A program made the translations under genes and the position numbers. The notes below the pieces were generated by a model. The model saw only the letters and a list, made by a program, of their open reading frames with translations. It did no database searches and was not told the origin of the DNA. Shown piece after piece: positions 1-64,000 of a stretch of DNA of 64,000 nucleotides. How positions within the stretch are numbered: position 1 is the first letter of the stretch; every line of letters starts with the position of its first letter. This stretch comes from Thiomicrorhabdus indica (lineage in GTDB: Bacteria > Pseudomonadota > Gammaproteobacteria > Thiomicrospirales > Thiomicrospiraceae), in the NCBI RefSeq assembly GCF_004293625.1, contig NZ_CP033040.1, positions 2,247,001 through 2,311,000 of the forward strand, in the 5' to 3' direction.

Positions 1-65
1 ATTCGTTTCAAGGAGGACACCCGACAAGAAAAAACATGATTTTAACAGAGATAATGACAAAGGTT

Positions 66-75
66 ACCGGCCGGT
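66..75. repeat. ACCGGCCGGT palindrome, copy 1
   Basis: Perfect 10-bp palindrome beyond the rpsT terminator. The right flank TAAGATTTTAA is identical to that of the copy at 14465, giving a shared 20-mer. The window holds 29 perfect copies in total. The ten outside genes are listed here as features or noted in the neighbouring entries. Confidence 0.9.
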
Positions 76-126
76 AAGATTTTAAACAGCAACATGAATG
101 CAAAGCACTCAGTATATTTTGGGTAT

Positions 127-158
127 AAAAAAACCGAAGGCTTTGAAGACTCCGGTTT
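127..158 (-). terminator. rho-independent terminator of rpsT
   Basis: On the minus strand a stem AAACCGGAG / CTTCGGTTT (one G-U pair) is followed by a run of seven T. It lies just downstream of the rpsT stop codon. Confidence 0.8.
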
Positions 159-184
159 TGCTTACGCTAATTAAAGCTTGGCAA

Positions 185-448
185 TTATGCCATTGCTTTG
201 ATGCGAGCGTTGATGCGGCTTTTTGAACGAGCTGCTTTGTTCTTGTGGATGATGCCTTTACGCGCCATGCCATCTAATTTTGATTGGGCAACACGGAACA
301 ACTCATTTGCTTGTTCTTTGTTACCTTCTGCAATCGCTGCAAGAACTTTTTTAACTGCAGTACGCATATCAGAACGCATTGCTACGTTATGTTGACGATT
401 TTTTTCGGCTTGACGTGCGCGCTTAGCGGCTTGTGCTGAGTTTGCCAT
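185..448 (-). CDS. rpsT: 30S ribosomal protein S20
   Basis: Encodes an 87-residue, very basic protein that begins [19 protein letters not shown], the signature of ribosomal protein S20, which binds 16S rRNA early in assembly of the small subunit. The length matches the family. It stands alone, with a strong sigma-70-type promoter upstream (592-620), a leader of roughly 135 nt, and a hairpin terminator after the stop. Long leaders are known sites of S20 translational feedback in Escherichia coli; whether that happens here is inference. Confidence 0.98.
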
Positions 449-591
449 TTTTAAAACTCCATGGTTTTACGTGTTAACGATCCGTAGACCTATCATTAAC
501 TATTTCTAATTAACACAACATCGATTCTATTCGTAAACAAAACTCGATGACTACTTGTGATTACATCCACTGAAAAAATTTCAGAGCGCGA

Positions 592-620
592 ATTATCGCA
601 AAAAAAAGAAAACAAGTCAA
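592..620 (-). promoter_or_regulatory. sigma-70 promoter of rpsT
   Basis: On the minus strand TTGACT (620-615) and GATAAT (597-592) are separated by 17 bp, close to the ideal -35/-10 pair. Transcription would start near 585, leaving a leader of about 135 nt. The rest of the gap 449-792 shows no gene; no clear promoter for the plus-strand motA-like gene was recognised in it. Confidence 0.75.
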
Positions 621-792
621 GAATTTACGAACATCAAACAAGGATAAACCTTGATAAACCTTTAATAGGCCACTCAAAAAATTGATATTAACCAGATTCA
701 ATCAACTTTACACCTTAAAATCTCGAATTTAGAAGCTGTTATGCTTTATTCTTACTCATTCGTAATCAAACTTATATAAGACTGTTCATAAA

Positions 793-1590
793 ATGCATAT
801 TTCACTTAGCGCACTTTTTGGATTCATTCTCGGTATCGGCTTATTTGCATCAGCAGTGTTCTTTAACACCGACAATTATTTGATGTTTTTCAGCCTTTCA
901 AGCTTACTCATGGTAATAGGCGGAACCATTGCCGCAGCGATGATTTCCTATGATGGCCGCTATGTCGCACTCGCTTTTAAAGAGATCTTATCGACCATGG
1001 TCTCTTCCAAAGTCAATCCAGTAAAGCTGTATGAAGATGTCGGTGAACTCATTGATTGGTCAAAAATCATTCGTACCCAAGGACTGGTGAAACTTGAACG
1101 TATTATTGAACTGCCAGACGAAGAAACCAGCTTTTTGAATCAATCATTCGTTTTTTTGCTCTCGGGTTACAAGGGCGCACACTTATACAATCTTCTACAA
1201 CACTCTCGTGAATCTATTTACGAGAGCAATATGCGTCCAGCCAAAGTCCTGTTAACGATGGCATCGACGGCACCGGCATTTGGTATGGTCGGAACGCTGG
1301 TGGGTTTAATCATTATGTTGAACTCAATGGAGGGCGATCCTTCCAAAATCGGTGGAGGCCTAGCGGTCGCACTGTTAACGACCCTTTACGGGGTTTTGAT
1401 GGCTCAGCTGGTACTCAAACCGGCGGCTCGAAAACTGGAACACAAACAAGACTTGGAAGCGCAACGCAACCTGATTCTGACAGAAGGAATCGTCTTACTC
1501 TCGGAAGGTGCAACGCCACTGGTGATCCAAGACACAATGAATTCTTATCTCCACCCTAACTTCCAGTTCCGCAAAGTAGCAAAACACTAA
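793..1590 (+). CDS. motA: MotA/PomA-type stator (ion channel) protein
   Basis: A 265-residue inner-membrane protein of the MotA/TolQ/ExbB proton-channel superfamily. Hydrophobic segments lie near residues 5-25, 30-50, 150-175 and 185-205. The segment with FGMVGTLVGLIIML followed by GGGLAVALLTTLYG is the conserved channel core of MotA/PomA. Together with the MotB-like product 21 bp downstream it should form a torque-generating stator that couples ion flow to flagellar rotation. No flagellar structural gene is in the window, so its assignment to the flagellum rather than another motor-like machine rests on similarity. PomA-like length (about 253-265) fits better than the longer E. coli MotA. 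Spacing suggests an operon with the next gene. Confidence 0.85.
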   Translation: MHISLSALFGFILGIGLFASAVFFNTDNYLMFFSLSSLLMVIGGTIAAAMISYDGRYVALAFKEILSTMVSSKVNPVKLYEDVGELIDWSKIIRTQGLVKLERIIELPDEETSFLNQSFVFLLSGYKGAHLYNLLQHSRESIYESNMRPAKVLLTMASTAPAFGMVGTLVGLIIMLNSMEGDPSKIGGGLAVALLTTLYGVLMAQLVLKPAARKLEHKQDLEAQRNLILTEGIVLLSEGATPLVIQDTMNSYLHPNFQFRKVAKH

Positions 1591-1611
1591 AGAAGTCATG
1601 GGAGTCCTCAA

Positions 1612-2310
1612 ATGAAGAACGAAATACCCGTTTATGATTACAAGCCGGTCGAGCTCAAAAAGCCTAAAGAAGAAAATGACGAGTGGATGATCACCTATGC
1701 AGATGCCATGACCTTAGTCTTGGGGTTCTTTGTTTTGATCCTATCCATGTCAATGATCAACCAAAATCGATTTGAAGAGGTCTCTGAAGCAATCAACCAG
1801 GGGCTATTAAAGAAAAAAGAGCAGACTGAAATCAGCCCTCTGAAAGATTTACGCGCCAACCTTTCAGAAACTTTATTGGAGTTTCAAGTTTTACCATCTG
1901 AGGCGATTGAAGCCGGTGAGAACTATCTCAAAATCGACCTTCCTGGAAATATCCTATTTAAAACAGGTTCTGCAGATTTGGGATTAAAATCCAGTGAACT
2001 CATCGCTGCAATTGCCAACGACATCAAAGATTTTCCACTTCCAGAATTTAATATCGAAATTGAAGGTCACACCGATGACATTCCAATCAGCACTGTACGC
2101 TTCCCTTCCAACTGGGAACTTTCATCTAGCCGTGCGATTAGTGTGCTGCGAGTCTTTCTTGAACAAAATGTGGATGGAAATCGCTTAAAAGCGATTGGCT
2201 ATGCGGACACAAGACCTAAAGCCCCCAATACCGACAAAATCGGCAACCCCATTCCTGCCAACCAAAAACTTAACCGGCGGGTAGAAATTAAGGTTGCAAA
2301 AAATGTATAA
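1612..2310 (+). CDS. motB: MotB/PomB-type stator protein with OmpA-like peptidoglycan-binding domain
   Basis: A 232-residue partner of the preceding MotA-like protein. It has a short cytoplasmic start, a WMITYADAMTLVLGFFVLIL transmembrane segment containing the Asp expected to bind the transported ion (residue about 34), and a periplasmic OmpA-like domain (about residues 105-230). That domain includes IEGHTDD, NWELSSSRA and IGYADTRP motifs, which anchor to peptidoglycan. A GGGAG ribosome binding site precedes the ATG. A hairpin terminator follows the stop. ZorB of the Zorya defence system is related, but no Zorya helicase or nuclease genes are adjacent. Confidence 0.87.
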   Translation: MKNEIPVYDYKPVELKKPKEENDEWMITYADAMTLVLGFFVLILSMSMINQNRFEEVSEAINQGLLKKKEQTEISPLKDLRANLSETLLEFQVLPSEAIEAGENYLKIDLPGNILFKTGSADLGLKSSELIAAIANDIKDFPLPEFNIEIEGHTDDIPISTVRFPSNWELSSSRAISVLRVFLEQNVDGNRLKAIGYADTRPKAPNTDKIGNPIPANQKLNRRVEIKVAKNV

Positions 2311-2412
2311 GCATCAGAAATTAAAAAGAGAATGTTATAAAGACTAAAGACGTGGCAAATTAAAATTTGAAAATGAGATTTTTTGCATCAAGGTCGAGGC
2401 GGATAAAGACGA

Positions 2413-2438
2413 CGTGTACAGTTAGTACACGAGTTTTT
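2413..2438 (+). terminator. terminator after motB
   Basis: Perfect 7-bp stem CGTGTAC / GTACACG with a 5-nt loop, followed by AG and five T on the plus strand. It closes the motA-motB unit ahead of the convergent rlmH gene. Confidence 0.6.
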
Positions 2439-2471
2439 ATCCAACAAAGAGATTGAGCAAAAAAGACATTT

Positions 2472-2942
2472 TCACTCACGGTGGTAGGGGTGGTTATTTA
2501 TTACCGACCAGGCCCGATAGATTTGCTCTGCAACTAAAATTCTGACCATTGGATGGGGTAACGTGAGCTTAGAGAGCCCCCATTTCCATTGCGCTGAATC
2601 TATCAAAGACTGTTCCAAACCGTCTGGCCCTCCGACAACTAAGGCGATATCTTGACCGCCTGCCAACCAATCTTCCATTTTATTTGCCAGCCCTTTCGTC
2701 GTCACTTGTTGACCATGCTCATCCAAAACAATTAAACGGGCACCTTTCGGTATTGCATCAAGAATTTTTTTAGCTTCTTCGGCTTTCATTTTATCCACCG
2801 AGTTCGTTTTGCCTCGGTTCGCCATCGGCAACTCAATAATATTCAAACTACAAGCCTTGGGAAGACGCTTGGCATATTCGTTATAGCCTTCGCTCACCCA
2901 TTTAGGCATTTTCTGACCAACCGTTATAAAGTGAATAATCAT
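2472..2942 (-). CDS. rlmH: 23S rRNA pseudouridine-1915 N3-methyltransferase
   Basis: A 156-residue SPOUT-fold methyltransferase of the RlmH family, which modifies pseudouridine 1915 in helix 69 of 23S rRNA using S-adenosylmethionine. The C-terminal half shows LVVGGPDGL, KLTLPHPMVR and the terminal NNHPYHRE motif typical of RlmH. Length matches E. coli (155). It is the last gene of the nadD-rsfS-rlmH run, 30 bp after rsfS; that short gap contains a perfect ACCGGCCGGT palindrome at 2962-2971. Confidence 0.97.
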   Translation of the reverse strand: MIIHFITVGQKMPKWVSEGYNEYAKRLPKACSLNIIELPMANRGKTNSVDKMKAEEAKKILDAIPKGARLIVLDEHGQQVTTKGLANKMEDWLAGGQDIALVVGGPDGLEQSLIDSAQWKWGLSKLTLPHPMVRILVAEQIYRAWSVINNHPYHRE

Positions 2943-2972
2943 TAAGAAAAGCCTAAAAGGTACCGGCCGGTA

Positions 2973-3338
2973 TTATTCTTCACCGGCTTTATTCAAACGC
3001 GAGGCTTTAGATTTGATATCCCAAAGCTTCTCTAGAGCATAATGGGCACGCGCCCCCTCGGTCAAAATATGGACAATCATATTCCCCAAATCAACCAAGA
3101 CCCAATCAGGTTCTGGACCACCTTCAACGCCTAAAGGCGGCTCACCGGCATCCTTAAATGCCTTTTCAAGATGCGAACCGAGCGCACGCACATGAGTTGT
3201 TGAAGTCCCTGTACAGACAATCATGCGATCTGCAAACGAACTCACACCTTCAATATCTATGACCTGAATATCGCGACCTTTGCTGTCATCCAGTGTCTTA
3301 ACTGCAAGTGCTTCTATTTGTGTTAAATCTAAACTCAT
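2973..3338 (-). CDS. rsfS: ribosomal silencing factor RsfS
   Basis: A 121-residue RsfS/Iojap-family protein that binds ribosomal protein L14 and blocks subunit joining when nutrients are scarce. Typical motifs are DRMIVCTGTSTTHVRAL and the WVLVDLGNMIVHILTEGARAHYALEKLW stretch, seen here in two parts. It sits between nadD and rlmH, the usual gammaproteobacterial order. An AGGAG sits a little far upstream of the ATG. Confidence 0.96.
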   Translation of the reverse strand: MSLDLTQIEALAVKTLDDSKGRDIQVIDIEGVSSFADRMIVCTGTSTTHVRALGSHLEKAFKDAGEPPLGVEGGPEPDWVLVDLGNMIVHILTEGARAHYALEKLWDIKSKASRLNKAGEE

Positions 3339-3383
3339 TTAATTTCTAGTCTCCTAATGAATTTCTTAAATCTGTATCAGGTC

Positions 3384-4037
3384 TTATTCAGACTGATACA
3401 ATTTTTTATTTTGAATATATTGTACAACGCTATAAGGCGTTAAATAATCTGCACTTAAACCAGTGGACAAATTTTGACGAATCAACGTCGAACTAATATC
3501 CAACTGGGTGACCGATAACTCCTGAATCTGACCGGCCGGTAAAGAATATTGTTTTACACATAAGTCCAACCAAAGCTGTTCTTCTTCAGTGGGTTCCTGC
3601 ATACCTTGCGCGGTTGCAGAACTTAAAATCTCTTGACCGGGTCGATGCAAAACTAAAATATTTGCTAACTCTAGAATTCGCCGCCACTGATGCCATGAGC
3701 AAAACTTAGCAAACGCGTCCGTCCCCATCATTAAAACCAAAGAATCTTCTGCAAACTTCGGCTTTAAAACTTCAAGCGTTTGCACCATGTAGGAAGGCCC
3801 TCCATGATCAATTTCAATCGTATCAAGTAAGAACCCAGGTTGCGATTCAATCGCCATCCCAATCATTTCACAACGCTGTTGAGCAGAGACCTGCGGTTGA
3901 CCTTTGTGCACCGGCTGATAACACGGAATAAAGCGAACCTGCGCTAGATTCAATCTCTGCTTTGCTTCCAGTGCCGGACGTAAATGCCCATAATGAATGG
4001 GGTCGAAAGTGCCACCATTGATACCGATTAGTCGCAA
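3384..4037 (-). CDS. nadD: nicotinate-nucleotide adenylyltransferase
   Basis: Transfers AMP from ATP to nicotinate mononucleotide, the penultimate step of NAD synthesis. The 217-residue product begins MRLIGINGGTFDPIHYGHLR, containing the GGTFDP and HxGH nucleotidyltransferase motifs, and ends with the ISSTLIR motif of the family. The start codon is TTG: no ATG lies early enough to keep the nucleotide-binding motif, and AAGGGTAAG precedes it. The ACCGGCCGGT palindrome at 3531 is read as Pro-Ala-Gly within the protein. Gene order proA-nadD-rsfS-rlmH. Confidence 0.95.
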   Translation of the reverse strand: MRLIGINGGTFDPIHYGHLRPALEAKQRLNLAQVRFIPCYQPVHKGQPQVSAQQRCEMIGMAIESQPGFLLDTIEIDHGGPSYMVQTLEVLKPKFAEDSLVLMMGTDAFAKFCSWHQWRRILELANILVLHRPGQEILSSATAQGMQEPTEEEQLWLDLCVKQYSLPAGQIQELSVTQLDISSTLIRQNLSTGLSADYLTPYSVVQYIQNKKLYQSE

Positions 4038-4046
4038 AACTTACCC

Positions 4047-5309
4047 TTATTGACGGATTGTGCCATCGCCTAAAACAATATACTTTTGCGATGTTAAGCC
4101 ATGAAGACCAACCGGACCACGCGCATGGAACTTGTCAGTACTGATGCCAATTTCAGCACCCAAGCCATACTCAAATCCATCGGCAAATCGAGTTGAGGCA
4201 TTCACCATTACTGAGCTTGAATCGACTTCAGCTAAGAAACGACGTGAGGTTGTGAAATTTTCAGTAATAATCGATTCGGTATGCCCTGAACTAAATTGAG
4301 CAATGTGATCCATCGCCTCATTCACATCAGCCACCACTTTAATTGATAAAATTGGTGCTAAATATTCCGTTGCCCAATCTTCTTCGGTCGCAGAAATAGC
4401 ATCAATAATTTCACAGGTCTTAGCGCAGCCGCGTAACTCTACACCTTTTTCAGCATACAAGGTCGCCAGCTCCGGCAATATTTCTGCCGCACGAGAATCA
4501 GCAACCAACAAGGTTTCCATAGCGTTACACACTCCGTAACGGTGCGTCTTCGCATTCAAGGCAACATCAATTGCTTTTTTCTTGTCAGCGGCTTCATCAA
4601 TATAGACATGACAAATACCATCCAAATGCTTAATAACTGGTACACGCGCACCGTCTGAAATCCGCTGAATCAAGCCTTTTCCGCCGCGCGGTATAATCAC
4701 ATCCACAAATTCCGGCATGGCAATTAAATGTCCAACCGCTTCACGATCGGTTGTCGCAACGACTTGCACAGCTGTCGTAGGCAGGTTTGCCTCTTCCAAA
4801 CCTCTGGCAATACATTGAGCCAATGCGCGATTTGAATGTGCCGCTTCCGAGCCACCTCGTAAAATCGCCGCATTTCCAGACTTTAAACACAAAGCAGCCG
4901 CATCGACCGTCACATTTGGACGTGATTCATAAATGATTCCAACCACACCTAAAGGCACACGCATTTTGCCAATTTGAATACCCGATGGACGATAGGACAT
5001 ATCCGAAATCTCACCGACAGGGTCTTGCAAACCAGCAATTTGACGAAGACCTTCGGCCATGCCTGCAATCGCTTTATCTGTTAAGGCCAAACGATCTAGC
5101 ATCGCATCACTCAAGCCATTTTCTTTACCGGCGGTTAAATCCTTTGCATTTTCTGTCTGCAAAAATTTGGCCTGAGTTTCAATTTGCTCTGCAATCGCCA
5201 ATAAAGCAGAATTTTTCTGATTCGTATCTGCACGCAATAATTGACGCGAAGCAGCGCGCGCTTGCTGACCCAATTTCGTCATGTAGGATTGGACATTTTC
5301 AATACTCAT
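4047..5309 (-). CDS. proA: gamma-glutamyl phosphate reductase
   Basis: A 420-residue member of the aldehyde dehydrogenase superfamily that reduces gamma-glutamyl phosphate to glutamate semialdehyde with NADPH in proline synthesis. Diagnostic stretches are [17 protein letters not shown], the catalytic cysteine in [13 protein letters not shown], and [15 protein letters not shown] near the C-terminus. It lies 20 bp downstream of holA and 10 bp upstream of nadD, so it is probably co-transcribed. The partner gene proB is not in the window. Confidence 0.98.
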
Positions 5310-5329
5310 ACAGTGCTTCCTGTTCTTTT

Positions 5330-6406
5330 TTATCTATTTGCGGTCAATAAAGGTGATTGTGGTTGAGCGATTTTCACGACAATTTCCGATAACCCTAACC
5401 AAATTTCTGATTCATTTAACGTTTTTTCAATGCCTTTAATTCTTCGATCCACTTGCAAAGCCAACCTCAACGCCTGATTCCAAACCTCAACAGTTCCTCT
5501 ATTCAACGCCTGTCGATAGTCGCTCTGCTGAGTTGACCAGATTCGCATTTGCTTACAGGCTTGAGCAAAACTCATTCGACTCGACAACTGCTGCAATTCA
5601 ATTAACACACGCAACTCTTTCGTCAACAGCCAAAGTACAATCGGTGGTTCAATGCCTTCTTGTTGCAAACGAAACAAACGCTGTAAACTAGCATTTAGCT
5701 GACCTGCCAGCATCGATGACGACAGTGCAAACAATTGATAATGCGCTTGATCCTCGACTCTGTCGACAATATGTTGCGCCTCAACCTGAACCATTTGACC
5801 GGCCGGTGAATTTTCAGTGCTAAGCAATAATGAAAGCTTTATTAGCTCTTGATCTGCCGCCAGCAAGTTTCCTTCGGTGCGCTCCGCAAGAATATTTGCG
5901 GCTTCCTGCGAGAGCTGCAAGCCATTTGTCGCTGCGCGTTGATGAATCCAATTAGGCACTTCTTGAGCAGGAACCTGTTTGGCTTGAACGACCACACCAC
6001 AACCTTCAATCGCTTGCACCCATTTGGATTTGATTTGCCGAGAATCGAGTTTGTCACACAAAACAATCAAACAAATCTCGGAGTTTGAGGCAGATTGTTC
6101 TGCCCAAAACTGAAAAAACGCACTGCCTTCTTTTCCAGGGTTACCTTTGGGCATATTCAGGACAATAAACCGTTGCTGAGCAAACAGAGACGAAGACTGA
6201 GATTCCATCTGTAATCCCATCCAATCAAAACCTTGCTCAACATCAAACACTTCTCCACGCTCGAAATCCAATTCCTGCAATCGTTGTTTTAACCCTTGCG
6301 TGGCATCTCTTAAAAAAAGCGGCTCTTCACCATACAACAGATAAACCGATTGCGGCTGAAACTGTGGAGATTGAAGTTGTCGAAGAAAAGCACTCGCAAG
6401 AATCAA
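5330..6406 (-). CDS. holA: DNA polymerase III delta subunit
   Basis: The delta subunit of the clamp loader, which opens the beta sliding clamp. The 358-residue product has the N-terminal [15 protein letters not shown] motif of the family, a central AAA-like region, and a C-terminal helical collar (about residues 220-340). The start is TTG, separated from the lptE stop (TAA) by one base, which implies translational coupling. Gene order leuS-lptE-holA-nadD (with proA inserted) follows that of other Gammaproteobacteria. Confidence 0.94.
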
Positions 6407-6407
6407 T

Positions 6408-7010
6408 TTATCGACCTTCAGGTGTATTTACAACAGTTGGACTTGGTGACTCAATTGCTGCATAGGCATTTAACCTTTGCACCAATTGCTCCGCAAGTTC
6501 CCAAGACATATCATCAAGAAAAGCTTGTTTCTCTGAATCAGAAGCCAGAAGAGCTTGTGGATTGACCTGACGATCTCGCTGTGTTGTTACCGTTCCAGAG
6601 GTCAAAACCTTTCCATGATGGTCAAACAACTGATAGGACTGCTTCAGCACCAAAATTTCCGCCGTTGTTGAACCCAACGCTGACTGTGCGGTTTGTCTTG
6701 ATTGAAAGTTAACCGGTGGCACTTCTAACCAAACATTATCTGAATGATTTTCTTCAAATTTTTGACTTGCACTCTCTTTACTGTCAACTAACTGGTAATT
6801 GACTTCAAAAGCGTCCAATTGCAACAAAATCGCCTGACCTTGCTTTGACTGTGCAGCCGAAGCATGAATCAACAATCGATGGTTTTGCCAATAGTCATGA
6901 GCCTGTTGTGTGATCGCCTGAGAAATACCACTTTGGCCTTTTAGATGAAAACCACAACCAGATAAACCGATACTCAACGACAGAACCATTAACACTGGCA
7001 ATTTCATCAT
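6408..7010 (-). CDS. lptE: LPS-assembly lipoprotein LptE
   Basis: A 200-residue outer-membrane lipoprotein that plugs the LptD barrel and helps insert lipopolysaccharide into the outer leaflet. It has a short signal peptide ending in the lipobox LSGCGFHLKG, with the GCGFHL sequence typical of LptE. The rest of the protein is divergent, as usual for this family. It lies between leuS and holA, the standard location. AAGG precedes the ATG-ATG start. Confidence 0.93.
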   Translation of the reverse strand: MMKLPVLMVLSLSIGLSGCGFHLKGQSGISQAITQQAHDYWQNHRLLIHASAAQSKQGQAILLQLDAFEVNYQLVDSKESASQKFEENHSDNVWLEVPPVNFQSRQTAQSALGSTTAEILVLKQSYQLFDHHGKVLTSGTVTTQRDRQVNPQALLASDSEKQAFLDDMSWELAEQLVQRLNAYAAIESPSPTVVNTPEGR

Positions 7011-7025
7011 GCGATTAACCTTAAT

Positions 7026-9650
<2,625 letters not shown>

Positions 9651-9671
9651 TCAAGTTCCATGCAGTTTTTT

Positions 9672-9681
9672 ACCGGCCGGT
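9672..9681. repeat. ACCGGCCGGT palindrome upstream of leuS
   Basis: Perfect copy in the divergent gap between leuS and the YbeL-like gene. It extends to TTTACCGGCCGGTAAA, a 16-bp palindrome, followed by ACTTTAAA. Confidence 0.9.
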
Positions 9682-9773
9682 AAAACTTTAAACTTCATGT
9701 AAACTCGTTGCTGTCATTAAATAAATAAGTCCAGTATTATATTAGATATAGCACAATAAATTGGGAGAAAATC

Positions 9774-10166
9774 ATGGCTGAAAATAAAATGTTAAAAGCC
9801 TATCGCACACTACTGAATCATGCCCGTGACCAAGCGATGATTGCTGAATACCGAACTTGGCAAGTTCTCGGACATGCCATTGAAAAAGCCGAACAAGCAG
9901 ACCACGATCTAGCCGAACTGACCGATAAAGAGTTTGAGCAGGTACAAAAGGATGTGCATGCCGATGTCATACAATTGGCAGAATACCTAAATGATGTTGA
10001 GCAAGGTGTGCAAGAGTTTTTGGATATGGACTTACCTGTACTGGAGCAACTCTTGATTGATAAAGCAATGAGTCTGGCTGACCCAACCGACATTACAGTT
10101 TTGAGAATGCGAATTCTGGCAGCATTAGATGAAAACCACCCTATGTTTGAGCAGCAAAAACACTGA
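9774..10166 (+). CDS. YbeL-like (DUF1451) protein lacking the zinc ribbon
   Basis: A 130-residue, acidic, mostly helical cytoplasmic protein. The helical N-terminal pattern and the position next to leuS, as in E. coli lptE-leuS-ybeL, point to the YbeL/DUF1451 family. E. coli YbeL ends in a zinc ribbon with two CxxC pairs; this product contains no cysteine and stops before that domain. No frameshifted zinc ribbon is visible in the sequence downstream. A GGGAG ribosome binding site is 6 bp before the ATG and a strong terminator follows the stop, so it is a single-gene unit. The family has no firmly established function. Confidence 0.6.
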   Translation: MAENKMLKAYRTLLNHARDQAMIAEYRTWQVLGHAIEKAEQADHDLAELTDKEFEQVQKDVHADVIQLAEYLNDVEQGVQEFLDMDLPVLEQLLIDKAMSLADPTDITVLRMRILAALDENHPMFEQQKH

Positions 10167-10255
10167 AAGCCGCTTCGCTAAAATAAAATAATAACCGCGC
10201 ACAGATCATGCTAGATTGTTTTAAAAAGACTCTTTAAACTCGTCCATGAGTCGAT

Positions 10256-10290
10256 CGTCACAGAACCTCCTTGTTCTGTGACGCTTTTTA
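10256..10290 (+). terminator. terminator after the YbeL-like gene
   Basis: Perfect 11-bp stem CGTCACAGAAC / GTTCTGTGACG with a 6-nt loop, followed by C and five T on the plus strand. Confidence 0.9.
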
Positions 10291-10323
10291 AAACAACCAT
10301 CAAAACCTCCAAAAACAATCGCG

Positions 10324-11856
10324 TTATTCAGGCCTATTTTTCACCCTCTGCAATCCCAAAAACAACACTGCAAAAATCAAAATCAGCACAAATGCAATTG
10401 GTAAACGCTGCCACTGAGCATAAGGCGTCATACCTTCATAAGGCTGAACCTTACCTCGTAAAACGTTTTCTTCATAAGGCTCAATTTTTTGTTTAATACG
10501 ACCATCCACGCCGATAATGGCGGTATGTCCGGTATTGGTGGCACGGGCAAATTCACGCCCCAACTCCAAGGCTCTCATCTGAACATCCTGTAACTGCTGT
10601 GCCGGCTCAAAAGTGTAAGCAAACCAAGCATCATTTGACACCGTGACCATATACTTAGCCTGTGGCAAACGGTTGGCCAATTCTTCACCAAATGCCGTTT
10701 CAAAACAGATACTGACACCGGCCGGTTGTCCACCCAGATTCAATACTTGGCCTTTTTCTGTTCCGGCACTAAAAGTTGCGTAAGGAATATCAAACAACCC
10801 CGTTAAAAACTTTAAGGCATCATCAAACGGAAAATATTCGCTAAATGGCACTAAATGCTGTTTATGGTAGCGGTCTTCAGGATTTCCGACATTAATCAGT
10901 GCATTGAAATATTCATCACTGTCATTTTTGTCATCAATCACACCCAGCAGGACATCTTTATCAAGCAACTGCACATCTTTAATAAATGAATGAAGCGCGC
11001 CCTTTTCAACAATTGAGTAGTAAGCTGGCACTGCCGTTTCAGGCCAGACAATCACATCAGCATCCAAATTCAATTTGGTTTGAGTAATGTAGGTTTTCAA
11101 GGTTGGAATAAACTTATCTGCCAACCACTTTTCCTCTTGCGGAATATTTCCCTGCATCAGAGCGACATCAACTTTTGCACCGGCCGGTTGAACCCATTGA
11201 ATTTGCTGAAGCCCTGCTCCACCCAACCAAACAAAACCCAGTAAAAAACTTGCCGATAACCACTGCTTATATTTTAGTAACGCCACTAAAATTCCGGCAC
11301 TCATTGCCACAGCAAGACTCATACCCCATACCCCAAAAACCGGTGCATAACCATCCAGCCAAGTATGCAAATGACTATTGCCACTGAGTAAAAACGGGTA
11401 ACCTCCAAAAACCGAACCTCGCAAAAGCTCCATTAGCACCCAGATAGCAGGAAAACCCAGAATCACTGCCAACAATGGTTTATGGCGAAACTTGGCGGCC
11501 AACCACCCCGCCAACGCAGTAAACAAAGATAAATAAATAATAAAAGCGAGTGTTAAGAAAATTGCAATCGGTAAAAACACATCGGCATAAATATAGATAC
11601 TGGAAAACAGCCAACTCGTACCAAAACCAAACAAGCCTAAGCCAAACCAAAAACCGGTTTTGGCACTTTGCTTGGCCGTATTTTCACCTAGCCAAAGTGC
11701 AAACAAACCACCCAAGCTCAGCAGAATAATGGGAGAAAACTCAAAAGGCGCAAACGCAGTCACTGCCAAACCACCTAATACAAATGACGAAATCTGATTT
11801 CGATTTGGTTTAAACCATCCAATCATCCACTTAAAAACGGAAATTAACTTGGTCAC
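10324..11856 (-). CDS. lnt: apolipoprotein N-acyltransferase
   Basis: Adds the third acyl chain to the N-terminal cysteine of lipoproteins at the inner membrane. The product has several N-terminal transmembrane helices, then a periplasmic nitrilase domain. The catalytic Glu lies in VIVWPETAVP (about residue 270), Lys before HLVPFSEYFP (about 336) and Cys in VSICFETAFGE (about 385). A C-terminal transmembrane helix follows. I choose the GTG at 11856, preceded by AGGGCAAAGT. The upstream ATG at 11898 lies in the loop of a transcription terminator and is unlikely to be used. Two ACCGGCCGGT copies (10717, 11179) are read as Gln-Pro-Ala-Gly. Confidence 0.95.
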   Translation of the reverse strand: MTKLISVFKWMIGWFKPNRNQISSFVLGGLAVTAFAPFEFSPIILLSLGGLFALWLGENTAKQSAKTGFWFGLGLFGFGTSWLFSSIYIYADVFLPIAIFLTLAFIIYLSLFTALAGWLAAKFRHKPLLAVILGFPAIWVLMELLRGSVFGGYPFLLSGNSHLHTWLDGYAPVFGVWGMSLAVAMSAGILVALLKYKQWLSASFLLGFVWLGGAGLQQIQWVQPAGAKVDVALMQGNIPQEEKWLADKFIPTLKTYITQTKLNLDADVIVWPETAVPAYYSIVEKGALHSFIKDVQLLDKDVLLGVIDDKNDSDEYFNALINVGNPEDRYHKQHLVPFSEYFPFDDALKFLTGLFDIPYATFSAGTEKGQVLNLGGQPAGVSICFETAFGEELANRLPQAKYMVTVSNDAWFAYTFEPAQQLQDVQMRALELGREFARATNTGHTAIIGVDGRIKQKIEPYEENVLRGKVQPYEGMTPYAQWQRLPIAFVLILIFAVLFLGLQRVKNRPE

Positions 11857-11881
11857 ACTTTGCCCTTTCTTTTGTTTTGAC

Positions 11882-11908
11882 AAAAAAAAGCCAAGCATTT
11901 GCTTGGCT
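11882..11908 (-). terminator. terminator between corC and lnt
   Basis: On the minus strand AGCCAAGC / GCTTGGCT (8-bp stem, 4-nt loop) runs into seven or eight T. It follows the corC stop and precedes lnt, so lnt needs read-through or its own promoter. The core CCAAGCATTTGCTTGG recurs exactly in the terminator at 41633. Confidence 0.88.
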
Positions 11909-11930
11909 CTTATTTCACACAGCCGCCAGA

Positions 11931-12809
11931 CTATACAGCCGCTTCATCCAATGGTTTTTGATCATCATTCGCTGACTCTAGCATATCTGCTTGAAGAGGG
12001 GAAACCTGAAATAAGTCGGCACGACGATCGGTTGCCTGCAACACCTTAATCAACCAGTTTTCGGCTTCAACCTCTTCCCCAACAATCGGCACATGGCCTA
12101 GAATGTTAGCGACATAGCCGCCTAAACTTTCACTATTACCGTCATCAACTTGCGTTTTGAAGAAATCATTAAACTGATCAAGTGGTGTAATCGCTTTTAC
12201 CGCGTAAATCTCACCTGCTCGCTTTTTAATATTTTCATCATGATCATCATGCTCATCTTCAATATTCCCAACAATCTGTTCAAGAACATCTTCAATGGTA
12301 ATCAAACCCGCCAATTCATCATATTCATCAATCACCAATGCCAAGTGATTGCGCCCTTCTTTAAATTCACGCAAAAGTACGTTCAGACGCTTACTTTCGG
12401 GAACAAAGTTTGGCTCACGGCAGATTGCACGCAAATCTTCCTTGGTTTTCACTTCGCCTTTGACTAATGAACGAAACAAATCCTTTGCAAGCAAGACCCC
12501 AACAATCTCCCCCTCATCCATCACCGGATAACGAGAATGAGACGTTTCCAACATCTCTTCCAAAATTTCATCCAACTCTTTGGACAAATCAATTAACACA
12601 ATCTGCAAACGCGGTAGCATAATGTCTCGGACTCGCGCCTCAGAAACCTCCAAAACACCTTGAATCATCAATAAGGCATCGGAGTCAATCACCCCTTGTT
12701 CTTGGGCATTTTGCAATTTTTCAAGAATTTCTTCTCGGCCCTCCGGTTCATCTGAAAACACTTTACTCAGACGACTTATCCACGAAGGACCGTTACTACT
12801 GTCACTCAT
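11931..12809 (-). CDS. corC: CorC/HlyC-family CBS-domain protein (YbeX)
   Basis: A 292-residue protein with two CBS domains (about residues 65-190), including VRDIMLPRLQIV and YDELAGLITIEDVLEQIVGNIEDEHD, and a C-terminal CorC/HlyC transporter-associated domain (about 205-280). It lacks the membrane domain of larger paralogues. Homologues affect magnesium and cobalt efflux and ribosome integrity; the exact role is unsettled. It lies between ybeY and lnt as in E. coli. The 89-bp gap upstream contains an ACCGGCCGGT copy at 12852. Confidence 0.93.
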   Translation of the reverse strand: MSDSSNGPSWISRLSKVFSDEPEGREEILEKLQNAQEQGVIDSDALLMIQGVLEVSEARVRDIMLPRLQIVLIDLSKELDEILEEMLETSHSRYPVMDEGEIVGVLLAKDLFRSLVKGEVKTKEDLRAICREPNFVPESKRLNVLLREFKEGRNHLALVIDEYDELAGLITIEDVLEQIVGNIEDEHDDHDENIKKRAGEIYAVKAITPLDQFNDFFKTQVDDGNSESLGGYVANILGHVPIVGEEVEAENWLIKVLQATDRRADLFQVSPLQADMLESANDDQKPLDEAAV

Positions 12810-12851
12810 ATTAATTTTGATTTCCTAATCAATAAATTTTTTTTAAAAGCT

Positions 12852-12861
12852 ACCGGCCGGT
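12852..12861. repeat. ACCGGCCGGT palindrome upstream of corC
   Basis: Perfect copy between ybeY and corC, 43 bp from the corC start codon, the same distance as the copy upstream of leuS. Confidence 0.9.
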
Positions 12862-12898
12862 TAATTTTTATACATTTCACCAATGGCTTAAACTTCGC

Positions 12899-13369
12899 TC
12901 AAACTTCATAAGGGTTATCAAACCCTAACTTTTGCATAATTTTTATTTCAAGCGCTTCCATTTCTTGCGCGTCTTTTTCTTCTATATGGTCATAACCTTG
13001 CAAATGCAAGGTGCCATGCACCATCATATGCGCCCAATGTGCTTCAAGCGATTTGTTTTGTTCTTTGGCTTCTCGCTCAACCACTGCCGCGCAAATCACC
13101 AAGTCACCTAAATACGGCAGCTCTTCACCAAGCTCAACTAATCCCATTGGCTGCTCAAATTCAAACGACAACACATTGGTGGGTGAATCCTTGCCGCGGT
13201 AATCGCGATTCAGCTCTTGGCTCTCAACCTCGTCCACCACCCGAACAGTCATCTCTACCACTTGGTATGCAAGTTCACCCTGCAAAGCGGCGCGCACCCA
13301 TTTATGGCACTGTCCGACATCGGGAATAGATAGCGGTTCGATACCCCATTGCAAATCAACGCTTAACAT
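12899..13369 (-). CDS. ybeY: endoribonuclease YbeY
   Basis: Single-strand-specific metal-dependent endoribonuclease for 16S rRNA 3' end maturation and ribosome quality control. The [11 protein letters not shown] motif supplies the three zinc-binding histidines, and [18 protein letters not shown] is typical of the family. I choose the ATG at 13369 (156 residues) because AAGGAG lies 6 bp before it and the length then equals E. coli YbeY (155). An in-frame ATG 39 bp further upstream lacks this support. It follows phoH in the conserved ybeZ-ybeY-ybeX order. Confidence 0.96.
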
Positions 13370-13427
13370 GGAGAACTCCTTTTCACAACGGTGAAAATTT
13401 AAAGACATTTAGACTGGTAAAATTTGA

Positions 13428-14429
13428 TTACTGATTCGTATTATCACGTTTTTTTGCGTCAATTTGCTTGGCTTTATTTCGGTCATACCGATCATAAGCG
13501 TGCACAATTTTTTGCACTAATGCATGACGAACCACGTCTTTGGCTTGATAAAAGGTGAAACCAATACCACTGACACCTTCTAAAACCTCAATCACATGGC
13601 GCAAACCTGACTTTTGAGAACGAGGTAAGTCACACTGAGTAATGTCGCCCGTGACCACCGCTGTCGAACCAAAACCAATTCGCGTCAAAAACATTTTCAT
13701 TTGCTCGGTCGTCGTATTCTGAGCTTCATCCAGAATAATAAACGATTCATTTAAAGTACGACCACGCATAAATGCCAAAGGCGCGACTTCAATCACGTTC
13801 TTTTCTAACAATCGCTCAACCGTTTCAAAACCAAGCATTTCAAATAACGCATCAAAGAGTGGACGCAAATACGGGTCGACTTTTTGACTTAAATCGCCAG
13901 GCAGAAAACCGAGCTTTTCGCCGGCTTCCACCGCAGGGCGCGTCAGAATAATTCGACGCACCTTTTCACTTTCCAAGGCGGCAACTGCGCAGGCAACTGC
14001 TAAATAAGTCTTTCCTGTACCGGCCGGTCCAATCCCAAAATTAATATCGTGTGACTGGATTGAAGCAATATAACTGGCTTGATTCAAGTTGCGAGTTTTA
14101 ATGGTTTTGCGACGTGTTTTGATTAACTGCTGTTCTTCACTCAATGCCTGCATTTCATCAAATCCAAGCTCATGCAAAACCAAATGCAATTTTTCAGGCG
14201 TTAGCGTCTCAAACTGTGTCTGTTCATACAAATCACGAATGACTTGTTCTGTTTTCACTAGACGTTCCGGCAAACCAGTGACAGAAACCGCGAATCCGCG
14301 AGTATTAATTTCTACGCCTAAACGCAATTCAACTTGACCTAAATGCTCATGATTCCAACCGCAAAGGTTTTGCAACCGCTCGTTGTCCTCTGGGAACAAT
14401 TGAAATTCAATGCTTTGTAATGCCGTCAA
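13428..14429 (-). CDS. ybeZ: PhoH-like ATPase (YbeZ)
   Basis: A 333-residue PhoH-family P-loop ATPase with an N-terminal KH-like RNA-binding region (about residues 25-75). The Walker A is GPAGTGKT (about 137) and the Walker B-like stretch is FIILDEAQN (about 230). YbeZ partners YbeY in RNA processing. The start is TTG with GAGG 7 bp upstream. The palindrome ACCGGCCGGT at 14019 encodes the Pro-Ala-Gly of its own Walker A loop, and two further copies lie 36 and 66 bp upstream of the gene. Confidence 0.94.
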   Translation of the reverse strand: MTALQSIEFQLFPEDNERLQNLCGWNHEHLGQVELRLGVEINTRGFAVSVTGLPERLVKTEQVIRDLYEQTQFETLTPEKLHLVLHELGFDEMQALSEEQQLIKTRRKTIKTRNLNQASYIASIQSHDINFGIGPAGTGKTYLAVACAVAALESEKVRRIILTRPAVEAGEKLGFLPGDLSQKVDPYLRPLFDALFEMLGFETVERLLEKNVIEVAPLAFMRGRTLNESFIILDEAQNTTTEQMKMFLTRIGFGSTAVVTGDITQCDLPRSQKSGLRHVIEVLEGVSGIGFTFYQAKDVVRHALVQKIVHAYDRYDRNKAKQIDAKKRDNTNQ

Positions 14430-14464
14430 AAAAACGCCTCATTGGAAATATAAAACAAAAACAA

Positions 14465-14504
14465 ACCGGCCGGTAAGATTTTAAGAAAAACTTTACCGGC
14501 CGGT
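14465..14504. repeat. pair of ACCGGCCGGT palindromes upstream of ybeZ
   Basis: Two perfect copies (14465-14474 and 14495-14504) have starts exactly 30 bp apart, about three helical turns, in the miaB-ybeZ gap. The first shares the flank TAAGATTTTAA with the copy at 66. The second, read on the minus strand, continues as TAAAG. Confidence 0.92.
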
Positions 14505-14553
14505 ACAAAACAATAATAAACGAAATTATGATTTACGTGCTAGTTTGAAAAGT

Positions 14554-15990
14554 TTACAACGCATGAAACTGCGGTGCAACGAACTTATCTGCCTCGGGTG
14601 TCGCAACGATTTCACCTTTTAACGAGTTGGTATAAGCCTCAGTGATTTTGACATCAATAAATTGGCCAATTAAATCCGGCGAGCCTTCCACATTCACCAC
14701 ACGATTATTCTCAGTACGCCCAGCGATTTCTGTAAATGAATTACGCGACAAACGCTCTACCAAAATTCGTTGAATTGTGCCGACCATGCCCTCAGAAATC
14801 GCGGCGGTCTGTTTATTCAGTTGTTCTTGCAAGAAATACAAACGACGTTTTTTCTTCTCCATCGGCTCTTCATCCGGCAAAGACGCCGCTGGTGTTCCCG
14901 GACGCGCTGAGTAAATAAAACTGAATGAGCGATCGTAGTTTAATTCTTCCACCAATTTCAACGTTTCTTTGAAATCATCACAAGTTTCGCCGGGGAAGCC
15001 CACAATAAAGTCACCCGACAAACTCAAGTTCGGACGATGTTCACGAATTTTTCGAATCGTGGATTTATATTCCAACACCATGTGATTACGTTTCATTAGC
15101 GCCAAAACACGGTCCGCACCCGATTGAATCGGCAGATGCAAATGCGACACCAGCTCAGGAATTTCTGCATAACAATCAATAATGCTTTGCGTCATTTCAT
15201 TTGGATGTGACGTTGTATAACGAATTCGGTCAATGCCATCAATCGTACGCATCGCATGCATTAACACCGCCAAGTCAGCAATATCGCCATCCGCCATTTC
15301 ACCACGATACGCATTCACATTTTGCCCAAGCAGGTTAATTTCACGCACCCCTTGTGCTGCCAAAGAGCGAATTTCCGCCATGACATCTTCAAACGGACGA
15401 CTAACCTCTTCACCGCGCGTGTATGGCACCACACAGAAGGTACAATACTTTGAGCAACCTTCCATAATTGACACCATTGCCGACACGCCATTGACTTCCG
15501 GCTCGGGCAAATTATCGAATTTCTCAATTTCAGGAAACGAGATGTCAATCACGGCTTTTTTCTTTTTAATCGAATCATCACCACGCACACGCAGCGCTTC
15601 ATCAATCATTGCCGGTAAACGGTGCAAGGTTTGCGGGCCAAAAATCACATCGACCGCTGGCGCACGTTGACGAATCACATCGCCTTCTTGTGAGGCAACA
15701 CAACCGCCCACACCAATAATGCGATTCGGCTTTTTCGCTTTCCATTTACGCCAACGACCGAGTTCAGAAAAGACTTTTTCTTGAGCTTTTTCACGCACTG
15801 AACAAGTGTTCATCAAGACCACGTCCGCGTCGTCTGGATTCTCGACCAACTCTAGACCATAGGTTTTTTGCAACAGACTCGCCATTTTATCCGAGTCATA
15901 CTCATTCATCTGACAACCATAGGTAATCACATGAAGACCACCCGTGAATGGAGTCTCTGTCAAAGTGGTTTGCAACGCGTCCTGTGCCAT
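14554..15990 (-). CDS. miaB: tRNA-2-methylthio-N6-dimethylallyladenosine synthase
   Basis: Radical-SAM methylthiotransferase that converts i6A37 to ms2i6A37 in tRNAs. It has the N-terminal MTTase domain ([12 protein letters not shown] and further cysteines for one 4Fe-4S cluster), the radical-SAM motif CSKYCTFC for the second cluster (about residue 165), and a C-terminal TRAM domain (about 385-450). I choose the ATG at 15990 (MAQDALQ, AGGGA upstream), because the longer in-frame start is TTG and adds residues not typical of the family. First gene of miaB-ybeZ-ybeY-corC-lnt. Confidence 0.96.
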
Positions 15991-16150
15991 CAAAGTCTTT
16001 CCCTGCTGAAAAAATGAAAACGAAATCAATCCCAATAAAACTAGATTAAAACGCTAGGTCAATGAAAAACCTAGACATTTTCTTAAAATTTCAAGGTCGC
16101 GTATTCTAACATAAAGCCGGAAAAAGAAACGATAAGAAATTTTAGACAAT

Positions 16151-16172
16151 AAAAAACCCGCCGAAGCGGGTT
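16151..16172 (-). terminator. terminator of the pilin gene
   Basis: On the minus strand AACCCGC / GCGGGTT with a TTCG tetraloop is followed by a T-rich tail. It lies 30 bp after the pilin stop codon. Confidence 0.9.
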
Positions 16173-16201
16173 AAAATTATAGAAGTTTAAGTATTGTGGA
16201 A

Positions 16202-16741
16202 TTAAAGCTTTTTACACAGAACAATAACTGTACCATCAGCATATGCGGCATCAGCTTGGTTTTGGATATCACCAGTTTGTCCATCTCCGTCATCAAATTT
16301 AGTATCGATATTTAATGCATCTGAACCATCAATATTTCCAGCACAAATCGCTTTGTCAAAACCAGTATTAGTTCCTGCAGTATCATATGAAAAATATCCG
16401 TCTATAGCATGAGAAGGGTTTCCAGTTCCTGTTCCCGTTAAAAAACCTTCATCTCTTAAATCATCCCAAAACTGCGTTACTCCAGTACTATCGGTATTAT
16501 CACTGCTCGTATCATCTGGATATGAACCAGTTCTATCTCTGTAAGCATAATAAGCTGCAGTAATATTCTCAAAATCAGAAGTAACAGATTTTACTTTCGA
16601 GTTTTCAATCAACTCTTGACCTTTAAGTACACCACCCAGTAGTAGACCGATAATGACCAGTACGATTGCGATTTCAACGAGCGTGAAACCTTTTTGTTTT
16701 TTCGCCAACGATTGAACGTTCGCTTTGAAATTGTTTCTCAT
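16202..16741 (-). CDS. type IV pilin-like major subunit candidate
   Basis: A 179-residue prepilin. A basic 18-residue leader ends in Gly, followed by FTLVEIAIVLVIIGLLLGG, the class III signal with Glu5 that prepilin peptidase recognises. The globular part contains a Ca-type acidic stretch IDTKFDDGDGQTGD and two cysteines (about residues 133 and 176) placed to close a C-terminal disulfide loop, as in type IV pilins. It is separated from the upstream kinase operon by a terminator and has its own terminator, so it can be expressed at a different, possibly higher, level. That fits a major subunit for the minor-pilin-like set encoded upstream, but this is inference. Confidence 0.8.
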   Translation of the reverse strand: MRNNFKANVQSLAKKQKGFTLVEIAIVLVIIGLLLGGVLKGQELIENSKVKSVTSDFENITAAYYAYRDRTGSYPDDTSSDNTDSTGVTQFWDDLRDEGFLTGTGTGNPSHAIDGYFSYDTAGTNTGFDKAICAGNIDGSDALNIDTKFDDGDGQTGDIQNQADAAYADGTVIVLCKKL

Positions 16742-16811
16742 AATATGACCCTTCTCATGAATTTACAGAAAAACACGTATGTGTGCTTTTCATAATAGCC
16801 ATCTCAACCAG

Positions 16812-16838
16812 AAAAAACAGAGTAAATTTTTTTTACTC
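16812..16838 (-). terminator. terminator of the prepilin/two-component operon
   Basis: On the minus strand GAGTAAA / TTTACTC (7-bp stem, 5-nt loop) is followed by TG and six T. It lies just after the kinase stop codon and before the pilin gene. Confidence 0.75.
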
Positions 16839-16846
16839 GATTTGAT

Positions 16847-17953
16847 TTATTGATTTAACACATCTTTTATAGGGATACTCACTTCAAATAGAGATGTCTG
16901 ATTTTCAGTATTTGATCGAAATGTCACCAAACCGTCTATCTGCTTGAGCAGCTCTCTTGCAAGAAACAACCCCAATCCCATGCCACTTTCACTATTCGTC
17001 CAAAACGGTTCAAACATCCGTTCTATCGGAACCTGCTGCAAACTTATCTCAGAACTTTCTATCTGAACACTGAGTTCATCAGCTTGTTTCTTCACCCGAA
17101 TTTTCAGCACCTCACTCCCTGAACCATGATCACGAAAGTTATTTAGAATGTTTTTAAAAACTTCTAACATCAATTCACGAGGAAGATACACATTCGCTTC
17201 CCCTTTAATTTGTGCAGCCAGTGCATTCACCTTCACGATATCTAAAATCATCGACTCAATATTGATCCATTCATTCTGTAAAACTTGTGAAGGTTGATAG
17301 GTCTGCGATAAGGTACGTTTCGCTCTTTGTGCCATAAACGGCACTGAGGCTTTCAAGCGGTTCATTAATTTGTTACAAGCCTCTTCAGCTTCGATGGTTT
17401 GCACTTGATCTGAAAGCAATTGTAGGAACTGCGCAATGTTTTTAATCTCATGCTGAACAAACAATTGGTAGCGCTCAAGTCGTTTTTGAGAAATAAGAAT
17501 TTGCGACTGTTTGAGCATTAAATCCTGCTCAAGAATATGCTGAAAAGTGATAAGAATAACGCGAGCAATACTTTCTGGTTGCTGTCCTGAATAAGACAAA
17601 TAGGCACTCACCTTAAATTTCATGTCATCGACGGACGCAGTAAATGCATAAAGGTAAGTTTGGTCCAGTGTTGAGCCTTTGGAAATTTTAAAGGTTTCAC
17701 CAAACCAGTTGACATTCGCTTCAAGCTCCAAGCAACCGGAACGGTTAAGAAGTGGCCAAGATTGATGAAAAAACTCCAAGGCATCTTGCTGGCAGTTTTC
17801 GTTAATTTTGTAGAGTTGCGAAATACTGTGTCTTAATTTAAGTGTTTGGTATCGAAAATAGAGCGCCAGAACAACCAAAACAATGCCTAACAGGAGAATG
17901 AGAAACCATCCCTCGGAAGAGAGAAATTCAATAGTGGCCTGTATCCATTCCAT
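16847..17953 (-). CDS. membrane-anchored sensor histidine kinase
   Basis: About 368 residues. One N-terminal transmembrane helix (WFLILLLGIVLVVLALYF, about residues 16-33) is followed by a cytoplasmic input region with no recognisable periplasmic sensor. The phosphoacceptor His is in FVQHEIKN (about 166). The HATPase_c domain has an N box in NILNNFRDH and a G box in SGMGLGLFLARELL. The start is uncertain: the ATG at 17953 directly follows the regulator stop (TAG-C-ATG), which suggests translational coupling, while longer in-frame starts overlap the regulator. Last gene of the ten-gene operon; its cognate partner is very probably the adjacent response regulator. Confidence 0.85.
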   Translation of the reverse strand: MEWIQATIEFLSSEGWFLILLLGIVLVVLALYFRYQTLKLRHSISQLYKINENCQQDALEFFHQSWPLLNRSGCLELEANVNWFGETFKISKGSTLDQTYLYAFTASVDDMKFKVSAYLSYSGQQPESIARVILITFQHILEQDLMLKQSQILISQKRLERYQLFVQHEIKNIAQFLQLLSDQVQTIEAEEACNKLMNRLKASVPFMAQRAKRTLSQTYQPSQVLQNEWINIESMILDIVKVNALAAQIKGEANVYLPRELMLEVFKNILNNFRDHGSGSEVLKIRVKKQADELSVQIESSEISLQQVPIERMFEPFWTNSESGMGLGLFLARELLKQIDGLVTFRSNTENQTSLFEVSIPIKDVLNQ

Positions 17954-17954
17954 G

Positions 17955-18569
17955 CTAATCTGAGAAAGCCTCGTCATCTCGGTCAATGGAATACTTCTTG
18001 ATTAAGTAGTACACATTTTCACGCTTTAAGCCGAGCAAACGAGCCGTTTCATGCACATTGAACTGGGTTTGCATCAAAACCTGTCTTACCAACTTCTCTT
18101 CTGCTGAATTTCTGACATGCTTAACGCCTTCGCCCAAGGACACATCAATTGAAACCTTGTGTAGTCCTTCTTGATCCTTAAGCTTTTCTTCTTGATCATA
18201 AAACAGACAGGCTCTTTTGACAGCTTGCAACAAACTCAGGTTATCTACCGGTTTTTCAAGAAAATCAAACGCGCCATGTTTAAGCGCCAAATAGGAGGTA
18301 GCCTCGACGTTTTGCCCCGTTAAAACAATCGTCTTAATTTTAGAAATATGACGGCTCAGCCAGTCCAAAACCGCCAATCCCTCATCAGGTGAATGCTCCG
18401 CTGGAGGCATTCCCATATCCAACACAACTACCTGAATATCGTTTTCAGACAAACACGCAAGCGCCTGCTCTCTTGAAGCTGCCTCCAAAATAGAACAACC
18501 TTCAGATTCTAAAGAAAAACCCAGCATGCTTCGCAATGCTGGGTCGTCATCCACAATTAAGCAGTTCAT
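17955..18569 (-). CDS. response regulator, receiver plus Fis-type HTH
   Basis: A 204-residue regulator. The receiver domain (about residues 1-120) has acidic residues in IVDDDP, the phosphoacceptor Asp51 in VVVLDMGMPP, the Thr in IVLTGQ and the Lys in FLEKPVD. A linker leads to a C-terminal Fis-type helix-turn-helix (about 160-200, with FNVHETARLLGLKRENVYYL). It has no AAA+ sigma-54 activation domain, so it resembles the short PrrA/ActR architecture rather than PilR. It lies between the small secreted RTX-like gene and the kinase, in an operon with seven prepilin genes. Control of those genes is the natural inference. Confidence 0.88.
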   Translation of the reverse strand: MNCLIVDDDPALRSMLGFSLESEGCSILEAASREQALACLSENDIQVVVLDMGMPPAEHSPDEGLAVLDWLSRHISKIKTIVLTGQNVEATSYLALKHGAFDFLEKPVDNLSLLQAVKRACLFYDQEEKLKDQEGLHKVSIDVSLGEGVKHVRNSAEEKLVRQVLMQTQFNVHETARLLGLKRENVYYLIKKYSIDRDDEAFSD

Positions 18570-18575
18570 AAATTC

Positions 18576-18956
18576 TTAGTTGCCACATTCTTCCCACTTA
18601 CAAGTTTGGCGACCACCAGATTCTGAAAAAATTATTAACTCGAAATTAACGATATTGGCCTTTTCCAGGTTAGTAAGCTCACCCCACGAAGCAATATTTT
18701 CGAGAACCAACGTATCAAATCCATCACCTCCATTGATTGCTTTATCCACGCGACCAGATTCAGGGTCTTCGGTCTTTCCTAGCCATAACACATCATCCCC
18801 AGGGCCAAGATCAACACCGATCAAACCTAAGTCTAGAGTTTCCGTAACAGTTCTCTCAAACGACTCTTCTTGAGAGTAAGGTGTCTTTGATTGAGCATAA
18901 CTATTATTCGATAATGAAAGAATTATGATTCCTAGTGCGACCATTAACTTAGTCAT
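18576..18956 (-). CDS. small secreted protein with RTX-like repeats
   Basis: A 126-residue protein with a cleavable signal peptide (about residues 1-21, ending in SYA). Two RTX-like units follow, LGPGDDVLWLG and GGDGFDTLVLENI, of the G-x-G-x-D type that binds calcium in beta-rolls. Two cysteines near the C-terminus (CKWEEC) could pair. A strong AGAGGAGG ribosome binding site precedes the ATG. It lies in the prepilin operon, and its repeats resemble those in the C-terminal region of the next upstream prepilin, so it may be a detached copy of that domain. No known family was recognised. Confidence 0.7.
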   Translation of the reverse strand: MTKLMVALGIIILSLSNNSYAQSKTPYSQEESFERTVTETLDLGLIGVDLGPGDDVLWLGKTEDPESGRVDKAINGGDGFDTLVLENIASWGELTNLEKANIVNFELIIFSESGGRQTCKWEECGN

Positions 18957-18976
18957 GATTTCCTCCTCTTGAAAGA

Positions 18977-20479
18977 TTAATCTTCAAAATAGTAAAGGCG
19001 TCTGTAAATATAAACTGTTTCATTACCATTCTCTTGAGGGTAGCCATCATCCAACACCCACCATTCTTGATTACCATTTCTGTTTATCTCTTCAGAACCT
19101 GGGCTATTTTCATTAAAATTTTCGATTGCCGTTTGGGCGTCGTTTTCACTGTCGTACTCAACGGGTTCTCCAACATCTTGTGGAGTAGAATCATTTACAT
19201 CTGTGCTCATAGAAGACTCAGTACCGGAATAGTCTGCTTGAATCCAGACCTTGTCATCACCTTCCCCAGCAGTTAAAAGCTCATGTAGCTCTCCGCTAAT
19301 AACAAACTTATCGTTACCTGTTCCTAAATCAACCTCGGAGAATGCATCATTAGCAATGTAGACACTGTCATCTCCTGCACCTGTATCAAGTGCTGCATTT
19401 GAGCCATAATCACTGATTATGCCAGTTTTGTTGTCATAGGTAAGGCCAGAAGACAAATCATTTCCTATCAAAACATAGTCATCCCCTTTGCCTAAATCCA
19501 AAGCAGTGGTTACGTTCTGATCCACGGCTATGACATCTTGATTTTTTTCATCATGGTCATCATCTCCAGCGTCACCCTGTAAAGCCTGATAGTCACCCTC
19601 ATTTAACGAATAATTTCTAAAGGTAGGATCAGGGATCTCTTCTTGAAGAATTGTTTCGCCACCCGTGCCACCGACAAACTGGTTATACGTAATTTTTTGG
19701 GATAACACCCTTGACTTAATTTCATAGCCTGTGATGTACTCAATTAGATCATCAAACTGAGCACCATCGGCATCACTAATTATTTGTTGGTGATAATAGG
19801 CATCTCCATCGCAATTCTCATTCTCAGCACCGGAAAGTCCTGAACAATCAGGGGATGTTGTCACCATTGTTGAGTTGAAGTTTTCGCCATAAGCGACTAA
19901 AACTATAGAAGCCGTGCTTGTGACCAAATGCGCATCACTTGGTGTTCCTGAACAAGCTGTAGCTGATTCATTACAAATAAAATAGTTTCCACTACCATCA
20001 TTATTATAGATAGGAGGGGTGGCTAAAGAGAAAAATGCACCATCGTCGTTTCTATTACAAAAGAAACTCGCTGAATCTGTTGCATCACAGACAGTCACAC
20101 TATCCGTTGCTTCGGAATTTACAACATATCGAATGGGGTTATTCCAACCATCAAAAGTATCACTTTGGCTTAAACCAATATCAACAAATGGAACAAGACC
20201 AATAGACACAGAACATTCTGCACCAGGATTAGCAGTAACTCTATTCTCTAGTCCATCATTGTCAGCATCAGGGCAAGGAAGGTACTTATTTATTTGAGAA
20301 AATTTGAGCAACTGCTCTTTAATATTTGAAAGATTATTTTCAGATTCTTGCTGATATTTAACTTTTTGGAAACTGCTCAGTCCAGTAATCGTTCCCGCTA
20401 CAATAATGCCAACTATCCCAAGAACAATAGAGATTTCAACGAGTGTAAACCCTTTAGATTTAGTATCACTTTTTCGCAT
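18977..20479 (-). CDS. PCPD-type prepilin with RTX-like repeats (A-type)
   Basis: About 500 residues. The leader MRKSDTKSKG is followed by FTLVEISIVLGIVG with Glu5. The PCPDADNDGLENR loop (about residues 60-75) and a following Cys make a putative disulfide-closed calcium site. Family motifs are PFVDIG, VLVAYGENF and FDDLIEYITGYEIKSRVL. The C-terminal half has four RTX-like units (about residues 320-415), such as LDLGKGDDYVLIGND, LDTGAGDDSVYIAND and VDLGTGNDKFVISG. I choose the ATG at 20479 with GGAG 7 bp upstream; the longer frame begins with TTG. Not recognised as a named minor pilin. Confidence 0.82.
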   Translation of the reverse strand: MRKSDTKSKGFTLVEISIVLGIVGIIVAGTITGLSSFQKVKYQQESENNLSNIKEQLLKFSQINKYLPCPDADNDGLENRVTANPGAECSVSIGLVPFVDIGLSQSDTFDGWNNPIRYVVNSEATDSVTVCDATDSASFFCNRNDDGAFFSLATPPIYNNDGSGNYFICNESATACSGTPSDAHLVTSTASIVLVAYGENFNSTMVTTSPDCSGLSGAENENCDGDAYYHQQIISDADGAQFDDLIEYITGYEIKSRVLSQKITYNQFVGGTGGETILQEEIPDPTFRNYSLNEGDYQALQGDAGDDDHDEKNQDVIAVDQNVTTALDLGKGDDYVLIGNDLSSGLTYDNKTGIISDYGSNAALDTGAGDDSVYIANDAFSEVDLGTGNDKFVISGELHELLTAGEGDDKVWIQADYSGTESSMSTDVNDSTPQDVGEPVEYDSENDAQTAIENFNENSPGSEEINRNGNQEWWVLDDGYPQENGNETVYIYRRLYYFED

Positions 20480-20498
20480 TTTAAATCTCCTAAATCCT

Positions 20499-21959
20499 TT
20501 AAGGTTTATTATCGGCAATTATTTGCTCTATTGTGCTTAATTCACCTTCTTCATAGACCGTATCTCCAGGGAAATTGGGAACCTTGGGTGGTACATTGTA
20601 TAAAGCACCCTGAATATTACTCACATCAACATTTTCAGATGTTTGAGTTGAAAAGTTAGCAAAATCAATATTTACCTTTCCATTCTCATCTAACTGTACG
20701 TTATAAGTTTTGTATTCATACCATGTGTTATCACTATCGTCATTTTCATCATAAAAAAAGAATTGGTCTTGATAATTCGGATCAGATTGTAGTTCTTCTT
20801 TTGTTTTTCCACTCTCCCCTAGAAGCATATTTATCCCATCATCCAAATCGACCAAGGTTCCATCTTCCGAATGACCATAAAGCTCTTGATCTACATCTGA
20901 ATTAAAAGCCACAACAAATTGGTCTTGAGTTTCTATTCTTCCACCACTATATTCTGCCCCTTGCCCTTCATTTAAAGCATCTGCATCTTCCCATCCACCT
21001 GTCACCTCCATATCAAATGATACGGTAACCATACGACCTGCATTTTCAGCGCCAAAATCCAGAGCCCCTGACACCACATTCACCCCTATTTCAGATGCAA
21101 AGCGGTCATCATCACCACTCCCTCCTGCAATACCGACAGTATCACTCGCCAGGAGATTTTCCTCACCCTCAGGTTCGATAATAGTCACATTTTCGCTTCC
21201 TCCAATGTCTACAACTTGGGGGTCAAGTTCTGAGTCTAGCTGCTCTTTTAATTCATTGGCTGAAATAGATTTGATACGATCATCAAAAAATGAACTCGGA
21301 TTATTCGAATAAATTAGTTGGAGAAAGCTAGTGTCTGTATCCTGGTTTTCATCTTCTTGGCTAGAACCACCAGAAATATCCTCTCCATCTTGGTTATAAG
21401 CCACCAAAACTGCAATCAAATTCCCGCCAACTAAGTCAGAAGAAGATGAAATATTTAGGTTTCCAACACCTTGATTACCGACACCAGGTAAAGGAAAAGT
21501 GGTTAAATCAAATTGAGGTGGTGCGTTATTGTTTAAGAAACAGGCAGATTTCTGAGGACAATCGCAAGGTGGCGATCCACAATTTAAAGGAGTTAATACA
21601 TTGATACTATCTTGGTTTACAGCGTAATGAAATTTATTCCCCCAACTGTCGGAGACTTCAGCTAATGATAATTGAAGATCATTGAAAGGCACTCCACCGT
21701 TGTGTCCCTGGCAAGTGTTACCGTTACGATCTTCAAAACCATCATTATCTGTGTCTGGACACGGCAAGTATTTGTTCGTTTTTACAAAGCTTAAAAGAGA
21801 CGATTTAACCAGTGAAAGACGATTGTCCGCTTCTTTCCAATACACATGTGTTTGCTGCTCTGAATATGAAAGTAATCCTCCTACTCCAATTATGCCCATA
21901 ATTGCAAGGACAATAGAGAGCTCCAAAAGTGAAAACCCTAGTTGCGTACTTTTTTTCAT
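20499..21959 (-). CDS. PCPD-type prepilin with large acidic C-terminal domain (A-type)
   Basis: About 486 residues. The leader MKKSTQLG is followed by FSLLELSIVLAIMG with Glu5. The PCPDTDNDGFEDR loop and a following Cys form the shared calcium-type site, and VPFNDLQLS, VLVAYNQDGE and FDDRIKSISANELKEQL match its paralogues. The C-terminal half (about residues 270-480) is very acidic and looks like a beta-sandwich, with VTVSFDMEVTGGW reminiscent of repeats in large adhesins. A Cys-rich stretch CGSPPCDCPQKSAC is unique to this member. AGGGGAG precedes the ATG at 21959; an in-frame ATG at 21983 with GGAGGGGG is also possible. Confidence 0.8.
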   Translation of the reverse strand: MKKSTQLGFSLLELSIVLAIMGIIGVGGLLSYSEQQTHVYWKEADNRLSLVKSSLLSFVKTNKYLPCPDTDNDGFEDRNGNTCQGHNGGVPFNDLQLSLAEVSDSWGNKFHYAVNQDSINVLTPLNCGSPPCDCPQKSACFLNNNAPPQFDLTTFPLPGVGNQGVGNLNISSSSDLVGGNLIAVLVAYNQDGEDISGGSSQEDENQDTDTSFLQLIYSNNPSSFFDDRIKSISANELKEQLDSELDPQVVDIGGSENVTIIEPEGEENLLASDTVGIAGGSGDDDRFASEIGVNVVSGALDFGAENAGRMVTVSFDMEVTGGWEDADALNEGQGAEYSGGRIETQDQFVVAFNSDVDQELYGHSEDGTLVDLDDGINMLLGESGKTKEELQSDPNYQDQFFFYDENDDSDNTWYEYKTYNVQLDENGKVNIDFANFSTQTSENVDVSNIQGALYNVPPKVPNFPGDTVYEEGELSTIEQIIADNKP

Positions 21960-22023
21960 TTTGTCTCCCCTAAAAATTTTCATGCCCCCTCCAAACAGTC
22001 GATATTGAATGACTCATTTGAGA

Positions 22024-22827
22024 CTACGGAGATGGAACAGGCATATCTGGCAAGCCTTTTTCAGAACGAATAATAGCGTATTTAACATCGTAACCAGTAA
22101 GCCAAAATAATTGGTCATCAAATTCTTGGCCTGAAGAAATATTTCTTCGAGCCTGCCAGAAATAATCATCATTGTCAGTATTTTCTGTCTCTGAAGGGCT
22201 GCGAGGAGCATTGCCATTATCACCATAGCTCACTACCACGGCAATCGCTGCATGTTCAATAATGTCATCATTGGGTGTAGAGCCATCGCAACTCGCTGTA
22301 ACATCATTACAGATAACAAAGTTACCATTGCCTCTTCGAGGCCCTCCTAGAACCCCAATAGGTGGCGTATTGAAATCGAATCCAGAATTTGGTGTAAAAC
22401 GATTACTAAAGTAACTTGCAGATGCGTTTGGGTTGGCAATATCATCCAACCCTGCCGCCTCATTATCTGTATCTTGATTAACTGAATAATAAAGACCACT
22501 CCACCATTCATCTTTATCACTTATACCTAAATCTAAATAAGGCAAACCACCATAGTGTCGAACACAAGCTTGACTATTATCAGTATCATCATTTTTTCTA
22601 TTTTCGCGCCCATCTGCAGGCGTATCTGTATCAGGGCATGGTAAAAAACCGTTGACCTGGACAAAGGTCAGCAACACCTGCCTCGCATCGTGCATTAAAA
22701 GCTTATTCACTTTATGGCTATCAAACTCTCTAATACTTGACTGAGATAGCTTAATACCGTAGAGAATCACGCCAAGAATAACAATGGCAATACTTAACTC
22801 TAATAGTGAGAACCCTCTTTGCTTCAT
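22024..22827 (-). CDS. PCPD-type prepilin (short A-type)
   Basis: About 267 residues, the shortest core form of the family with almost nothing after the shared motifs. The leader MKQRG is followed by FSLLELSIAIVILG with Glu5. The PCPDTDTPADGRENR loop with a downstream Cys, GGLPYLDLGIS, VVVSYGDNGN and FDDQLFWLTGYDVKYAI follow in the same order as in its neighbours. The ATG at 22827 is preferred over the TTG six bases upstream. It overlaps none of its neighbours (15-bp and 64-bp gaps). Confidence 0.8.
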   Translation of the reverse strand: MKQRGFSLLELSIAIVILGVILYGIKLSQSSIREFDSHKVNKLLMHDARQVLLTFVQVNGFLPCPDTDTPADGRENRKNDDTDNSQACVRHYGGLPYLDLGISDKDEWWSGLYYSVNQDTDNEAAGLDDIANPNASASYFSNRFTPNSGFDFNTPPIGVLGGPRRGNGNFVICNDVTASCDGSTPNDDIIEHAAIAVVVSYGDNGNAPRSPSETENTDNDDYFWQARRNISSGQEFDDQLFWLTGYDVKYAIIRSEKGLPDMPVPSP

Positions 22828-22842
22828 GTTCAACCCAGTAAT

Positions 22843-23868
22843 TTATTCACAAAAAAACTCATGCCAGTTTTGCCCATTAAAGTTATCTTCTAAAGCACTT
22901 AAGTCACAATCACCAATAAAATCAGCAGACCCCGCAATAAATGCACAGCGATTGAACCAATGATTAGCGTTATCCTTCACCCTATTCGATTCACACAAAT
23001 CTGGAACATTATTCCCACCTCTATCAGGCAAATCATTATTATTATCATCGTCAGCTATGCCATCACCATCATCATCTTTGGTTACATCCTTACTAACTCG
23101 GCTTAATACTGCAGCTCTCCACTCTTCCAGTGTAATTGAAATGACATAATCATTAAAAACATCTGGTGCACCATCTTTTGTAAAAAAATTCTCATCATCG
23201 TCGGCATTACCTTGGTCAAGATAGTTGCTTTGCGAAAGAGAAGACCTGTTTTGTCCTACAAGTGGGTCACCCGCATAAAAAAGTACCATAACAATGTCAT
23301 TTCGCCCATCCACAGTTAAATTTGCATTCGCTGGCGATATTGAATTAAGGGGCAAAAATCTATGTGTAGAAATTGAATTACTTGTTACAAATCTCGAATC
23401 GACTGAAAACCAATATAGATTAGAGTCTATTGGGTTATCAACAAATGTATAACGGTTGTCACTTGATTTAATTGGAACAATACCTGTTACAAAACCATCA
23501 CTACTGCCACAATTATTAACAACACCTGCAATAGGAATGCCATCAATATCAAAGCCATCATTCGGTAAACCATTGCCGTTTTTATCCGGGCAAGGAAAAT
23601 AGCCTATCCCAGGTATTTCATCGAAATCTGGACTGCCAGATATTTCAGAGTAATAAATTTCCGGTTGCATAACCGCAAATGTCAGCATTTTTTGTTTGAT
23701 TTGGTGTAATTCTCGAATATGCATATTGTGCATTTGAATTTGCATATTCTGTGCTCTAAGCCCAGAAATCGTTCCAAACCAAACTGCTGCTCCAACGACA
23801 AGCATCATCATAATAAGCAACACTATAAAGCCGCGTTGTTTTGATTGATGTCCAATGTGCTTTTGCAT
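22843..23868 (-). CDS. PCPD-type prepilin without Glu5 (B-type)
   Basis: About 341 residues. The leader ends SKQRG and is followed by FIVLLIMMMLVVGAAVWFG, so the position normally held by Glu5 is Leu. It shares with the first gene of the operon GIGYFPCPDKNGNG, a later disulfide-candidate Cys, a VDSRFV segment and a LEEWRAAVLSR motif. A second acidic, calcium-type stretch DDDGDGIADDDNNND lies near residue 280. Members lacking Glu5 recall GspK and other tip-located subunits. The start is uncertain: ATG at 23868 is used here; a TTG at 23880 is the alternative. Confidence 0.75.
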   Translation of the reverse strand: MQKHIGHQSKQRGFIVLLIMMMLVVGAAVWFGTISGLRAQNMQIQMHNMHIRELHQIKQKMLTFAVMQPEIYYSEISGSPDFDEIPGIGYFPCPDKNGNGLPNDGFDIDGIPIAGVVNNCGSSDGFVTGIVPIKSSDNRYTFVDNPIDSNLYWFSVDSRFVTSNSISTHRFLPLNSISPANANLTVDGRNDIVMVLFYAGDPLVGQNRSSLSQSNYLDQGNADDDENFFTKDGAPDVFNDYVISITLEEWRAAVLSRVSKDVTKDDDGDGIADDDNNNDLPDRGGNNVPDLCESNRVKDNANHWFNRCAFIAGSADFIGDCDLSALEDNFNGQNWHEFFCE

Positions 23869-23910
23869 TATTTTCAACAATACTTAATCTCCCTTACCCA
23901 TTTATAAGGT

Positions 23911-25218
23911 TTATCCTGCACCACAGTTTTGATCATAATCGATTGAAATCACTAAAGCTTTTAAAATCTCATACCCTGAATCATTTGGGTTCACCAAAGT
24001 GCCCATTGCAACATCATAGCAAGAGTTTAAATCTTCATAATGACAGATATATTCAACGTTATTGATTTTTGCTGCAACTATCTGGAAACCTGAAAGCCCT
24101 GAATAGACGTCTTGCGATACCACAACCAAATCTGTCCCAGCCTTACCATCGATTGCCCCAACCGACCCCAAGACACCTAAAATATCATCACCGGCTTTCA
24201 AGCCAAAATTACCAGAAATTGTCATATCTTTTGTGACTAAGTAAGCATTATTACCGCTAGTACTGATGTTAAGCTGGTTGCTATTGGAAAGCTCTTCATT
24301 AACAATCATTTTGTAGCACCTCCAATCTGAACCTCTATCACCACCTAAATTCAATGTAAATTGATTTAACCGATCCAAAACTTGCTGTTTGATTTCATAG
24401 GCGGAGATGGTCACGATTTGGTCATCAAAGAAATCGGCAGCCTTATCTGAAAACATACCGCGCCAAAGCTTTCGCTCATTTGCCCCAGTATTTGTACAAT
24501 TCATTGCTTCTCTTAAACTCAGAGTTTTTCCAGCACATGTGTCTAAAGCCAAATTAGCACCATTTTCATTAAACGCCACCAATACCGCTGGAATAGATTG
24601 CACTTCATAATCTGACGCGCTGGCGCACTTAGCCGAGTCGCGTTTACAAACGGTATAACTGTTACTGGTGTAGGTACTAAAGTCGGTTGAGGAAGTAACA
24701 GGAGTATCCAAACCAAAATAGGGTAATGAAATATCTGAATTTCCAACACTATGCACAATCGTTTGATTGGCAAAATAGCTTGCTTCGGTATTGCCTTGAG
24801 ACTCTTGAGTGGTCGAGCCATCATTAGACGACATATCTGAAAGGCTATTCACATCCGCATTGACACCATAGGCAAATACATTGTGCCATTCATCACTACT
24901 ATCGGCTTTACTTCGACCAATCTCACCATAAGGAACGAACCCTGTTGAAGCTGTGCAAGTTCCATCTGGCTCTCGGTCTTCCTTGCCATCATAATCGCCA
25001 TCATCAAAACTATCTGGACACGGCATATGATAATTAACCGTTACATAATCCAATAACGCTCGCTTGGTCTGCTCAAGTTTGGCTTTGGTGCTATTTTGAT
25101 AAGCGTTATCGATAAATGCATTATAAGAGGAGACACCCCCTCCAACAATAACGCCTAAAACCCCTAAAACAATGGAAATTTCAACCAGTGAGAAACCTGT
25201 TTGTCGTCTTTGCTTCAT
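23911..25218 (-). CDS. PCPD-type prepilin with RTX-like segment (A-type)
   Basis: A 435-residue protein. The leader MKQRRQTG is followed by FSLVEISIVLGVLG with Glu5. The loop PCPDSFDDGDYDGKEDR with a downstream Cys, FVPYGEIGRS, VLVAFNENGA and FDDQIVTISAYEIKQQVLDRL are the family motifs. The C-terminal part contains two degenerate RTX-like units (GLKAGDDILGVLG and GKAGTDLVVVSQD, about residues 335-370) and several cysteines. The RTX-like segment links it to the 18977-20479 protein and to the small secreted protein. Confidence 0.8.
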   Translation of the reverse strand: MKQRRQTGFSLVEISIVLGVLGVIVGGGVSSYNAFIDNAYQNSTKAKLEQTKRALLDYVTVNYHMPCPDSFDDGDYDGKEDREPDGTCTASTGFVPYGEIGRSKADSSDEWHNVFAYGVNADVNSLSDMSSNDGSTTQESQGNTEASYFANQTIVHSVGNSDISLPYFGLDTPVTSSTDFSTYTSNSYTVCKRDSAKCASASDYEVQSIPAVLVAFNENGANLALDTCAGKTLSLREAMNCTNTGANERKLWRGMFSDKAADFFDDQIVTISAYEIKQQVLDRLNQFTLNLGGDRGSDWRCYKMIVNEELSNSNQLNISTSGNNAYLVTKDMTISGNFGLKAGDDILGVLGSVGAIDGKAGTDLVVVSQDVYSGLSGFQIVAAKINNVEYICHYEDLNSCYDVAMGTLVNPNDSGYEILKALVISIDYDQNCGAG

Positions 25219-25294
25219 ATAGATTCCAAAGTTAATACTGAGACGTCAACTATTTAAGTTTACTCCTTTAGTCTTTAAAAAAAAGTCAATTTAC

Positions 25295-26167
25295 TTATTG
25301 AAGTCTGCCACTCTGAATTAATGCATTCTTAGCTTGATTCATATCAAACCAAAGAACATAGTCTTTATTTCGGCTAGGTTCATCGAAAACAAAACCGGTA
25401 TCACCATCACAGTTTTCCTGCTCCGCAGTCGTCAAATCAGATTGGGAACAGGTCAATGCATAACTTCCCAAACCGTTTTCTCCCCATGAAATCACCGTCG
25501 CAATCGCACCTTCTTCGATGGGTTGAAAATTCGCATCTTGAATTTCAATGCCATAAGACACCTTTAAAGTTCCTACCGGCCGGGTAGAAAGATGGTAATA
25601 AGGAGGACGATTTTGAAAATCTGTGGGATGAGCCGATACATTATCCACACAAGTTTCATTGCACACCGAATCACAATTACTGGCTGAACTCGCTGATTTG
25701 CAATAAAACGTTTCTGTTTCTGGACATAACCAAAAATCGGTTAAATCCTCACTGCCACTACTCGCAAAAACGCTGGTCGGCTCACAAACTCGGTTGATAT
25801 ATGTCGAACTTTCCGTGCGTTGATGCACTCGGTAGTACCAAGGGTTGCCCCAAGCATCCGCTTCAGAAAAACCGAAATCTGCATAGGGCAAGCCACCTTC
25901 TCGATCTTTACAAGTTCCATTTGTGTTCCGACTTTCATGACCATCGCCATTCGTATCGGGACAAGGCAAAAACCCATTTATTCGAAGAAACAAGTGCATC
26001 GATTCTTCAAGTTGTAACATCAATAAGTCCTGACTAATTCGACCTTTCGCCTGTGTAGTTTGAGTCCAGACATTTGGCACTGCCATAAATATCAGCGAGA
26101 TAATCACCATGGCAATACTCAAGTCCAAGAGTCCTAAACCTTTTTGTAATCCAAAACGATACTTCAC
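25295..26167 (-). CDS. PCPD-type prepilin with Asp5 (A-type)
   Basis: A 290-residue protein starting at GTG with AGGTGG just upstream. The leader KYRFGLQKG is followed by LGLLDLSIAMVIIS, so Asp replaces Glu5. The loop PCPDTNGDGHESR with a downstream Cys, GGLPYADFGFSEADAWGNPW, and TVISWGENGL are shared with the family. A Cys-rich insert (about residues 135-175) is specific to this member. The typical FDD..YEIK end is degenerate (FDEPSRNKDYVLWFDMNQAK). It contains an ACCGGCCGGG near-copy of the palindrome at 25575. Confidence 0.78.
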   Translation of the reverse strand: MKYRFGLQKGLGLLDLSIAMVIISLIFMAVPNVWTQTTQAKGRISQDLLMLQLEESMHLFLRINGFLPCPDTNGDGHESRNTNGTCKDREGGLPYADFGFSEADAWGNPWYYRVHQRTESSTYINRVCEPTSVFASSGSEDLTDFWLCPETETFYCKSASSASNCDSVCNETCVDNVSAHPTDFQNRPPYYHLSTRPVGTLKVSYGIEIQDANFQPIEEGAIATVISWGENGLGSYALTCSQSDLTTAEQENCDGDTGFVFDEPSRNKDYVLWFDMNQAKNALIQSGRLQ

Positions 26168-26176
26168 TGACCCACC

Positions 26177-27139
26177 TTACTTAAATGTACAACTGGAAAT
26201 CCAACTCTCAACGCCTGAACCAAAAGGATTGTATTCTGGCAAAGCGGGATTAGAATCATTAAACGACTTTGCCCAATGCTGCTCGGTACTCAAGCCTGTA
26301 AACTCGCCTTCACCTTTCCAGCGCATGGCTTCAATACATAACCTTCTCGCTATTAACAATTTCCATTCCTCCCATGTAATACCGACAATCAAGTCAGAAT
26401 CGTCATTTGATTGCGACAGTGCAACAGGCGCACTCGGAGAGATAAAAAAACGATCACCATCTTGGTTTTCAGGGCTGAGACCGTTATTGCCCGCATCAAT
26501 TAACAGGGCAATGTAGCCATCAGTGTTATCTAAACTTAATCCTAGAGGCGTTGAAGCACTCTCGATGGTGTCAACCGATAAAGGCGTGAAGTATTGGCTT
26601 GAACCTGTATTGTAGTAAGCGCTTTGATAGGCAAAACGCTCATCAACTACCAAATAATATTTAGCCGGTTTTCCAAAATACACAAACCGACTTTTAAACC
26701 GACTGGGTAAAAACCCCATGCATGGCGAAGTGCCATCGCAATTTTCACCACCCGAACTTAACTCAGGGTCGGGTACAAAACCGGTTGCATCTGGATTAGG
26801 GGCTAAGCTGTCATAAGGATTACCGCAACTGCTCTCTGTATTGAGCAAAAGGCCATCCCCGTCTAAATCCGGACACGGAAAGTATCCCAACGAAGGCATT
26901 TTACCGGCCGGTCTTAAGGTACTATCAGAGTTCGTTTGATAAATTTCTGGCTGTAGAACCGCAAACTGCATCAAACGCTGTTTGGCTAATTTCATTGCTA
27001 AAAAACGTTGATCAATCTGCTTGCTTTTAAATATTGAAATTAATGCTTGTTGCTGACTCCCCACCCACAACACAACCACAATTGCGACCGCTGAGACAAG
27101 CAGACTAGAAATAACACCCATTTGTTTTGATTTAAACAC
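26177..27139 (-). CDS. PCPD-type prepilin without Glu5, first gene of operon (B-type)
   Basis: About 320 residues from a GTG at 27139, or slightly fewer from the ATG seven codons in. KSKQMG is followed by VISSLLVSAVAIVVVLWVG, a hydrophobic segment with Leu at position 5. It shares SLGYFPCPDLDGDG and a downstream Cys, VVDERF and a TWEEWKLLIARR motif with the other B-type member at 22843-23868. First gene of the seven-prepilin operon; an upstream terminator separates it from glgP. A perfect ACCGGCCGGT (26903) is read as Arg-Pro-Ala-Gly. Confidence 0.76.
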   Translation of the reverse strand: MFKSKQMGVISSLLVSAVAIVVVLWVGSQQQALISIFKSKQIDQRFLAMKLAKQRLMQFAVLQPEIYQTNSDSTLRPAGKMPSLGYFPCPDLDGDGLLLNTESSCGNPYDSLAPNPDATGFVPDPELSSGGENCDGTSPCMGFLPSRFKSRFVYFGKPAKYYLVVDERFAYQSAYYNTGSSQYFTPLSVDTIESASTPLGLSLDNTDGYIALLIDAGNNGLSPENQDGDRFFISPSAPVALSQSNDDSDLIVGITWEEWKLLIARRLCIEAMRWKGEGEFTGLSTEQHWAKSFNDSNPALPEYNPFGSGVESWISSCTFK

Positions 27140-27223
27140 ACTTTATACTCATTTAAAAAACACAAGTGCATCTATTTATAACAAATTTAATAAAAAACAA
27201 TGGTTAAAAAGTTTTATCCAGCA

Positions 27224-27259
27224 TAAAAAAAGCCCGAATACTCAAACAAGATTCGGGCT
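27224..27259 (-). terminator. terminator after glgP
   Basis: On the minus strand a perfect 9-bp stem AGCCCGAAT / ATTCGGGCT with an 11-nt loop is followed by a run of T. It closes the glycogen operon and insulates the prepilin operon downstream. Confidence 0.9.
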
Positions 27260-27297
27260 TCATTTATAAGCTAAATAGCGCTTTATATTATAAAAAC

Positions 27298-29808
27298 TTA
27301 TTTAATTGTAATCGGCTCAAGCTGCCAAATATCTTCGTTGTAATCTCTCATGGTTCTATCTGTAGAAAACACACCACTTCTGGCTGTATTAATAATACTT
27401 TTCTTAACCCATAACTCTCTATTTTGATAGAGTTCAGCGGCCTGTTCTTGTGCTTCAACATAACTATCAAAGTCTGCAAGTGTGACCCAAGCATCACTGG
27501 GTGACGTCATTGAGTGAATCACATCATCAAAAATACCCGGTTCAAACTGGTTAAAATGCCCAACCGTTAAGAGCTTCATGACTTCTTGTAAATTGAAACT
27601 TCGATCAATATAGCTTTGAGGGTGATAATGATGACGTAGTTCTTCAACTTCGTGTGTTTGCAAGCCAAATAAAAAGAAGTTTTCCTCACCGACTGCTTCT
27701 CGAATTTCAACATTTGCGCCATCAAGCGTTCCAATCGTGAGAGCACCATTCATCATGAACTTCATATTTCCGGTGCCTGATGCTTCTTTACCAGCCGTCG
27801 AAATCTGCTCTGATAAATCTGCTGCTGGGCAAATTCTCTCCATGACCGAAACTCGATAATTGGGATAAAACACGACTTTTAATTTATCTCCAACTTGCGG
27901 GTCATTATTGACAACATGTGCAACATTATTAATCAATTTAATCAGCTTTTTAGCCATTGCATAACCCGGAGCGGCCTTACCACCGAACAATACCACACGA
28001 TTGGTCCAGTTTTCAGTGTCTCCACGCTTAATACGGGCGTAAAGATGGATTACATGCAGCACGTTTAGCAATTGGCGCTTATATTCATGGATGCGTTTCA
28101 CCTGAACATCAAACAGAGACTCAATGTTCAAAGTAACCCCTGTATGTTCAAAAACCGCATCCGCCAAAACTTGTTTATTATGCTGTTTTACCTGATACCA
28201 GAGATCACGAAATACTTTATCGCTCGCAAGTGATTCAATCTTAGAAAGTTCATCTAAATGGGTCACCCATTGTTCGCCAATCTTGCCATTCAGCAACTCT
28301 CGTAATTTTGGGTTACAACCTGCTAACCATCGTCTTTGAGTGACACCGTTTGTTTTATTATTGAACTTATGCGGCCACAATTGATAAAAATCATTAAACA
28401 AGCCCTCTTTCAACAAATTCGAATGCAACCGAGCAACGCCATTCACAGAATGACTTCCTACAATTGCTAAATACGCCATACAGACATTGTTATGTTCATC
28501 AATAATAGACATACGTCTTTGTCGCTCCAAATCCGCTGGCCAACGCATAGAAACTTCGGACAGGAAGCGCGAATTGATTTCATAAATAATTTCTAATGGT
28601 CTAGGCAGGAGCTTTTTAAATAATTCCACAGGCCACTTTTCAAGGGCTTCCGGCAATAATGTATGGTTAGTGTAGGCCATCATCTTTGTGGTCATACGCC
28701 ATGCATCATCCCACTGCATTTTTTCTCTGTCCACCAACAATCGCATAAGCTCTGCAACCGCTAAACTCGGATGGGTATCATTCAATTGAAAAGAATTAAA
28801 ATCAGCAAAGTCATCCAAACTTCCATACTGACGTTTCCACTGATCCAATACATCTTGCAATGAAGCAGAAACCAAGAAATATTGCTGCTTTAAACGTAAC
28901 TGCTTGCCATTTTCGCTGGAGTCGTTTGGATACAACACCATGGTGATGTTTTCTGCTTTCGCTTCTGCTTCAACCGCTTCCGTATAGGAACCTGCATTAA
29001 ACTCACTTAAATTAAATCCGTCGGGTGAAGAGGCAGACCAAAGTCGCAGAGTATTCACCGTATGATTTTTATACCCAGGAATGGGCACATCATAAGGCAC
29101 AGCCTCAATCATTTCGGCATCTTCCCAGTGCGCCGTCATTTGTTTGGTCTGCGGATCGACATACAAGCGTGACTCCCCTCCAAACTTCACAATTTGCGTA
29201 TATTCAGCACGCTGCACCTCCCAAGGATAAGGGCCTTCTCCTAACCAATGATCAGGTTTTTCAACTTGATATCCCTCTTCTATCACCTGCCGGAACATGC
29301 CATATTCATAGCGAAGTCCATACCCCATTACCGGAAGCTGTAGCGTTGCGCAGGAATCCATAAAACAGGCAGCCAACCGGCCTAAACCACCATTTCCAAG
29401 ACCTGCGTCTCGCTCTGCATGTTCAATTTCTTCTAGGTTCAACCCGAGCTCATACATCGCTTGCTGGGCTTCACTATCAATGCCCAGATTCAGTAGATTG
29501 TTCGTCAAAGAACGTCCAATCAAAAACTCCATAGATAAGTAATAGGCTTTTTTTGTTTTTTGACGATTGTAGGCTTCCCAAGTCTTTTTCCAATAAACCA
29601 TTAAGCGGTCGCGCGTGGCATAAGACAAAGCTTTAAAAATATAGTATTTTTCGGAGGATAGATTTCGACCAATGGTATGACACAGATATTTCAGGAAATC
29701 CTCTTCAATATCTTCCACTGACATTCCCGTTGTAGAAAGTAGTTTTTCCACCATGGCTTGGCGTTTTTGTAAAACTTCGCTTGGAAGGGCATTCTGCACC
29801 TGACTCAC
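27298..29808 (-). CDS. glgP: glycogen phosphorylase
   Basis: Releases glucose-1-phosphate from the non-reducing ends of glycogen. The 836-residue length is typical. The pyridoxal-phosphate lysine is in GTGNMKFMMNGALTIGTLDG (about residue 680), and GLGNGGLGRLAACFMDS near residue 135 is a family signature. The start is GTG with GGGAG upstream and overlaps the end of glgA by four bases, so translation is coupled. Last gene of the glycogen operon. Confidence 0.98.
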   Translation of the reverse strand: MSQVQNALPSEVLQKRQAMVEKLLSTTGMSVEDIEEDFLKYLCHTIGRNLSSEKYYIFKALSYATRDRLMVYWKKTWEAYNRQKTKKAYYLSMEFLIGRSLTNNLLNLGIDSEAQQAMYELGLNLEEIEHAERDAGLGNGGLGRLAACFMDSCATLQLPVMGYGLRYEYGMFRQVIEEGYQVEKPDHWLGEGPYPWEVQRAEYTQIVKFGGESRLYVDPQTKQMTAHWEDAEMIEAVPYDVPIPGYKNHTVNTLRLWSASSPDGFNLSEFNAGSYTEAVEAEAKAENITMVLYPNDSSENGKQLRLKQQYFLVSASLQDVLDQWKRQYGSLDDFADFNSFQLNDTHPSLAVAELMRLLVDREKMQWDDAWRMTTKMMAYTNHTLLPEALEKWPVELFKKLLPRPLEIIYEINSRFLSEVSMRWPADLERQRRMSIIDEHNNVCMAYLAIVGSHSVNGVARLHSNLLKEGLFNDFYQLWPHKFNNKTNGVTQRRWLAGCNPKLRELLNGKIGEQWVTHLDELSKIESLASDKVFRDLWYQVKQHNKQVLADAVFEHTGVTLNIESLFDVQVKRIHEYKRQLLNVLHVIHLYARIKRGDTENWTNRVVLFGGKAAPGYAMAKKLIKLINNVAHVVNNDPQVGDKLKVVFYPNYRVSVMERICPAADLSEQISTAGKEASGTGNMKFMMNGALTIGTLDGANVEIREAVGEENFFLFGLQTHEVEELRHHYHPQSYIDRSFNLQEVMKLLTVGHFNQFEPGIFDDVIHSMTSPSDAWVTLADFDSYVEAQEQAAELYQNRELWVKKSIINTARSGVFSTDRTMRDYNEDIWQLEPITIK

Positions 29809-31325
29809 GATTCTTCTCCCTGATAGACTTTTAAATACTGCTGCGCACTATTACGCCAATCGAAACTCTGTTGCATACCGATTTTCTGCAACTTTTGCCA
29901 TGTGCGTTTTTTGGCAAACAAGGCTAAAGCAGAATGGACAGCTTCCTCAAACGCATAAGCAGCCGGTTCGTAAAATACAAAACCTGTTGCGAGATGATTG
30001 GCTAAATTCTCACTGGTCGCAGGAATGACTGAATCGGCTAAGCCGCCGGTAAAGTTTACAATTGGAGGTGTACCATACGCCAAACTGTATAACTGATTTA
30101 ACCCACATGGTTCAAAGCGTGACGGCATTAAGAACATATCAGCCCCAGCTTCGACTTCATGGCCTAATTTTTCCGAGTAGCCAATGTAAGTCCAAATGCG
30201 TTTTGGGTAGTGCTGAGAATACTCCATCAACTTTTCTTCGAAGTATTTCTCTCCAGAACCGACAAAAATAAAGTTAGCATCCGTGTGCTTTAATAAGTTT
30301 GGCAAGGCTTCTAAAACAACATCGACCCCTTTTTGCCAAACCAAACGCCCGACAAACCCAAATAAGGGAGCTTCCAACCATCTATCAAAGTTTGCAGAAA
30401 CCTCTTCCTCGTTCACATGGTTCAGAATCGAAAACTCCTCTAACAACTTTGCCTTATTTTTCTTTTTCGCAGAAACTCGGCCTTTTTCCACACTGTATTG
30501 GTGGGCAATAAACTCATCCACTTCAGGATTCCAAACCTGATCGTCAATTCCATTTAAAATACCAATCAAATGTCCCTTTTGGCTGCGCTCCTGCAAAATA
30601 CCCTCAAAGCCATAAGCGTACTCATTCAAACAAATCTCTTTGGCATAGGTTGGACTGACCGTTGTTATTCGATCGGCATATATCAATCCCGACTTAAGCA
30701 TTGAAAAATGCCCCCAAAATTCAACCCCATTCATATGCCACAGAGACCAAGGCAATTCCAGCTGTGCAAAGAGTGACTCTGGATAATTACCCGGATAAGC
30801 CATATTGTGAATCGTAAAAACCGTTCGTGGACGATCCTGTTCAAGGCTCAAAAGCGCATTGACCAACCCTGTTTGCCAATCATTGGTATGCACAACATCC
30901 GGTTGCCATTTCACACCAACACGCCCCATGGCAATTTCAGCGACAACTTTAGAAAAAACGGCAAAACGCTCACCGTTATCCCACCAGTCCGTTCCATCCT
31001 GTGCTAAATATGGATTACCCGGCCGGTCAAAAAGTTCAGGGATGTCTACCAACCAAATCGGAACACCAAGGGAAGGAAAACTTTTTGCTTTCACTTCCAA
31101 AACATCCGCCTGATAGTGACGACCACACCCGCCTACTTCGACACGAGCAATGTGTTTCGGGGATTTATCAGCCACTTTGTCCAACACAGCCCGATAGGCT
31201 GGCAAAATAATACGCACTTGATTTTTCAAAGCTTTTAAAGCTTTTGGAAGACTTCCACTAACATCCGCCAAGCCACCAGTTTTGATGAGCGGGTGCGCTT
31301 CTGAGGTCGCAAATAACACTTTCAT
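29805..31325 (-). CDS. glgA: glycogen synthase (ADP-glucose type)
   Basis: GT5-family synthase that adds glucose from ADP-glucose to alpha-1,4-glucan. The KTGGLADVSGSLPKAL motif near the N-terminus binds the nucleotide sugar, and SRFEPCGLNQLYSLAYG and GGLADSV near the C-terminus complete the GT-B active site. The 506-residue length is slightly above E. coli (477). It follows glgB with a 45-bp gap. A near-copy of the palindrome (CCCGGCCGGT) lies at 31018. Confidence 0.97.
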   Translation of the reverse strand: MKVLFATSEAHPLIKTGGLADVSGSLPKALKALKNQVRIILPAYRAVLDKVADKSPKHIARVEVGGCGRHYQADVLEVKAKSFPSLGVPIWLVDIPELFDRPGNPYLAQDGTDWWDNGERFAVFSKVVAEIAMGRVGVKWQPDVVHTNDWQTGLVNALLSLEQDRPRTVFTIHNMAYPGNYPESLFAQLELPWSLWHMNGVEFWGHFSMLKSGLIYADRITTVSPTYAKEICLNEYAYGFEGILQERSQKGHLIGILNGIDDQVWNPEVDEFIAHQYSVEKGRVSAKKKNKAKLLEEFSILNHVNEEEVSANFDRWLEAPLFGFVGRLVWQKGVDVVLEALPNLLKHTDANFIFVGSGEKYFEEKLMEYSQHYPKRIWTYIGYSEKLGHEVEAGADMFLMPSRFEPCGLNQLYSLAYGTPPIVNFTGGLADSVIPATSENLANHLATGFVFYEPAAYAFEEAVHSALALFAKKRTWQKLQKIGMQQSFDWRNSAQQYLKVYQGEES

Positions 31326-31370
31326 AAGTTCATCATTCTTTTCAAATTAGTTCAAAGGCTTAGTCGGTAA

Positions 31371-33734
31371 TCACTGTTCTAACATCAGCACAACAGACGC
31401 TAATGGCGGTAGAGAAAGCTCAATCGAATATGGCTGATTCATCCACGGCAACTCTTGAGCTTCAAAACATCCCTCTAGCAGCCACTCACTTCCATAAAAT
31501 TGTTCATCATCACTATTAAAGACCACTTGATACCGGCCGGTAGAAGGTACTCCAATACGGTAATGTTCTCGAGGGATTTGCGTAAAGTTAAACACGCACA
31601 CTAAATGTTGTTGCTCACTCCATCGAAGGAAGCTCAAGATGGATTGCTCATAGTCATGACAATCAATCCATTGAAAACCTTCGCTTATAAAATCCCTTTC
31701 ATGCAGAGCTGGAAGTTCGCGATACAAATGATTTAGCCGGCGAGTACATAGCTGAACACCGCGATTTAAAGGCTGATCACACAAATGCCAATCTAAGGCT
31801 TTGGACTCTGACCACTCTTGCCATTGCGCAAACTCTGACCCCATGAATAACAACTTTTTACCGGGATGCAGCAACTGATAACTCAATAACAAACGCAAAT
31901 TCGCTGCTCGCTGCCAATCATCTCCAGGCATTTTTTCAATCAACGAACCTTTTAAATGGACCACCTCATCATGCGATAACGGCAAAATAAAGTTTTCAGA
32001 ATACGCATACATTTGACTAAAAGTGAGTTCACTATGATGGTATGCACGGAAGACCGTTTCTTTTGAGAAATACTCTAAAGTGTCATTCATCCACCCCATA
32101 TTCCATTTCATGGAAAAGCCTAACCCCCCCATCCATGTTGGACGCGACACCATGGGCCATGAGGTCGATTCTTCAGCCATCACCGTTGCACCCGGGCATT
32201 GTGAATGAACTTCATGGTTGAGTTCTTTTAGGAAATCAATCGCTTCTAGGTTTTCACGACCGCCATATTTATTTGGTAGCCACTGCCCATCATCTCTCGA
32301 ATAATCCAGATACAGCATGGAAGCGACCGCATCCACACGCAAACCATCAATGTGAAACTCTTTTAACCAGTAAAGCGCATTGGCAATCAAGAAATTTCGT
32401 ACTTCATTGCGTCCAAAGTTGAAGATGTAAGTGCCCCAATCTTGGTGCTCACCCAAACGTGAGTCTTCATGTTCAAAGAGTGCTGAGCCATCAAATCGAC
32501 CCAAGCCGAATTCATCTTTAGGAAAATGCGCAGGCACCCAATCCAAAAATACGCCAATATCATTCTGATGAAAGATATCGACAAAATAACGAAAATCATC
32601 TGGCGTTCCAAAACGGCTGGTCGGTGCAAAATAACCGGTGGTTTGATAACCCCAAGATTGATCTAAAGGGTGTTCAGTGATCGGTAACAATTCAATATGC
32701 GTATAGCCCATCCACTTAACATACTCGACCAAACGATGCGCAATCTCTGCATAATTCAAAAAGCGTCCATCATCCGTTCTCTGCCAAGACCCTAAATGCA
32801 CTTCGTAAATATTAATTGGCGACTTTTGCCAGTCATAGCTCTGTTGCTTAGACTGCCAATTTTGATCTTGCCACTGATAACTTGTCTCATAAACCAAACA
32901 CCCAGTGTCTGGCCGTTTTTCCATAGACTGTACGAAAGGATCAATTTTGGTAAACACTCGACCAGACTGCGCATTGCGAATCTCAAACTTGTAAAGATCG
33001 CCCGCCTGAAGCCCCGGAATAAAAATTTCCCAAACCCCTGAACCTCCTAAAACTCGCATCGGATGACGAAGGCCATGCCAACCATTAAAATCGCCCACCA
33101 CTGAAACTCGCTCTGCCGCTGGTGCCCAAACCGAAAAACGCACACCAGAGATGCCATCAACCTTCATAGGTTTCGCCCCCAACATGTTGTAAGCATGCCA
33201 ATGACGTCCTTCTGAAAACAAATGCGTATCCAGTTCACCAATTTGCGGGACAAAGCTATAAGGTGAAACGACCGAATGAACTTGTTCGTCACTCTCTTGC
33301 CACGCTACAGAAAAATGCGGGCCTAATATTTGTTTTTCAGCTTCTTCCAGAAAAACAATAAACAAATCACTGCCCTCAATGCGATGCAAATCGAATCGCG
33401 TCGCTTCATCCACCGGCAGCCAAGCTGCTTCAGCACTTGGTAACCAACAACGTACTACCCAAGCACTACCGCTCAGAGTCGCCAATTGATGCAATCCCAA
33501 AATACCGTAAGGGTCATGATGGCAACCTTGTGCTAAACGTTCAATGTCATGTCTCAATACCAATTGTTGCTCAACCAAACGCTCGACCATTGGCACCCAT
33601 TTTTGATTTTTTGCTTTCACAGTGCTGCTCTTTTCATTATTTCCAGTTGTCGTGTTTTGACCGGCCGGTGAAGATAATTTTGAATCTTCTTGGGTGGTTT
33701 TCATGTTTTTTGAAGTCATTTTATTGCTGCCCAT
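31371..33734 (-). CDS. glgB: 1,4-alpha-glucan branching enzyme
   Basis: GH13 branching enzyme that creates alpha-1,6 links in glycogen. The 787-residue protein starts with a 45-residue polar, Ser/Thr/Asn-rich extension, then two N-terminal beta domains and the GH13 barrel. Key residues are in [14 protein letters not shown] (nucleophile Asp), [10 protein letters not shown] (acid Glu) and [14 protein letters not shown] (third acid). AAGGAATCAA before the ATG at 33734 supports the long start. It contains two palindrome copies (31532, 33660), the latter inside the extension. Confidence 0.97.
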
Positions 33735-33817
33735 TTGATTCCTTTAACTGAAATACTCTCTGAAAAGGAGTGAAGTTTTTGGATGCTGATCTTTTTTGAA
33801 AGTCGTTGTTTGCTCAA

Positions 33818-35251
33818 TTATGACCGGCCGGTGGATTGAATTAATGTCGCGATTTTGTCTGCAAGTTCCTCGGTAAGCTGCCCTTCTTGCAATTGCCAAT
33901 TCCAGTTATTTTCAATAGTACCAGGAGTATTCATTCGTGATTCCGCCCCCAAAGCCAACCAATCCTGCATCGGTGCTATAAACCAATTGGGCACACTTTT
34001 CAGACCAGCCATAATCAATGGCCAAGGCATTTGCACATCCACACCCACTTGTTCCAATTCCTTGTGAGTACTTTCTAGCTGTGACCAAATCCAATTCTGA
34101 GCTCCAGGTTCTAAACTCTCAAACCACCCCATAGTCGTATCATTATCATGAGTTCCGCTGTAAACGACTGAATTTTCAACCTGTTCATCTAACGCATGCG
34201 GATTATCCGGCAAACCATTAAACCCAAATTGCAGAACCGCCATACCGGGTAAATCAAACGCTTCTTTTAATGCCACAACTTCCGGTGTAATAATTCCTAA
34301 ATCTTCGGCAACAAGAGGCATATTTGGCATGGATTCTTGCAAACTCTGTAGCAACCGTTCTCCGGGAACCTTCTCCCATACACCATTCATTGCAGTCTCT
34401 TCATCCGCTTGAATTTCCCAGCTTGCCTCAAGGCCGCGGAAATGGTCAATTCGTAACACATCCAGTTGTGATAATGCATGCTCTATGCGCAAATGCCACC
34501 AAGAGAAATTATCTTTCTCCATTTTTTCCCAGTCATAATGCGGATTCCCCCAACGTTGACCTGTTTCGGAAAAATAATCGGGGGGTACTCCTGCAACGAC
34601 GGTTGGATTTAAAGATTGGTCTAATTTGAAATTTTCAGGATTTGCCCACACATCCGCACTGTCATAAGCGATAAAAATTGGCATATCGCCAAATAGCGTA
34701 ATGGCTTTTTGGTTCGCATAAGTTTTTAATGCTTGCCACAGGTGTGACAACCAAAATTGTTGTTGCTTAATTTCCAATAACTGAATTTGATGCGCAGCCT
34801 TGAAAATCTCTAAAGCACTTGAATCCCGATACTTATATGCCTCTGGCCACTCGTTCCAAGCGCGATGTTCAAAATGTTCACGCAGCGCCATAAACAATGC
34901 AAAATCCTCCAACCAATGCGGAGGCGAATTTAAATAAGTTTCAAAAGCGTCTGTTGACCCTTCAAACTCTTTTTCAAAATCCGATTTCCAACCGGCCGGT
35001 AAAAATCTCGGGTTCATTGCAAACGCTGAAAGCGCGCTGTAAGGCGATAAATCATCATGTGGAGCATTGAGTGGAAGCATTTGCCAAATTTTCAGCTGAG
35101 CTCTTTCCATCCAATCAATAAAACGCCAAGCGTTTTGATCCAAACAACCGGCGGTTTGACTGCTTTCTTGCGGCAAAGAGGTGATATGCAAAACCACACC
35201 CGCTTGACGCTGCTTGTATCCAAAATTCTTTGAAGTCGGAGGATTTGGCAT
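33818..35251 (-). CDS. malQ: 4-alpha-glucanotransferase
   Basis: GH77 amylomaltase that disproportionates maltodextrins. The 477-residue length is the short bacterial form, about 200 residues shorter than E. coli MalQ. Catalytic motifs are LRIDHFRGLEASW, VAEDLGIITPEV and YSGTHDNDTTMGW. The palindrome at 33823 covers the last codons and a second copy lies at 34991. A 263-bp MITE-like element separates this gene from the upstream GH57 gene of the same operon. Confidence 0.95.
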   Translation of the reverse strand: MPNPPTSKNFGYKQRQAGVVLHITSLPQESSQTAGCLDQNAWRFIDWMERAQLKIWQMLPLNAPHDDLSPYSALSAFAMNPRFLPAGWKSDFEKEFEGSTDAFETYLNSPPHWLEDFALFMALREHFEHRAWNEWPEAYKYRDSSALEIFKAAHQIQLLEIKQQQFWLSHLWQALKTYANQKAITLFGDMPIFIAYDSADVWANPENFKLDQSLNPTVVAGVPPDYFSETGQRWGNPHYDWEKMEKDNFSWWHLRIEHALSQLDVLRIDHFRGLEASWEIQADEETAMNGVWEKVPGERLLQSLQESMPNMPLVAEDLGIITPEVVALKEAFDLPGMAVLQFGFNGLPDNPHALDEQVENSVVYSGTHDNDTTMGWFESLEPGAQNWIWSQLESTHKELEQVGVDVQMPWPLIMAGLKSVPNWFIAPMQDWLALGAESRMNTPGTIENNWNWQLQEGQLTEELADKIATLIQSTGRS

Positions 35252-35291
35252 TTTCTTAACCTTTTACCGTTATTAATTCAGGCGAATTTCA

Positions 35292-35562
35292 CTAAGGAAC
35301 CTCTGATTGAATCAAATTGAAATTCTGCGAGACTTCCAGCTCGCTTATTTTAGGCGTGGCGCGCCGACCTTAGTTATTCTAAGGTCAAGAGTCACAACGA
35401 CAAAGAAGTGGGCTGGAAGCCTCACCCACAAGGGCTTAGCCAAATCTGCCATCTCTGCGTTATGAAGTTTTGCAAGGTCTAGACATTGCTGCAACTTCAC
35501 GCCTTAACCTGACAAATTTGGCGTTGCCAGAAATTAATTTGATTCAATCAAAGGTTCCCTAA
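35292..35562. mobile_element. 263-bp MITE-like element flanked by CTAA duplications
   Basis: Non-coding element 35296-35558. The left end GGAACCTCTGATTGAATCAA and the complement of the right end GGAACCTTTGATTGAATCAA match at 19 of 20 bases, and partial similarity continues to about 32 bp. Direct CTAA repeats (35292-35295 and 35559-35562) flank it, fitting the YTAR target of the IS5 group of insertion sequences. An internal 8-bp hairpin GACCTTAG / CTAAGGTC lies at 35366-35386. It has no transposase, so it would have been moved in trans. The right-hand duplication supplies the stop codon of the GH57 gene. This element accounts for the whole gap between malQ and the GH57 gene. Confidence 0.8.
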
Positions 35563-37283
35563 GCATTTCGACGCATAGTGCCACCGTTTTCAACCCCATG
35601 ACCACCATGAGAAATCGGTTGATTCAAAGCCTCGGGAATTTCTACTTCAAGCAGTTGATAGAGTTTTTTAAGATGTGAACGATACAGGTGATCAAAGTCT
35701 TTAACACTTTGAGCATTGTTATAATCCCCAAACCACCAGAACCAATCCGAACCTTCACAAATCGCTAATTGATCAATAATCGCCTGCGACTTTTCTTCAG
35801 TAAATGTTTGCGTTGCCATAACTTTATCGAAGCTTTCTTTTGCTGCAACCAGCAAATCCCAGCCAAGATTTTTGTCTTTATCGCCCATCCAAGTTGAGAA
35901 AGAACCATAGACCCAACTACCGGCTTTTAACATGGGAAGCTCTCGCACTTTGCAACCATCCTCAATGGCCTGACTAAAGGTCGTCATTTCAATTCTTGGA
36001 TGGTCACTTAATACATCATAAAAAGCCATTAAGAAATGATAAGCATTATCTGGATAGTATTCCCACGCATTTTCCCCGTCCAGAATCACACTTACGACAT
36101 GCTGGTCAGCCTCTTCTCCCAAAAAGTTAGCAATATTCGTCATATTTTGAGCAAAGTTATTCGCCGCATCTTCGGCACGCCAGTCCTTGTATTGGAAACC
36201 GATTAAATCCGACATACCATCATCTCTAAAGAACAGTTTTGCATGAGCATCTTTATGCTTAAGAGGAGAATACAAAGCCTTTTTACTGTTAATCAAATGC
36301 GGATTAATTTGCGATGCTTCACATGAATGCCGCCAAACACCTTCACCGGAAGCCGTCCATTGCAAGTTATAATCATCTAACAGCTTCACAGCTTCAGAAC
36401 TCAAAGCCCCTTCCGATAACCACACGCCTTTGGACTTTTGACCAAAATAATGCTCAAAAACTTCTTGGCCTTTTTCCAAGTGCCAACGAGCACGCTCCTC
36501 ACCACCTGGGTAGGCAGGCGCTTGTGGCAAAGGGGCATTTGGCGTGGATTCATGCAAACTATTAAAGTCCAACATGAGCGGTACAATCGGGTGCCCATAA
36601 GGACTCATAGAAAGCTCAATTTGGCCACGATCCAATAACGCTTTGTAACGAGGAATAATATTACGAATCGCATCAAACAAAATTTCCATAACAAGACGGC
36701 GATCTTTCTTAGAAAAGTTTTTCTTTTTCTGCATTAACAATGTAATTCGGTGATCATCACGGCGTAAGCTGATTCCCATCCAAGCAAGGTGATACCACAT
36801 CAACAAATCAATGAAGAACTGTTCGCTTAAATACGACAATTGAACACAATGCGATACATCGTTAACCAAATCACAGTTTTGCAGCAGTTCGACCATTTCA
36901 TGAAAATACGGTAAGGCATGAATAATGGTTGGAGCATGCGCTTTTTGACATAGAATCGCAATTTCTTGGCGCTGAGACAGCTGGCCGGAAATCGGCTCAA
37001 CGCCAGCGAGTAAGTTAAGCAAACGGTCTTGCATTGGCTGACCATTGTCCAACCACTCCTCAATCTGCTGAGCGTAGTCATCCAACTGTTCCAATAACAC
37101 AGGGGCAAAATTGACAACCACTTTTGCCTCGGGACATTTTTCCAAATGCCAAACCATATCGGTGTAATCTTTTATGGCATGCAAATACACCCAAGGAAGG
37201 TGATATTCACCATCTTCACCATCACGATAATGTGGTTGATGCATGTGCCAACAGACCACTAACTTAACTTTTTTCTCACTCAT
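35559..37283 (-). CDS. glycoside hydrolase family 57 protein
   Basis: A 574-residue GH57-type alpha-glucan-active enzyme. It begins with the family motif VVCWHMHQPHYRD and has the nucleophile region GVWLSEGALS (about residue 290) and acid region VSVILDGENAWEYYP (about 405). GH57 members include alpha-amylases, amylopullulanases, 4-alpha-glucanotransferases and branching enzymes, and the substrate cannot be settled from sequence here. It lies between glgC and malQ in one operon, so it very likely acts on glycogen or maltodextrin. A MITE inserted exactly at its stop codon, recreating TAG. Confidence 0.88.
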   Translation of the reverse strand: MSEKKVKLVVCWHMHQPHYRDGEDGEYHLPWVYLHAIKDYTDMVWHLEKCPEAKVVVNFAPVLLEQLDDYAQQIEEWLDNGQPMQDRLLNLLAGVEPISGQLSQRQEIAILCQKAHAPTIIHALPYFHEMVELLQNCDLVNDVSHCVQLSYLSEQFFIDLLMWYHLAWMGISLRRDDHRITLLMQKKKNFSKKDRRLVMEILFDAIRNIIPRYKALLDRGQIELSMSPYGHPIVPLMLDFNSLHESTPNAPLPQAPAYPGGEERARWHLEKGQEVFEHYFGQKSKGVWLSEGALSSEAVKLLDDYNLQWTASGEGVWRHSCEASQINPHLINSKKALYSPLKHKDAHAKLFFRDDGMSDLIGFQYKDWRAEDAANNFAQNMTNIANFLGEEADQHVVSVILDGENAWEYYPDNAYHFLMAFYDVLSDHPRIEMTTFSQAIEDGCKVRELPMLKAGSWVYGSFSTWMGDKDKNLGWDLLVAAKESFDKVMATQTFTEEKSQAIIDQLAICEGSDWFWWFGDYNNAQSVKDFDHLYRSHLKKLYQLLEVEIPEALNQPISHGGHGVENGGTMRRNA

Positions 37284-37326
37284 AAACTCGCCTTACTCCA
37301 TTACTCAACCATACACACATCAAAAC

Positions 37327-38595
37327 TTATCGAGTAATGTGCAAACGCTGCCCGAACATGTCTGGTGTAACTAAGACAATGCCCGAAGATTCTTCAAGAT
37401 AGAAACGCTCAGCATCCGCAACAGGATCTTCGCCAATTACTGTATTGGGAGGAATAATCGTACCTTTATCAATCACTGCATTTTGAATACGGCAATTTCT
37501 CCCCACATCAACCCGAGGCAACAACACCGAATCTTTAATAAGTGAATAACTATGGATTCGTGATCCACTTGAAATAATAGAACGCTTAATTCTCGCACCA
37601 GAAATAATACAACCACCAGATACTAAAGAGTCAATCGCTTCCCCTCTTCGTCCTTCATCATCAAAAATGAATTTTGCTGGTGGCATTTGAGCTTGGTAGG
37701 TCCAAATCGGCCAATCACGGTTATACAAATTCAGTTCGGGTTCAATCGAACATAGATCCAGATTCGCTTTCCAGAAAGACTCAACGGTTCCTACATCTCG
37801 CCAATAGAGCGGATTCTCTTCCTTATCGACAAATGGATAAGCTTGTACATACTGGCTATCAATAATCGAAGGAATAATATCTTTACCGAAGTCACGCGAT
37901 GAATCAGGGTTATCCCGGTCCTCAATTAGTTTTTGAAATAGGAATTCCGTAGAAAATATATAAATGCCCATAGAAGCCAACGCCATATCAGGCTTACCTG
38001 GCATCGGGTCAGGATTTGCAGGCTTTTCAGTAAACTTGGTAATTTCTAAAGAATCGTCAACGGACATCACCCCAAAACCACGCGCTTCGTCTATTGGTAC
38101 TTCAATACAACCGATTGTCACATCAGCTCCAGAGTTAGCGTGAGCAAGCAACATATTGCTGTAATCCATCGAATAAATATGATCCCCACCCAAAACCATT
38201 ACATACTGAGGTGAGTGACGTCGCATAATATCCAAGTTCTGATAAAGTGCATCAGCGGTTCCCTGGTACCACTCTTTATCAATACGCTGTTGAGCCGGTA
38301 ACAACTCTACAAATTCACCGACTTCATAACGCATAAAACTCCACGCACGCTGGATGTGTCGAATCAATGAATGTGACTTATATTGCGTTAAAACCCCAAT
38401 TTTTCGAATCCCTGAATTCACGCAATTCGATAAGACGAAATCAATGATTCGATACTTACCACCAAACGGCACAGCCGGTTTCGCTCGCCAACGCGTCAAA
38501 TCTTTTAAACGACTCCCTTCACCACCAGCTAAAACCAATGCAAGGGTATTACGAGTCAATTCGGTACTGGTTTTTGTTTCACAATAATATTTCAT
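37327..38595 (-). CDS. glgC: glucose-1-phosphate adenylyltransferase
   Basis: Makes ADP-glucose from ATP and glucose-1-phosphate, the committed step of bacterial glycogen synthesis. The 422-residue protein has the LAGGEGSRLKDLTRWRAKPA nucleotide-binding motif, YRIIDFVLSNCVNSG, and a C-terminal left-handed beta-helix (about residues 300-420). AGAGGATTTCC precedes the ATG. It is the first gene of glgC-GH57-malQ-glgB-glgA-glgP, so this operon encodes both synthesis and breakdown. Confidence 0.98.
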   Translation of the reverse strand: MKYYCETKTSTELTRNTLALVLAGGEGSRLKDLTRWRAKPAVPFGGKYRIIDFVLSNCVNSGIRKIGVLTQYKSHSLIRHIQRAWSFMRYEVGEFVELLPAQQRIDKEWYQGTADALYQNLDIMRRHSPQYVMVLGGDHIYSMDYSNMLLAHANSGADVTIGCIEVPIDEARGFGVMSVDDSLEITKFTEKPANPDPMPGKPDMALASMGIYIFSTEFLFQKLIEDRDNPDSSRDFGKDIIPSIIDSQYVQAYPFVDKEENPLYWRDVGTVESFWKANLDLCSIEPELNLYNRDWPIWTYQAQMPPAKFIFDDEGRRGEAIDSLVSGGCIISGARIKRSIISSGSRIHSYSLIKDSVLLPRVDVGRNCRIQNAVIDKGTIIPPNTVIGEDPVADAERFYLEESSGIVLVTPDMFGQRLHITR

Positions 38596-39319
38596 GGAAA
38601 TCCTCTATATGAATCATCAGGCATCCAAACGCTTCTGCAAGCATTTTTTGAATGATACGAATGTCCAAAACCATTTCGTCGATGACAGACTAACAACTAA
38701 GTGCATATGCACCAAAAAATCTTTTTATTTAACCGGCCGGTAAATATTTAGCTTGTACTCAACCATTCACATTGTGCTCTCATTTCACGCCAAACCCAAC
38801 GATAAAACTATCACCAGATAGTGTTTTGAATATTTCATTGTTGCCTGCGAGCAATCAAACCTAGCAAAAAACAACCCAGATAAAGACATTCTCTAACACC
38901 TACCTGAAAATTACGTAGAAAACTGCTTGAATACAAAACTATCTTATTGTCTACATTAAGACAATCGGAGAATGACAGTTTTATGAAAAGAAGATCGAAG
39001 AGCACCTCCGCAAAAACACGCACGTAATCCATCGTATCACCAAAGCTTCATTGGAAGTAGCTGAGAATCAAAGTTGCTTGCAAATCCATCATAAATTCGC
39101 TGAATACTTGAGAATAATCAAAAAAAGTAACATCAAAAACATTAACGCTTAAAATTGTGAGCCAATTCGTTTTTTAACACTGTACTTATGTCATATCAAA
39201 CATAGCTTCCGGATCAAATTCATTCTTCTAATTTACTTATCTCTATTTTTATGACTTCAATTCATATTAAAATGACCTAAATTTTTACAAACTGACGATA
39301 AAAGCTTCAAATTCCAACT
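38596..39319. other. 724-bp divergent intergenic region
   Basis: No gene is supported here. It must hold the promoters of glgC (minus) and kdsD (plus), but none was clear enough to call. It contains a perfect ACCGGCCGGT (38732-38741) about 137 bp upstream of glgC, and a small hairpin TTGTCT / AGACAA near 38950. A 65-codon minus-strand frame at 38835-39032 was judged spurious. Confidence 0.6.
38732..38741. repeat. ACCGGCCGGT palindrome upstream of glgC
   Basis: Perfect copy with the right flank TAAATATTTA, one of the AT-rich flanks typical of intergenic copies. Confidence 0.9.
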
Positions 39320-40258
39320 ATGAAAGTGAATTACCAACAAACCGCAAAACGTGTATTCGATATTGAAGCGCAAGCACTCACTCATTTAAAAACGCTGCTT
39401 GACGATGACTTTAATAAATCCATTGACGCCATCCTGTCAACTCGGGGACGAGTTGTGATTTGTGGCATGGGGAAATCCGGCTTGATTGGTAAAAAAATCA
39501 TGGCAACTCTAGCCAGCACTGGCACGCCGTGTTTTTTTATGCATCCCGGAGAAGCATTCCACGGTGATTTAGGCATGGTTTCGCCAGAAGATATTTTCTT
39601 GGCCTTATCTAATTCAGGAGAAACCGAAGAGGTCATCAAACTGTTACCTTTCTTAAAAGACAATAACAATATCGTCATTGCCATGACCGGCCGACCCAAT
39701 TCAACACTCGCGGAAAACGCGCACTATCACTTAAACATCGCTGTCCCGCAAGAAGCCTGCCCTCACCAACTTGCCCCCACCGCCTCCACTACCGCAACCC
39801 TAGCAATGGGCGACGCATTGGCTGTAGCCTTAATGGAAGCACGAGAATTTCAACCGCAAGACTTTGCCCGCTTTCACCCAGGAGGAAGTTTAGGCAGAAA
39901 ACTTCTCAGTCGCGTCAAACACGAAATGAAAACTGAAAACTTACCAAAAGTCTCAACCAATGCCAGTGCACAGGAAGTCATTCATACAATGACTGAAGGT
40001 CGATTAGGCCTTTGTATTGTAAATGAAGGTGAAGGCATTATTACCGACGGCGATTTACGTCGACAAATGGAGCAAGATTTTTCTGGCCTAGCCGCAAAAA
40101 CCGCACAAGATTTAATGAGCCATGGACCGAAATTAATCTCACCGAATGCGCGTTTGAGTGAAGCTGAAATATTGATGAGTGACAATAAAATCACCAGTTT
40201 ACTTGTTGGTGAAATGGGGAATATTCAGGGCGTGATTCAGATTTACGACTTGAAATAA
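39320..40258 (+). CDS. kdsD: D-arabinose 5-phosphate isomerase
   Basis: Interconverts ribulose-5-phosphate and arabinose-5-phosphate, supplying the precursor of Kdo for lipopolysaccharide. The 312-residue product has an N-terminal SIS domain (VVICGMGKSGLIGKK, LALSNSGETEE, AGE..HGDLGM-type motifs) and two C-terminal CBS domains (about residues 200-312). The length agrees with KdsD/KpsF. It stands 26 bp before waaA, forming a Kdo synthesis and transfer pair. Confidence 0.95.
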   Translation: MKVNYQQTAKRVFDIEAQALTHLKTLLDDDFNKSIDAILSTRGRVVICGMGKSGLIGKKIMATLASTGTPCFFMHPGEAFHGDLGMVSPEDIFLALSNSGETEEVIKLLPFLKDNNNIVIAMTGRPNSTLAENAHYHLNIAVPQEACPHQLAPTASTTATLAMGDALAVALMEAREFQPQDFARFHPGGSLGRKLLSRVKHEMKTENLPKVSTNASAQEVIHTMTEGRLGLCIVNEGEGIITDGDLRRQMEQDFSGLAAKTAQDLMSHGPKLISPNARLSEAEILMSDNKITSLLVGEMGNIQGVIQIYDLK

Positions 40259-40284
40259 ATGCCTAAAATATAAACAACAGAATA

Positions 40285-41598
40285 ATGAGCATCAACGTGC
40301 GAAGCATAATCTACAACACCCTCATTCACTCAGCTTTGCCGATTGTAGCTGGAATCAGTTGGCGGAAATGTCGTAAAGCCGCCCAAACTGAACCGCGCCT
40401 CGAACATTGTTTTGCGCAAAAATTTGGAAAGTTACCGGCCGGTATAAAACAAAATGGTGTTCTAATCCATGCGGTTTCTCTTGGGGAAACTCGTTCAGTT
40501 CTCCCTCTTATTTCAGAACTGCAAAACCTTTATCCAGATATGCCTTTAACCCTAACGAATGGTTCCGTTCGAGGCGCTAAACAGCTGGTCAAAACCCTAC
40601 CGGCCGGTATTCAATATAGCTTCCTGCCGCTCGATTATCCATTTGCCGTTAAACGTTTTTTAAAACAACTGCAACCCAAGGTGGTTGTGATTATCGAAAC
40701 CGAAATCTGGCCAAACCTCATTCAAGCGTGCCACGATTTAAACATTCCCATACTACTGGTAAATGCCCGGCTAAAACGCAGCTCAATGCAGAGCTATCAA
40801 AAATATGGCGGACAATGGCTTTGCGACAAATTAAATCAAATCGAAACCATAGCATGTCAATTCAAAGCGGATCACGACAACTTTGCTCGACTTGGTGTCA
40901 ATACGAATAAACTGCAAACTATTGGAAACCTAAAATTTGATATATCAATCTCAGACCAATTACGCCAACAAACCAATGCTTGGAAAGCGCATCACAATGG
41001 CTTTATTTGGGTCGCAGCAAGTACGCATGAAGATGAAGAAGCGCTCATGCTTGAAGCACATAAAAAGCTTTTAGCCAAACAGCCAAATGCAGTATTAATT
41101 TTAGTTCCACGGCAAGCTGACCGTTTTATCGAAGTCGAACAAAGCTTACTAAGGGAAACATGGCATTATGAAAAACGCAGTGACTGGCAATCATTAGAAC
41201 AGCATACACTAAGGCAAACGACTCAGGTTGTCCTTGCTGACAGCGTCGGAGAGATGCTTTTTTGGATGGGAATCAGTGATGCGGCTTTTATTGGTGGCTC
41301 AATGGTCAATTTCGGCGGACACAATATTCTTGAGCCTGCTGCTTGGCAAAAACCGGTTCTCTCAGGTCCGTACTACCAAAATCTAGAAGCGCTCTATCAG
41401 GTGTTTATTGATGAGAATGCGATTCAAATTTGCGACACTCCTGAAGGGCTAGCATCCCAGCTTATCGCTCTAACTGACGATAAAACAAATAGCAAATGGG
41501 GAGAAATAGCCTTCCAAACGTTTGAACAAAATACAGGCGCCTTGCAAAAGGTTTTGTCACTCCTCGAGCCTTATTTATCAATCACTACAACTCAATAA
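40285..41598 (+). CDS. waaA: 3-deoxy-D-manno-octulosonic acid transferase
   Basis: GT30 transferase that attaches Kdo to lipid A precursors at the inner membrane. The 437-residue length matches the family. It has an N-terminal membrane-proximal helix, the catalytic Glu in GVLIHAVSLGETRSV (about residue 70), VVIIETEIWPNL, and the CMP-Kdo binding GGSMVNFGGHNILEPAAWQK motif. Two ACCGGCCGGT copies (40434, 40599) are both read as Leu-Pro-Ala-Gly-Ile. A bidirectional terminator follows. Confidence 0.97.
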   Translation: MSINVRSIIYNTLIHSALPIVAGISWRKCRKAAQTEPRLEHCFAQKFGKLPAGIKQNGVLIHAVSLGETRSVLPLISELQNLYPDMPLTLTNGSVRGAKQLVKTLPAGIQYSFLPLDYPFAVKRFLKQLQPKVVVIIETEIWPNLIQACHDLNIPILLVNARLKRSSMQSYQKYGGQWLCDKLNQIETIACQFKADHDNFARLGVNTNKLQTIGNLKFDISISDQLRQQTNAWKAHHNGFIWVAASTHEDEEALMLEAHKKLLAKQPNAVLILVPRQADRFIEVEQSLLRETWHYEKRSDWQSLEQHTLRQTTQVVLADSVGEMLFWMGISDAAFIGGSMVNFGGHNILEPAAWQKPVLSGPYYQNLEALYQVFIDENAIQICDTPEGLASQLIALTDDKTNSKWGEIAFQTFEQNTGALQKVLSLLEPYLSITTTQ

Positions 41599-41632
41599 AA
41601 CAGCTCGTAGAATACGTTCATCCAAACAAAAA

Positions 41633-41652
41633 AACCAAGCATTTGCTTGGTT
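41633..41652. terminator. bidirectional terminator between waaA and the UPF0114 gene
   Basis: AACCAAGC / GCTTGGTT (8-bp stem, ATTT loop), preceded by an A run and followed by CTTTT, so it can serve both converging genes. Its 16-bp core is identical to that of the corC terminator at 11889. Confidence 0.85.
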
Positions 41653-41741
41653 CTTTTAAAAAATCGTCAGGCTTTTAAATCGGTCAGAAACGCAATCACA
41701 AACAACTCCTGTCCAATAAATACCGACTAGAAATACTCTGC

Positions 41742-42371
41742 TTAGTGCTTACTTTCATAGGCTTTATGTGAAAAATAAAGCGCCAACGCAACCAACATAA
41801 TCGCCAACGCATAGTAGAGCAACTCTAATGGTTCCTGTGGTTTGAGGAAAATGGCTTGCTCAAAGAACATAACGATTAAAATCATCAAGATCACTTTCGC
41901 GAGCTTATCTTTTAAATCATCCAGTGAATTGATAATCAAAATCTTACTCGAAGTATTTCCACTGGCAGGCCCAATCTTAGAGATAAACAACTCATAAAGA
42001 CCCAATGAGAAAATCAACATAATGGCACCTAATAAAAACCCGTCCACCGAGGCAACGACATGAGCCACTGTAAGAGCTTTTAACTCGACACGTCCAGCAT
42101 CATCCAATGCATGATAATGCGATAAATGCGCAATCGTGTAATAGACGTCAATCGAGGTCATATAAAACAGTGCAAAAGCAGTCAATAAACTTGCCACCAC
42201 TGCAATCAATACGACAAACCGACTGTTCCATAAAAAGTTTTCAAATACTTTTTCTGCCATCGAATTAGAACGTGCATCAACACAAGCATTTTTTACATCA
42301 CCTTCCGATTGCTCTGAAAACTGATCACTCGCCTTCTTATTCACCTTTTCATCTATCTTCTCATTCGCCAT
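41742..42371 (-). CDS. UPF0114 / YqhA-family membrane protein
   Basis: A 209-residue inner-membrane protein. A polar N-terminal 40 residues precede four hydrophobic segments, around residues 50-72, 105-130, 150-172 and 180-203. FENFLWNSRFVVLIAVVASL and the later LGLYELFISKI are characteristic of the YqhA/UPF0114 family, whose function is unknown. GGGAG lies before the ATG. It follows hslV after a 38-bp gap holding a perfect ACCGGCCGGT, and may be co-transcribed with it. Confidence 0.85.
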   Translation of the reverse strand: MANEKIDEKVNKKASDQFSEQSEGDVKNACVDARSNSMAEKVFENFLWNSRFVVLIAVVASLLTAFALFYMTSIDVYYTIAHLSHYHALDDAGRVELKALTVAHVVASVDGFLLGAIMLIFSLGLYELFISKIGPASGNTSSKILIINSLDDLKDKLAKVILMILIVMFFEQAIFLKPQEPLELLYYALAIMLVALALYFSHKAYESKH

Positions 42372-42390
42372 AAACTTCTCCCTGAAAGTA

Positions 42391-42400
42391 ACCGGCCGGT
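42391..42400. repeat. ACCGGCCGGT palindrome between hslV and the UPF0114 gene
   Basis: Perfect copy 20 bp upstream of the UPF0114 start. With the copy at 45961 it flanks the hslV-xerC-DUF484-dapF block that appears inverted relative to hslU. Confidence 0.9.
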
Positions 42401-42409
42401 AGACTTTGC

Positions 42410-42985
42410 TTAAGCTTCTTTTTCTAACATTTCAATGGTCAAATTGTGGTTCGTGTAAATACACAAATCCGCGGCAATGTTTAAACCTTTTTCAACCACA
42501 TCTTTTGCGCTCAAATCGGTATTATCCATCAAAGCTTTGGCAGCAGAATAGGCATAATTGCCACCAGACCCAATTGCAATGAAATCTTCCTGCGGCTCAA
42601 TGACATCCCCTGTCCCAGAAATCAGCAACATGTTCTCTTGATCGGCGACCAACATCATCGCTTCAAGCTTTCGTAAAGCGCGATCCGTACGCCAATCTTT
42701 GGCCATTTCTACAGCGGCCCGCATTAGTTGTCCATTATGGGTTTGCAAGCGTGCTTCAAAACGCTCAAACAATGTAAACGCATCAGCGGTCGCTCCAGCA
42801 AACCCAGCCAAAACCTGACCGTTATATAAGCGACGTACTTTGCGCGCATTGCCTTTCATGACCACATGGCCAAGTGTCACCTGTCCATCACCACCAATGA
42901 CCATTTGATTACCACGCTTTGCACACAAGATGGTTGTACCGCGAAAATTATTCATATTGCTAGAGTTTTCAGTTTGATTAGTCAA
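42410..42985 (-). CDS. hslV: ATP-dependent protease peptidase subunit HslV
   Basis: Threonine peptidase of the HslVU protease. The 191-residue product has the catalytic N-terminal Thr in [11 protein letters not shown], then the core [20 protein letters not shown] and [10 protein letters not shown]. The best start is TTG at 42985 with AGGAG 8 bp before it, implying a propeptide of about 16 residues removed to expose Thr; ATG at 42955 is the alternative. It is not next to hslU, which lies 3.2 kb away on the opposite strand, contrary to the usual hslVU operon. Confidence 0.97.
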
Positions 42986-43168
42986 AACTTGGTCTCCTAA
43001 ACCTGTGAATCGTATTTGGCGACTATTCTATAGCAAATAAGCAGTATATAAACTTCTGAAGATAAGATTTTCGAGCTCAATCGCCCATATAATTTATTTG
43101 AAATGGAACATTAGTACGAGAACCAAAGGTACTTACGAAAAGCGACATCCCAAAAATCAATCATAAAC

Positions 43169-44137
43169 TTACTTCTTTGCTCTGGGATGAGCTGAATCAT
43201 AAACTTTTGCTAAATGCTGCAAATCCAACTTGGTATAAATTTGTGTTGTAGATAAATTCGCATGGCCTAACATTTCCTGAACTGCACGAAGGTCGCCACT
43301 GGATTCGAGAACATGAGTCGCGCAGGCATGGCGTAAACGATGCGGAGACACTTTCGTTGGCAAACCGGCTTGCTGCGCTCGTTTATCCAAGCTTGCTTGA
43401 ATTGAACGTACACCCAAACGATTTCCATAACGATTGACAAATAGCGCTTGTTCATCAGGCTTTGCATGCAGTGCTCTAATAGATAGCCAAACCTTAATAG
43501 CACTCTTTGCTTTCGAGCCCATCGGAGCCAAACGTTCTTTACTCCCTTTTCCGAAAACTTTAACCCAACCAGAATCGATCCCTTGAGCAACCGCAATCAC
43601 ATCCAGCTGAGCACATTCACTCACACGCAAGCCACCAGAGTAGAGCAATTCAAAAATCGCCTGATCTCGAATGTTCTGCCAATTATCCATTTGAGGAGCA
43701 TCATTATTGGAAGCTTTGATAGAATTTTCCTGCTCGCCAATCGAGAGCAGTTTGGTCGTTTGGTCAACATCCAAACTTTTTGGCAAAGGGGCAGGCTGTT
43801 TCGGAGCTTTAACACTTTTGGCGACATTTCGACTGACAACACCATTTTCCAAGAAAAAATTCAGTGCACTTCTTAAACTGGACAATTCTCGCGATAGCGT
43901 TCGCGGATGCACGCCTTGCTGAGAACGGTGTGCGAGGTAATCTTTAATGTGTGTGGTTTGAATATTCGACCATTGATCAAACGCCTCAATAAAGTCATTG
44001 GATGGCATTTCCGTATCCTGACAATAACTAACCTGCCAAAACGCTAAGAAGGATTGCAAATCTCTCCGATAATTTTTAAGAGTATGTGCAGAGCGATTTA
44101 ACGACTGTAAAGCTTTAGTAAAATCATCAATCGTCAC
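43169..44137 (-). CDS. xerC: tyrosine recombinase XerC
   Basis: Site-specific recombinase that with XerD resolves chromosome dimers at dif. It has an N-terminal SAM-like DNA-binding domain (about residues 1-90) and a catalytic domain with Arg in GGLRVSECAQL, the SPHRLRHACATHVL motif, His in MLGHANLSTTQIYTK and the following Tyr nucleophile. I choose the GTG at 44137 with AAGGAGAGG directly upstream. The longer frame would start at TTG inside that ribosome binding site. It lies between the DUF484 gene and hslV. Confidence 0.95.
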   Translation of the reverse strand: MTIDDFTKALQSLNRSAHTLKNYRRDLQSFLAFWQVSYCQDTEMPSNDFIEAFDQWSNIQTTHIKDYLAHRSQQGVHPRTLSRELSSLRSALNFFLENGVVSRNVAKSVKAPKQPAPLPKSLDVDQTTKLLSIGEQENSIKASNNDAPQMDNWQNIRDQAIFELLYSGGLRVSECAQLDVIAVAQGIDSGWVKVFGKGSKERLAPMGSKAKSAIKVWLSIRALHAKPDEQALFVNRYGNRLGVRSIQASLDKRAQQAGLPTKVSPHRLRHACATHVLESSGDLRAVQEMLGHANLSTTQIYTKLDLQHLAKVYDSAHPRAKK

Positions 44138-44158
44138 AATCCTCTCCTTCAAACAAAA

Positions 44159-44941
44159 TCAAACACTCTCAACAAATAAATGTGACAGTTTCGAGGTCAC
44201 CATCTGCCCAATAAATTTCAAAAACAGGGTTTCAGTCCCAGAATACTTTAAATCAAGGCTTCCCAACGCCAACACTCCCCAAACCGAGCTTTCACCTAAA
44301 GGAATGACGCATACCGAGGCAATCGAATCGTGTTGATAAAACAATCCTTGTCGCCACGCCTCTTCAATCGCACCACAAAGAGGCCGATCTATTTTAAGAG
44401 TGGTCGCTAATGCATTTGCCCAACGTTGATTCAACCCCAATTGCTTTAAACCATCCAAACTTTTATGGGGCAAATCAAATGAGTGCAAAGAGGTTTCATC
44501 GACCGAAAACAATATCTGCATTTGCTGATAAATACAATCAATCGCTTCTTGGTCAGTTTGAGTTCGCATCAGAGCAGCACTGAACGCTTGGATCTTCTCA
44601 AAAATTTGCGTATTGGCCATGGCATGACCGATAAACTCATTTACTTGTGTCTCAAATAAGTCTGATTTAGAACGCAAAATGGCAAGTTGTCTCTCCAGTA
44701 AACTGACTGTTTGACCGGTTTGAGGATGTGATAAAAGCATTTCACTCAACAAAGCTTCTCGCCCCTCAAAAAAACGGGGATTATGTCGAAGGTATTCTTC
44801 AACTTGAACCTCGAAATCTATCAAGGCATGACCTGACAAATTTTCAATACTATTGGATTCTTCAACAACGACTTCACTGTTTGAGTTCGTCTCATTAACC
44901 ATCATGTCACTCGAAGCACTAAGTTTGCTAAGTCTATTCAT
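44159..44941 (-). CDS. DUF484 family protein
   Basis: A 260-residue cytoplasmic protein of the DUF484 family, whose members sit between dapF and xerC in many Gammaproteobacteria. The core begins with VEEYLRHNPRFFEGREALL and includes VSLLERQLAILR, a coiled-coil segment, and a GAF-like C-terminal domain (about residues 125-255). The N-terminal 35 residues are polar and Ser/Glu-rich. The function is not established. Confidence 0.9.
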   Translation of the reverse strand: MNRLSKLSASSDMMVNETNSNSEVVVEESNSIENLSGHALIDFEVQVEEYLRHNPRFFEGREALLSEMLLSHPQTGQTVSLLERQLAILRSKSDLFETQVNEFIGHAMANTQIFEKIQAFSAALMRTQTDQEAIDCIYQQMQILFSVDETSLHSFDLPHKSLDGLKQLGLNQRWANALATTLKIDRPLCGAIEEAWRQGLFYQHDSIASVCVIPLGESSVWGVLALGSLDLKYSGTETLFLKFIGQMVTSKLSHLFVESV

Positions 44942-45023
44942 TTTCTAATTATTCTTTTTGGAGCATCTCGAAACTCAAAGGTGTCCGACAAACCTAATAT
45001 AATTTCTATCACTTTAATAATTT

Positions 45024-45872
45024 TTAGACTTCAATCAGACCTTCAAACACACTTACCGCAGGGCCAGTCATCCACACCGGAGATTCGGGCTGACCGCTCC
45101 ACTGGATGAGTAAATCTCCTCCAGGTAAATGAATCGTAACTGAGTCTTCAATTTTATTCCAAAGGCGCATCACCACCATTGCCGCACATGCACCTGTGCC
45201 ACACGCCAAGGTCTCAGCAGCTCCACGTTCATACACTCTCAAAGCAATTTCTGTCGGCGATAATACTTGTGCAAAACCAACATTGACTCGCTCAGGAAAG
45301 CGCGCATGAGACTCCATTAACGGCCCTAAAACATCAACAGAAGCTTGTTGAATATCTTCAACTTCTAACACGACATGAGGGTTTCCCATTGATACGGCTC
45401 CAATCATCACCGTTTGCTCCTCAACTTGAAGCGCATAAGAATCTGCTTGTTTTTCAGCCGTAAAAGGTAGGGCTTCAGGCGCAAAGTTGGGCACTCCCAT
45501 ATTCACTCGAACACCGTCACCTTCAATATAAAGCACTATAATGCCTGAAGCCGTTTCCACGGTAATTTCAGTTTTATCCGTCAAGCCTTTATCAAACACG
45601 AATCGAGCGAAACAGCGAGCACCATTTCCACACTGCTGAACTTCGGAACCATCTGCATTAAAAATACGGTATCGAAAATCCACCTGAGACCGATCCGTTG
45701 ACTCAACCACCAAAAGTTGATCGAAGCCAATGCCGAAGTTGCGATCAGACCAGCTCTGAATCTGCCCTACAGAATAATCGAATGGCTTTTGAGTTGCATC
45801 CACAACCATAAAATCATTCCCTAACCCCTGCATTTTTGTAAAAGCAAGTTTCGCCACGCCAATCTCCGTCAT
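45024..45872 (-). CDS. dapF: diaminopimelate epimerase
   Basis: Converts LL- to meso-diaminopimelate for lysine and peptidoglycan synthesis. The two catalytic cysteines are in QQCGNGARCFARF (about residue 80) and ETLACGTGACAAMV (about 225). I choose the ATG at 45872 (MTEIGVAKLAFTKMQGLGNDF), giving 282 residues, close to E. coli DapF (274). The same frame stays open for another 75 codons to 46097, but that stretch lacks family similarity and covers an upstream region with other features. Confidence 0.95.
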   Translation of the reverse strand: MTEIGVAKLAFTKMQGLGNDFMVVDATQKPFDYSVGQIQSWSDRNFGIGFDQLLVVESTDRSQVDFRYRIFNADGSEVQQCGNGARCFARFVFDKGLTDKTEITVETASGIIVLYIEGDGVRVNMGVPNFAPEALPFTAEKQADSYALQVEEQTVMIGAVSMGNPHVVLEVEDIQQASVDVLGPLMESHARFPERVNVGFAQVLSPTEIALRVYERGAAETLACGTGACAAMVVMRLWNKIEDSVTIHLPGGDLLIQWSGQPESPVWMTGPAVSVFEGLIEV

Positions 45873-45960
45873 TCCATACTCTAAAACCGTTATTCTAGCA
45901 AACCCGATGAATGCTGTTATACAATCCGAAAAACCATTTTTACAGTCTATCTGACTGTTT

Positions 45961-45970
45961 ACCGGCCGGT
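45961..45970. repeat. ACCGGCCGGT palindrome between dapF and hslU
   Basis: Perfect copy in the 315-bp divergent region. It lies 21 bp before a CTAGGGAACCTCT sequence that resembles an end of the MITE at 35296. Confidence 0.9.
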
Positions 45971-45990
45971 GAAAAAAGCCACTCTGTTTA

Positions 45991-46003
45991 CTAGGGAACC
46001 TCT
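45991..46003. repeat. possible solo MITE/IS5-type end
   Basis: CTAG followed by GGAACCTCT, the same nine bases that start the MITE at 35296 and a YTAR-type target. No matching opposite end was found in the rest of the gap, so it is either a remnant or coincidence. The gap 45873-46187 also holds the palindrome at 45961 and a heat-shock-type promoter. Confidence 0.35.
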
Positions 46004-46052
46004 CTAAATAATGAAGAGTGCTTTTGCACCTGAAAACCGGCCTCAAAAGCGC

Positions 46053-46081
46053 CTTGAATCGTTTTATAATGCCCCCATTAT
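46053..46081 (+). promoter_or_regulatory. sigma-32-type heat-shock promoter of hslU
   Basis: CTTGAA (46053-46058), 14 bp, then CCCCATTAT (46073-46081). This matches the heat-shock consensus CTTGAA-N13/14-CCCCAT in sequence and spacing. It sits about 110 bp upstream of hslU, a gene known to be heat-shock controlled in E. coli. Confidence 0.7.
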
Positions 46082-46187
46082 TAAAAGCAGTCAGCATTTC
46101 TGGTTTCGTTCATTTGATTTTACCCCGACAAAACCCCACTAATTTGCTGGCGGCTACTCTATACAACTATTAAGGATTACACTCGCT

Positions 46188-47507
46188 ATGATGACACCTA
46201 AAGAGATTGTTCACAGTCTAGACACTCACATTGTCGGTCAAAATGAAGCCAAACGTGCGGTAGCAATTGCCCTGCGTAATCGCTGGCGTCGTAGTCAATT
46301 AGCGGATGACCTAAAAACCGAAGTCACACCAAAAAATATTTTAATGATTGGTCCAACGGGGGTTGGTAAAACAGAAATTGCACGTCGTTTGGCAAAGCTC
46401 ACCAATGCACCCTTCCTGAAAATCGAAGCGACTAAATTCACTGAAGTAGGCTATGTCGGTCGTGATGTTGATTCGATCATTCGTGACTTGGCCGAAACAG
46501 CGGTCAAACTCACTCGCGAACAAGCGATGAAATCGGTCAAACGCCAAGCCGAAGATCGCGCAGAAGAAAAGATTTTAGACATTCTGCTTCCACCTGCTCG
46601 TGGTCGTGAAACCGATAGTTACGACAATATGGCCGACACTCGTCAAAAATTCCGTAAACGTCTGCGCGAAGGCGATTTAGACGACAAAGAAATCGAAATT
46701 GATTTAAGCACCGCTCCGAGCCAAGTCGAAATCATGGCACCTCCAGGCATGGAAGAGATGACTCAACAGTTACAAGGCATGTTTGAAGGACTTGGGCAAG
46801 GACGCAAAGAAAAACGTAAACTGCCTATTAAAGATGCGATGAAAGCGTTAATTGATGATGAAGCTGCCGCCCTAGTGAATGAAGAAGACATCAAGTCCAA
46901 AGCGATTGAAAATGTCGAACAAAATGGCATTGTCTTTATTGACGAAATCGACAAGGTTGCTAAAAACGCTGATAATTCAAGCGGCAGTGTTTCTCGTGAA
47001 GGTGTACAACGTGATTTACTACCTCTTATTGAAGGCTGTACGATTTCCACCAAGTACGGCATGATTAAAACCGACCATGTTCTGTTTATTGCTTCGGGAG
47101 CTTTCCATTTAGCAAAACCTTCTGATTTGATTCCAGAACTTCAGGGGAGATTGCCAATTCGCGTCGAGCTGCAGTCGTTACGCGTTGAAGATTTTGTTCG
47201 GATCTTAACCGAACCAAAAGCCTCACTCGTCACACAAGCGTGCGCACTTTTGGAAACCGAAGGCGTCAAACTCGATTTTACACCGGCCGGTATTCAACGC
47301 TTGGCAGAAATCGCACACCAAGTGAATGAAGGAACCGAAAATATTGGTGCGCGCCGTTTGCATACCGTTATGGAACGCCTTCTTGAAGAAGTCTCTTTTG
47401 AAGCCTCTGACATGTCAGGTCAAACTTTGGAAATCAATGCCGAATTTGTAGAGCAGCGTCTAGGTGAACTTTCAATTAACCAAGATTTATCGCAATATAT
47501 TCTGTAG
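46188..47507 (+). CDS. hslU: ATP-dependent protease ATPase subunit HslU
   Basis: AAA+ unfoldase that feeds substrates to HslV. The 439-residue product has Walker [15 protein letters not shown] (about residue 58), Walker [14 protein letters not shown], a central I domain (about 105-235), sensor GRLPIRVEL and [15 protein letters not shown] near the C-terminus, and ends QYIL as HslU must to dock on HslV. It leads a plus-strand unit with a DUF971 gene 12 bp behind. The palindrome at 47282 encodes Thr-Pro-Ala-Gly-Ile. Confidence 0.98.
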
Positions 47508-47519
47508 AGTTTACCTACT

Positions 47520-47906
47520 ATGAGCCATCCAAAACCGACAGACATAAAATTGCATCAAAAATCCCGCTATCTTGAGATTCATTTCGATAATGGCGAACAC
47601 TTTGATTTAAGTTGCGAGTTCTTGCGCGTCTATTCTCAATCGGCAGAAGTCACTGGTCATGCCCCAGGACAAGAAGTTCTTCAAGTCGGCAAAGAAAACG
47701 TCAATATTGATGCCATTACCCCTGTCGGTAATTACGCGGTAAAATTGCATTTTGATGATGGACATGACACAGGGCTGTATACTTGGGAACGACTTTACGA
47801 GCTTGGCAAAAACCAGCATAAATTTTGGATGGACTATTTGCGTGAACTGATGCGCGCCGGTCACTCTCATCCCGAACTCGACGCACTAAAAAAGCCAAAA
47901 TCTTAG
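47520..47906 (+). CDS. DUF971 (gamma-butyrobetaine hydroxylase-like N-terminal domain) protein
   Basis: A 128-residue protein with the DUF971 fold: HFDNGEHFDLSCEFLRVYS, then INIDAITPVGNYAVKLHFDDGH and GLYTWERLYEL. The family gene commonly follows hslU in Gammaproteobacteria, and related domains occur in iron-sulfur and carnitine-pathway proteins. Its function is not established. It sits 12 bp after hslU, so it shares the transcript. Confidence 0.88.
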   Translation: MSHPKPTDIKLHQKSRYLEIHFDNGEHFDLSCEFLRVYSQSAEVTGHAPGQEVLQVGKENVNIDAITPVGNYAVKLHFDDGHDTGLYTWERLYELGKNQHKFWMDYLRELMRAGHSHPELDALKKPKS

Positions 47907-47946
47907 AGAACTTTACATGAGTAAGAGATAGAGCATAAATTGAGAA

Positions 47947-48007
47947 AAAATTCTTTCTAGCTAGGCACCGAGTGCCCTTTAGGAATCACAATGCTAGGGA
48001 GAATTTT
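47947..48007. repeat. long imperfect hairpin with inner hairpin, upstream of ubiE
   Basis: Arms AAAATTCTTTCTAGC (47947-47961) and GCTAGGGAGAATTTT (47993-48007) pair over 15 bp with two G-U pairs. The loop contains a second hairpin GGCAC / GTGCC (47964-47976). It lies between the DUF971 gene and ubiE. It could terminate the hslU transcript or be a small mobile palindrome. Confidence 0.6.
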
Positions 48008-48080
48008 AGCCAATTTTGGTTATTTACGATCTCCTGTTTATACTCTTTGAATGCAAAGATCTCTTAATTAAGGAACCACT

Positions 48081-48833
48081 ATGAACGACAAGAAATCCAC
48101 AATCGACTTCGGTTTTAGCGAAGTCCCAGTCAGTGACAAAGTGAAACGCGTCAAAGGTGTTTTTGATTCAGTCGCCGGCAACTACGACATTATGAATGAT
48201 GTAATGTCTATGGGAATTCACCGTTTATGGAAGCGTCAAACCATTGATTTAAGTGGTGTTCGTCCAGGCAATAAAGTCTTGGACTTAGCAGGTGGAACCG
48301 GTGATTTGACCAAAGCCTTTGCAAAACGCGTAGGCAAAGACGGTAAAGTCGTTCTGGCAGACATCAATGAATCTATGGTTCGCGTGGGTCGGGACCGTTT
48401 AATTGATGAAGGCATTGGAGGCAATGTTGAATACACTATTACCAATGCAGAAGCCCTAGCCTTTCCTGATAATACCTTCGACATTGCGACCATTGCATTT
48501 GGGTTGCGAAACGTTACTCACAAAGACGTCGCTTTAGCGGAACTCTGCCGAGTACTCAAACCCGGAGGACAGCTATTGGTGCTCGAATTCTCAAAAGTCA
48601 CCAACCCTGCACTGTCCAAGTTGTACGATTTTTATTCATTCAATATTTTGCCGAAAATGGGTAAAGTCATTGCCAATGACGAAGCCAGCTATCAATATTT
48701 AGCCGAATCGATTCGCATGCACCCTGACCAAGAAACCCTGAAAAAAATGATGTTAGATGCCGGTTTTGATAAAGCAGAATATCTAAACTTCACCCAAGGG
48801 ATTGTCGCATTGCACCGTGGCTGGAAATACTGA
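48081..48833 (+). CDS. ubiE: ubiquinone/menaquinone C-methyltransferase UbiE
   Basis: SAM-dependent C-methyltransferase of quinone synthesis. The 250-residue protein has the UbiE motifs [14 protein letters not shown], the SAM-binding [15 protein letters not shown], and [20 protein letters not shown] precedes the ATG. First of ubiE-ubiJ-ubiB, the conserved gammaproteobacterial order. Confidence 0.97.
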
Positions 48834-48896
48834 ACCGAGTGAACACTCTGATTCCAAGCTAATGCATTAAAATCATTTGTGTCTAAGGAGAATCTT

Positions 48897-49556
48897 GTGA
48901 CCGAATTTGAAGAACCATCGTTCAGTGCTTCCGAGACAATTCCTCGTGGACAAATTGCATTTGCTCAGCTCTTGGAAACACTCTTTAATAGCGCAAAAAC
49001 ATTTGATGCTTTTCAAGCCGCGGACCTTTTCTCATTAGCACCTTCTGTGATTGAGATTGAAGTCCAACCTGCGCCTTACAAAGCATTTATTTTAATTAAT
49101 GAATCAAGCCTTACTGTTCAAAGTCAGCTGAATGGCCAAGCAGACTGCCAAATTAAAGCTGGCATTTCTAATTGGGCAAGCTTAAATAGTTTCATTGATG
49201 CGAGCGAGCACCCTGTAGAGATCGAATTTGAGCGTTTCGAAATTCAAGGAAACCATGAACTTGCTGAAAATTTTTTACGTGCATTGAATCTCATGGAACT
49301 GGACTGGGAAGAAAAACTCTCTCAGTACACAGGGGATTTAATCGCTCATCAAATTGGTCAAAAAACTCGCCAGTGGCACCGCTATAAAAAATCTACCGGC
49401 CGGCAAATAATCGAAATGTTTGAAGAATATCTAAAACATGAGCTTCGAATCGGTCCAAGCCGTTTAGAAATGCAGACTTGGCAAACTCAGCTAGAAGAAC
49501 TTGAACAACAAACTCAAACGCTTTTACAGCGTGCAAAACGCCTAAAGCCGAAATAA
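48897..49556 (+). CDS. ubiJ: ubiquinone biosynthesis accessory factor UbiJ
   Basis: SCP2-domain protein (domain about residues 25-120) that helps organise the aerobic ubiquinone biosynthesis complex, with a C-terminal coiled coil (about 190-215). I choose the GTG at 48897 because AAGGAG lies 6 bp upstream, giving 219 residues; an in-frame GTG at 48879 has no ribosome binding site. Its position between ubiE and ubiB supports the call. A near-copy ACCGGCCGGC lies at 49395. Confidence 0.88.
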   Translation: MTEFEEPSFSASETIPRGQIAFAQLLETLFNSAKTFDAFQAADLFSLAPSVIEIEVQPAPYKAFILINESSLTVQSQLNGQADCQIKAGISNWASLNSFIDASEHPVEIEFERFEIQGNHELAENFLRALNLMELDWEEKLSQYTGDLIAHQIGQKTRQWHRYKKSTGRQIIEMFEEYLKHELRIGPSRLEMQTWQTQLEELEQQTQTLLQRAKRLKPK

Positions 49557-49644
49557 TGAAAATAAACAAACAGATGCAATAAACATCTGACAAAACAACC
49601 CTTACAACAAACGCCAACCTGATTTACTTGCTTCGAGCGCTTCT

Positions 49645-51267
49645 ATGACGAATTCCTTAAAACAATTTTTCCGCCTTATTAAAATCAACAGAGTATTGAG
49701 CCACTACGAAATCGATAAGATGGTTCTGGCCAATACCAAATACGCTTGGCTGGTTTGGCTTAATCGCATTTTGCCATGGAACTGGAAACGTGCTTCACAA
49801 CTTAACCGAGGTGAACGCATTCGCCTAGCACTTGAGGAACTAGGACCAATCTTTATTAAACTTGGTCAAGCACTGTCCACCCGAAAAGACTTACTCCCTC
49901 ACGATATTGCAATTGAGCTCTCTAAACTCCAAGACGATTGCCCACCTTTTGATCAAGATCATTCACGAGAAATTATCGAGCAAGCACTCAAACAACCCAT
50001 TGAAGAAGCTTATGCCGAATTTGATCCTGTCCCAATGGCATCTGCATCGATTGCGCAAGTTCATGCCGCAAAATTGCACAGTGGTACAGATGTAGTGGTG
50101 AAAGTCGTTCGGCCAGACATCAAACCGGTCATTGAGCAAGATGTTGCAATCATGTATGTTCTGGCTGGTCTTTTTGAAAAAGCCGTAAAAATTGCCAAAC
50201 GTCTGCATCCGGTTGAAGTCGTCGCCGAATTTGAAAAAACCATCTTAGATGAACTGGATATGATTCGCGAAGCGGCAAATGCAGCACAGCTAAAGCGTAA
50301 TTTTGACGGTTCTGACTTGCTTTATGTCCCCGAAATTTACTGGTCACACACTTCTGAACGCGTCATGACGATGGAAAGAATCTACGGAATTCGTATTTCA
50401 GAAACTGAAAAATTGATTGAAGCAGGAATCGATTTGACAGATTTATCGGCCAAAGGTGTGATTATTTTCTTCACTCAAGTTTTTCGTCACAACTTCTTCC
50501 ATGCGGACATGCACCCTGGAAATATTTTTGTCCTGCCTGATGGTCGTTATGCGGCAATTGATTTCGGTATTATGGGAACCTTGGCACCGGAAGATCAGCG
50601 CTACCTAGCAGAAAACTTTCTAGCCTTCTTTAACCGCGACTATCTGCGCGTGTCAGAACTACACATTGAATCTGAATGGGTGCCAAAAGATACGCGTGTG
50701 AATGAGTTAGAATCGGCGATTCGCTCCGTCTGTGAACCAATTTGGGATCGCCCCTTAAAAGATATCTCTTTTGGGCTGGTTTTGATGCGACTTTTCCAAA
50801 CCGCTCGTCGCTTTGGAATGGAGATTCAACCACAATTGGTTTTATTGCAAAAAACTCTACTGAACATCGAAGGTTTAGGTCGTCAATTGGATGACGAATT
50901 AGACCTTTGGGATACAGCAAAACCTTTCTTGGAAGACTGGATGCAAGATCGAGTTGGACCAAAAGGTCTCGCGAAAAACATTAAAACCAATCTTCCTTTC
51001 TGGATGGAGCAAGCCCCTACTATCCCGGGATTGGTTCACAGCACTTTACACAAACTCTCTCACCAAGGTTTAACGATTCAGTCAGAACAGATTCAACATT
51101 TGGAAGCTAAAATTGAAGAACAGAATCGTCAGCAGCGTAATCGAGCCTTTGCAGTTATCTTAGGGATTGCAGGTTTACTGATTTTTGACCAATTGTATTA
51201 CAGTGACTGGCAAAACCTTGCGTATGTGGCTTGGGCATTCGCGACTTGGCTAGTCATAAAAAAATAA
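49645..51267 (+). CDS. ubiB: ubiquinone biosynthesis regulatory protein kinase UbiB
   Basis: ABC1/ADCK-family atypical kinase-like ATPase needed for ubiquinone synthesis. The 540-residue product has the KxGQ motif in GPIFIKLGQALSTRKDLLP, the ASIAQVHAA loop that replaces the glycine-rich loop, HADMHPGNIFV (catalytic loop) and AIDFGIMG (metal-binding Asp). One or two C-terminal transmembrane helices (about residues 495-538) anchor it to the inner membrane. Third gene of ubiE-ubiJ-ubiB. Confidence 0.97.
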   Translation: MTNSLKQFFRLIKINRVLSHYEIDKMVLANTKYAWLVWLNRILPWNWKRASQLNRGERIRLALEELGPIFIKLGQALSTRKDLLPHDIAIELSKLQDDCPPFDQDHSREIIEQALKQPIEEAYAEFDPVPMASASIAQVHAAKLHSGTDVVVKVVRPDIKPVIEQDVAIMYVLAGLFEKAVKIAKRLHPVEVVAEFEKTILDELDMIREAANAAQLKRNFDGSDLLYVPEIYWSHTSERVMTMERIYGIRISETEKLIEAGIDLTDLSAKGVIIFFTQVFRHNFFHADMHPGNIFVLPDGRYAAIDFGIMGTLAPEDQRYLAENFLAFFNRDYLRVSELHIESEWVPKDTRVNELESAIRSVCEPIWDRPLKDISFGLVLMRLFQTARRFGMEIQPQLVLLQKTLLNIEGLGRQLDDELDLWDTAKPFLEDWMQDRVGPKGLAKNIKTNLPFWMEQAPTIPGLVHSTLHKLSHQGLTIQSEQIQHLEAKIEEQNRQQRNRAFAVILGIAGLLIFDQLYYSDWQNLAYVAWAFATWLVIKK

Positions 51268-51281
51268 CATTGGAATAAGCA

Positions 51282-52040
51282 ATGAATCAGTTTTCTCAAA
51301 ACTTAAAGATGCGTTTACAACCCAAACGAAATGGTTCATTGCCCAAATTTACTAACCACTTCGCCAACCGCACTTCCAAGTGGATAGTTACCTCTATTCT
51401 TTCTGTTTGTTTGCTGTCCATTGTTTTACTCACTGGTTGCACAACCCCTTACCCACTCAATATGAGCGAAGAGCAGTGGCAACAGCTTTCCAAAGATCAA
51501 CAAACTCAATTACTTCTCGAAGAACAAAAGCATCGCGCCGAACAGGCCAAAGCGCAGCAAATTGCCGATAATCGAGCTCGAGAGTTACGCTTACAAGCTG
51601 AAATTTCTGAACAGAAACGCCTAGAGAAACTATATGCTAATCCAGAAAATGGCGGTGTCTTACGCGTGAATATTGAAGGGGGTCAATGGATTGAGCGCAA
51701 AAAAAACTATCGCATCCAAGCCGATACTTTCCGCATTGCACGCGGCGAAAAAAAGCAAATTGAGCTTTCTCTAGTAAATCCCAAAGGCTACACCTACCGT
51801 CGAAATGTTTGGGTGGAATACAGAATAGATGGCGATGCACTTTATCTCAAAGAACATCGTTATGATGACAATCAAATGACTCTGTTAAATCGAAATCAGT
51901 GGGCTTGTGGCGACTATTACCGCTCAACATTAAAAGACAGTTATCAAACCATTAAGGTTCAACTGTCGGTATTTGAAACCGGTTCTCGCCACAATTGTCA
52001 TGGTCACTCGCCAAAGTTCCGTATTCCGCCCATGAGATAG
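51282..52040 (+). CDS. putative lipoprotein of unknown function
   Basis: A 252-residue protein. After a 35-residue basic N-terminal extension comes a hydrophobic segment and a lipobox LTGC (about residue 53), which predicts a lipid-anchored envelope protein. A Gln/Glu/Lys-rich coiled coil (about residues 60-115) follows, then a beta-rich domain with GGVLRVNIEGGQWI and a pair of cysteines. The coiled coil may span the periplasm. It lies 15 bp after ubiB. I do not recognise the family. Confidence 0.65.
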   Translation: MNQFSQNLKMRLQPKRNGSLPKFTNHFANRTSKWIVTSILSVCLLSIVLLTGCTTPYPLNMSEEQWQQLSKDQQTQLLLEEQKHRAEQAKAQQIADNRARELRLQAEISEQKRLEKLYANPENGGVLRVNIEGGQWIERKKNYRIQADTFRIARGEKKQIELSLVNPKGYTYRRNVWVEYRIDGDALYLKEHRYDDNQMTLLNRNQWACGDYYRSTLKDSYQTIKVQLSVFETGSRHNCHGHSPKFRIPPMR

Positions 52041-52124
52041 TATGAAATAGTCCCTTCATTTTGTTTGCAAATTTTTCGAATAGAATTCAAACTTCATAAC
52101 CAAAATAAAAACGAGGAGTCCTTG

Positions 52125-52709
52125 ATGCGATTCAACCTATTCCAAACCGACATTTGGTCCACCGCCAATGCCATAAAAACAAAACTTTCAATGATCGGTT
52201 TAGTGGTGCTCACCAGTTTCTCATTGAATACGTCAGCCAATGAAATTCTTCCTCTTGCCGTTGATTTACAAAAAAGTGGCCAAGTGGCTGCCAAAAATAA
52301 AGTACCTGTGGTCATTTTCGCCACCGCGACATGGTGTAACTACTGTAAAAAACTTGAACAAAATATTCTTGAGCCGCTTTTGGAAACAACCGACATAGAA
52401 AAATATGCTGAATTCAGCCAGCTCGTTATGGATAAAAGCCACTGGAAAATGAAAGACTTCCAAGGTCGTGAAATCGAGATGAAAACTTTACCAGATAAAT
52501 TAGGAGTAATTGTTGCACCAACCACCCTCTTTTTTGATGGGGAAGGCAATCAAATCGCTGAACCGATTATTGGACTTACACTTGAAGAGTTTTATCCGGG
52601 GAACTTAGAACGTGGGATTAACAATGCACTCAAAGCCCTAGGCAACCCGAAAAGACTGGATATCTACAAAATGGTAGAAGAGAGCAAAGTCGATTATCAA
52701 GCACGATAA
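52125..52709 (+). CDS. periplasmic thioredoxin-fold protein
   Basis: A 194-residue protein with an N-terminal hydrophobic export segment (about residues 20-43) and a thioredoxin-like domain containing the redox motif ATWCNYCKKLE (CNYC, about residue 76). VAPTTLFFDGEGN includes the cis-proline typical of the fold. It resembles thioredoxin_7/SoxW-like reductants; a role in reducing envelope disulfides is inferred. GAGGAG lies 6 bp before the ATG at 52125; an earlier in-frame ATG lacks one. Confidence 0.8.
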   Translation: MRFNLFQTDIWSTANAIKTKLSMIGLVVLTSFSLNTSANEILPLAVDLQKSGQVAAKNKVPVVIFATATWCNYCKKLEQNILEPLLETTDIEKYAEFSQLVMDKSHWKMKDFQGREIEMKTLPDKLGVIVAPTTLFFDGEGNQIAEPIIGLTLEEFYPGNLERGINNALKALGNPKRLDIYKMVEESKVDYQAR

Positions 52710-52794
52710 TCAGAAGTTCCTTTGCAAAACTGGTCAGCATTGATTTCAAGACTGATAACCTTTTCTAGTTCTAAAGCCTTTTGGCTATTTACAA

Positions 52795-53352
52795 CTAATT
52801 TCTTCGCATTCTTGGCTCACTAAACAGCGGAGCCAAGAGTTGTACATCCTTATCGATATCCATTTTCAGAATCAATTCATCATACGAATCAATTGGCCGA
52901 ACATCGACAATCGCACTATCTGATTTTGGCAAATAAGTCACCAAAGTGACATCATAGCGCTCAATGACTTTATCTAAATCGCGTGCGCGATGCACTTTCA
53001 AAATAAACGACCCGGTCAATACCGCATTATGACCGGTTTGACGATTTAGCATCACAGGCATAAACTCAACCGACTGTTTGATTAATGGCGCGCACTGCTG
53101 GGTTCCATACCACGGTTCAGACGTTTGATACACATACCAACCACCATGTCGTTCAAGCAAAGGCATTTTCATACCGGCCGGTAAATCCTCAGGCGCTTTC
53201 ATGGCCGCGATTCTTAAAGGTTGTAATTTATAGGATTCAAAACCGGCCATTTTTTGGACCAACTGACAAGCTTGCGTGTAAGCCAACACTTGGCCTGTGT
53301 TGAATGCAAGGCCAAACGCAACCAAATACGGCAACCCGCGAGTGAATTTCAT
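52795..53352 (-). CDS. exported protein of unknown function, CsiV-like
   Basis: About 185 residues from the ATG at 53352, with a signal peptide ending in VLA. The protein has FILKVHRARDLDKVIERYDV and MDIDKDVQLLAPLF stretches and three cysteines. The FILKVHRARDL pattern is loosely reminiscent of CsiV/DUF-type periplasmic proteins, but I cannot place it firmly. The longer frame begins with TTG at 53457 and is less likely. The palindrome at 53173 is read as Leu-Pro-Ala-Gly. Confidence 0.55.
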   Translation of the reverse strand: MKFTRGLPYLVAFGLAFNTGQVLAYTQACQLVQKMAGFESYKLQPLRIAAMKAPEDLPAGMKMPLLERHGGWYVYQTSEPWYGTQQCAPLIKQSVEFMPVMLNRQTGHNAVLTGSFILKVHRARDLDKVIERYDVTLVTYLPKSDSAIVDVRPIDSYDELILKMDIDKDVQLLAPLFSEPRMRRN

Positions 53353-53480
53353 AATTTTTGTTTTTAACAACACAACTTGCTCACAATTTATGAGTATGTA
53401 AATTTTATGATTGTTTTTTAAGTTTTCAGGCGTTAACTCACTATCAGCTAACGCCAACTTTCCCCTTCGAAGTAAGTCCT

Positions 53481-53569
53481 AGTCCAACTTAGCGAAAGCC
53501 TCTGAATAGCGATGAGCTGTCCGAGCGAAGCGAGTTCGAAATCGCCAGAGGCTAAGCGCTAGTTGGACT
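53481..53569. repeat. long imperfect inverted repeat, intergenic
   Basis: Two 24-nt arms (53481-53504, starting AGTCCAACTTAGCG; 53546-53569, ending AGTTGGACT) pair with only small mismatches around a 41-nt loop. The loop contains repeated GAGCGAAGCGAG. It lies in the 473-bp gap between the exported-protein gene and gspN, where no gene is supported. Confidence 0.75.
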
Positions 53570-53598
53570 GAACGAAACGAGCTGGGGCTGTTTTCTTT

Positions 53599-53695
53599 CT
53601 TGGCTCTTCGCCAAGTTCTTCGTGTGGTTCGTTTCTCGACTTACCCCTTCGGGCGTCAAGTTCTTTGTGTCTTTTGTCAGTACAAAGAAATGAAC
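53599..53695. repeat. nested hairpins next to the inverted repeat
   Basis: A perfect CTTGGC / GCCAAG hairpin (53599-53615) is followed by nested arms: GTTCGTTTCT (53627-53636) with AGAAATGAAC (53686-53695), and TTCTTTGT (53661-53668) with ACAAAGAA (53682-53689). No long open frame. It may be a relic of a mobile sequence or a structured non-coding RNA. Confidence 0.5.
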
Positions 53696-53825
53696 AAAAA
53701 ACTGTTAGTAAGGCTTCAAACTTAACACTAAAATCAAAAGTGAAAATTGAACCTTACCAATCACATAATTTACTTACCCCAATTTATTTATTAAACCGAC
53801 TTAAAAATCACAAAACGCGAACAGT

Positions 53826-54683
53826 TTACGGCATTCTCAATTGCTTCAAGTTACCGTTTAAAGTCATCTTCGCTTGCGTTGGTGAAATTTGTGGCAACAA
53901 ATGTGCAAAATCCGGCATTTGCTCAGCAGATTTCGCATTAACGACAACCTCACCCTCATAATACCCAAAATCAGCCGTTTTCGGTTTCGCCTTTAACACG
54001 CCCTTCCCATTGATTTCCCAACCAGACTCTTGTCCTGAAATACTCCACTCAATCACCTGAGTCTCTTCATTGGGCATAAAAAAAGTAACCGTTAATGGCG
54101 GCATTGAGACCCCCATAGTCGACAAATTTTTCACCAACAAACGCCCATCAATTGCCGTCACCAAAGAACTTGGTGACCAACTCACCTCCATTTTCTTTGA
54201 AGTAACATCCGCTTGCACTTCAAAAGGAACTCTCGCGAAAGGAGCCAACCATGCCAGAAAATTTTTAACATCCATCTCAAACGAATGCGTTTTGAAATGA
54301 ACTTGTTCCTGCATCCAAGAACGTTCAATTTCACCTTGCCACTGCCCAAACTGCGTTTGCCACTTTAAAACTGGAGAAAGTGAATTCAATAAACTTGCTG
54401 GTGATTGTTCCCACTTAAGACGACCTAGGTTCAATTCCTCAGACTGCTTATCAAGTGCCCAATTTAATTGCGTCTCACCTTCCCAAATTCCCCCTTGAGA
54501 AGATTCAAAGGATAAGTTTTTCAAATCAGGCGGAAGCAACTCTTCAGCCGAATTTAAAAGCGGTGAAATGGGCAAGTGCCAAATCACAGAAAATACAAAA
54601 ACAAGGCTTAACGATAAAACCCAAAACCATTTAGGAAGAAGCCCAGGGCTTTTAGATGCATTGGATGATGATTGTTCGTTCAT
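53826..54683 (-). CDS. gspN: type II secretion system protein N
   Basis: About 285 residues: a short cytoplasmic start, one N-terminal transmembrane helix (WFWVLSLSLVFVFSVIWHLP, about residues 18-37), and a periplasmic part with SSQGGIWEGETQL and LRLLPP-like GspN features. GspN is an accessory inner-membrane component found in some type II systems. It is last in the gsp run, separated from gspM by a 110-bp gap. The ATG at 54683 (MNEQSSS) is preferred over an upstream TTG. Confidence 0.82.
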   Translation of the reverse strand: MNEQSSSNASKSPGLLPKWFWVLSLSLVFVFSVIWHLPISPLLNSAEELLPPDLKNLSFESSQGGIWEGETQLNWALDKQSEELNLGRLKWEQSPASLLNSLSPVLKWQTQFGQWQGEIERSWMQEQVHFKTHSFEMDVKNFLAWLAPFARVPFEVQADVTSKKMEVSWSPSSLVTAIDGRLLVKNLSTMGVSMPPLTVTFFMPNEETQVIEWSISGQESGWEINGKGVLKAKPKTADFGYYEGEVVVNAKSAEQMPDFAHLLPQISPTQAKMTLNGNLKQLRMP

Positions 54684-54793
54684 AAAAATACTGACCAATT
54701 AATAATTTCATTTTCGTTGCCTAAAGAGCCTCTGTTAGCTAAATCGAGTCAGACGCTTAGGCAAAACGCTTACCAACGTTGGAAGGCTAAAAC

Positions 54794-55342
54794 TTATGGT
54801 GCACAGGTTATTTCTGCATCGATTTTTCCTCGCTCAAGCTGTTCCAATTCAAACTGATCTATCTGAACCCCTTTCGCTTCAATCGCTTGCAACCACTTAA
54901 ACACTTTTACTGCATTTGCTGACTTTAAAGAAACTTTGACACCTTTTGCTGTACCTTTCATTTCTTTTAAAGCATTCTGTGTTTTATATACCGAAAGTTG
55001 CTGATTTAGAAATGCCATTAATTGGTTATTGTCCGAAAATTCAGATTTAGGAGCCTTTGGTGTGGATGCCATCGCATAAGATGAAGTTTTCCACTCTGGA
55101 ATTTGTTCATTCAGCCATTGCCATTGAGTTTGGGCAAGCTGCAAACGTTGTTGCGCTTCGCGCTTTTGAAGCTGAATGGGTTCCCACACGGTGCTGTAGA
55201 GTATAAATAACAGCAAAAAAACAGCTAAAAACCCTAATAATTTTTGCTCTCGAGGCGCCAACTGCAACCAATATTGACCGGCCGGTGAAGTTAGAAACCT
55301 CTGCTGACCAATCATAATCAAACGAGCAATCTTAGCGAACAT
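54794..55342 (-). CDS. gspM: type II secretion system protein M
   Basis: A 182-residue inner-membrane assembly protein with one transmembrane helix (LLGFLAVFLLLFILYSTVW, about residues 35-53), a coiled coil, and a small ferredoxin-like periplasmic domain. REQKLLGFLAV just before the helix is typical. It overlaps gspL by 11 bp and should pair with GspL in the inner-membrane platform. The palindrome at 55277 is read as Ser-Pro-Ala-Gly-Gln. Confidence 0.9.
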   Translation of the reverse strand: MFAKIARLIMIGQQRFLTSPAGQYWLQLAPREQKLLGFLAVFLLLFILYSTVWEPIQLQKREAQQRLQLAQTQWQWLNEQIPEWKTSSYAMASTPKAPKSEFSDNNQLMAFLNQQLSVYKTQNALKEMKGTAKGVKVSLKSANAVKVFKWLQAIEAKGVQIDQFELEQLERGKIDAEITCAP

Positions 55343-56687
55343 ATAATTGCGCCTCCACTAGATTAGGTTGCACACTTTTGGTGACGATTGAGATCGGAAA
55401 CTGCGCAAAACGCTGCTTTGCAATGGTCGATAAACGACTGATTTGTTGACTATTCGCAGCTTTCAAATCCAACATTAACTGATTCCTAGAAGCATTCCAT
55501 TCTACTCGCGCGACTTGAACATTTGGTGTCATTGCTAGAAGTTCTTCGACAGCAGATAACCATTTCATTAAACTGACTGTTTGCTCAGCTTTAACTTGAG
55601 ATTTTAAACGACTCATAGTCTGAGACTTGATATTCACCACACGTTTCGCGTCGGGGAACATCTGTTTAAAAAGCTCTTCACTTTTCTGCTGATAAACCAT
55701 GGTTTTTTCATTCAGCTGTTGGGTTTGTTGCACAGTTTCAACAAGCAAGAGAATTAACCAAAATCCAATCAACATCACCGAAATTAAGCTGACTTTTAAG
55801 ACACCAGAACTCTGTTGATGCGTTGCATAAACCCCTTGCAGCAAATTAACCGCTCGAAGTTTTAATTTTTCACCGGCCGGTAAAGAATCTAAATCACTCG
55901 TAAGCCATTCAGAGTCGCTGACAACCGCCATATCTTCAAAACGAATAGATCCTGCCAAGGATTCACTTTCAGTGTCTTCAATTTCTGAAGGCTCTTTACC
56001 GGTTTCAGAATGCTTAGCAAGCATTTTCGAAACGCTGATTTGCCAAAGCGATGCCCCCCAATCCAATGGACAAGCAAAGCCGCTAAATTCAGTGGCACGA
56101 ACGAATAATCGAGTTATATTCTTATCGTGCTCAAGTTCGACTGGTTGACTAAAAACACCCTTTTGAGGTTCGCCTGAAAATTGCAAACGAAAACAATCTG
56201 CAAGCAACAATGCCTTTGAACACCCTAATGCTTTCAAAGCTTGTTGCCACAAACGCATTTGTTCATGCGAAACCAAAGCCACGTCAAACCGAACTGCAGG
56301 AGTTTGTCCTTCAAAGGTGGCTATTTTTTGTTTAGCGAAGGTCGCAATAAAATAGTCTTCGATAGGTAACGCAAGACTCGCCTCTAAAGCAAAAGGCAAT
56401 GCTTTTTGGCAATCTGAGACGCGCTTTCCAGGGACATCTACCTGAGTCAATACCACTAATTCAGTTGGCACCCACATGGCTTGAATTTGTCGGATTTGAG
56501 AAGGGGAAACCCCGTTATCCATCAAAATTTGATGAACGGATTCAGGATTCAATTGCCAGTCATTAGCGGACACCAGAATCCTTTGCGAGTCTGCATCTAG
56601 CAGGTTTGCCTGCGCATCCAGCATCAACGATTTGATAGGCAAAATCTGACGGTCATTCACATTTGAGATCTGGGGTTGTTCGGTCAT
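55332..56687 (-). CDS. gspL: type II secretion system protein L
   Basis: About 451 residues: a cytoplasmic actin-like domain that binds GspE (about 1-290), a transmembrane helix (VSLISVMLIGFWLILLLVE, about 297-315), and a periplasmic ferredoxin-like domain that meets GspM. The ATG at 56687 (MTEQPQI), 4 bp after the gspK stop, is chosen over an upstream TTG that overlaps gspK. The palindrome at 55872 is read as Leu-Pro-Ala-Gly-Glu. Confidence 0.9.
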   Translation of the reverse strand: MTEQPQISNVNDRQILPIKSLMLDAQANLLDADSQRILVSANDWQLNPESVHQILMDNGVSPSQIRQIQAMWVPTELVVLTQVDVPGKRVSDCQKALPFALEASLALPIEDYFIATFAKQKIATFEGQTPAVRFDVALVSHEQMRLWQQALKALGCSKALLLADCFRLQFSGEPQKGVFSQPVELEHDKNITRLFVRATEFSGFACPLDWGASLWQISVSKMLAKHSETGKEPSEIEDTESESLAGSIRFEDMAVVSDSEWLTSDLDSLPAGEKLKLRAVNLLQGVYATHQQSSGVLKVSLISVMLIGFWLILLLVETVQQTQQLNEKTMVYQQKSEELFKQMFPDAKRVVNIKSQTMSRLKSQVKAEQTVSLMKWLSAVEELLAMTPNVQVARVEWNASRNQLMLDLKAANSQQISRLSTIAKQRFAQFPISIVTKSVQPNLVEAQLYVR

Positions 56688-56691
56688 CTTA

Positions 56692-57852
56692 TTACTCGTC
56701 GGCAAAGCCAATCCATCTTTGTACTAATTGCACCTCATTCGCACTGCGATAAAACAAGGCATGAATCAAGGTATTACGTGCTCTGCCATAATCCAAAACA
56801 CTGGTTAATTGAAAAAATTCACTACTGACACTTAAAAAACCGGCCGGTAAATCTTTTTGAATTTCTTGCGCACTAAATCCTGTTTGAGTTTGTAAAAAGG
56901 TCATAAACTCATCCACGGTTTCTGCTGGTTGTTGCGCCCTTTGCTGAAGCCATGCAGAAGCAAGCTCCGGACTCATCCATTGAGCCAATGATTGCAACAC
57001 AATCGATGTCGCCGTATTGATATTTACCGGCGTGATTTTTGGCAAGGTGGTTAATCCTGCGCTCATAATCTGTTGTGACTGCCAATCCAAACGATAAAAC
57101 GTTGGAAAATTATAAAGCTCTGCAACCGTTACTAACGGCTGGTTCGCCGCTGAAAAACTCGGCACCTGCAACTGGTATTGATCGCTTTCCGCTCCTAAAG
57201 GCAACGGCTCATTATCCGCATCCACCCAATCAGTCACAACCTCGGAAAATCCCGGCCACGCTTCCATGGCTTGCATCCTTGCAGGCATCGTTGTCACTCC
57301 CATGGCCTCGGTTTCAACCCCAGTATTCGTATTCGCGTCTTCGTTTTCTTCTTCAGGTAACCCCGTTCCCACACCTTGCAGCATTAAAGCCGCTAAATTA
57401 TCCGACCAAGCTTGATGATCGCCCCCTAGTTGCCAGTAGCGATTTAAAATGGCTTGCCACAATTTTTTTTGTGTTGAATCTTCCGCCAGCACATTATTTA
57501 AATTTAGCTTTGATTGCGCATCAATCATCAAGCCGCCAATCGTCCCTTCTTCAAAACTCACTGGTGGCAAAGGCTGTGCCCATAATTCTTGTAAATGGTC
57601 AGTTTTATTATCCTCAATATCCAATTTCAAGCCGGACATGACCCAATCTTCAAGTCCCCATTGCACACTTAATGCTTGAGCTTGATGCAACATCACGCCG
57701 CTGCGTTGAATTTGGCTGTGCTGAGACGAAAACATTTGCGCGCTCAAAATCGAAACGATTGCCACGACCATGAGAACCGTTAGCAGAGCAAAACCTGACT
57801 GCGATTTTTTGACTCTTCTCATCCTGAAAGAAACCGCTTGCATTGAATTCAT
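56692..57852 (-). CDS. gspK: type II secretion minor pseudopilin GspK
   Basis: A 386-residue tip pseudopilin. The leader ends SQSG and is followed by FALLTVLMVVAIVSIL, with Thr at position 5 in place of Glu, as expected for GspK. It contains a long alpha-helical domain inserted in the pilin fold. The ATG overlaps the gspJ stop (ATGA). A palindrome copy lies at 56839, read as Leu-Pro-Ala-Gly-Phe. Confidence 0.94.
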   Translation of the reverse strand: MNSMQAVSFRMRRVKKSQSGFALLTVLMVVAIVSILSAQMFSSQHSQIQRSGVMLHQAQALSVQWGLEDWVMSGLKLDIEDNKTDHLQELWAQPLPPVSFEEGTIGGLMIDAQSKLNLNNVLAEDSTQKKLWQAILNRYWQLGGDHQAWSDNLAALMLQGVGTGLPEEENEDANTNTGVETEAMGVTTMPARMQAMEAWPGFSEVVTDWVDADNEPLPLGAESDQYQLQVPSFSAANQPLVTVAELYNFPTFYRLDWQSQQIMSAGLTTLPKITPVNINTATSIVLQSLAQWMSPELASAWLQQRAQQPAETVDEFMTFLQTQTGFSAQEIQKDLPAGFLSVSSEFFQLTSVLDYGRARNTLIHALFYRSANEVQLVQRWIGFADE

Positions 57853-58556
57853 TTTGAAGCCGCCTCAGCAAAAGGATTCGGTGGCAAGCCATCACCTTGT
57901 TGCGATTCAGACGCTTGACTAAAGTCAGCAATCACACCGTCCGTTCCTCTCAGCAAGCGTTTTAATTTTTCACCATTTACCAGCTGAATTTGAATTTCAA
58001 CGGCTTTTGGCAAAACCTGTACCGCGAAAGTGGTTTGATTACTTGCATTCTGCAATGGCGGCCAACTGCTTTGCCATTGATTACTTTGATCTAAAAATCG
58101 CCACCCAACTTGAGAAACGGATTTCAAAATAGGCATCAAAGTTGGTTCCGTATCCCCCGCTCTATCCATCACCGGCCAAGTCAAGCGATACAAGGTATCG
58201 TCCTGAAATCGATAGCCAACTCTCAACAAGCCATTTCTTGAGTTCGGTGTCATAAAACCAGCTAGCCGAGAAAACTCTAACCCCATATCCGAACGAAAAC
58301 TCATTGCAGGCAAAACACCGTTCAAACCATCATTAATCGCTCGTGGTGTCATCTGTACTATATCTTGCTCAATCCACCAAAGTGCTCGCTGCTGTTTTTG
58401 CATGGTTTTTTGGTGCGCGCTTACCTTCTGTTCGGTCGACACCATTGCTGCAATTGATTGATAAGCCAACACCGAAATCACTGCAGATACCGACATCGCG
58501 ATCAACAATTCAATAAGGGTAAAACCTGACTGTTGTTTGCGCATGACTTCTCTCAT
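57849..58556 (-). CDS. gspJ: type II secretion minor pseudopilin GspJ
   Basis: A 235-residue pseudopilin with leader ending QQSG and FTLIELLIAMSVSAVISVLAY (Glu5 present), followed by a globular domain with WIEQDIVQMTPR and RYRFQD-type features of GspJ. Its stop overlaps gspK and its start abuts gspI, so the three are translated together. It joins GspI and GspK in the tip complex. Confidence 0.95.
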   Translation of the reverse strand: MREVMRKQQSGFTLIELLIAMSVSAVISVLAYQSIAAMVSTEQKVSAHQKTMQKQQRALWWIEQDIVQMTPRAINDGLNGVLPAMSFRSDMGLEFSRLAGFMTPNSRNGLLRVGYRFQDDTLYRLTWPVMDRAGDTEPTLMPILKSVSQVGWRFLDQSNQWQSSWPPLQNASNQTTFAVQVLPKAVEIQIQLVNGEKLKRLLRGTDGVIADFSQASESQQGDGLPPNPFAEAASK

Positions 58557-58943
58557 CTACTGCGAACGAATAATCGATGCTAGACTTGCCGCCACCGAGT
58601 CTTCGTTGTCTGCCTTTACCACAACCCGCACTTGCTGATAATTAGGCATCAGTGACGGGGTCGACTCAAGCTCTATCTGCCACTGACGCCCAGATTGCGA
58701 AAGTTTTTTGGGAATTTCAGAACTGGGAAATAATTGCTTTTGTAGCAATACATCTTGTGCGACCCAAGTTGCAGCCACCTTTTGCGCCAAATTTCCTTGA
58801 TTACTTGCTGTCATTCCTAGAGCGCGACTTAAAGCCGCAAGCGCGACAGCGGCGACAACCAAAGCAATTAAAACTTCGATTAATGTAAACCCAGCTTGGC
58901 CTTGGCAACGTATTTGTCGTATTTTTTTGACAAAAGCTTGCAC
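58557..58943 (-). CDS. gspI: type II secretion minor pseudopilin GspI
   Basis: A small pseudopilin; the leader ends GQAG and is followed by FTLIEVLIALVVAAVALAALS. The GTG at 58943, three bases after the gspH stop, gives about 128 residues, near the family norm. An in-frame ATG at 59006 would add 21 residues and overlap gspH by 61 bp, so it is the less likely start. Nucleates the tip complex with GspJ and GspK. Confidence 0.9.
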   Translation of the reverse strand: MQAFVKKIRQIRCQGQAGFTLIEVLIALVVAAVALAALSRALGMTASNQGNLAQKVAATWVAQDVLLQKQLFPSSEIPKKLSQSGRQWQIELESTPSLMPNYQQVRVVVKADNEDSVAASLASIIRSQ

Positions 58944-58945
58944 GC

Positions 58946-59473
58946 CTAACTCGCCTCTTTTTGAGGGCGTTCGGAGTCGTCGAGAAATTCCAATATTCGA
59001 TTCCATTCAACTTGACGAGAAATTTCTTGCTCCTTGTCTTCAACAATCAATTCAATTTTTCCAGCGGTAGCTTCACCACTTGGCCAAAACAGCCAACCTT
59101 CAGCCGGTAACTGCAAATAAGCGGGCGCTTTAACCTCAAGCTGCCAAGTCGGTTCAATATTTTCCGGCCATTCATAATCTGCAATTTTAGTTTGGGCACG
59201 CCATTCACCGGATGCCCACGACCAAACTTGCAGTCCTTTTTTATCAGGTGTCAGTAAATAAGGCTTCCCTTCAAACACAGCCAAGTCCGCGACATTCATT
59301 AATAAGCCACGCAACTTAGCCTGTTGAGAGCGCAATTCATCCGAACTACCAAAACGAAATGACTGAGTCATAGCTGATAACAAAATCGCCACAACCACCA
59401 ATACCACCATCAATTCAATCAGGGTAAACCCCTTCTCAATTTTAACCGGCCGGTAACTTATCTCTAGAGTCAT
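58946..59473 (-). CDS. gspH: type II secretion minor pseudopilin GspH
   Basis: A 175-residue pseudopilin: MTLEISYRPVKIEKG leader, then FTLIELMVVLVVVAILLSAM with Glu5. GspH links the GspI-J-K tip to the GspG fibre. The leader itself contains a palindrome copy (59445, read Arg-Pro-Val). Another perfect copy lies 12 bp upstream of the start codon at 59485. Confidence 0.93.
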   Translation of the reverse strand: MTLEISYRPVKIEKGFTLIELMVVLVVVAILLSAMTQSFRFGSSDELRSQQAKLRGLLMNVADLAVFEGKPYLLTPDKKGLQVWSWASGEWRAQTKIADYEWPENIEPTWQLEVKAPAYLQLPAEGWLFWPSGEATAGKIELIVEDKEQEISRQVEWNRILEFLDDSERPQKEAS

Positions 59474-59484
59474 TAACGTTTTCT

Positions 59485-59494
59485 ACCGGCCGGT
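59485..59494. repeat. ACCGGCCGGT palindrome between gspG and gspH
   Basis: Perfect copy spanning nearly the whole 20-bp gap; its last base touches the end of gspG. It lies only 40 bp from the copy inside gspH. Confidence 0.9.
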
Positions 59495-59940
59495 TACTTT
59501 TTCCAGTTTCCAATAGTGGCATTCACACCTTCACCACCATCAACACCATCTGCCCCAAGCGTATATAAATCAAAATCACCATGCTCACCCGGTGAAACAT
59601 ACAGATACGGATTGCCCCAAGGATCCGATGGCAAATTATCCAGTAATGGTTTCCAATTCTTTGGTTCTGGGTCACCATCTGGCTTTGTTACCAACGCCTC
59701 TAAACCTTGATCGGTTGACGGAAACTGGTAATTATCCAACTTGTAAAGCTGCAACGCTGAGCTAATGGATTGGATGTCTTGTTTCGCTTTTACCAAGCGT
59801 GCCTCATCAGGTCGATCCATCAGTTTGGGTACGACAAAACCTGCCAACACCGCCAAAATCACCACCACAACCATTAACTCAATCAGCGTAAAACCAGATT
59901 GTTTGTTTGTTTTCACTTGTATCTTCATAAAACTTTCCAT
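59494..59940 (-). CDS. gspG: type II secretion major pseudopilin GspG
   Basis: About 144-148 residues. The leader KTNKQSG is followed by FTLIELMVVVVILAVLAGFVVP, and the protein contains the GspG signatures DPWGNPYLYVSPGEHG and LYTLGADGVDGGEG, which hold the calcium site of this subunit. It forms the pseudopilus shaft. An ATG at 59928 preceded by GGAAAG is an alternative start. A large intergenic hairpin lies between gspF and this gene. Confidence 0.96.
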   Translation of the reverse strand: MESFMKIQVKTNKQSGFTLIELMVVVVILAVLAGFVVPKLMDRPDEARLVKAKQDIQSISSALQLYKLDNYQFPSTDQGLEALVTKPDGDPEPKNWKPLLDNLPSDPWGNPYLYVSPGEHGDFDLYTLGADGVDGGEGVNATIGNWKK

Positions 59941-59963
59941 TTAGACATTTTCGTACAATATAC

Positions 59964-60057
59964 CTGTAACAACTATTTTCTAGAGTCGCTTTAAACTCAT
60001 CCTTAAGTCATTTATACCCATATGGGTGCCCGACGCTCTGGAAAATTGTTGTTACAG
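59964..60057. promoter_or_regulatory. large hairpin between gspF and gspG
   Basis: Two 22-nt arms (59964-59985, starting CTGTAACAACTATTTT; 60036-60057, ending TTGTTGTTACAG) match at 20 of 22 positions. The 50-nt loop contains the palindrome ACCCATATGGGT. It fills most of the 150-bp gap, the only sizeable gap from gspD to gspM, and could protect or separate the downstream gspG mRNA, whose product is needed in excess. Confidence 0.7.
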
Positions 60058-60090
60058 ACATCAAAGAAACCTCTCTCATCGCAGGCACAA

Positions 60091-61311
60091 CTAACCCACC
60101 ATTTGATTCATTTCAAAAATCGGCAACATAATCGCTAAAACAATCGTCAAAACCACCGCGCCCATGACAATAATCAACAAGGGTTCAAGCAAACTGACCA
60201 AAGTCTGTGCCGCTTGCTCAACCGCCACCTCATAGTGCTGAGCACCTTTGAGTAACATGGTATGCAACTGCCCTTTTCCTTCTCCAGTTTTAACCAAGTT
60301 CAGCAATAATGGAGGAAAGAAACCCGCTTGCCGCATAGCTGAGTGGACACTTTCACCCTGTCGAATTTTTTCCACCATTTCATCAACCGCTTTTCGCATA
60401 GGAGCCAAAGTCATCACTTCGGCTGAAATCACCATCGACTCTCGGACAGCGACTCCACTATCCACTAAAACTCCAAGCGTTCTAGCCCATCTTGAGGTGG
60501 CGGAATAAATCAGGAATCGCTTGATACCTGGCGTACGCATTAACAATGCATGAATCTTAAAACGCATACTCGGTATTCTTAACATTATTTGCAAAATGAC
60601 CCACAACCCAATCACACCGCCAATAATTAACCACCAATAAACTTGGACAAAATCGCTGGCTGACAATAACCCTTGCGTAAGTGGTGGAAGTTCTTGCTGC
60701 ATATTGTCAAAAACGGTCACCACCTTAGGCACCACATAAACCATCAAGAAAAATACAATCGCCACGGCGACAACAATCATCAGAATCGGATAAATCAGTG
60801 CGGTTTTTAATTTTTTATTCAGATGATCACGTTGCTCCAAATTGTCTGCCAACCGTGACATGACGGCGGTTAAATGCCCACTCTCTTCGCCTGCTTGAAT
60901 AATCGCAATATAGTCTTGTGGCACTGTGTAATCACTGCGCATCAACGCTTGCGCCAATCCATAACCTTCATTGACATTCTGATGAAGTCCGCTGATAAAA
61001 CGCAGTACCGTTTTACTTTCTGCTTGCTCTGATAACGCTTTCAATGCTTGGTTCAGAGGTGTGCTGGCTTCCAGCAAGGTATAGAGCTCTCGAGTAAACA
61101 GTGAAACTTCACTCACCGCCAATTTCTTTTTAAATAAACTACGCCCAGAGGTTGCAGAAGAGTTTGACGATTTGTTCAGTGCTTGAATATCAAGTGCCGT
61201 CAGCCCTTTTTCACGCAATAGTTGCCGTAAATGCCGTTCGGACTCGCCATCTAAAACACCTTTAACGGTTTTACCTTGCGCGTTTAACGCTCGATATTCA
61301 TAACTGGCCAA
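60091..61311 (-). CDS. gspF: type II secretion inner-membrane protein GspF
   Basis: A 406-residue platform protein with two cytoplasmic GspF domains and three transmembrane helices (about residues 170-195, 220-245 and 375-400). Typical motifs are SLFTRELYTLLEASTPLNQAL seen in two pieces, IIQAGEESGHL and VKTGEGKGQLHTML. The start is TTG with GAGAGG just upstream. It couples the GspE ATPase to the pseudopilus. Confidence 0.95.
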   Translation of the reverse strand: MASYEYRALNAQGKTVKGVLDGESERHLRQLLREKGLTALDIQALNKSSNSSATSGRSLFKKKLAVSEVSLFTRELYTLLEASTPLNQALKALSEQAESKTVLRFISGLHQNVNEGYGLAQALMRSDYTVPQDYIAIIQAGEESGHLTAVMSRLADNLEQRDHLNKKLKTALIYPILMIVVAVAIVFFLMVYVVPKVVTVFDNMQQELPPLTQGLLSASDFVQVYWWLIIGGVIGLWVILQIMLRIPSMRFKIHALLMRTPGIKRFLIYSATSRWARTLGVLVDSGVAVRESMVISAEVMTLAPMRKAVDEMVEKIRQGESVHSAMRQAGFFPPLLLNLVKTGEGKGQLHTMLLKGAQHYEVAVEQAAQTLVSLLEPLLIIVMGAVVLTIVLAIMLPIFEMNQMVG

Positions 61312-61350
61312 AAGCCTCTCCCAAAACCTTGTTAAATTTTTTCGAACGAA

Positions 61351-62838
61351 TTAATGAGCGGTCACTCGAATCACTTCTTCAAGCGACGTTACTCCTTCAA
61401 GCACTGCTTGATAACCACGTTGCTGAAGTGATGGACTGTCCCTTCGGATATATTTTTCAATTTCCGATTCCGAAGCATTGGAATGAATCAATTCTCGAAC
61501 CTTATCATCCACTAACAACAACTCATAAAGACCTAAACGGCCACTATAACCCGTTTGGTTACAATGCTCACAGCCGCATGGATGACCAATCGTTGCAGAC
61601 TCAACTTGTAATAGATTTAACTCTGCTTCATCAGCAGGTTTGAATTGTGCACAATGCGGACATAAACGTCGAACTAGACGCTGAGCTAAAACACCGACTA
61701 AACTCGAAGAAAGCAAAAACGATTCAATTCCCATGTCTCGCATACGGGTAATGGCACCGACAGACGTATTGGTATGTAAAGTTGATAACACCAAGTGTCC
61801 AGTTAGAGAAGACTGAACCGCGATTTCAGCGGTTTCCAAATCACGAATTTCCCCAATCATCAAAACATCGGGGTCTTGTCTAAGCAAAGCACGTAACCCC
61901 GTGGCGAATGTCATACCTGCCTTGGTATTCACCTGAGTTTGGCTAATCCCATCAATGTTGTATTCAACGGGATCTTCAATGGTCATAATGTTGCGTTGAG
62001 CATCATTCAACAACCCCAATCCAGCATACAGCGTTGTTGTTTTCCCTGATCCTGTCGGCCCCGTCACCAAAAAAATTCCATGAGCTTTCGACAAGCACTT
62101 GCGAACCGAAATATCTAGATACTCCGGCAGCCCTAAATCTTTTAAGTTCAGTCTTTCTGAGCCTTTGTCCAATAAACGCATCACCACACGCTCACCATAG
62201 CTTGAAGGCATGGTCGAAACACGTAAATCCACCGCTCGGCCACCCAATTTCAAAGCAATACGACCATCTTGTGGAATCCGTTTTTCAGCAATATCGAGCT
62301 TAGCCATCACCTTAATCCGCGACACGAGCATTGAAGCCAAAGCTGGTTGAGGCCGTAAAACCGTTTTTAAAACCCCATCAACACGAAAACGAATCCTGAG
62401 TTGATTTTCATATGGCTCAATATGAATATCCGATGCGCTGGCTCGAATCGCTTCCGCCAATACCGCATTCAATAACTTGATAATCGGTGCATCGTCGGCG
62501 CTGTCTAATAAATCTTCCGGCTCACCCAATTCAGCCGCAACCGTTGCCAAGTCTTCAGTTTCAAGATTTTCAATTTGTGCAAAATCTTCAGAGCTTGCAC
62601 TGCCATTAACACCATACACTGACTGGAGCGCTTTCTGCCACTGACTCTCATCAAGTTTTTCTAAAACCAGACCAGCCGGTAAAGATGGATTGGCGGAACT
62701 CGAATGCCAACGTGCCTGAACATCCATCAAGCTGAGAAAATTGGTTTGCTCGGTGTAACACAGAGTCCATCCGCCTTCCTTTTGCATGACTAACAATTGG
62801 TTATCGCGGGCAAAGCCAAAACTTAATTCAGAAATCAC
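61351..62838 (-). CDS. gspE: type II secretion ATPase GspE
   Basis: Cytoplasmic hexameric ATPase that powers secretion. It has an N-terminal GspL-binding region (about 1-115), then the core with SASDIHIEPY, Walker A GPTGSGKTTT (about residue 258), the Asp box IEDPVEY, Walker B MIGEIRDLETAEIAVQ, and a tetracysteine zinc site CPHC...CEHC (about 400-425). The GTG at 62838 with AGGAG upstream is chosen; a TTG at 62856 overlaps gspD further. Confidence 0.95.
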   Translation of the reverse strand: MISELSFGFARDNQLLVMQKEGGWTLCYTEQTNFLSLMDVQARWHSSSANPSLPAGLVLEKLDESQWQKALQSVYGVNGSASSEDFAQIENLETEDLATVAAELGEPEDLLDSADDAPIIKLLNAVLAEAIRASASDIHIEPYENQLRIRFRVDGVLKTVLRPQPALASMLVSRIKVMAKLDIAEKRIPQDGRIALKLGGRAVDLRVSTMPSSYGERVVMRLLDKGSERLNLKDLGLPEYLDISVRKCLSKAHGIFLVTGPTGSGKTTTLYAGLGLLNDAQRNIMTIEDPVEYNIDGISQTQVNTKAGMTFATGLRALLRQDPDVLMIGEIRDLETAEIAVQSSLTGHLVLSTLHTNTSVGAITRMRDMGIESFLLSSSLVGVLAQRLVRRLCPHCAQFKPADEAELNLLQVESATIGHPCGCEHCNQTGYSGRLGLYELLLVDDKVRELIHSNASESEIEKYIRRDSPSLQQRGYQAVLEGVTSLEEVIRVTAH

Positions 62839-64000
62839 TACCGGTGATCTCCTCAAACGCTTGTAAAGACTTCTCAGCAGGGCTCATATTTGCTTTAGCT
62901 TCCGTCGTTTGTTTAATTTCCACCTCAACGGTTTTCGGTGTATGTAAAAGTGTTGCACCATGCTGTTGGAATTGTGGCAGAGTTGGTAACTCTGGTTTTA
63001 AACTTGGCTCACGATCTTTCAGAGGCGTATTTAAAATTCGCTGTTGTTGTTCAAACATATAGGTGTATTTCTGCTGACTGTAGTAGTTACTCATTGCATT
63101 GTCACGGACAATGATGGGACGCAAAAACACCATTAAATTAACTTTTTCACGTGAATTTTCGGTACTTCTGAAAAGGCGCCCTAAACCTGGAATATCTCCT
63201 AACCCAGGAACTTTGGATTCAACTTCAGTCTCTTTTTCATTAATCAAACCTCCCAGTACAACGACATTGCCATCACCAACAATCACACGCGTCTTGATTT
63301 GACGTTTAGAGGTTTGTAAATCAACCGCCTCACCTTTATCCAAGACATCAGACACTTCTTGATCGATATCCAAATAAATTTCATCACCTTCATTAATTTG
63401 AGGCTTAACCTTTAATTTGAGACCAACGCTTTGACGCTCAATCGTTGTAAATGGATTCGTGACAGAATTTGTCGTCGAGGTATAACTTCCTGTACTGAAT
63501 GGCACTTCACGCCCTACTAAAATCTCAGCCTCTTCGTTATCAAGCGTCAAGATAGAAGGTGTCGCCAAAATATTCGATGCGGTATCTTTGCGCAAAGCCT
63601 GCAACAAGCCTGCCCATCCATGATTATTAGAATTGATATCACCAACACCAATATTAATTCCCGTCGTTAACGCACTTACGGCTGTCGCAGGATCACTTAA
63701 ATTCGCAGCAATTGCCGGCAACGCACCGGAAAAACTCACAATCCCTGCCCCCGTATCACCAAGAGCTGCCCATTCAATACCAAGGTTGCCAACTCGGTCT
63801 TCAGAAATCTCGACAAATACGGCTTCAATCAGCACTTGAGCACGACGAACATCTAATTGTTTAATCACTTCTAACAAGTTTTGCGTCACTGCCTGAGGGG
63901 CACTAATCACCAAAGCATTCATGCGCTCATCCGCTTCAATACGAATCTGGTTTTTTAAGGTTTTCTGATCTAAATCTGATTGAGCCGGCGGTTGCTCTGC
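62828..64000 (-). CDS. gspD: type II secretion secretin GspD (5' end outside window)
   Basis: C-terminal 390 residues of the outer-membrane secretin; the frame is open to the right edge and the true start lies beyond it. The last N domain ends near ADERMNALVISAPQ, then the secretin core has VEIEAVFVEI-like, GVGDINSNNHGWAGLLQAL, LATPSILTLDN, EILVGREVPFSTGSY and VPGLGDIPGLGRLFRS. The end, after residue 330 of this fragment, is a Pro/Glu/Thr-rich tail. It overlaps gspE by a few bases. Confidence 0.95.
   Translation of the reverse strand, partial: AEQPPAQSDLDQKTLKNQIRIEADERMNALVISAPQAVTQNLLEVIKQLDVRRAQVLIEAVFVEISEDRVGNLGIEWAALGDTGAGIVSFSGALPAIAANLSDPATAVSALTTGINIGVGDINSNNHGWAGLLQALRKDTASNILATPSILTLDNEEAEILVGREVPFSTGSYTSTTNSVTNPFTTIERQSVGLKLKVKPQINEGDEIYLDIDQEVSDVLDKGEAVDLQTSKRQIKTRVIVGDGNVVVLGGLINEKETEVESKVPGLGDIPGLGRLFRSTENSREKVNLMVFLRPIIVRDNAMSNYYSQQKYTYMFEQQQRILNTPLKDREPSLKPELPTLPQFQQHGATLLHTPKTVEVEIKQTTEAKANMSPAEKSLQAFEEITGSDF

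Follow-up and report, generated by a model that had tools for sequence, protein, structure and literature searches.

A miniature, probably IS5-type element in the glycogen operon of Thiomicrorhabdus indica encloses a covarying two-hairpin core found behind dissimilar ends

In the glycogen operon of Thiomicrorhabdus indica a short stretch of non-coding DNA lies between a GH57 gene and malQ, which raises the question of what was inserted there and what its interior is. The window, that is the whole stretch of 64,000 nucleotides analysed here (contig NZ_CP033040.1, positions 2,247,001 to 2,311,000), had been read in a preliminary description as harboring at this place a complete, non-coding MITE of 263 bp. 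The element proper occupies positions 35296-35558, with CTAA on either side (35292-35295 and 35559-35562), and is located between the GH57 gene and malQ in a run with glgB, glgA and glgC. The features of the locus are the following:

35292-35295, unstranded: target-site duplication CTAA, malQ side
35296-35321, + strand: terminal inverted repeat, GGAACCTCTGATTGAATC type
35323-35532, + strand: structured core of 210 nt (model R1: + strand 226 bits, - strand 48 bits)
35327-35425, + strand: hairpin A of the core, limits taken from alignment A1, supported by covariation
35433-35528, + strand: hairpin B of the core, apical GTCTAGAC, limits taken from alignment A1, supported by covariation
35533-35558, - strand: terminal inverted repeat, second end
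35559-35562, unstranded: target-site duplication CTAA, GH57 side, including the GH57 stop TAG (35559-35561, - strand)
35559-37283, - strand: GH57 gene, upstream of the insertion (PF03065, E 1.7e-49)
33818-35251, - strand: malQ, downstream of the insertion (TIGR00217 / PF02446)
same run: glgB, glgA and glgC (NCBIfam matches)
ORF 27298-29808: putative glgP

The ends, the duplications, the copies and the empty site confirm that the element is a complete MITE inside the glycogen operon. The near-perfect terminal repeats that had been claimed correspond to arms at 35293-35318 and 35536-35561 which are 92% complementary over 26 nt, the claimed 4-bp direct repeats of the YTAR type are present as CTAA/CTAA, and the position between GH57 and malQ holds, with both genes confirmed by Pfam and malQ, glgB, glgA and glgC by NCBIfam. 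The 263 bp leave room for at most 87 codons; the element is shorter than 500 bp and carries no transposase gene. The preliminary description had the target duplication recreate the stop codon of the GH57 gene; since TAG lies inside the duplicated tetranucleotide CTAA, however, the stop was already part of the target and was preserved by the insertion. A search for malQ was positive in 24 of the 32 genus genomes (this one counted), and GH57 lies upstream of it in 23 of 23 relatives. The empty site that was to be sought in relatives is found there, as none of the 23 genomes with a GH57-malQ junction has the element ends within 600 bp upstream of malQ. The gap between the two genes is at most 88 bp in 19 of these relatives and longer in four with other sequence, one of which is masked. 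The insertion may, as the preliminary description suggested, affect expression of the downstream malQ-glgB-glgA-glgP part. In positions 35200-35650 a scan found a single promoter-like match on the operon strand and, on the opposite strand, two terminator-like sites, where shuffled sequences lead one to expect 0.4 of each.

Further copies, which were likewise to be looked for, are dispersed through the 2.83-Mb genome. A DNA search yielded seven near-complete ones including the present element (L001-L007), two of which measure 317 and 348 bp owing to small inserts and an internal duplication, and matches occur in 15 of the 32 genus genomes, this one counted. Searched with at most 3 mismatches, the end sequence occurs three times in the window as compared to 0.23 expected, two of these being the ends of the element itself, and 82 times (42+40) in the genome as compared to 4 (3+1) for a reversed control pattern; it is not due to chance. 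Identical 4-bp flanks surround seven of ten interior-bearing elements, where permutation gives an expectation of 1.5, and among these ten copies six left and seven right flanks fit YTAR, a target that is a feature of IS5 elements. A short palindrome (ACGAAGAACTCGGCGAAGAGCCGAGAA or a variant of it) is inserted in several copies in this genome (L013, L014, L015, L016 and L057) and looks like a second small repeat nested in the element, and CCGGCCGGTAA palindromes recur near solo ends or single-ended relics of the element (L032, L054 and L057). In the L014 copy ~58 bp of hairpin A are repeated in tandem, and copies in two genomes (L042 and L070) have an extra insert of 38 to 39 bp in the same hairpin. 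One-sided remnants that have the right-hand kind of end alone and part of the interior, probably truncated, lie in G000:C1:71500-77000 (L057) and G000:C1:135000-140500 (L058).

Profile searches for DUF772 (PF05598), DDE_Tnp_1 (PF01609) and the HUH transposase domain Y1_Tnp found no match in this genome, and because neither an IS5-type nor an HUH transposase domain was found the window copy is probably immobile now. An IS5-group element with such ends had been proposed for search; a relic of this kind does exist, only as a decayed remnant of 528 bp in this genome (G000:C1:178975-179502). Its ends are of the window type and diverged, each with 3 of 17 positions changed, a mismatch level at which the reversed control pattern also finds 4 genomic places. 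Between them, a disrupted reading frame retains a piece of an IS5 transposase (tblastn, 14 of 26 residues, E 5e-4), which gives a short match to the IS5 profile NF033581 of NCBIfam (E 1.2e-4, 21.6 bits as compared to a curated cut-off of 140) and none to Pfam. The relative G008 harbors an apparently intact IS5 element of ~1.18 kb between CTAA and CTAG, the transposase frame of which is open (DUF772 and DDE_Tnp_1). At its left end, GGAAACACAGAACAAGTCC, it agrees with the right ends of the four readable core elements of G008 at 18 of 19 bases in three cases and at 16 in the fourth; three left ends of these core elements could be read and agree with it at 12 to 16 of 19 bases. The end type concerned is another than that of the window element. 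These matches support movement in trans by IS5-type enzymes within G008; an IS5-type enzyme acting on ends like those of the window element is putative. Across the genus there is no association between DUF772 and the core, the latter being present in 2 of 5 DUF772-positive and 19 of 27 DUF772-negative genomes. By the features tested (terminal repeats, CTAA duplication, dispersed copies, empty sites and no gene) the window element is an IS5-type MITE, with mobilisation by IS5 putative and no intact partner element found in this genome, and the earlier MITE interpretation is supported. A putative transposase acting in trans would have bound the 26-bp ends and inserted the element at a CTAA overlapping the GH57 stop, as the observed ends, duplication and empty site suggest. 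The same enzyme appears since to have decayed in this genome, which gives no match to DUF772 or DDE_Tnp_1 and keeps a relic with diverged ends of the window kind.

MITE interiors are usually regarded as transposase debris. What the preliminary description missed is that the interior of this element is a structured core that recurs across the class with other ends. An RNA fold of either strand of the element is far more stable than folds of shuffled sequences (z -9.4 and -10.7), and the inner 210 nt align almost without gaps across the genus in A1, an alignment of 21 sequences. These were taken from 40 elements, of which 25 have a core of 195-225 nt; the near-duplicates L083, L085, L086 and L089 were omitted, as were 15 others which are too long, too short or without anchors. 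RNAalifold places 63 pairs in A1, of which 37 have changes on both sides; 95.8% of the cells are paired as compared to 31-43% with slid partners, and the 162 double-change cells (40.6 in shuffled alignments) were reached by none of 500 shuffles. A covariance model, R1, was built from 21 sequences, the window copy included. In A3, which comprises 28 class sequences outside model training (the best locus from each of 28 genomes, mean pairwise identity 56%), 58 of the 63 pairs show double changes. The proportion of paired cells in A3, 94.7% as compared to 30-40% with slid partners, is inflated by fitting to the model structure and by the use of best-scoring loci only, so that the covariation, 0.834 as compared to 0.206 in shuffles, is the stronger figure. 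A3 contains 28 of 29 class loci; the omitted one, L172, fits almost equally on the opposite strand. The interior is a two-hairpin core with strong compensatory change.

The covariance model finds the core in 35 of 62 genomes of the family, covering 6 of 7 genera, and in a survey of the class, where six candidates were scored per genome, in 85 of 369 genomes and 67 of 271 genera, this genome counted. The present genome has 24 model matches, nine of which were located and inspected. A class-wide motif of the core occurs in at least 120 stretches, and of the 80 listed 77 are also recognised by the model at E <= 0.001, in some cases partially; the record titles among the matches listed name Pseudomonas, Stutzerimonas, Aeromonas, Acinetobacter, Nitrosomonas and Thiotrichaceae, besides others. 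The three listed stretches without a model match are one from Pseudomonas (L195) and two in records titled outside Proteobacteria (L193 and L204). A plasmid search with a Pseudomonas copy matched four records, the same search with the window element and with L188 gave no match, and neither did a search of E. coli with an Aeromonas copy.

The ends around this core were compared in 92 elements, a hand selection of forward matches from which partial matches and close repeats were omitted and which includes 11 of the 77 model-matching class-motif loci. Single linkage of the outer 18 nt of the 89 elements with clear inverted arms gave clusters of 37, 15, 11, 6, 4 and 3 members and 13 singletons, two of which (L121 and L048) plainly belong to the second cluster. 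In the order listed, the six end types are the GGAACCTCTGA type, which lumps TAGTCGACTCTGAATAAC too, GGGCACCTCGA, AGTRCTCC, TAGGGTCTGTTGACG, TAGTGTAGTGCGTC and TTACTAAGACAAACG. In none of the 15 cluster pairs does the best inter-cluster match fall outside what 50 shuffles yield; pairs 3-5 and 3-6 equal the shuffled maximum and pair 1-2 is slightly above the shuffled mean. Some end clusters, 3-5 and 3-6 among them, may thus be related, and at least four end types are therefore clearly dissimilar. The present genome itself carries the core with two end forms, the second being represented by L144 and L145 with TAGTCGAC ends. Since one core stands behind dissimilar ends across Gammaproteobacteria, we infer that it changed ends at least a few times, either by exchange of the ends or by capture of the core. 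Candidate routes are recombination, capture into new ends and insertion into palindromes. The reading that we prefer, with a probability of about 0.7, is that the element is a non-autonomous transposon of the IS5 type that was moved in trans and whose interior is a conserved structured module carried behind dissimilar ends.

An alternative is that the element is an ordinary MITE, with an interior that consists of the two subterminal parts of a deleted insertion sequence, stems that are kept matched by arm-to-arm correction at replication, and no function beyond shared descent. MITEs are commonly regarded as deletion products of insertion sequences, as stated in PMC3189936, and two strand tests agree with neutral arm-to-arm correction. 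For pairs that are at least 60% Watson-Crick the counts are G-U 23 and A-C 24, as such correction predicts, and for stems of Watson-Crick pairs only, over the 92 elements, G-U 67 and A-C 85. By region, the G-U:A-C counts in the latter test are 24:23 in hairpin A, 3:25 in hairpin B, where much of the A-C excess is near one recurrent C-A position, and 35:30 in the ends. We do not rely on this test, the 16S control of which has only four informative events and shows G-U 1 and A-C 3 on the rRNA strand, without the expected G-U excess. (Besides two full-length 16S rRNA copies, partial matches are present at G000:C1:2185063-2185969.) When every RNAalifold pair is counted, together with single mismatches within helices, G-U in contrast outnumbers A-C on the plus strand by 64 to 24. 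Two further findings speak against ordinary debris: in A3, at a mean pairwise identity of 56%, conservation is higher in unpaired than in paired columns (mean 1.03 and 0.82 bits, one-sided p 0.005), and the core stands behind six end clusters, which one deleted insertion sequence cannot yield. On balance we regard this explanation as unlikely, though it deserves to be weighed seriously.

The same ends also occur without any interior. Among the loci fetched, at least 15 are solo palindromes of exactly 27 bp, GGAACCTCT-GATTSAATC-AGAGGTTCC with some changes, in which two ends are fused at a common 9-mer; two further solo palindromes measure 38 and 41 bp, and shortened derivatives of the element measure 202, 153 and 77 bp. 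Six of 17 solo palindromes have identical 4-bp flanks as compared to 2.7 expected (p 0.03), and the 77-bp derivative has no matching flanks (AAGG/ATAG). For the first end type the series of lengths, 263, 202, 153, 77, 41 and 27, suggests progressive internal deletion. In view of this series and of the flanks, the 27-bp palindromes were probably left by deletion between two GATTSAATC stretches, which form direct repeats within the two ends (9+9+9 = 27). A search of the 32 genus genomes with at most 3 mismatches found no solo palindrome of the form predicted for the second end type, so that the deletion model is not general and is held for the first end type only. Conversely, the core might itself be the mobile unit, inserting at the centre of existing palindromes, in which case the 27-bp forms would be empty targets rather than scars. 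The solo palindromes are indeed numerous, and 89 of the 92 elements have clear inverted arms, the two ends matching one another whatever their type. We nevertheless consider this very unlikely, as the arms of full elements are longer than those of the solos, intermediate lengths exist, the duplications flank the whole unit, and no solo palindrome of the second end type was found in the 32 genus genomes.

The two hairpins of the module appear to be related to each other. The model recognises many elements on both strands, and in 7 of 11 elements tested, the window copy not among them, hairpin A is more similar to the reverse-complemented hairpin B than in any of 200 shuffles. In many relatives, then, the interior would consist of inverted copies of one unit, with unpaired motifs that are fixed and stems that vary with compensation. 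Elements L239 and L227, as read, have a single module with the same kinds of ends, and the Pseudomonas versions L200, L238 and L250 look longer, with a possible third hairpin past module B. The two apical loops read as complementary in some copies from the class (L188) and are candidates there for a kissing interaction, which is not seen in the window copy. Counted by columns, G-U exceeds A-C in 17 columns of hairpin A and the reverse holds in 4 in A3 (11 and 5 in A1), whereas in hairpin B the corresponding numbers are 3 and 10 in A3 and 1 and 8 in A1. The strand signal of hairpin A thus leans with the model and that of hairpin B, by columns, against it, as would be the case if a single hairpin unit occurred in two oppositely oriented copies, each folding on one strand. 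Both RNA and single-stranded DNA are compatible with this signal. The other strand tests are neutral or favor plus-strand G-U, so that the folded form may be either RNA or DNA.

That the core is a functional RNA, either a small RNA or an element that stabilises transcripts or acts in antitermination, under selection by the host, would account for the strong covariation, the fixed unpaired motifs and a column signal that looks as if one strand per module folds. Against it, Rfam gave for the window element only a chance-level match to SNORD60 (E 4.6, 15.6 bits as compared to 42) and for 14 loci no match at E <= 0.1, and presence in the family is patchy. The elements have no clear orientation to genes: of 30 loci, 11 are divergent, 10 and 6 co-directional in the two senses and 3 convergent, in a count that is unreliable since naive ORFs run to the element edge. 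By cells, moreover, hairpin B in A3 has G-U 31 and A-C 22, due to one column with 27, and G-T pairs are tolerated in folded DNA too. A host RNA of this kind is therefore quite improbable. The inverted hairpins and the strand signal that flips between them also recall a REPIN-like element moved by an HUH (Y1) transposase that acts on single-strand hairpins. Such a mechanism is disfavored and has, in our estimate, hardly any chance of being correct: the present genome has no Y1_Tnp match, over the family the domain occurs in 22 of 35 genomes with the core and 13 of 27 others (Fisher p 0.31), and the duplications together with the long ends suggest DDE enzymes.

Returning to the preferred reading of a structured module carried by IS5-type elements, its use would most likely be to the element itself, a folded single strand or cruciform perhaps aiding transposition or tolerance in transcribed regions. 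Our broader proposal, that the module represents a Gammaproteobacteria-wide family which travels as a passenger in miniature transposons and repeatedly swaps ends, so that one core is served by several unrelated transposases, is tentative and falls a little short of even odds. If the fold and the unpaired motifs are indeed kept class-wide while the ends are replaced, small transposons carry selected structure. Scattered repeat families could then be united under one model, and the element would offer a concrete model for testing the part of hairpin cores in transposition or in the tolerance of insertions inside operons.

REPINs consist of two inverted hairpins that form a mobile unit, a layout which the present core shares. 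Unlike REPINs, it has no association with a Y1 transposase over the 62 genomes and possesses transposon ends and 4-bp duplications; an identity with REPINs was rejected on the companion genes, as no Y1/RAYT match was found here. In the literature searched, as far as its text was available (including PMC5896051, PMC10969869, PMC2718517, PMC4853749 and PMC3189936), there is no description of a covarying core shared across dissimilar ends. Five strings taken from the sequences of the element and of its relatives were looked for in print: three gave no match in the literature covered by the search, and one or both of the two class-motif strings occur in five papers titled on other subjects. The R0 and R2 intergenic repeats of Pseudomonas fluorescens, as described in PMC2718517, are similar in that their inverted repeats equal those of insertion sequences in the same strain; by their description they differ in length, with 89 and 110 bp. 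QMITE1 and QMITE2 of Coxiella burnetii are palindromic MITEs of ~150-400 bp with stable transcript folds and ~50 copies each, and the consulted sections of PMC5896051 contain no analysis of compensatory changes for them; as described there, QMITE1 was found in no other genome, whereas the present core is class-wide. MITEPsy1, an IS5-family MITE of 100 nt (marked 'IS5?' in Table 1 of PMC3189936), is like the window element short, non-coding, bounded by terminal repeats and thought to be mobilised in trans; going by that description, the window element is set apart by its interior, a conserved module that covaries and also occurs behind ends of other types.
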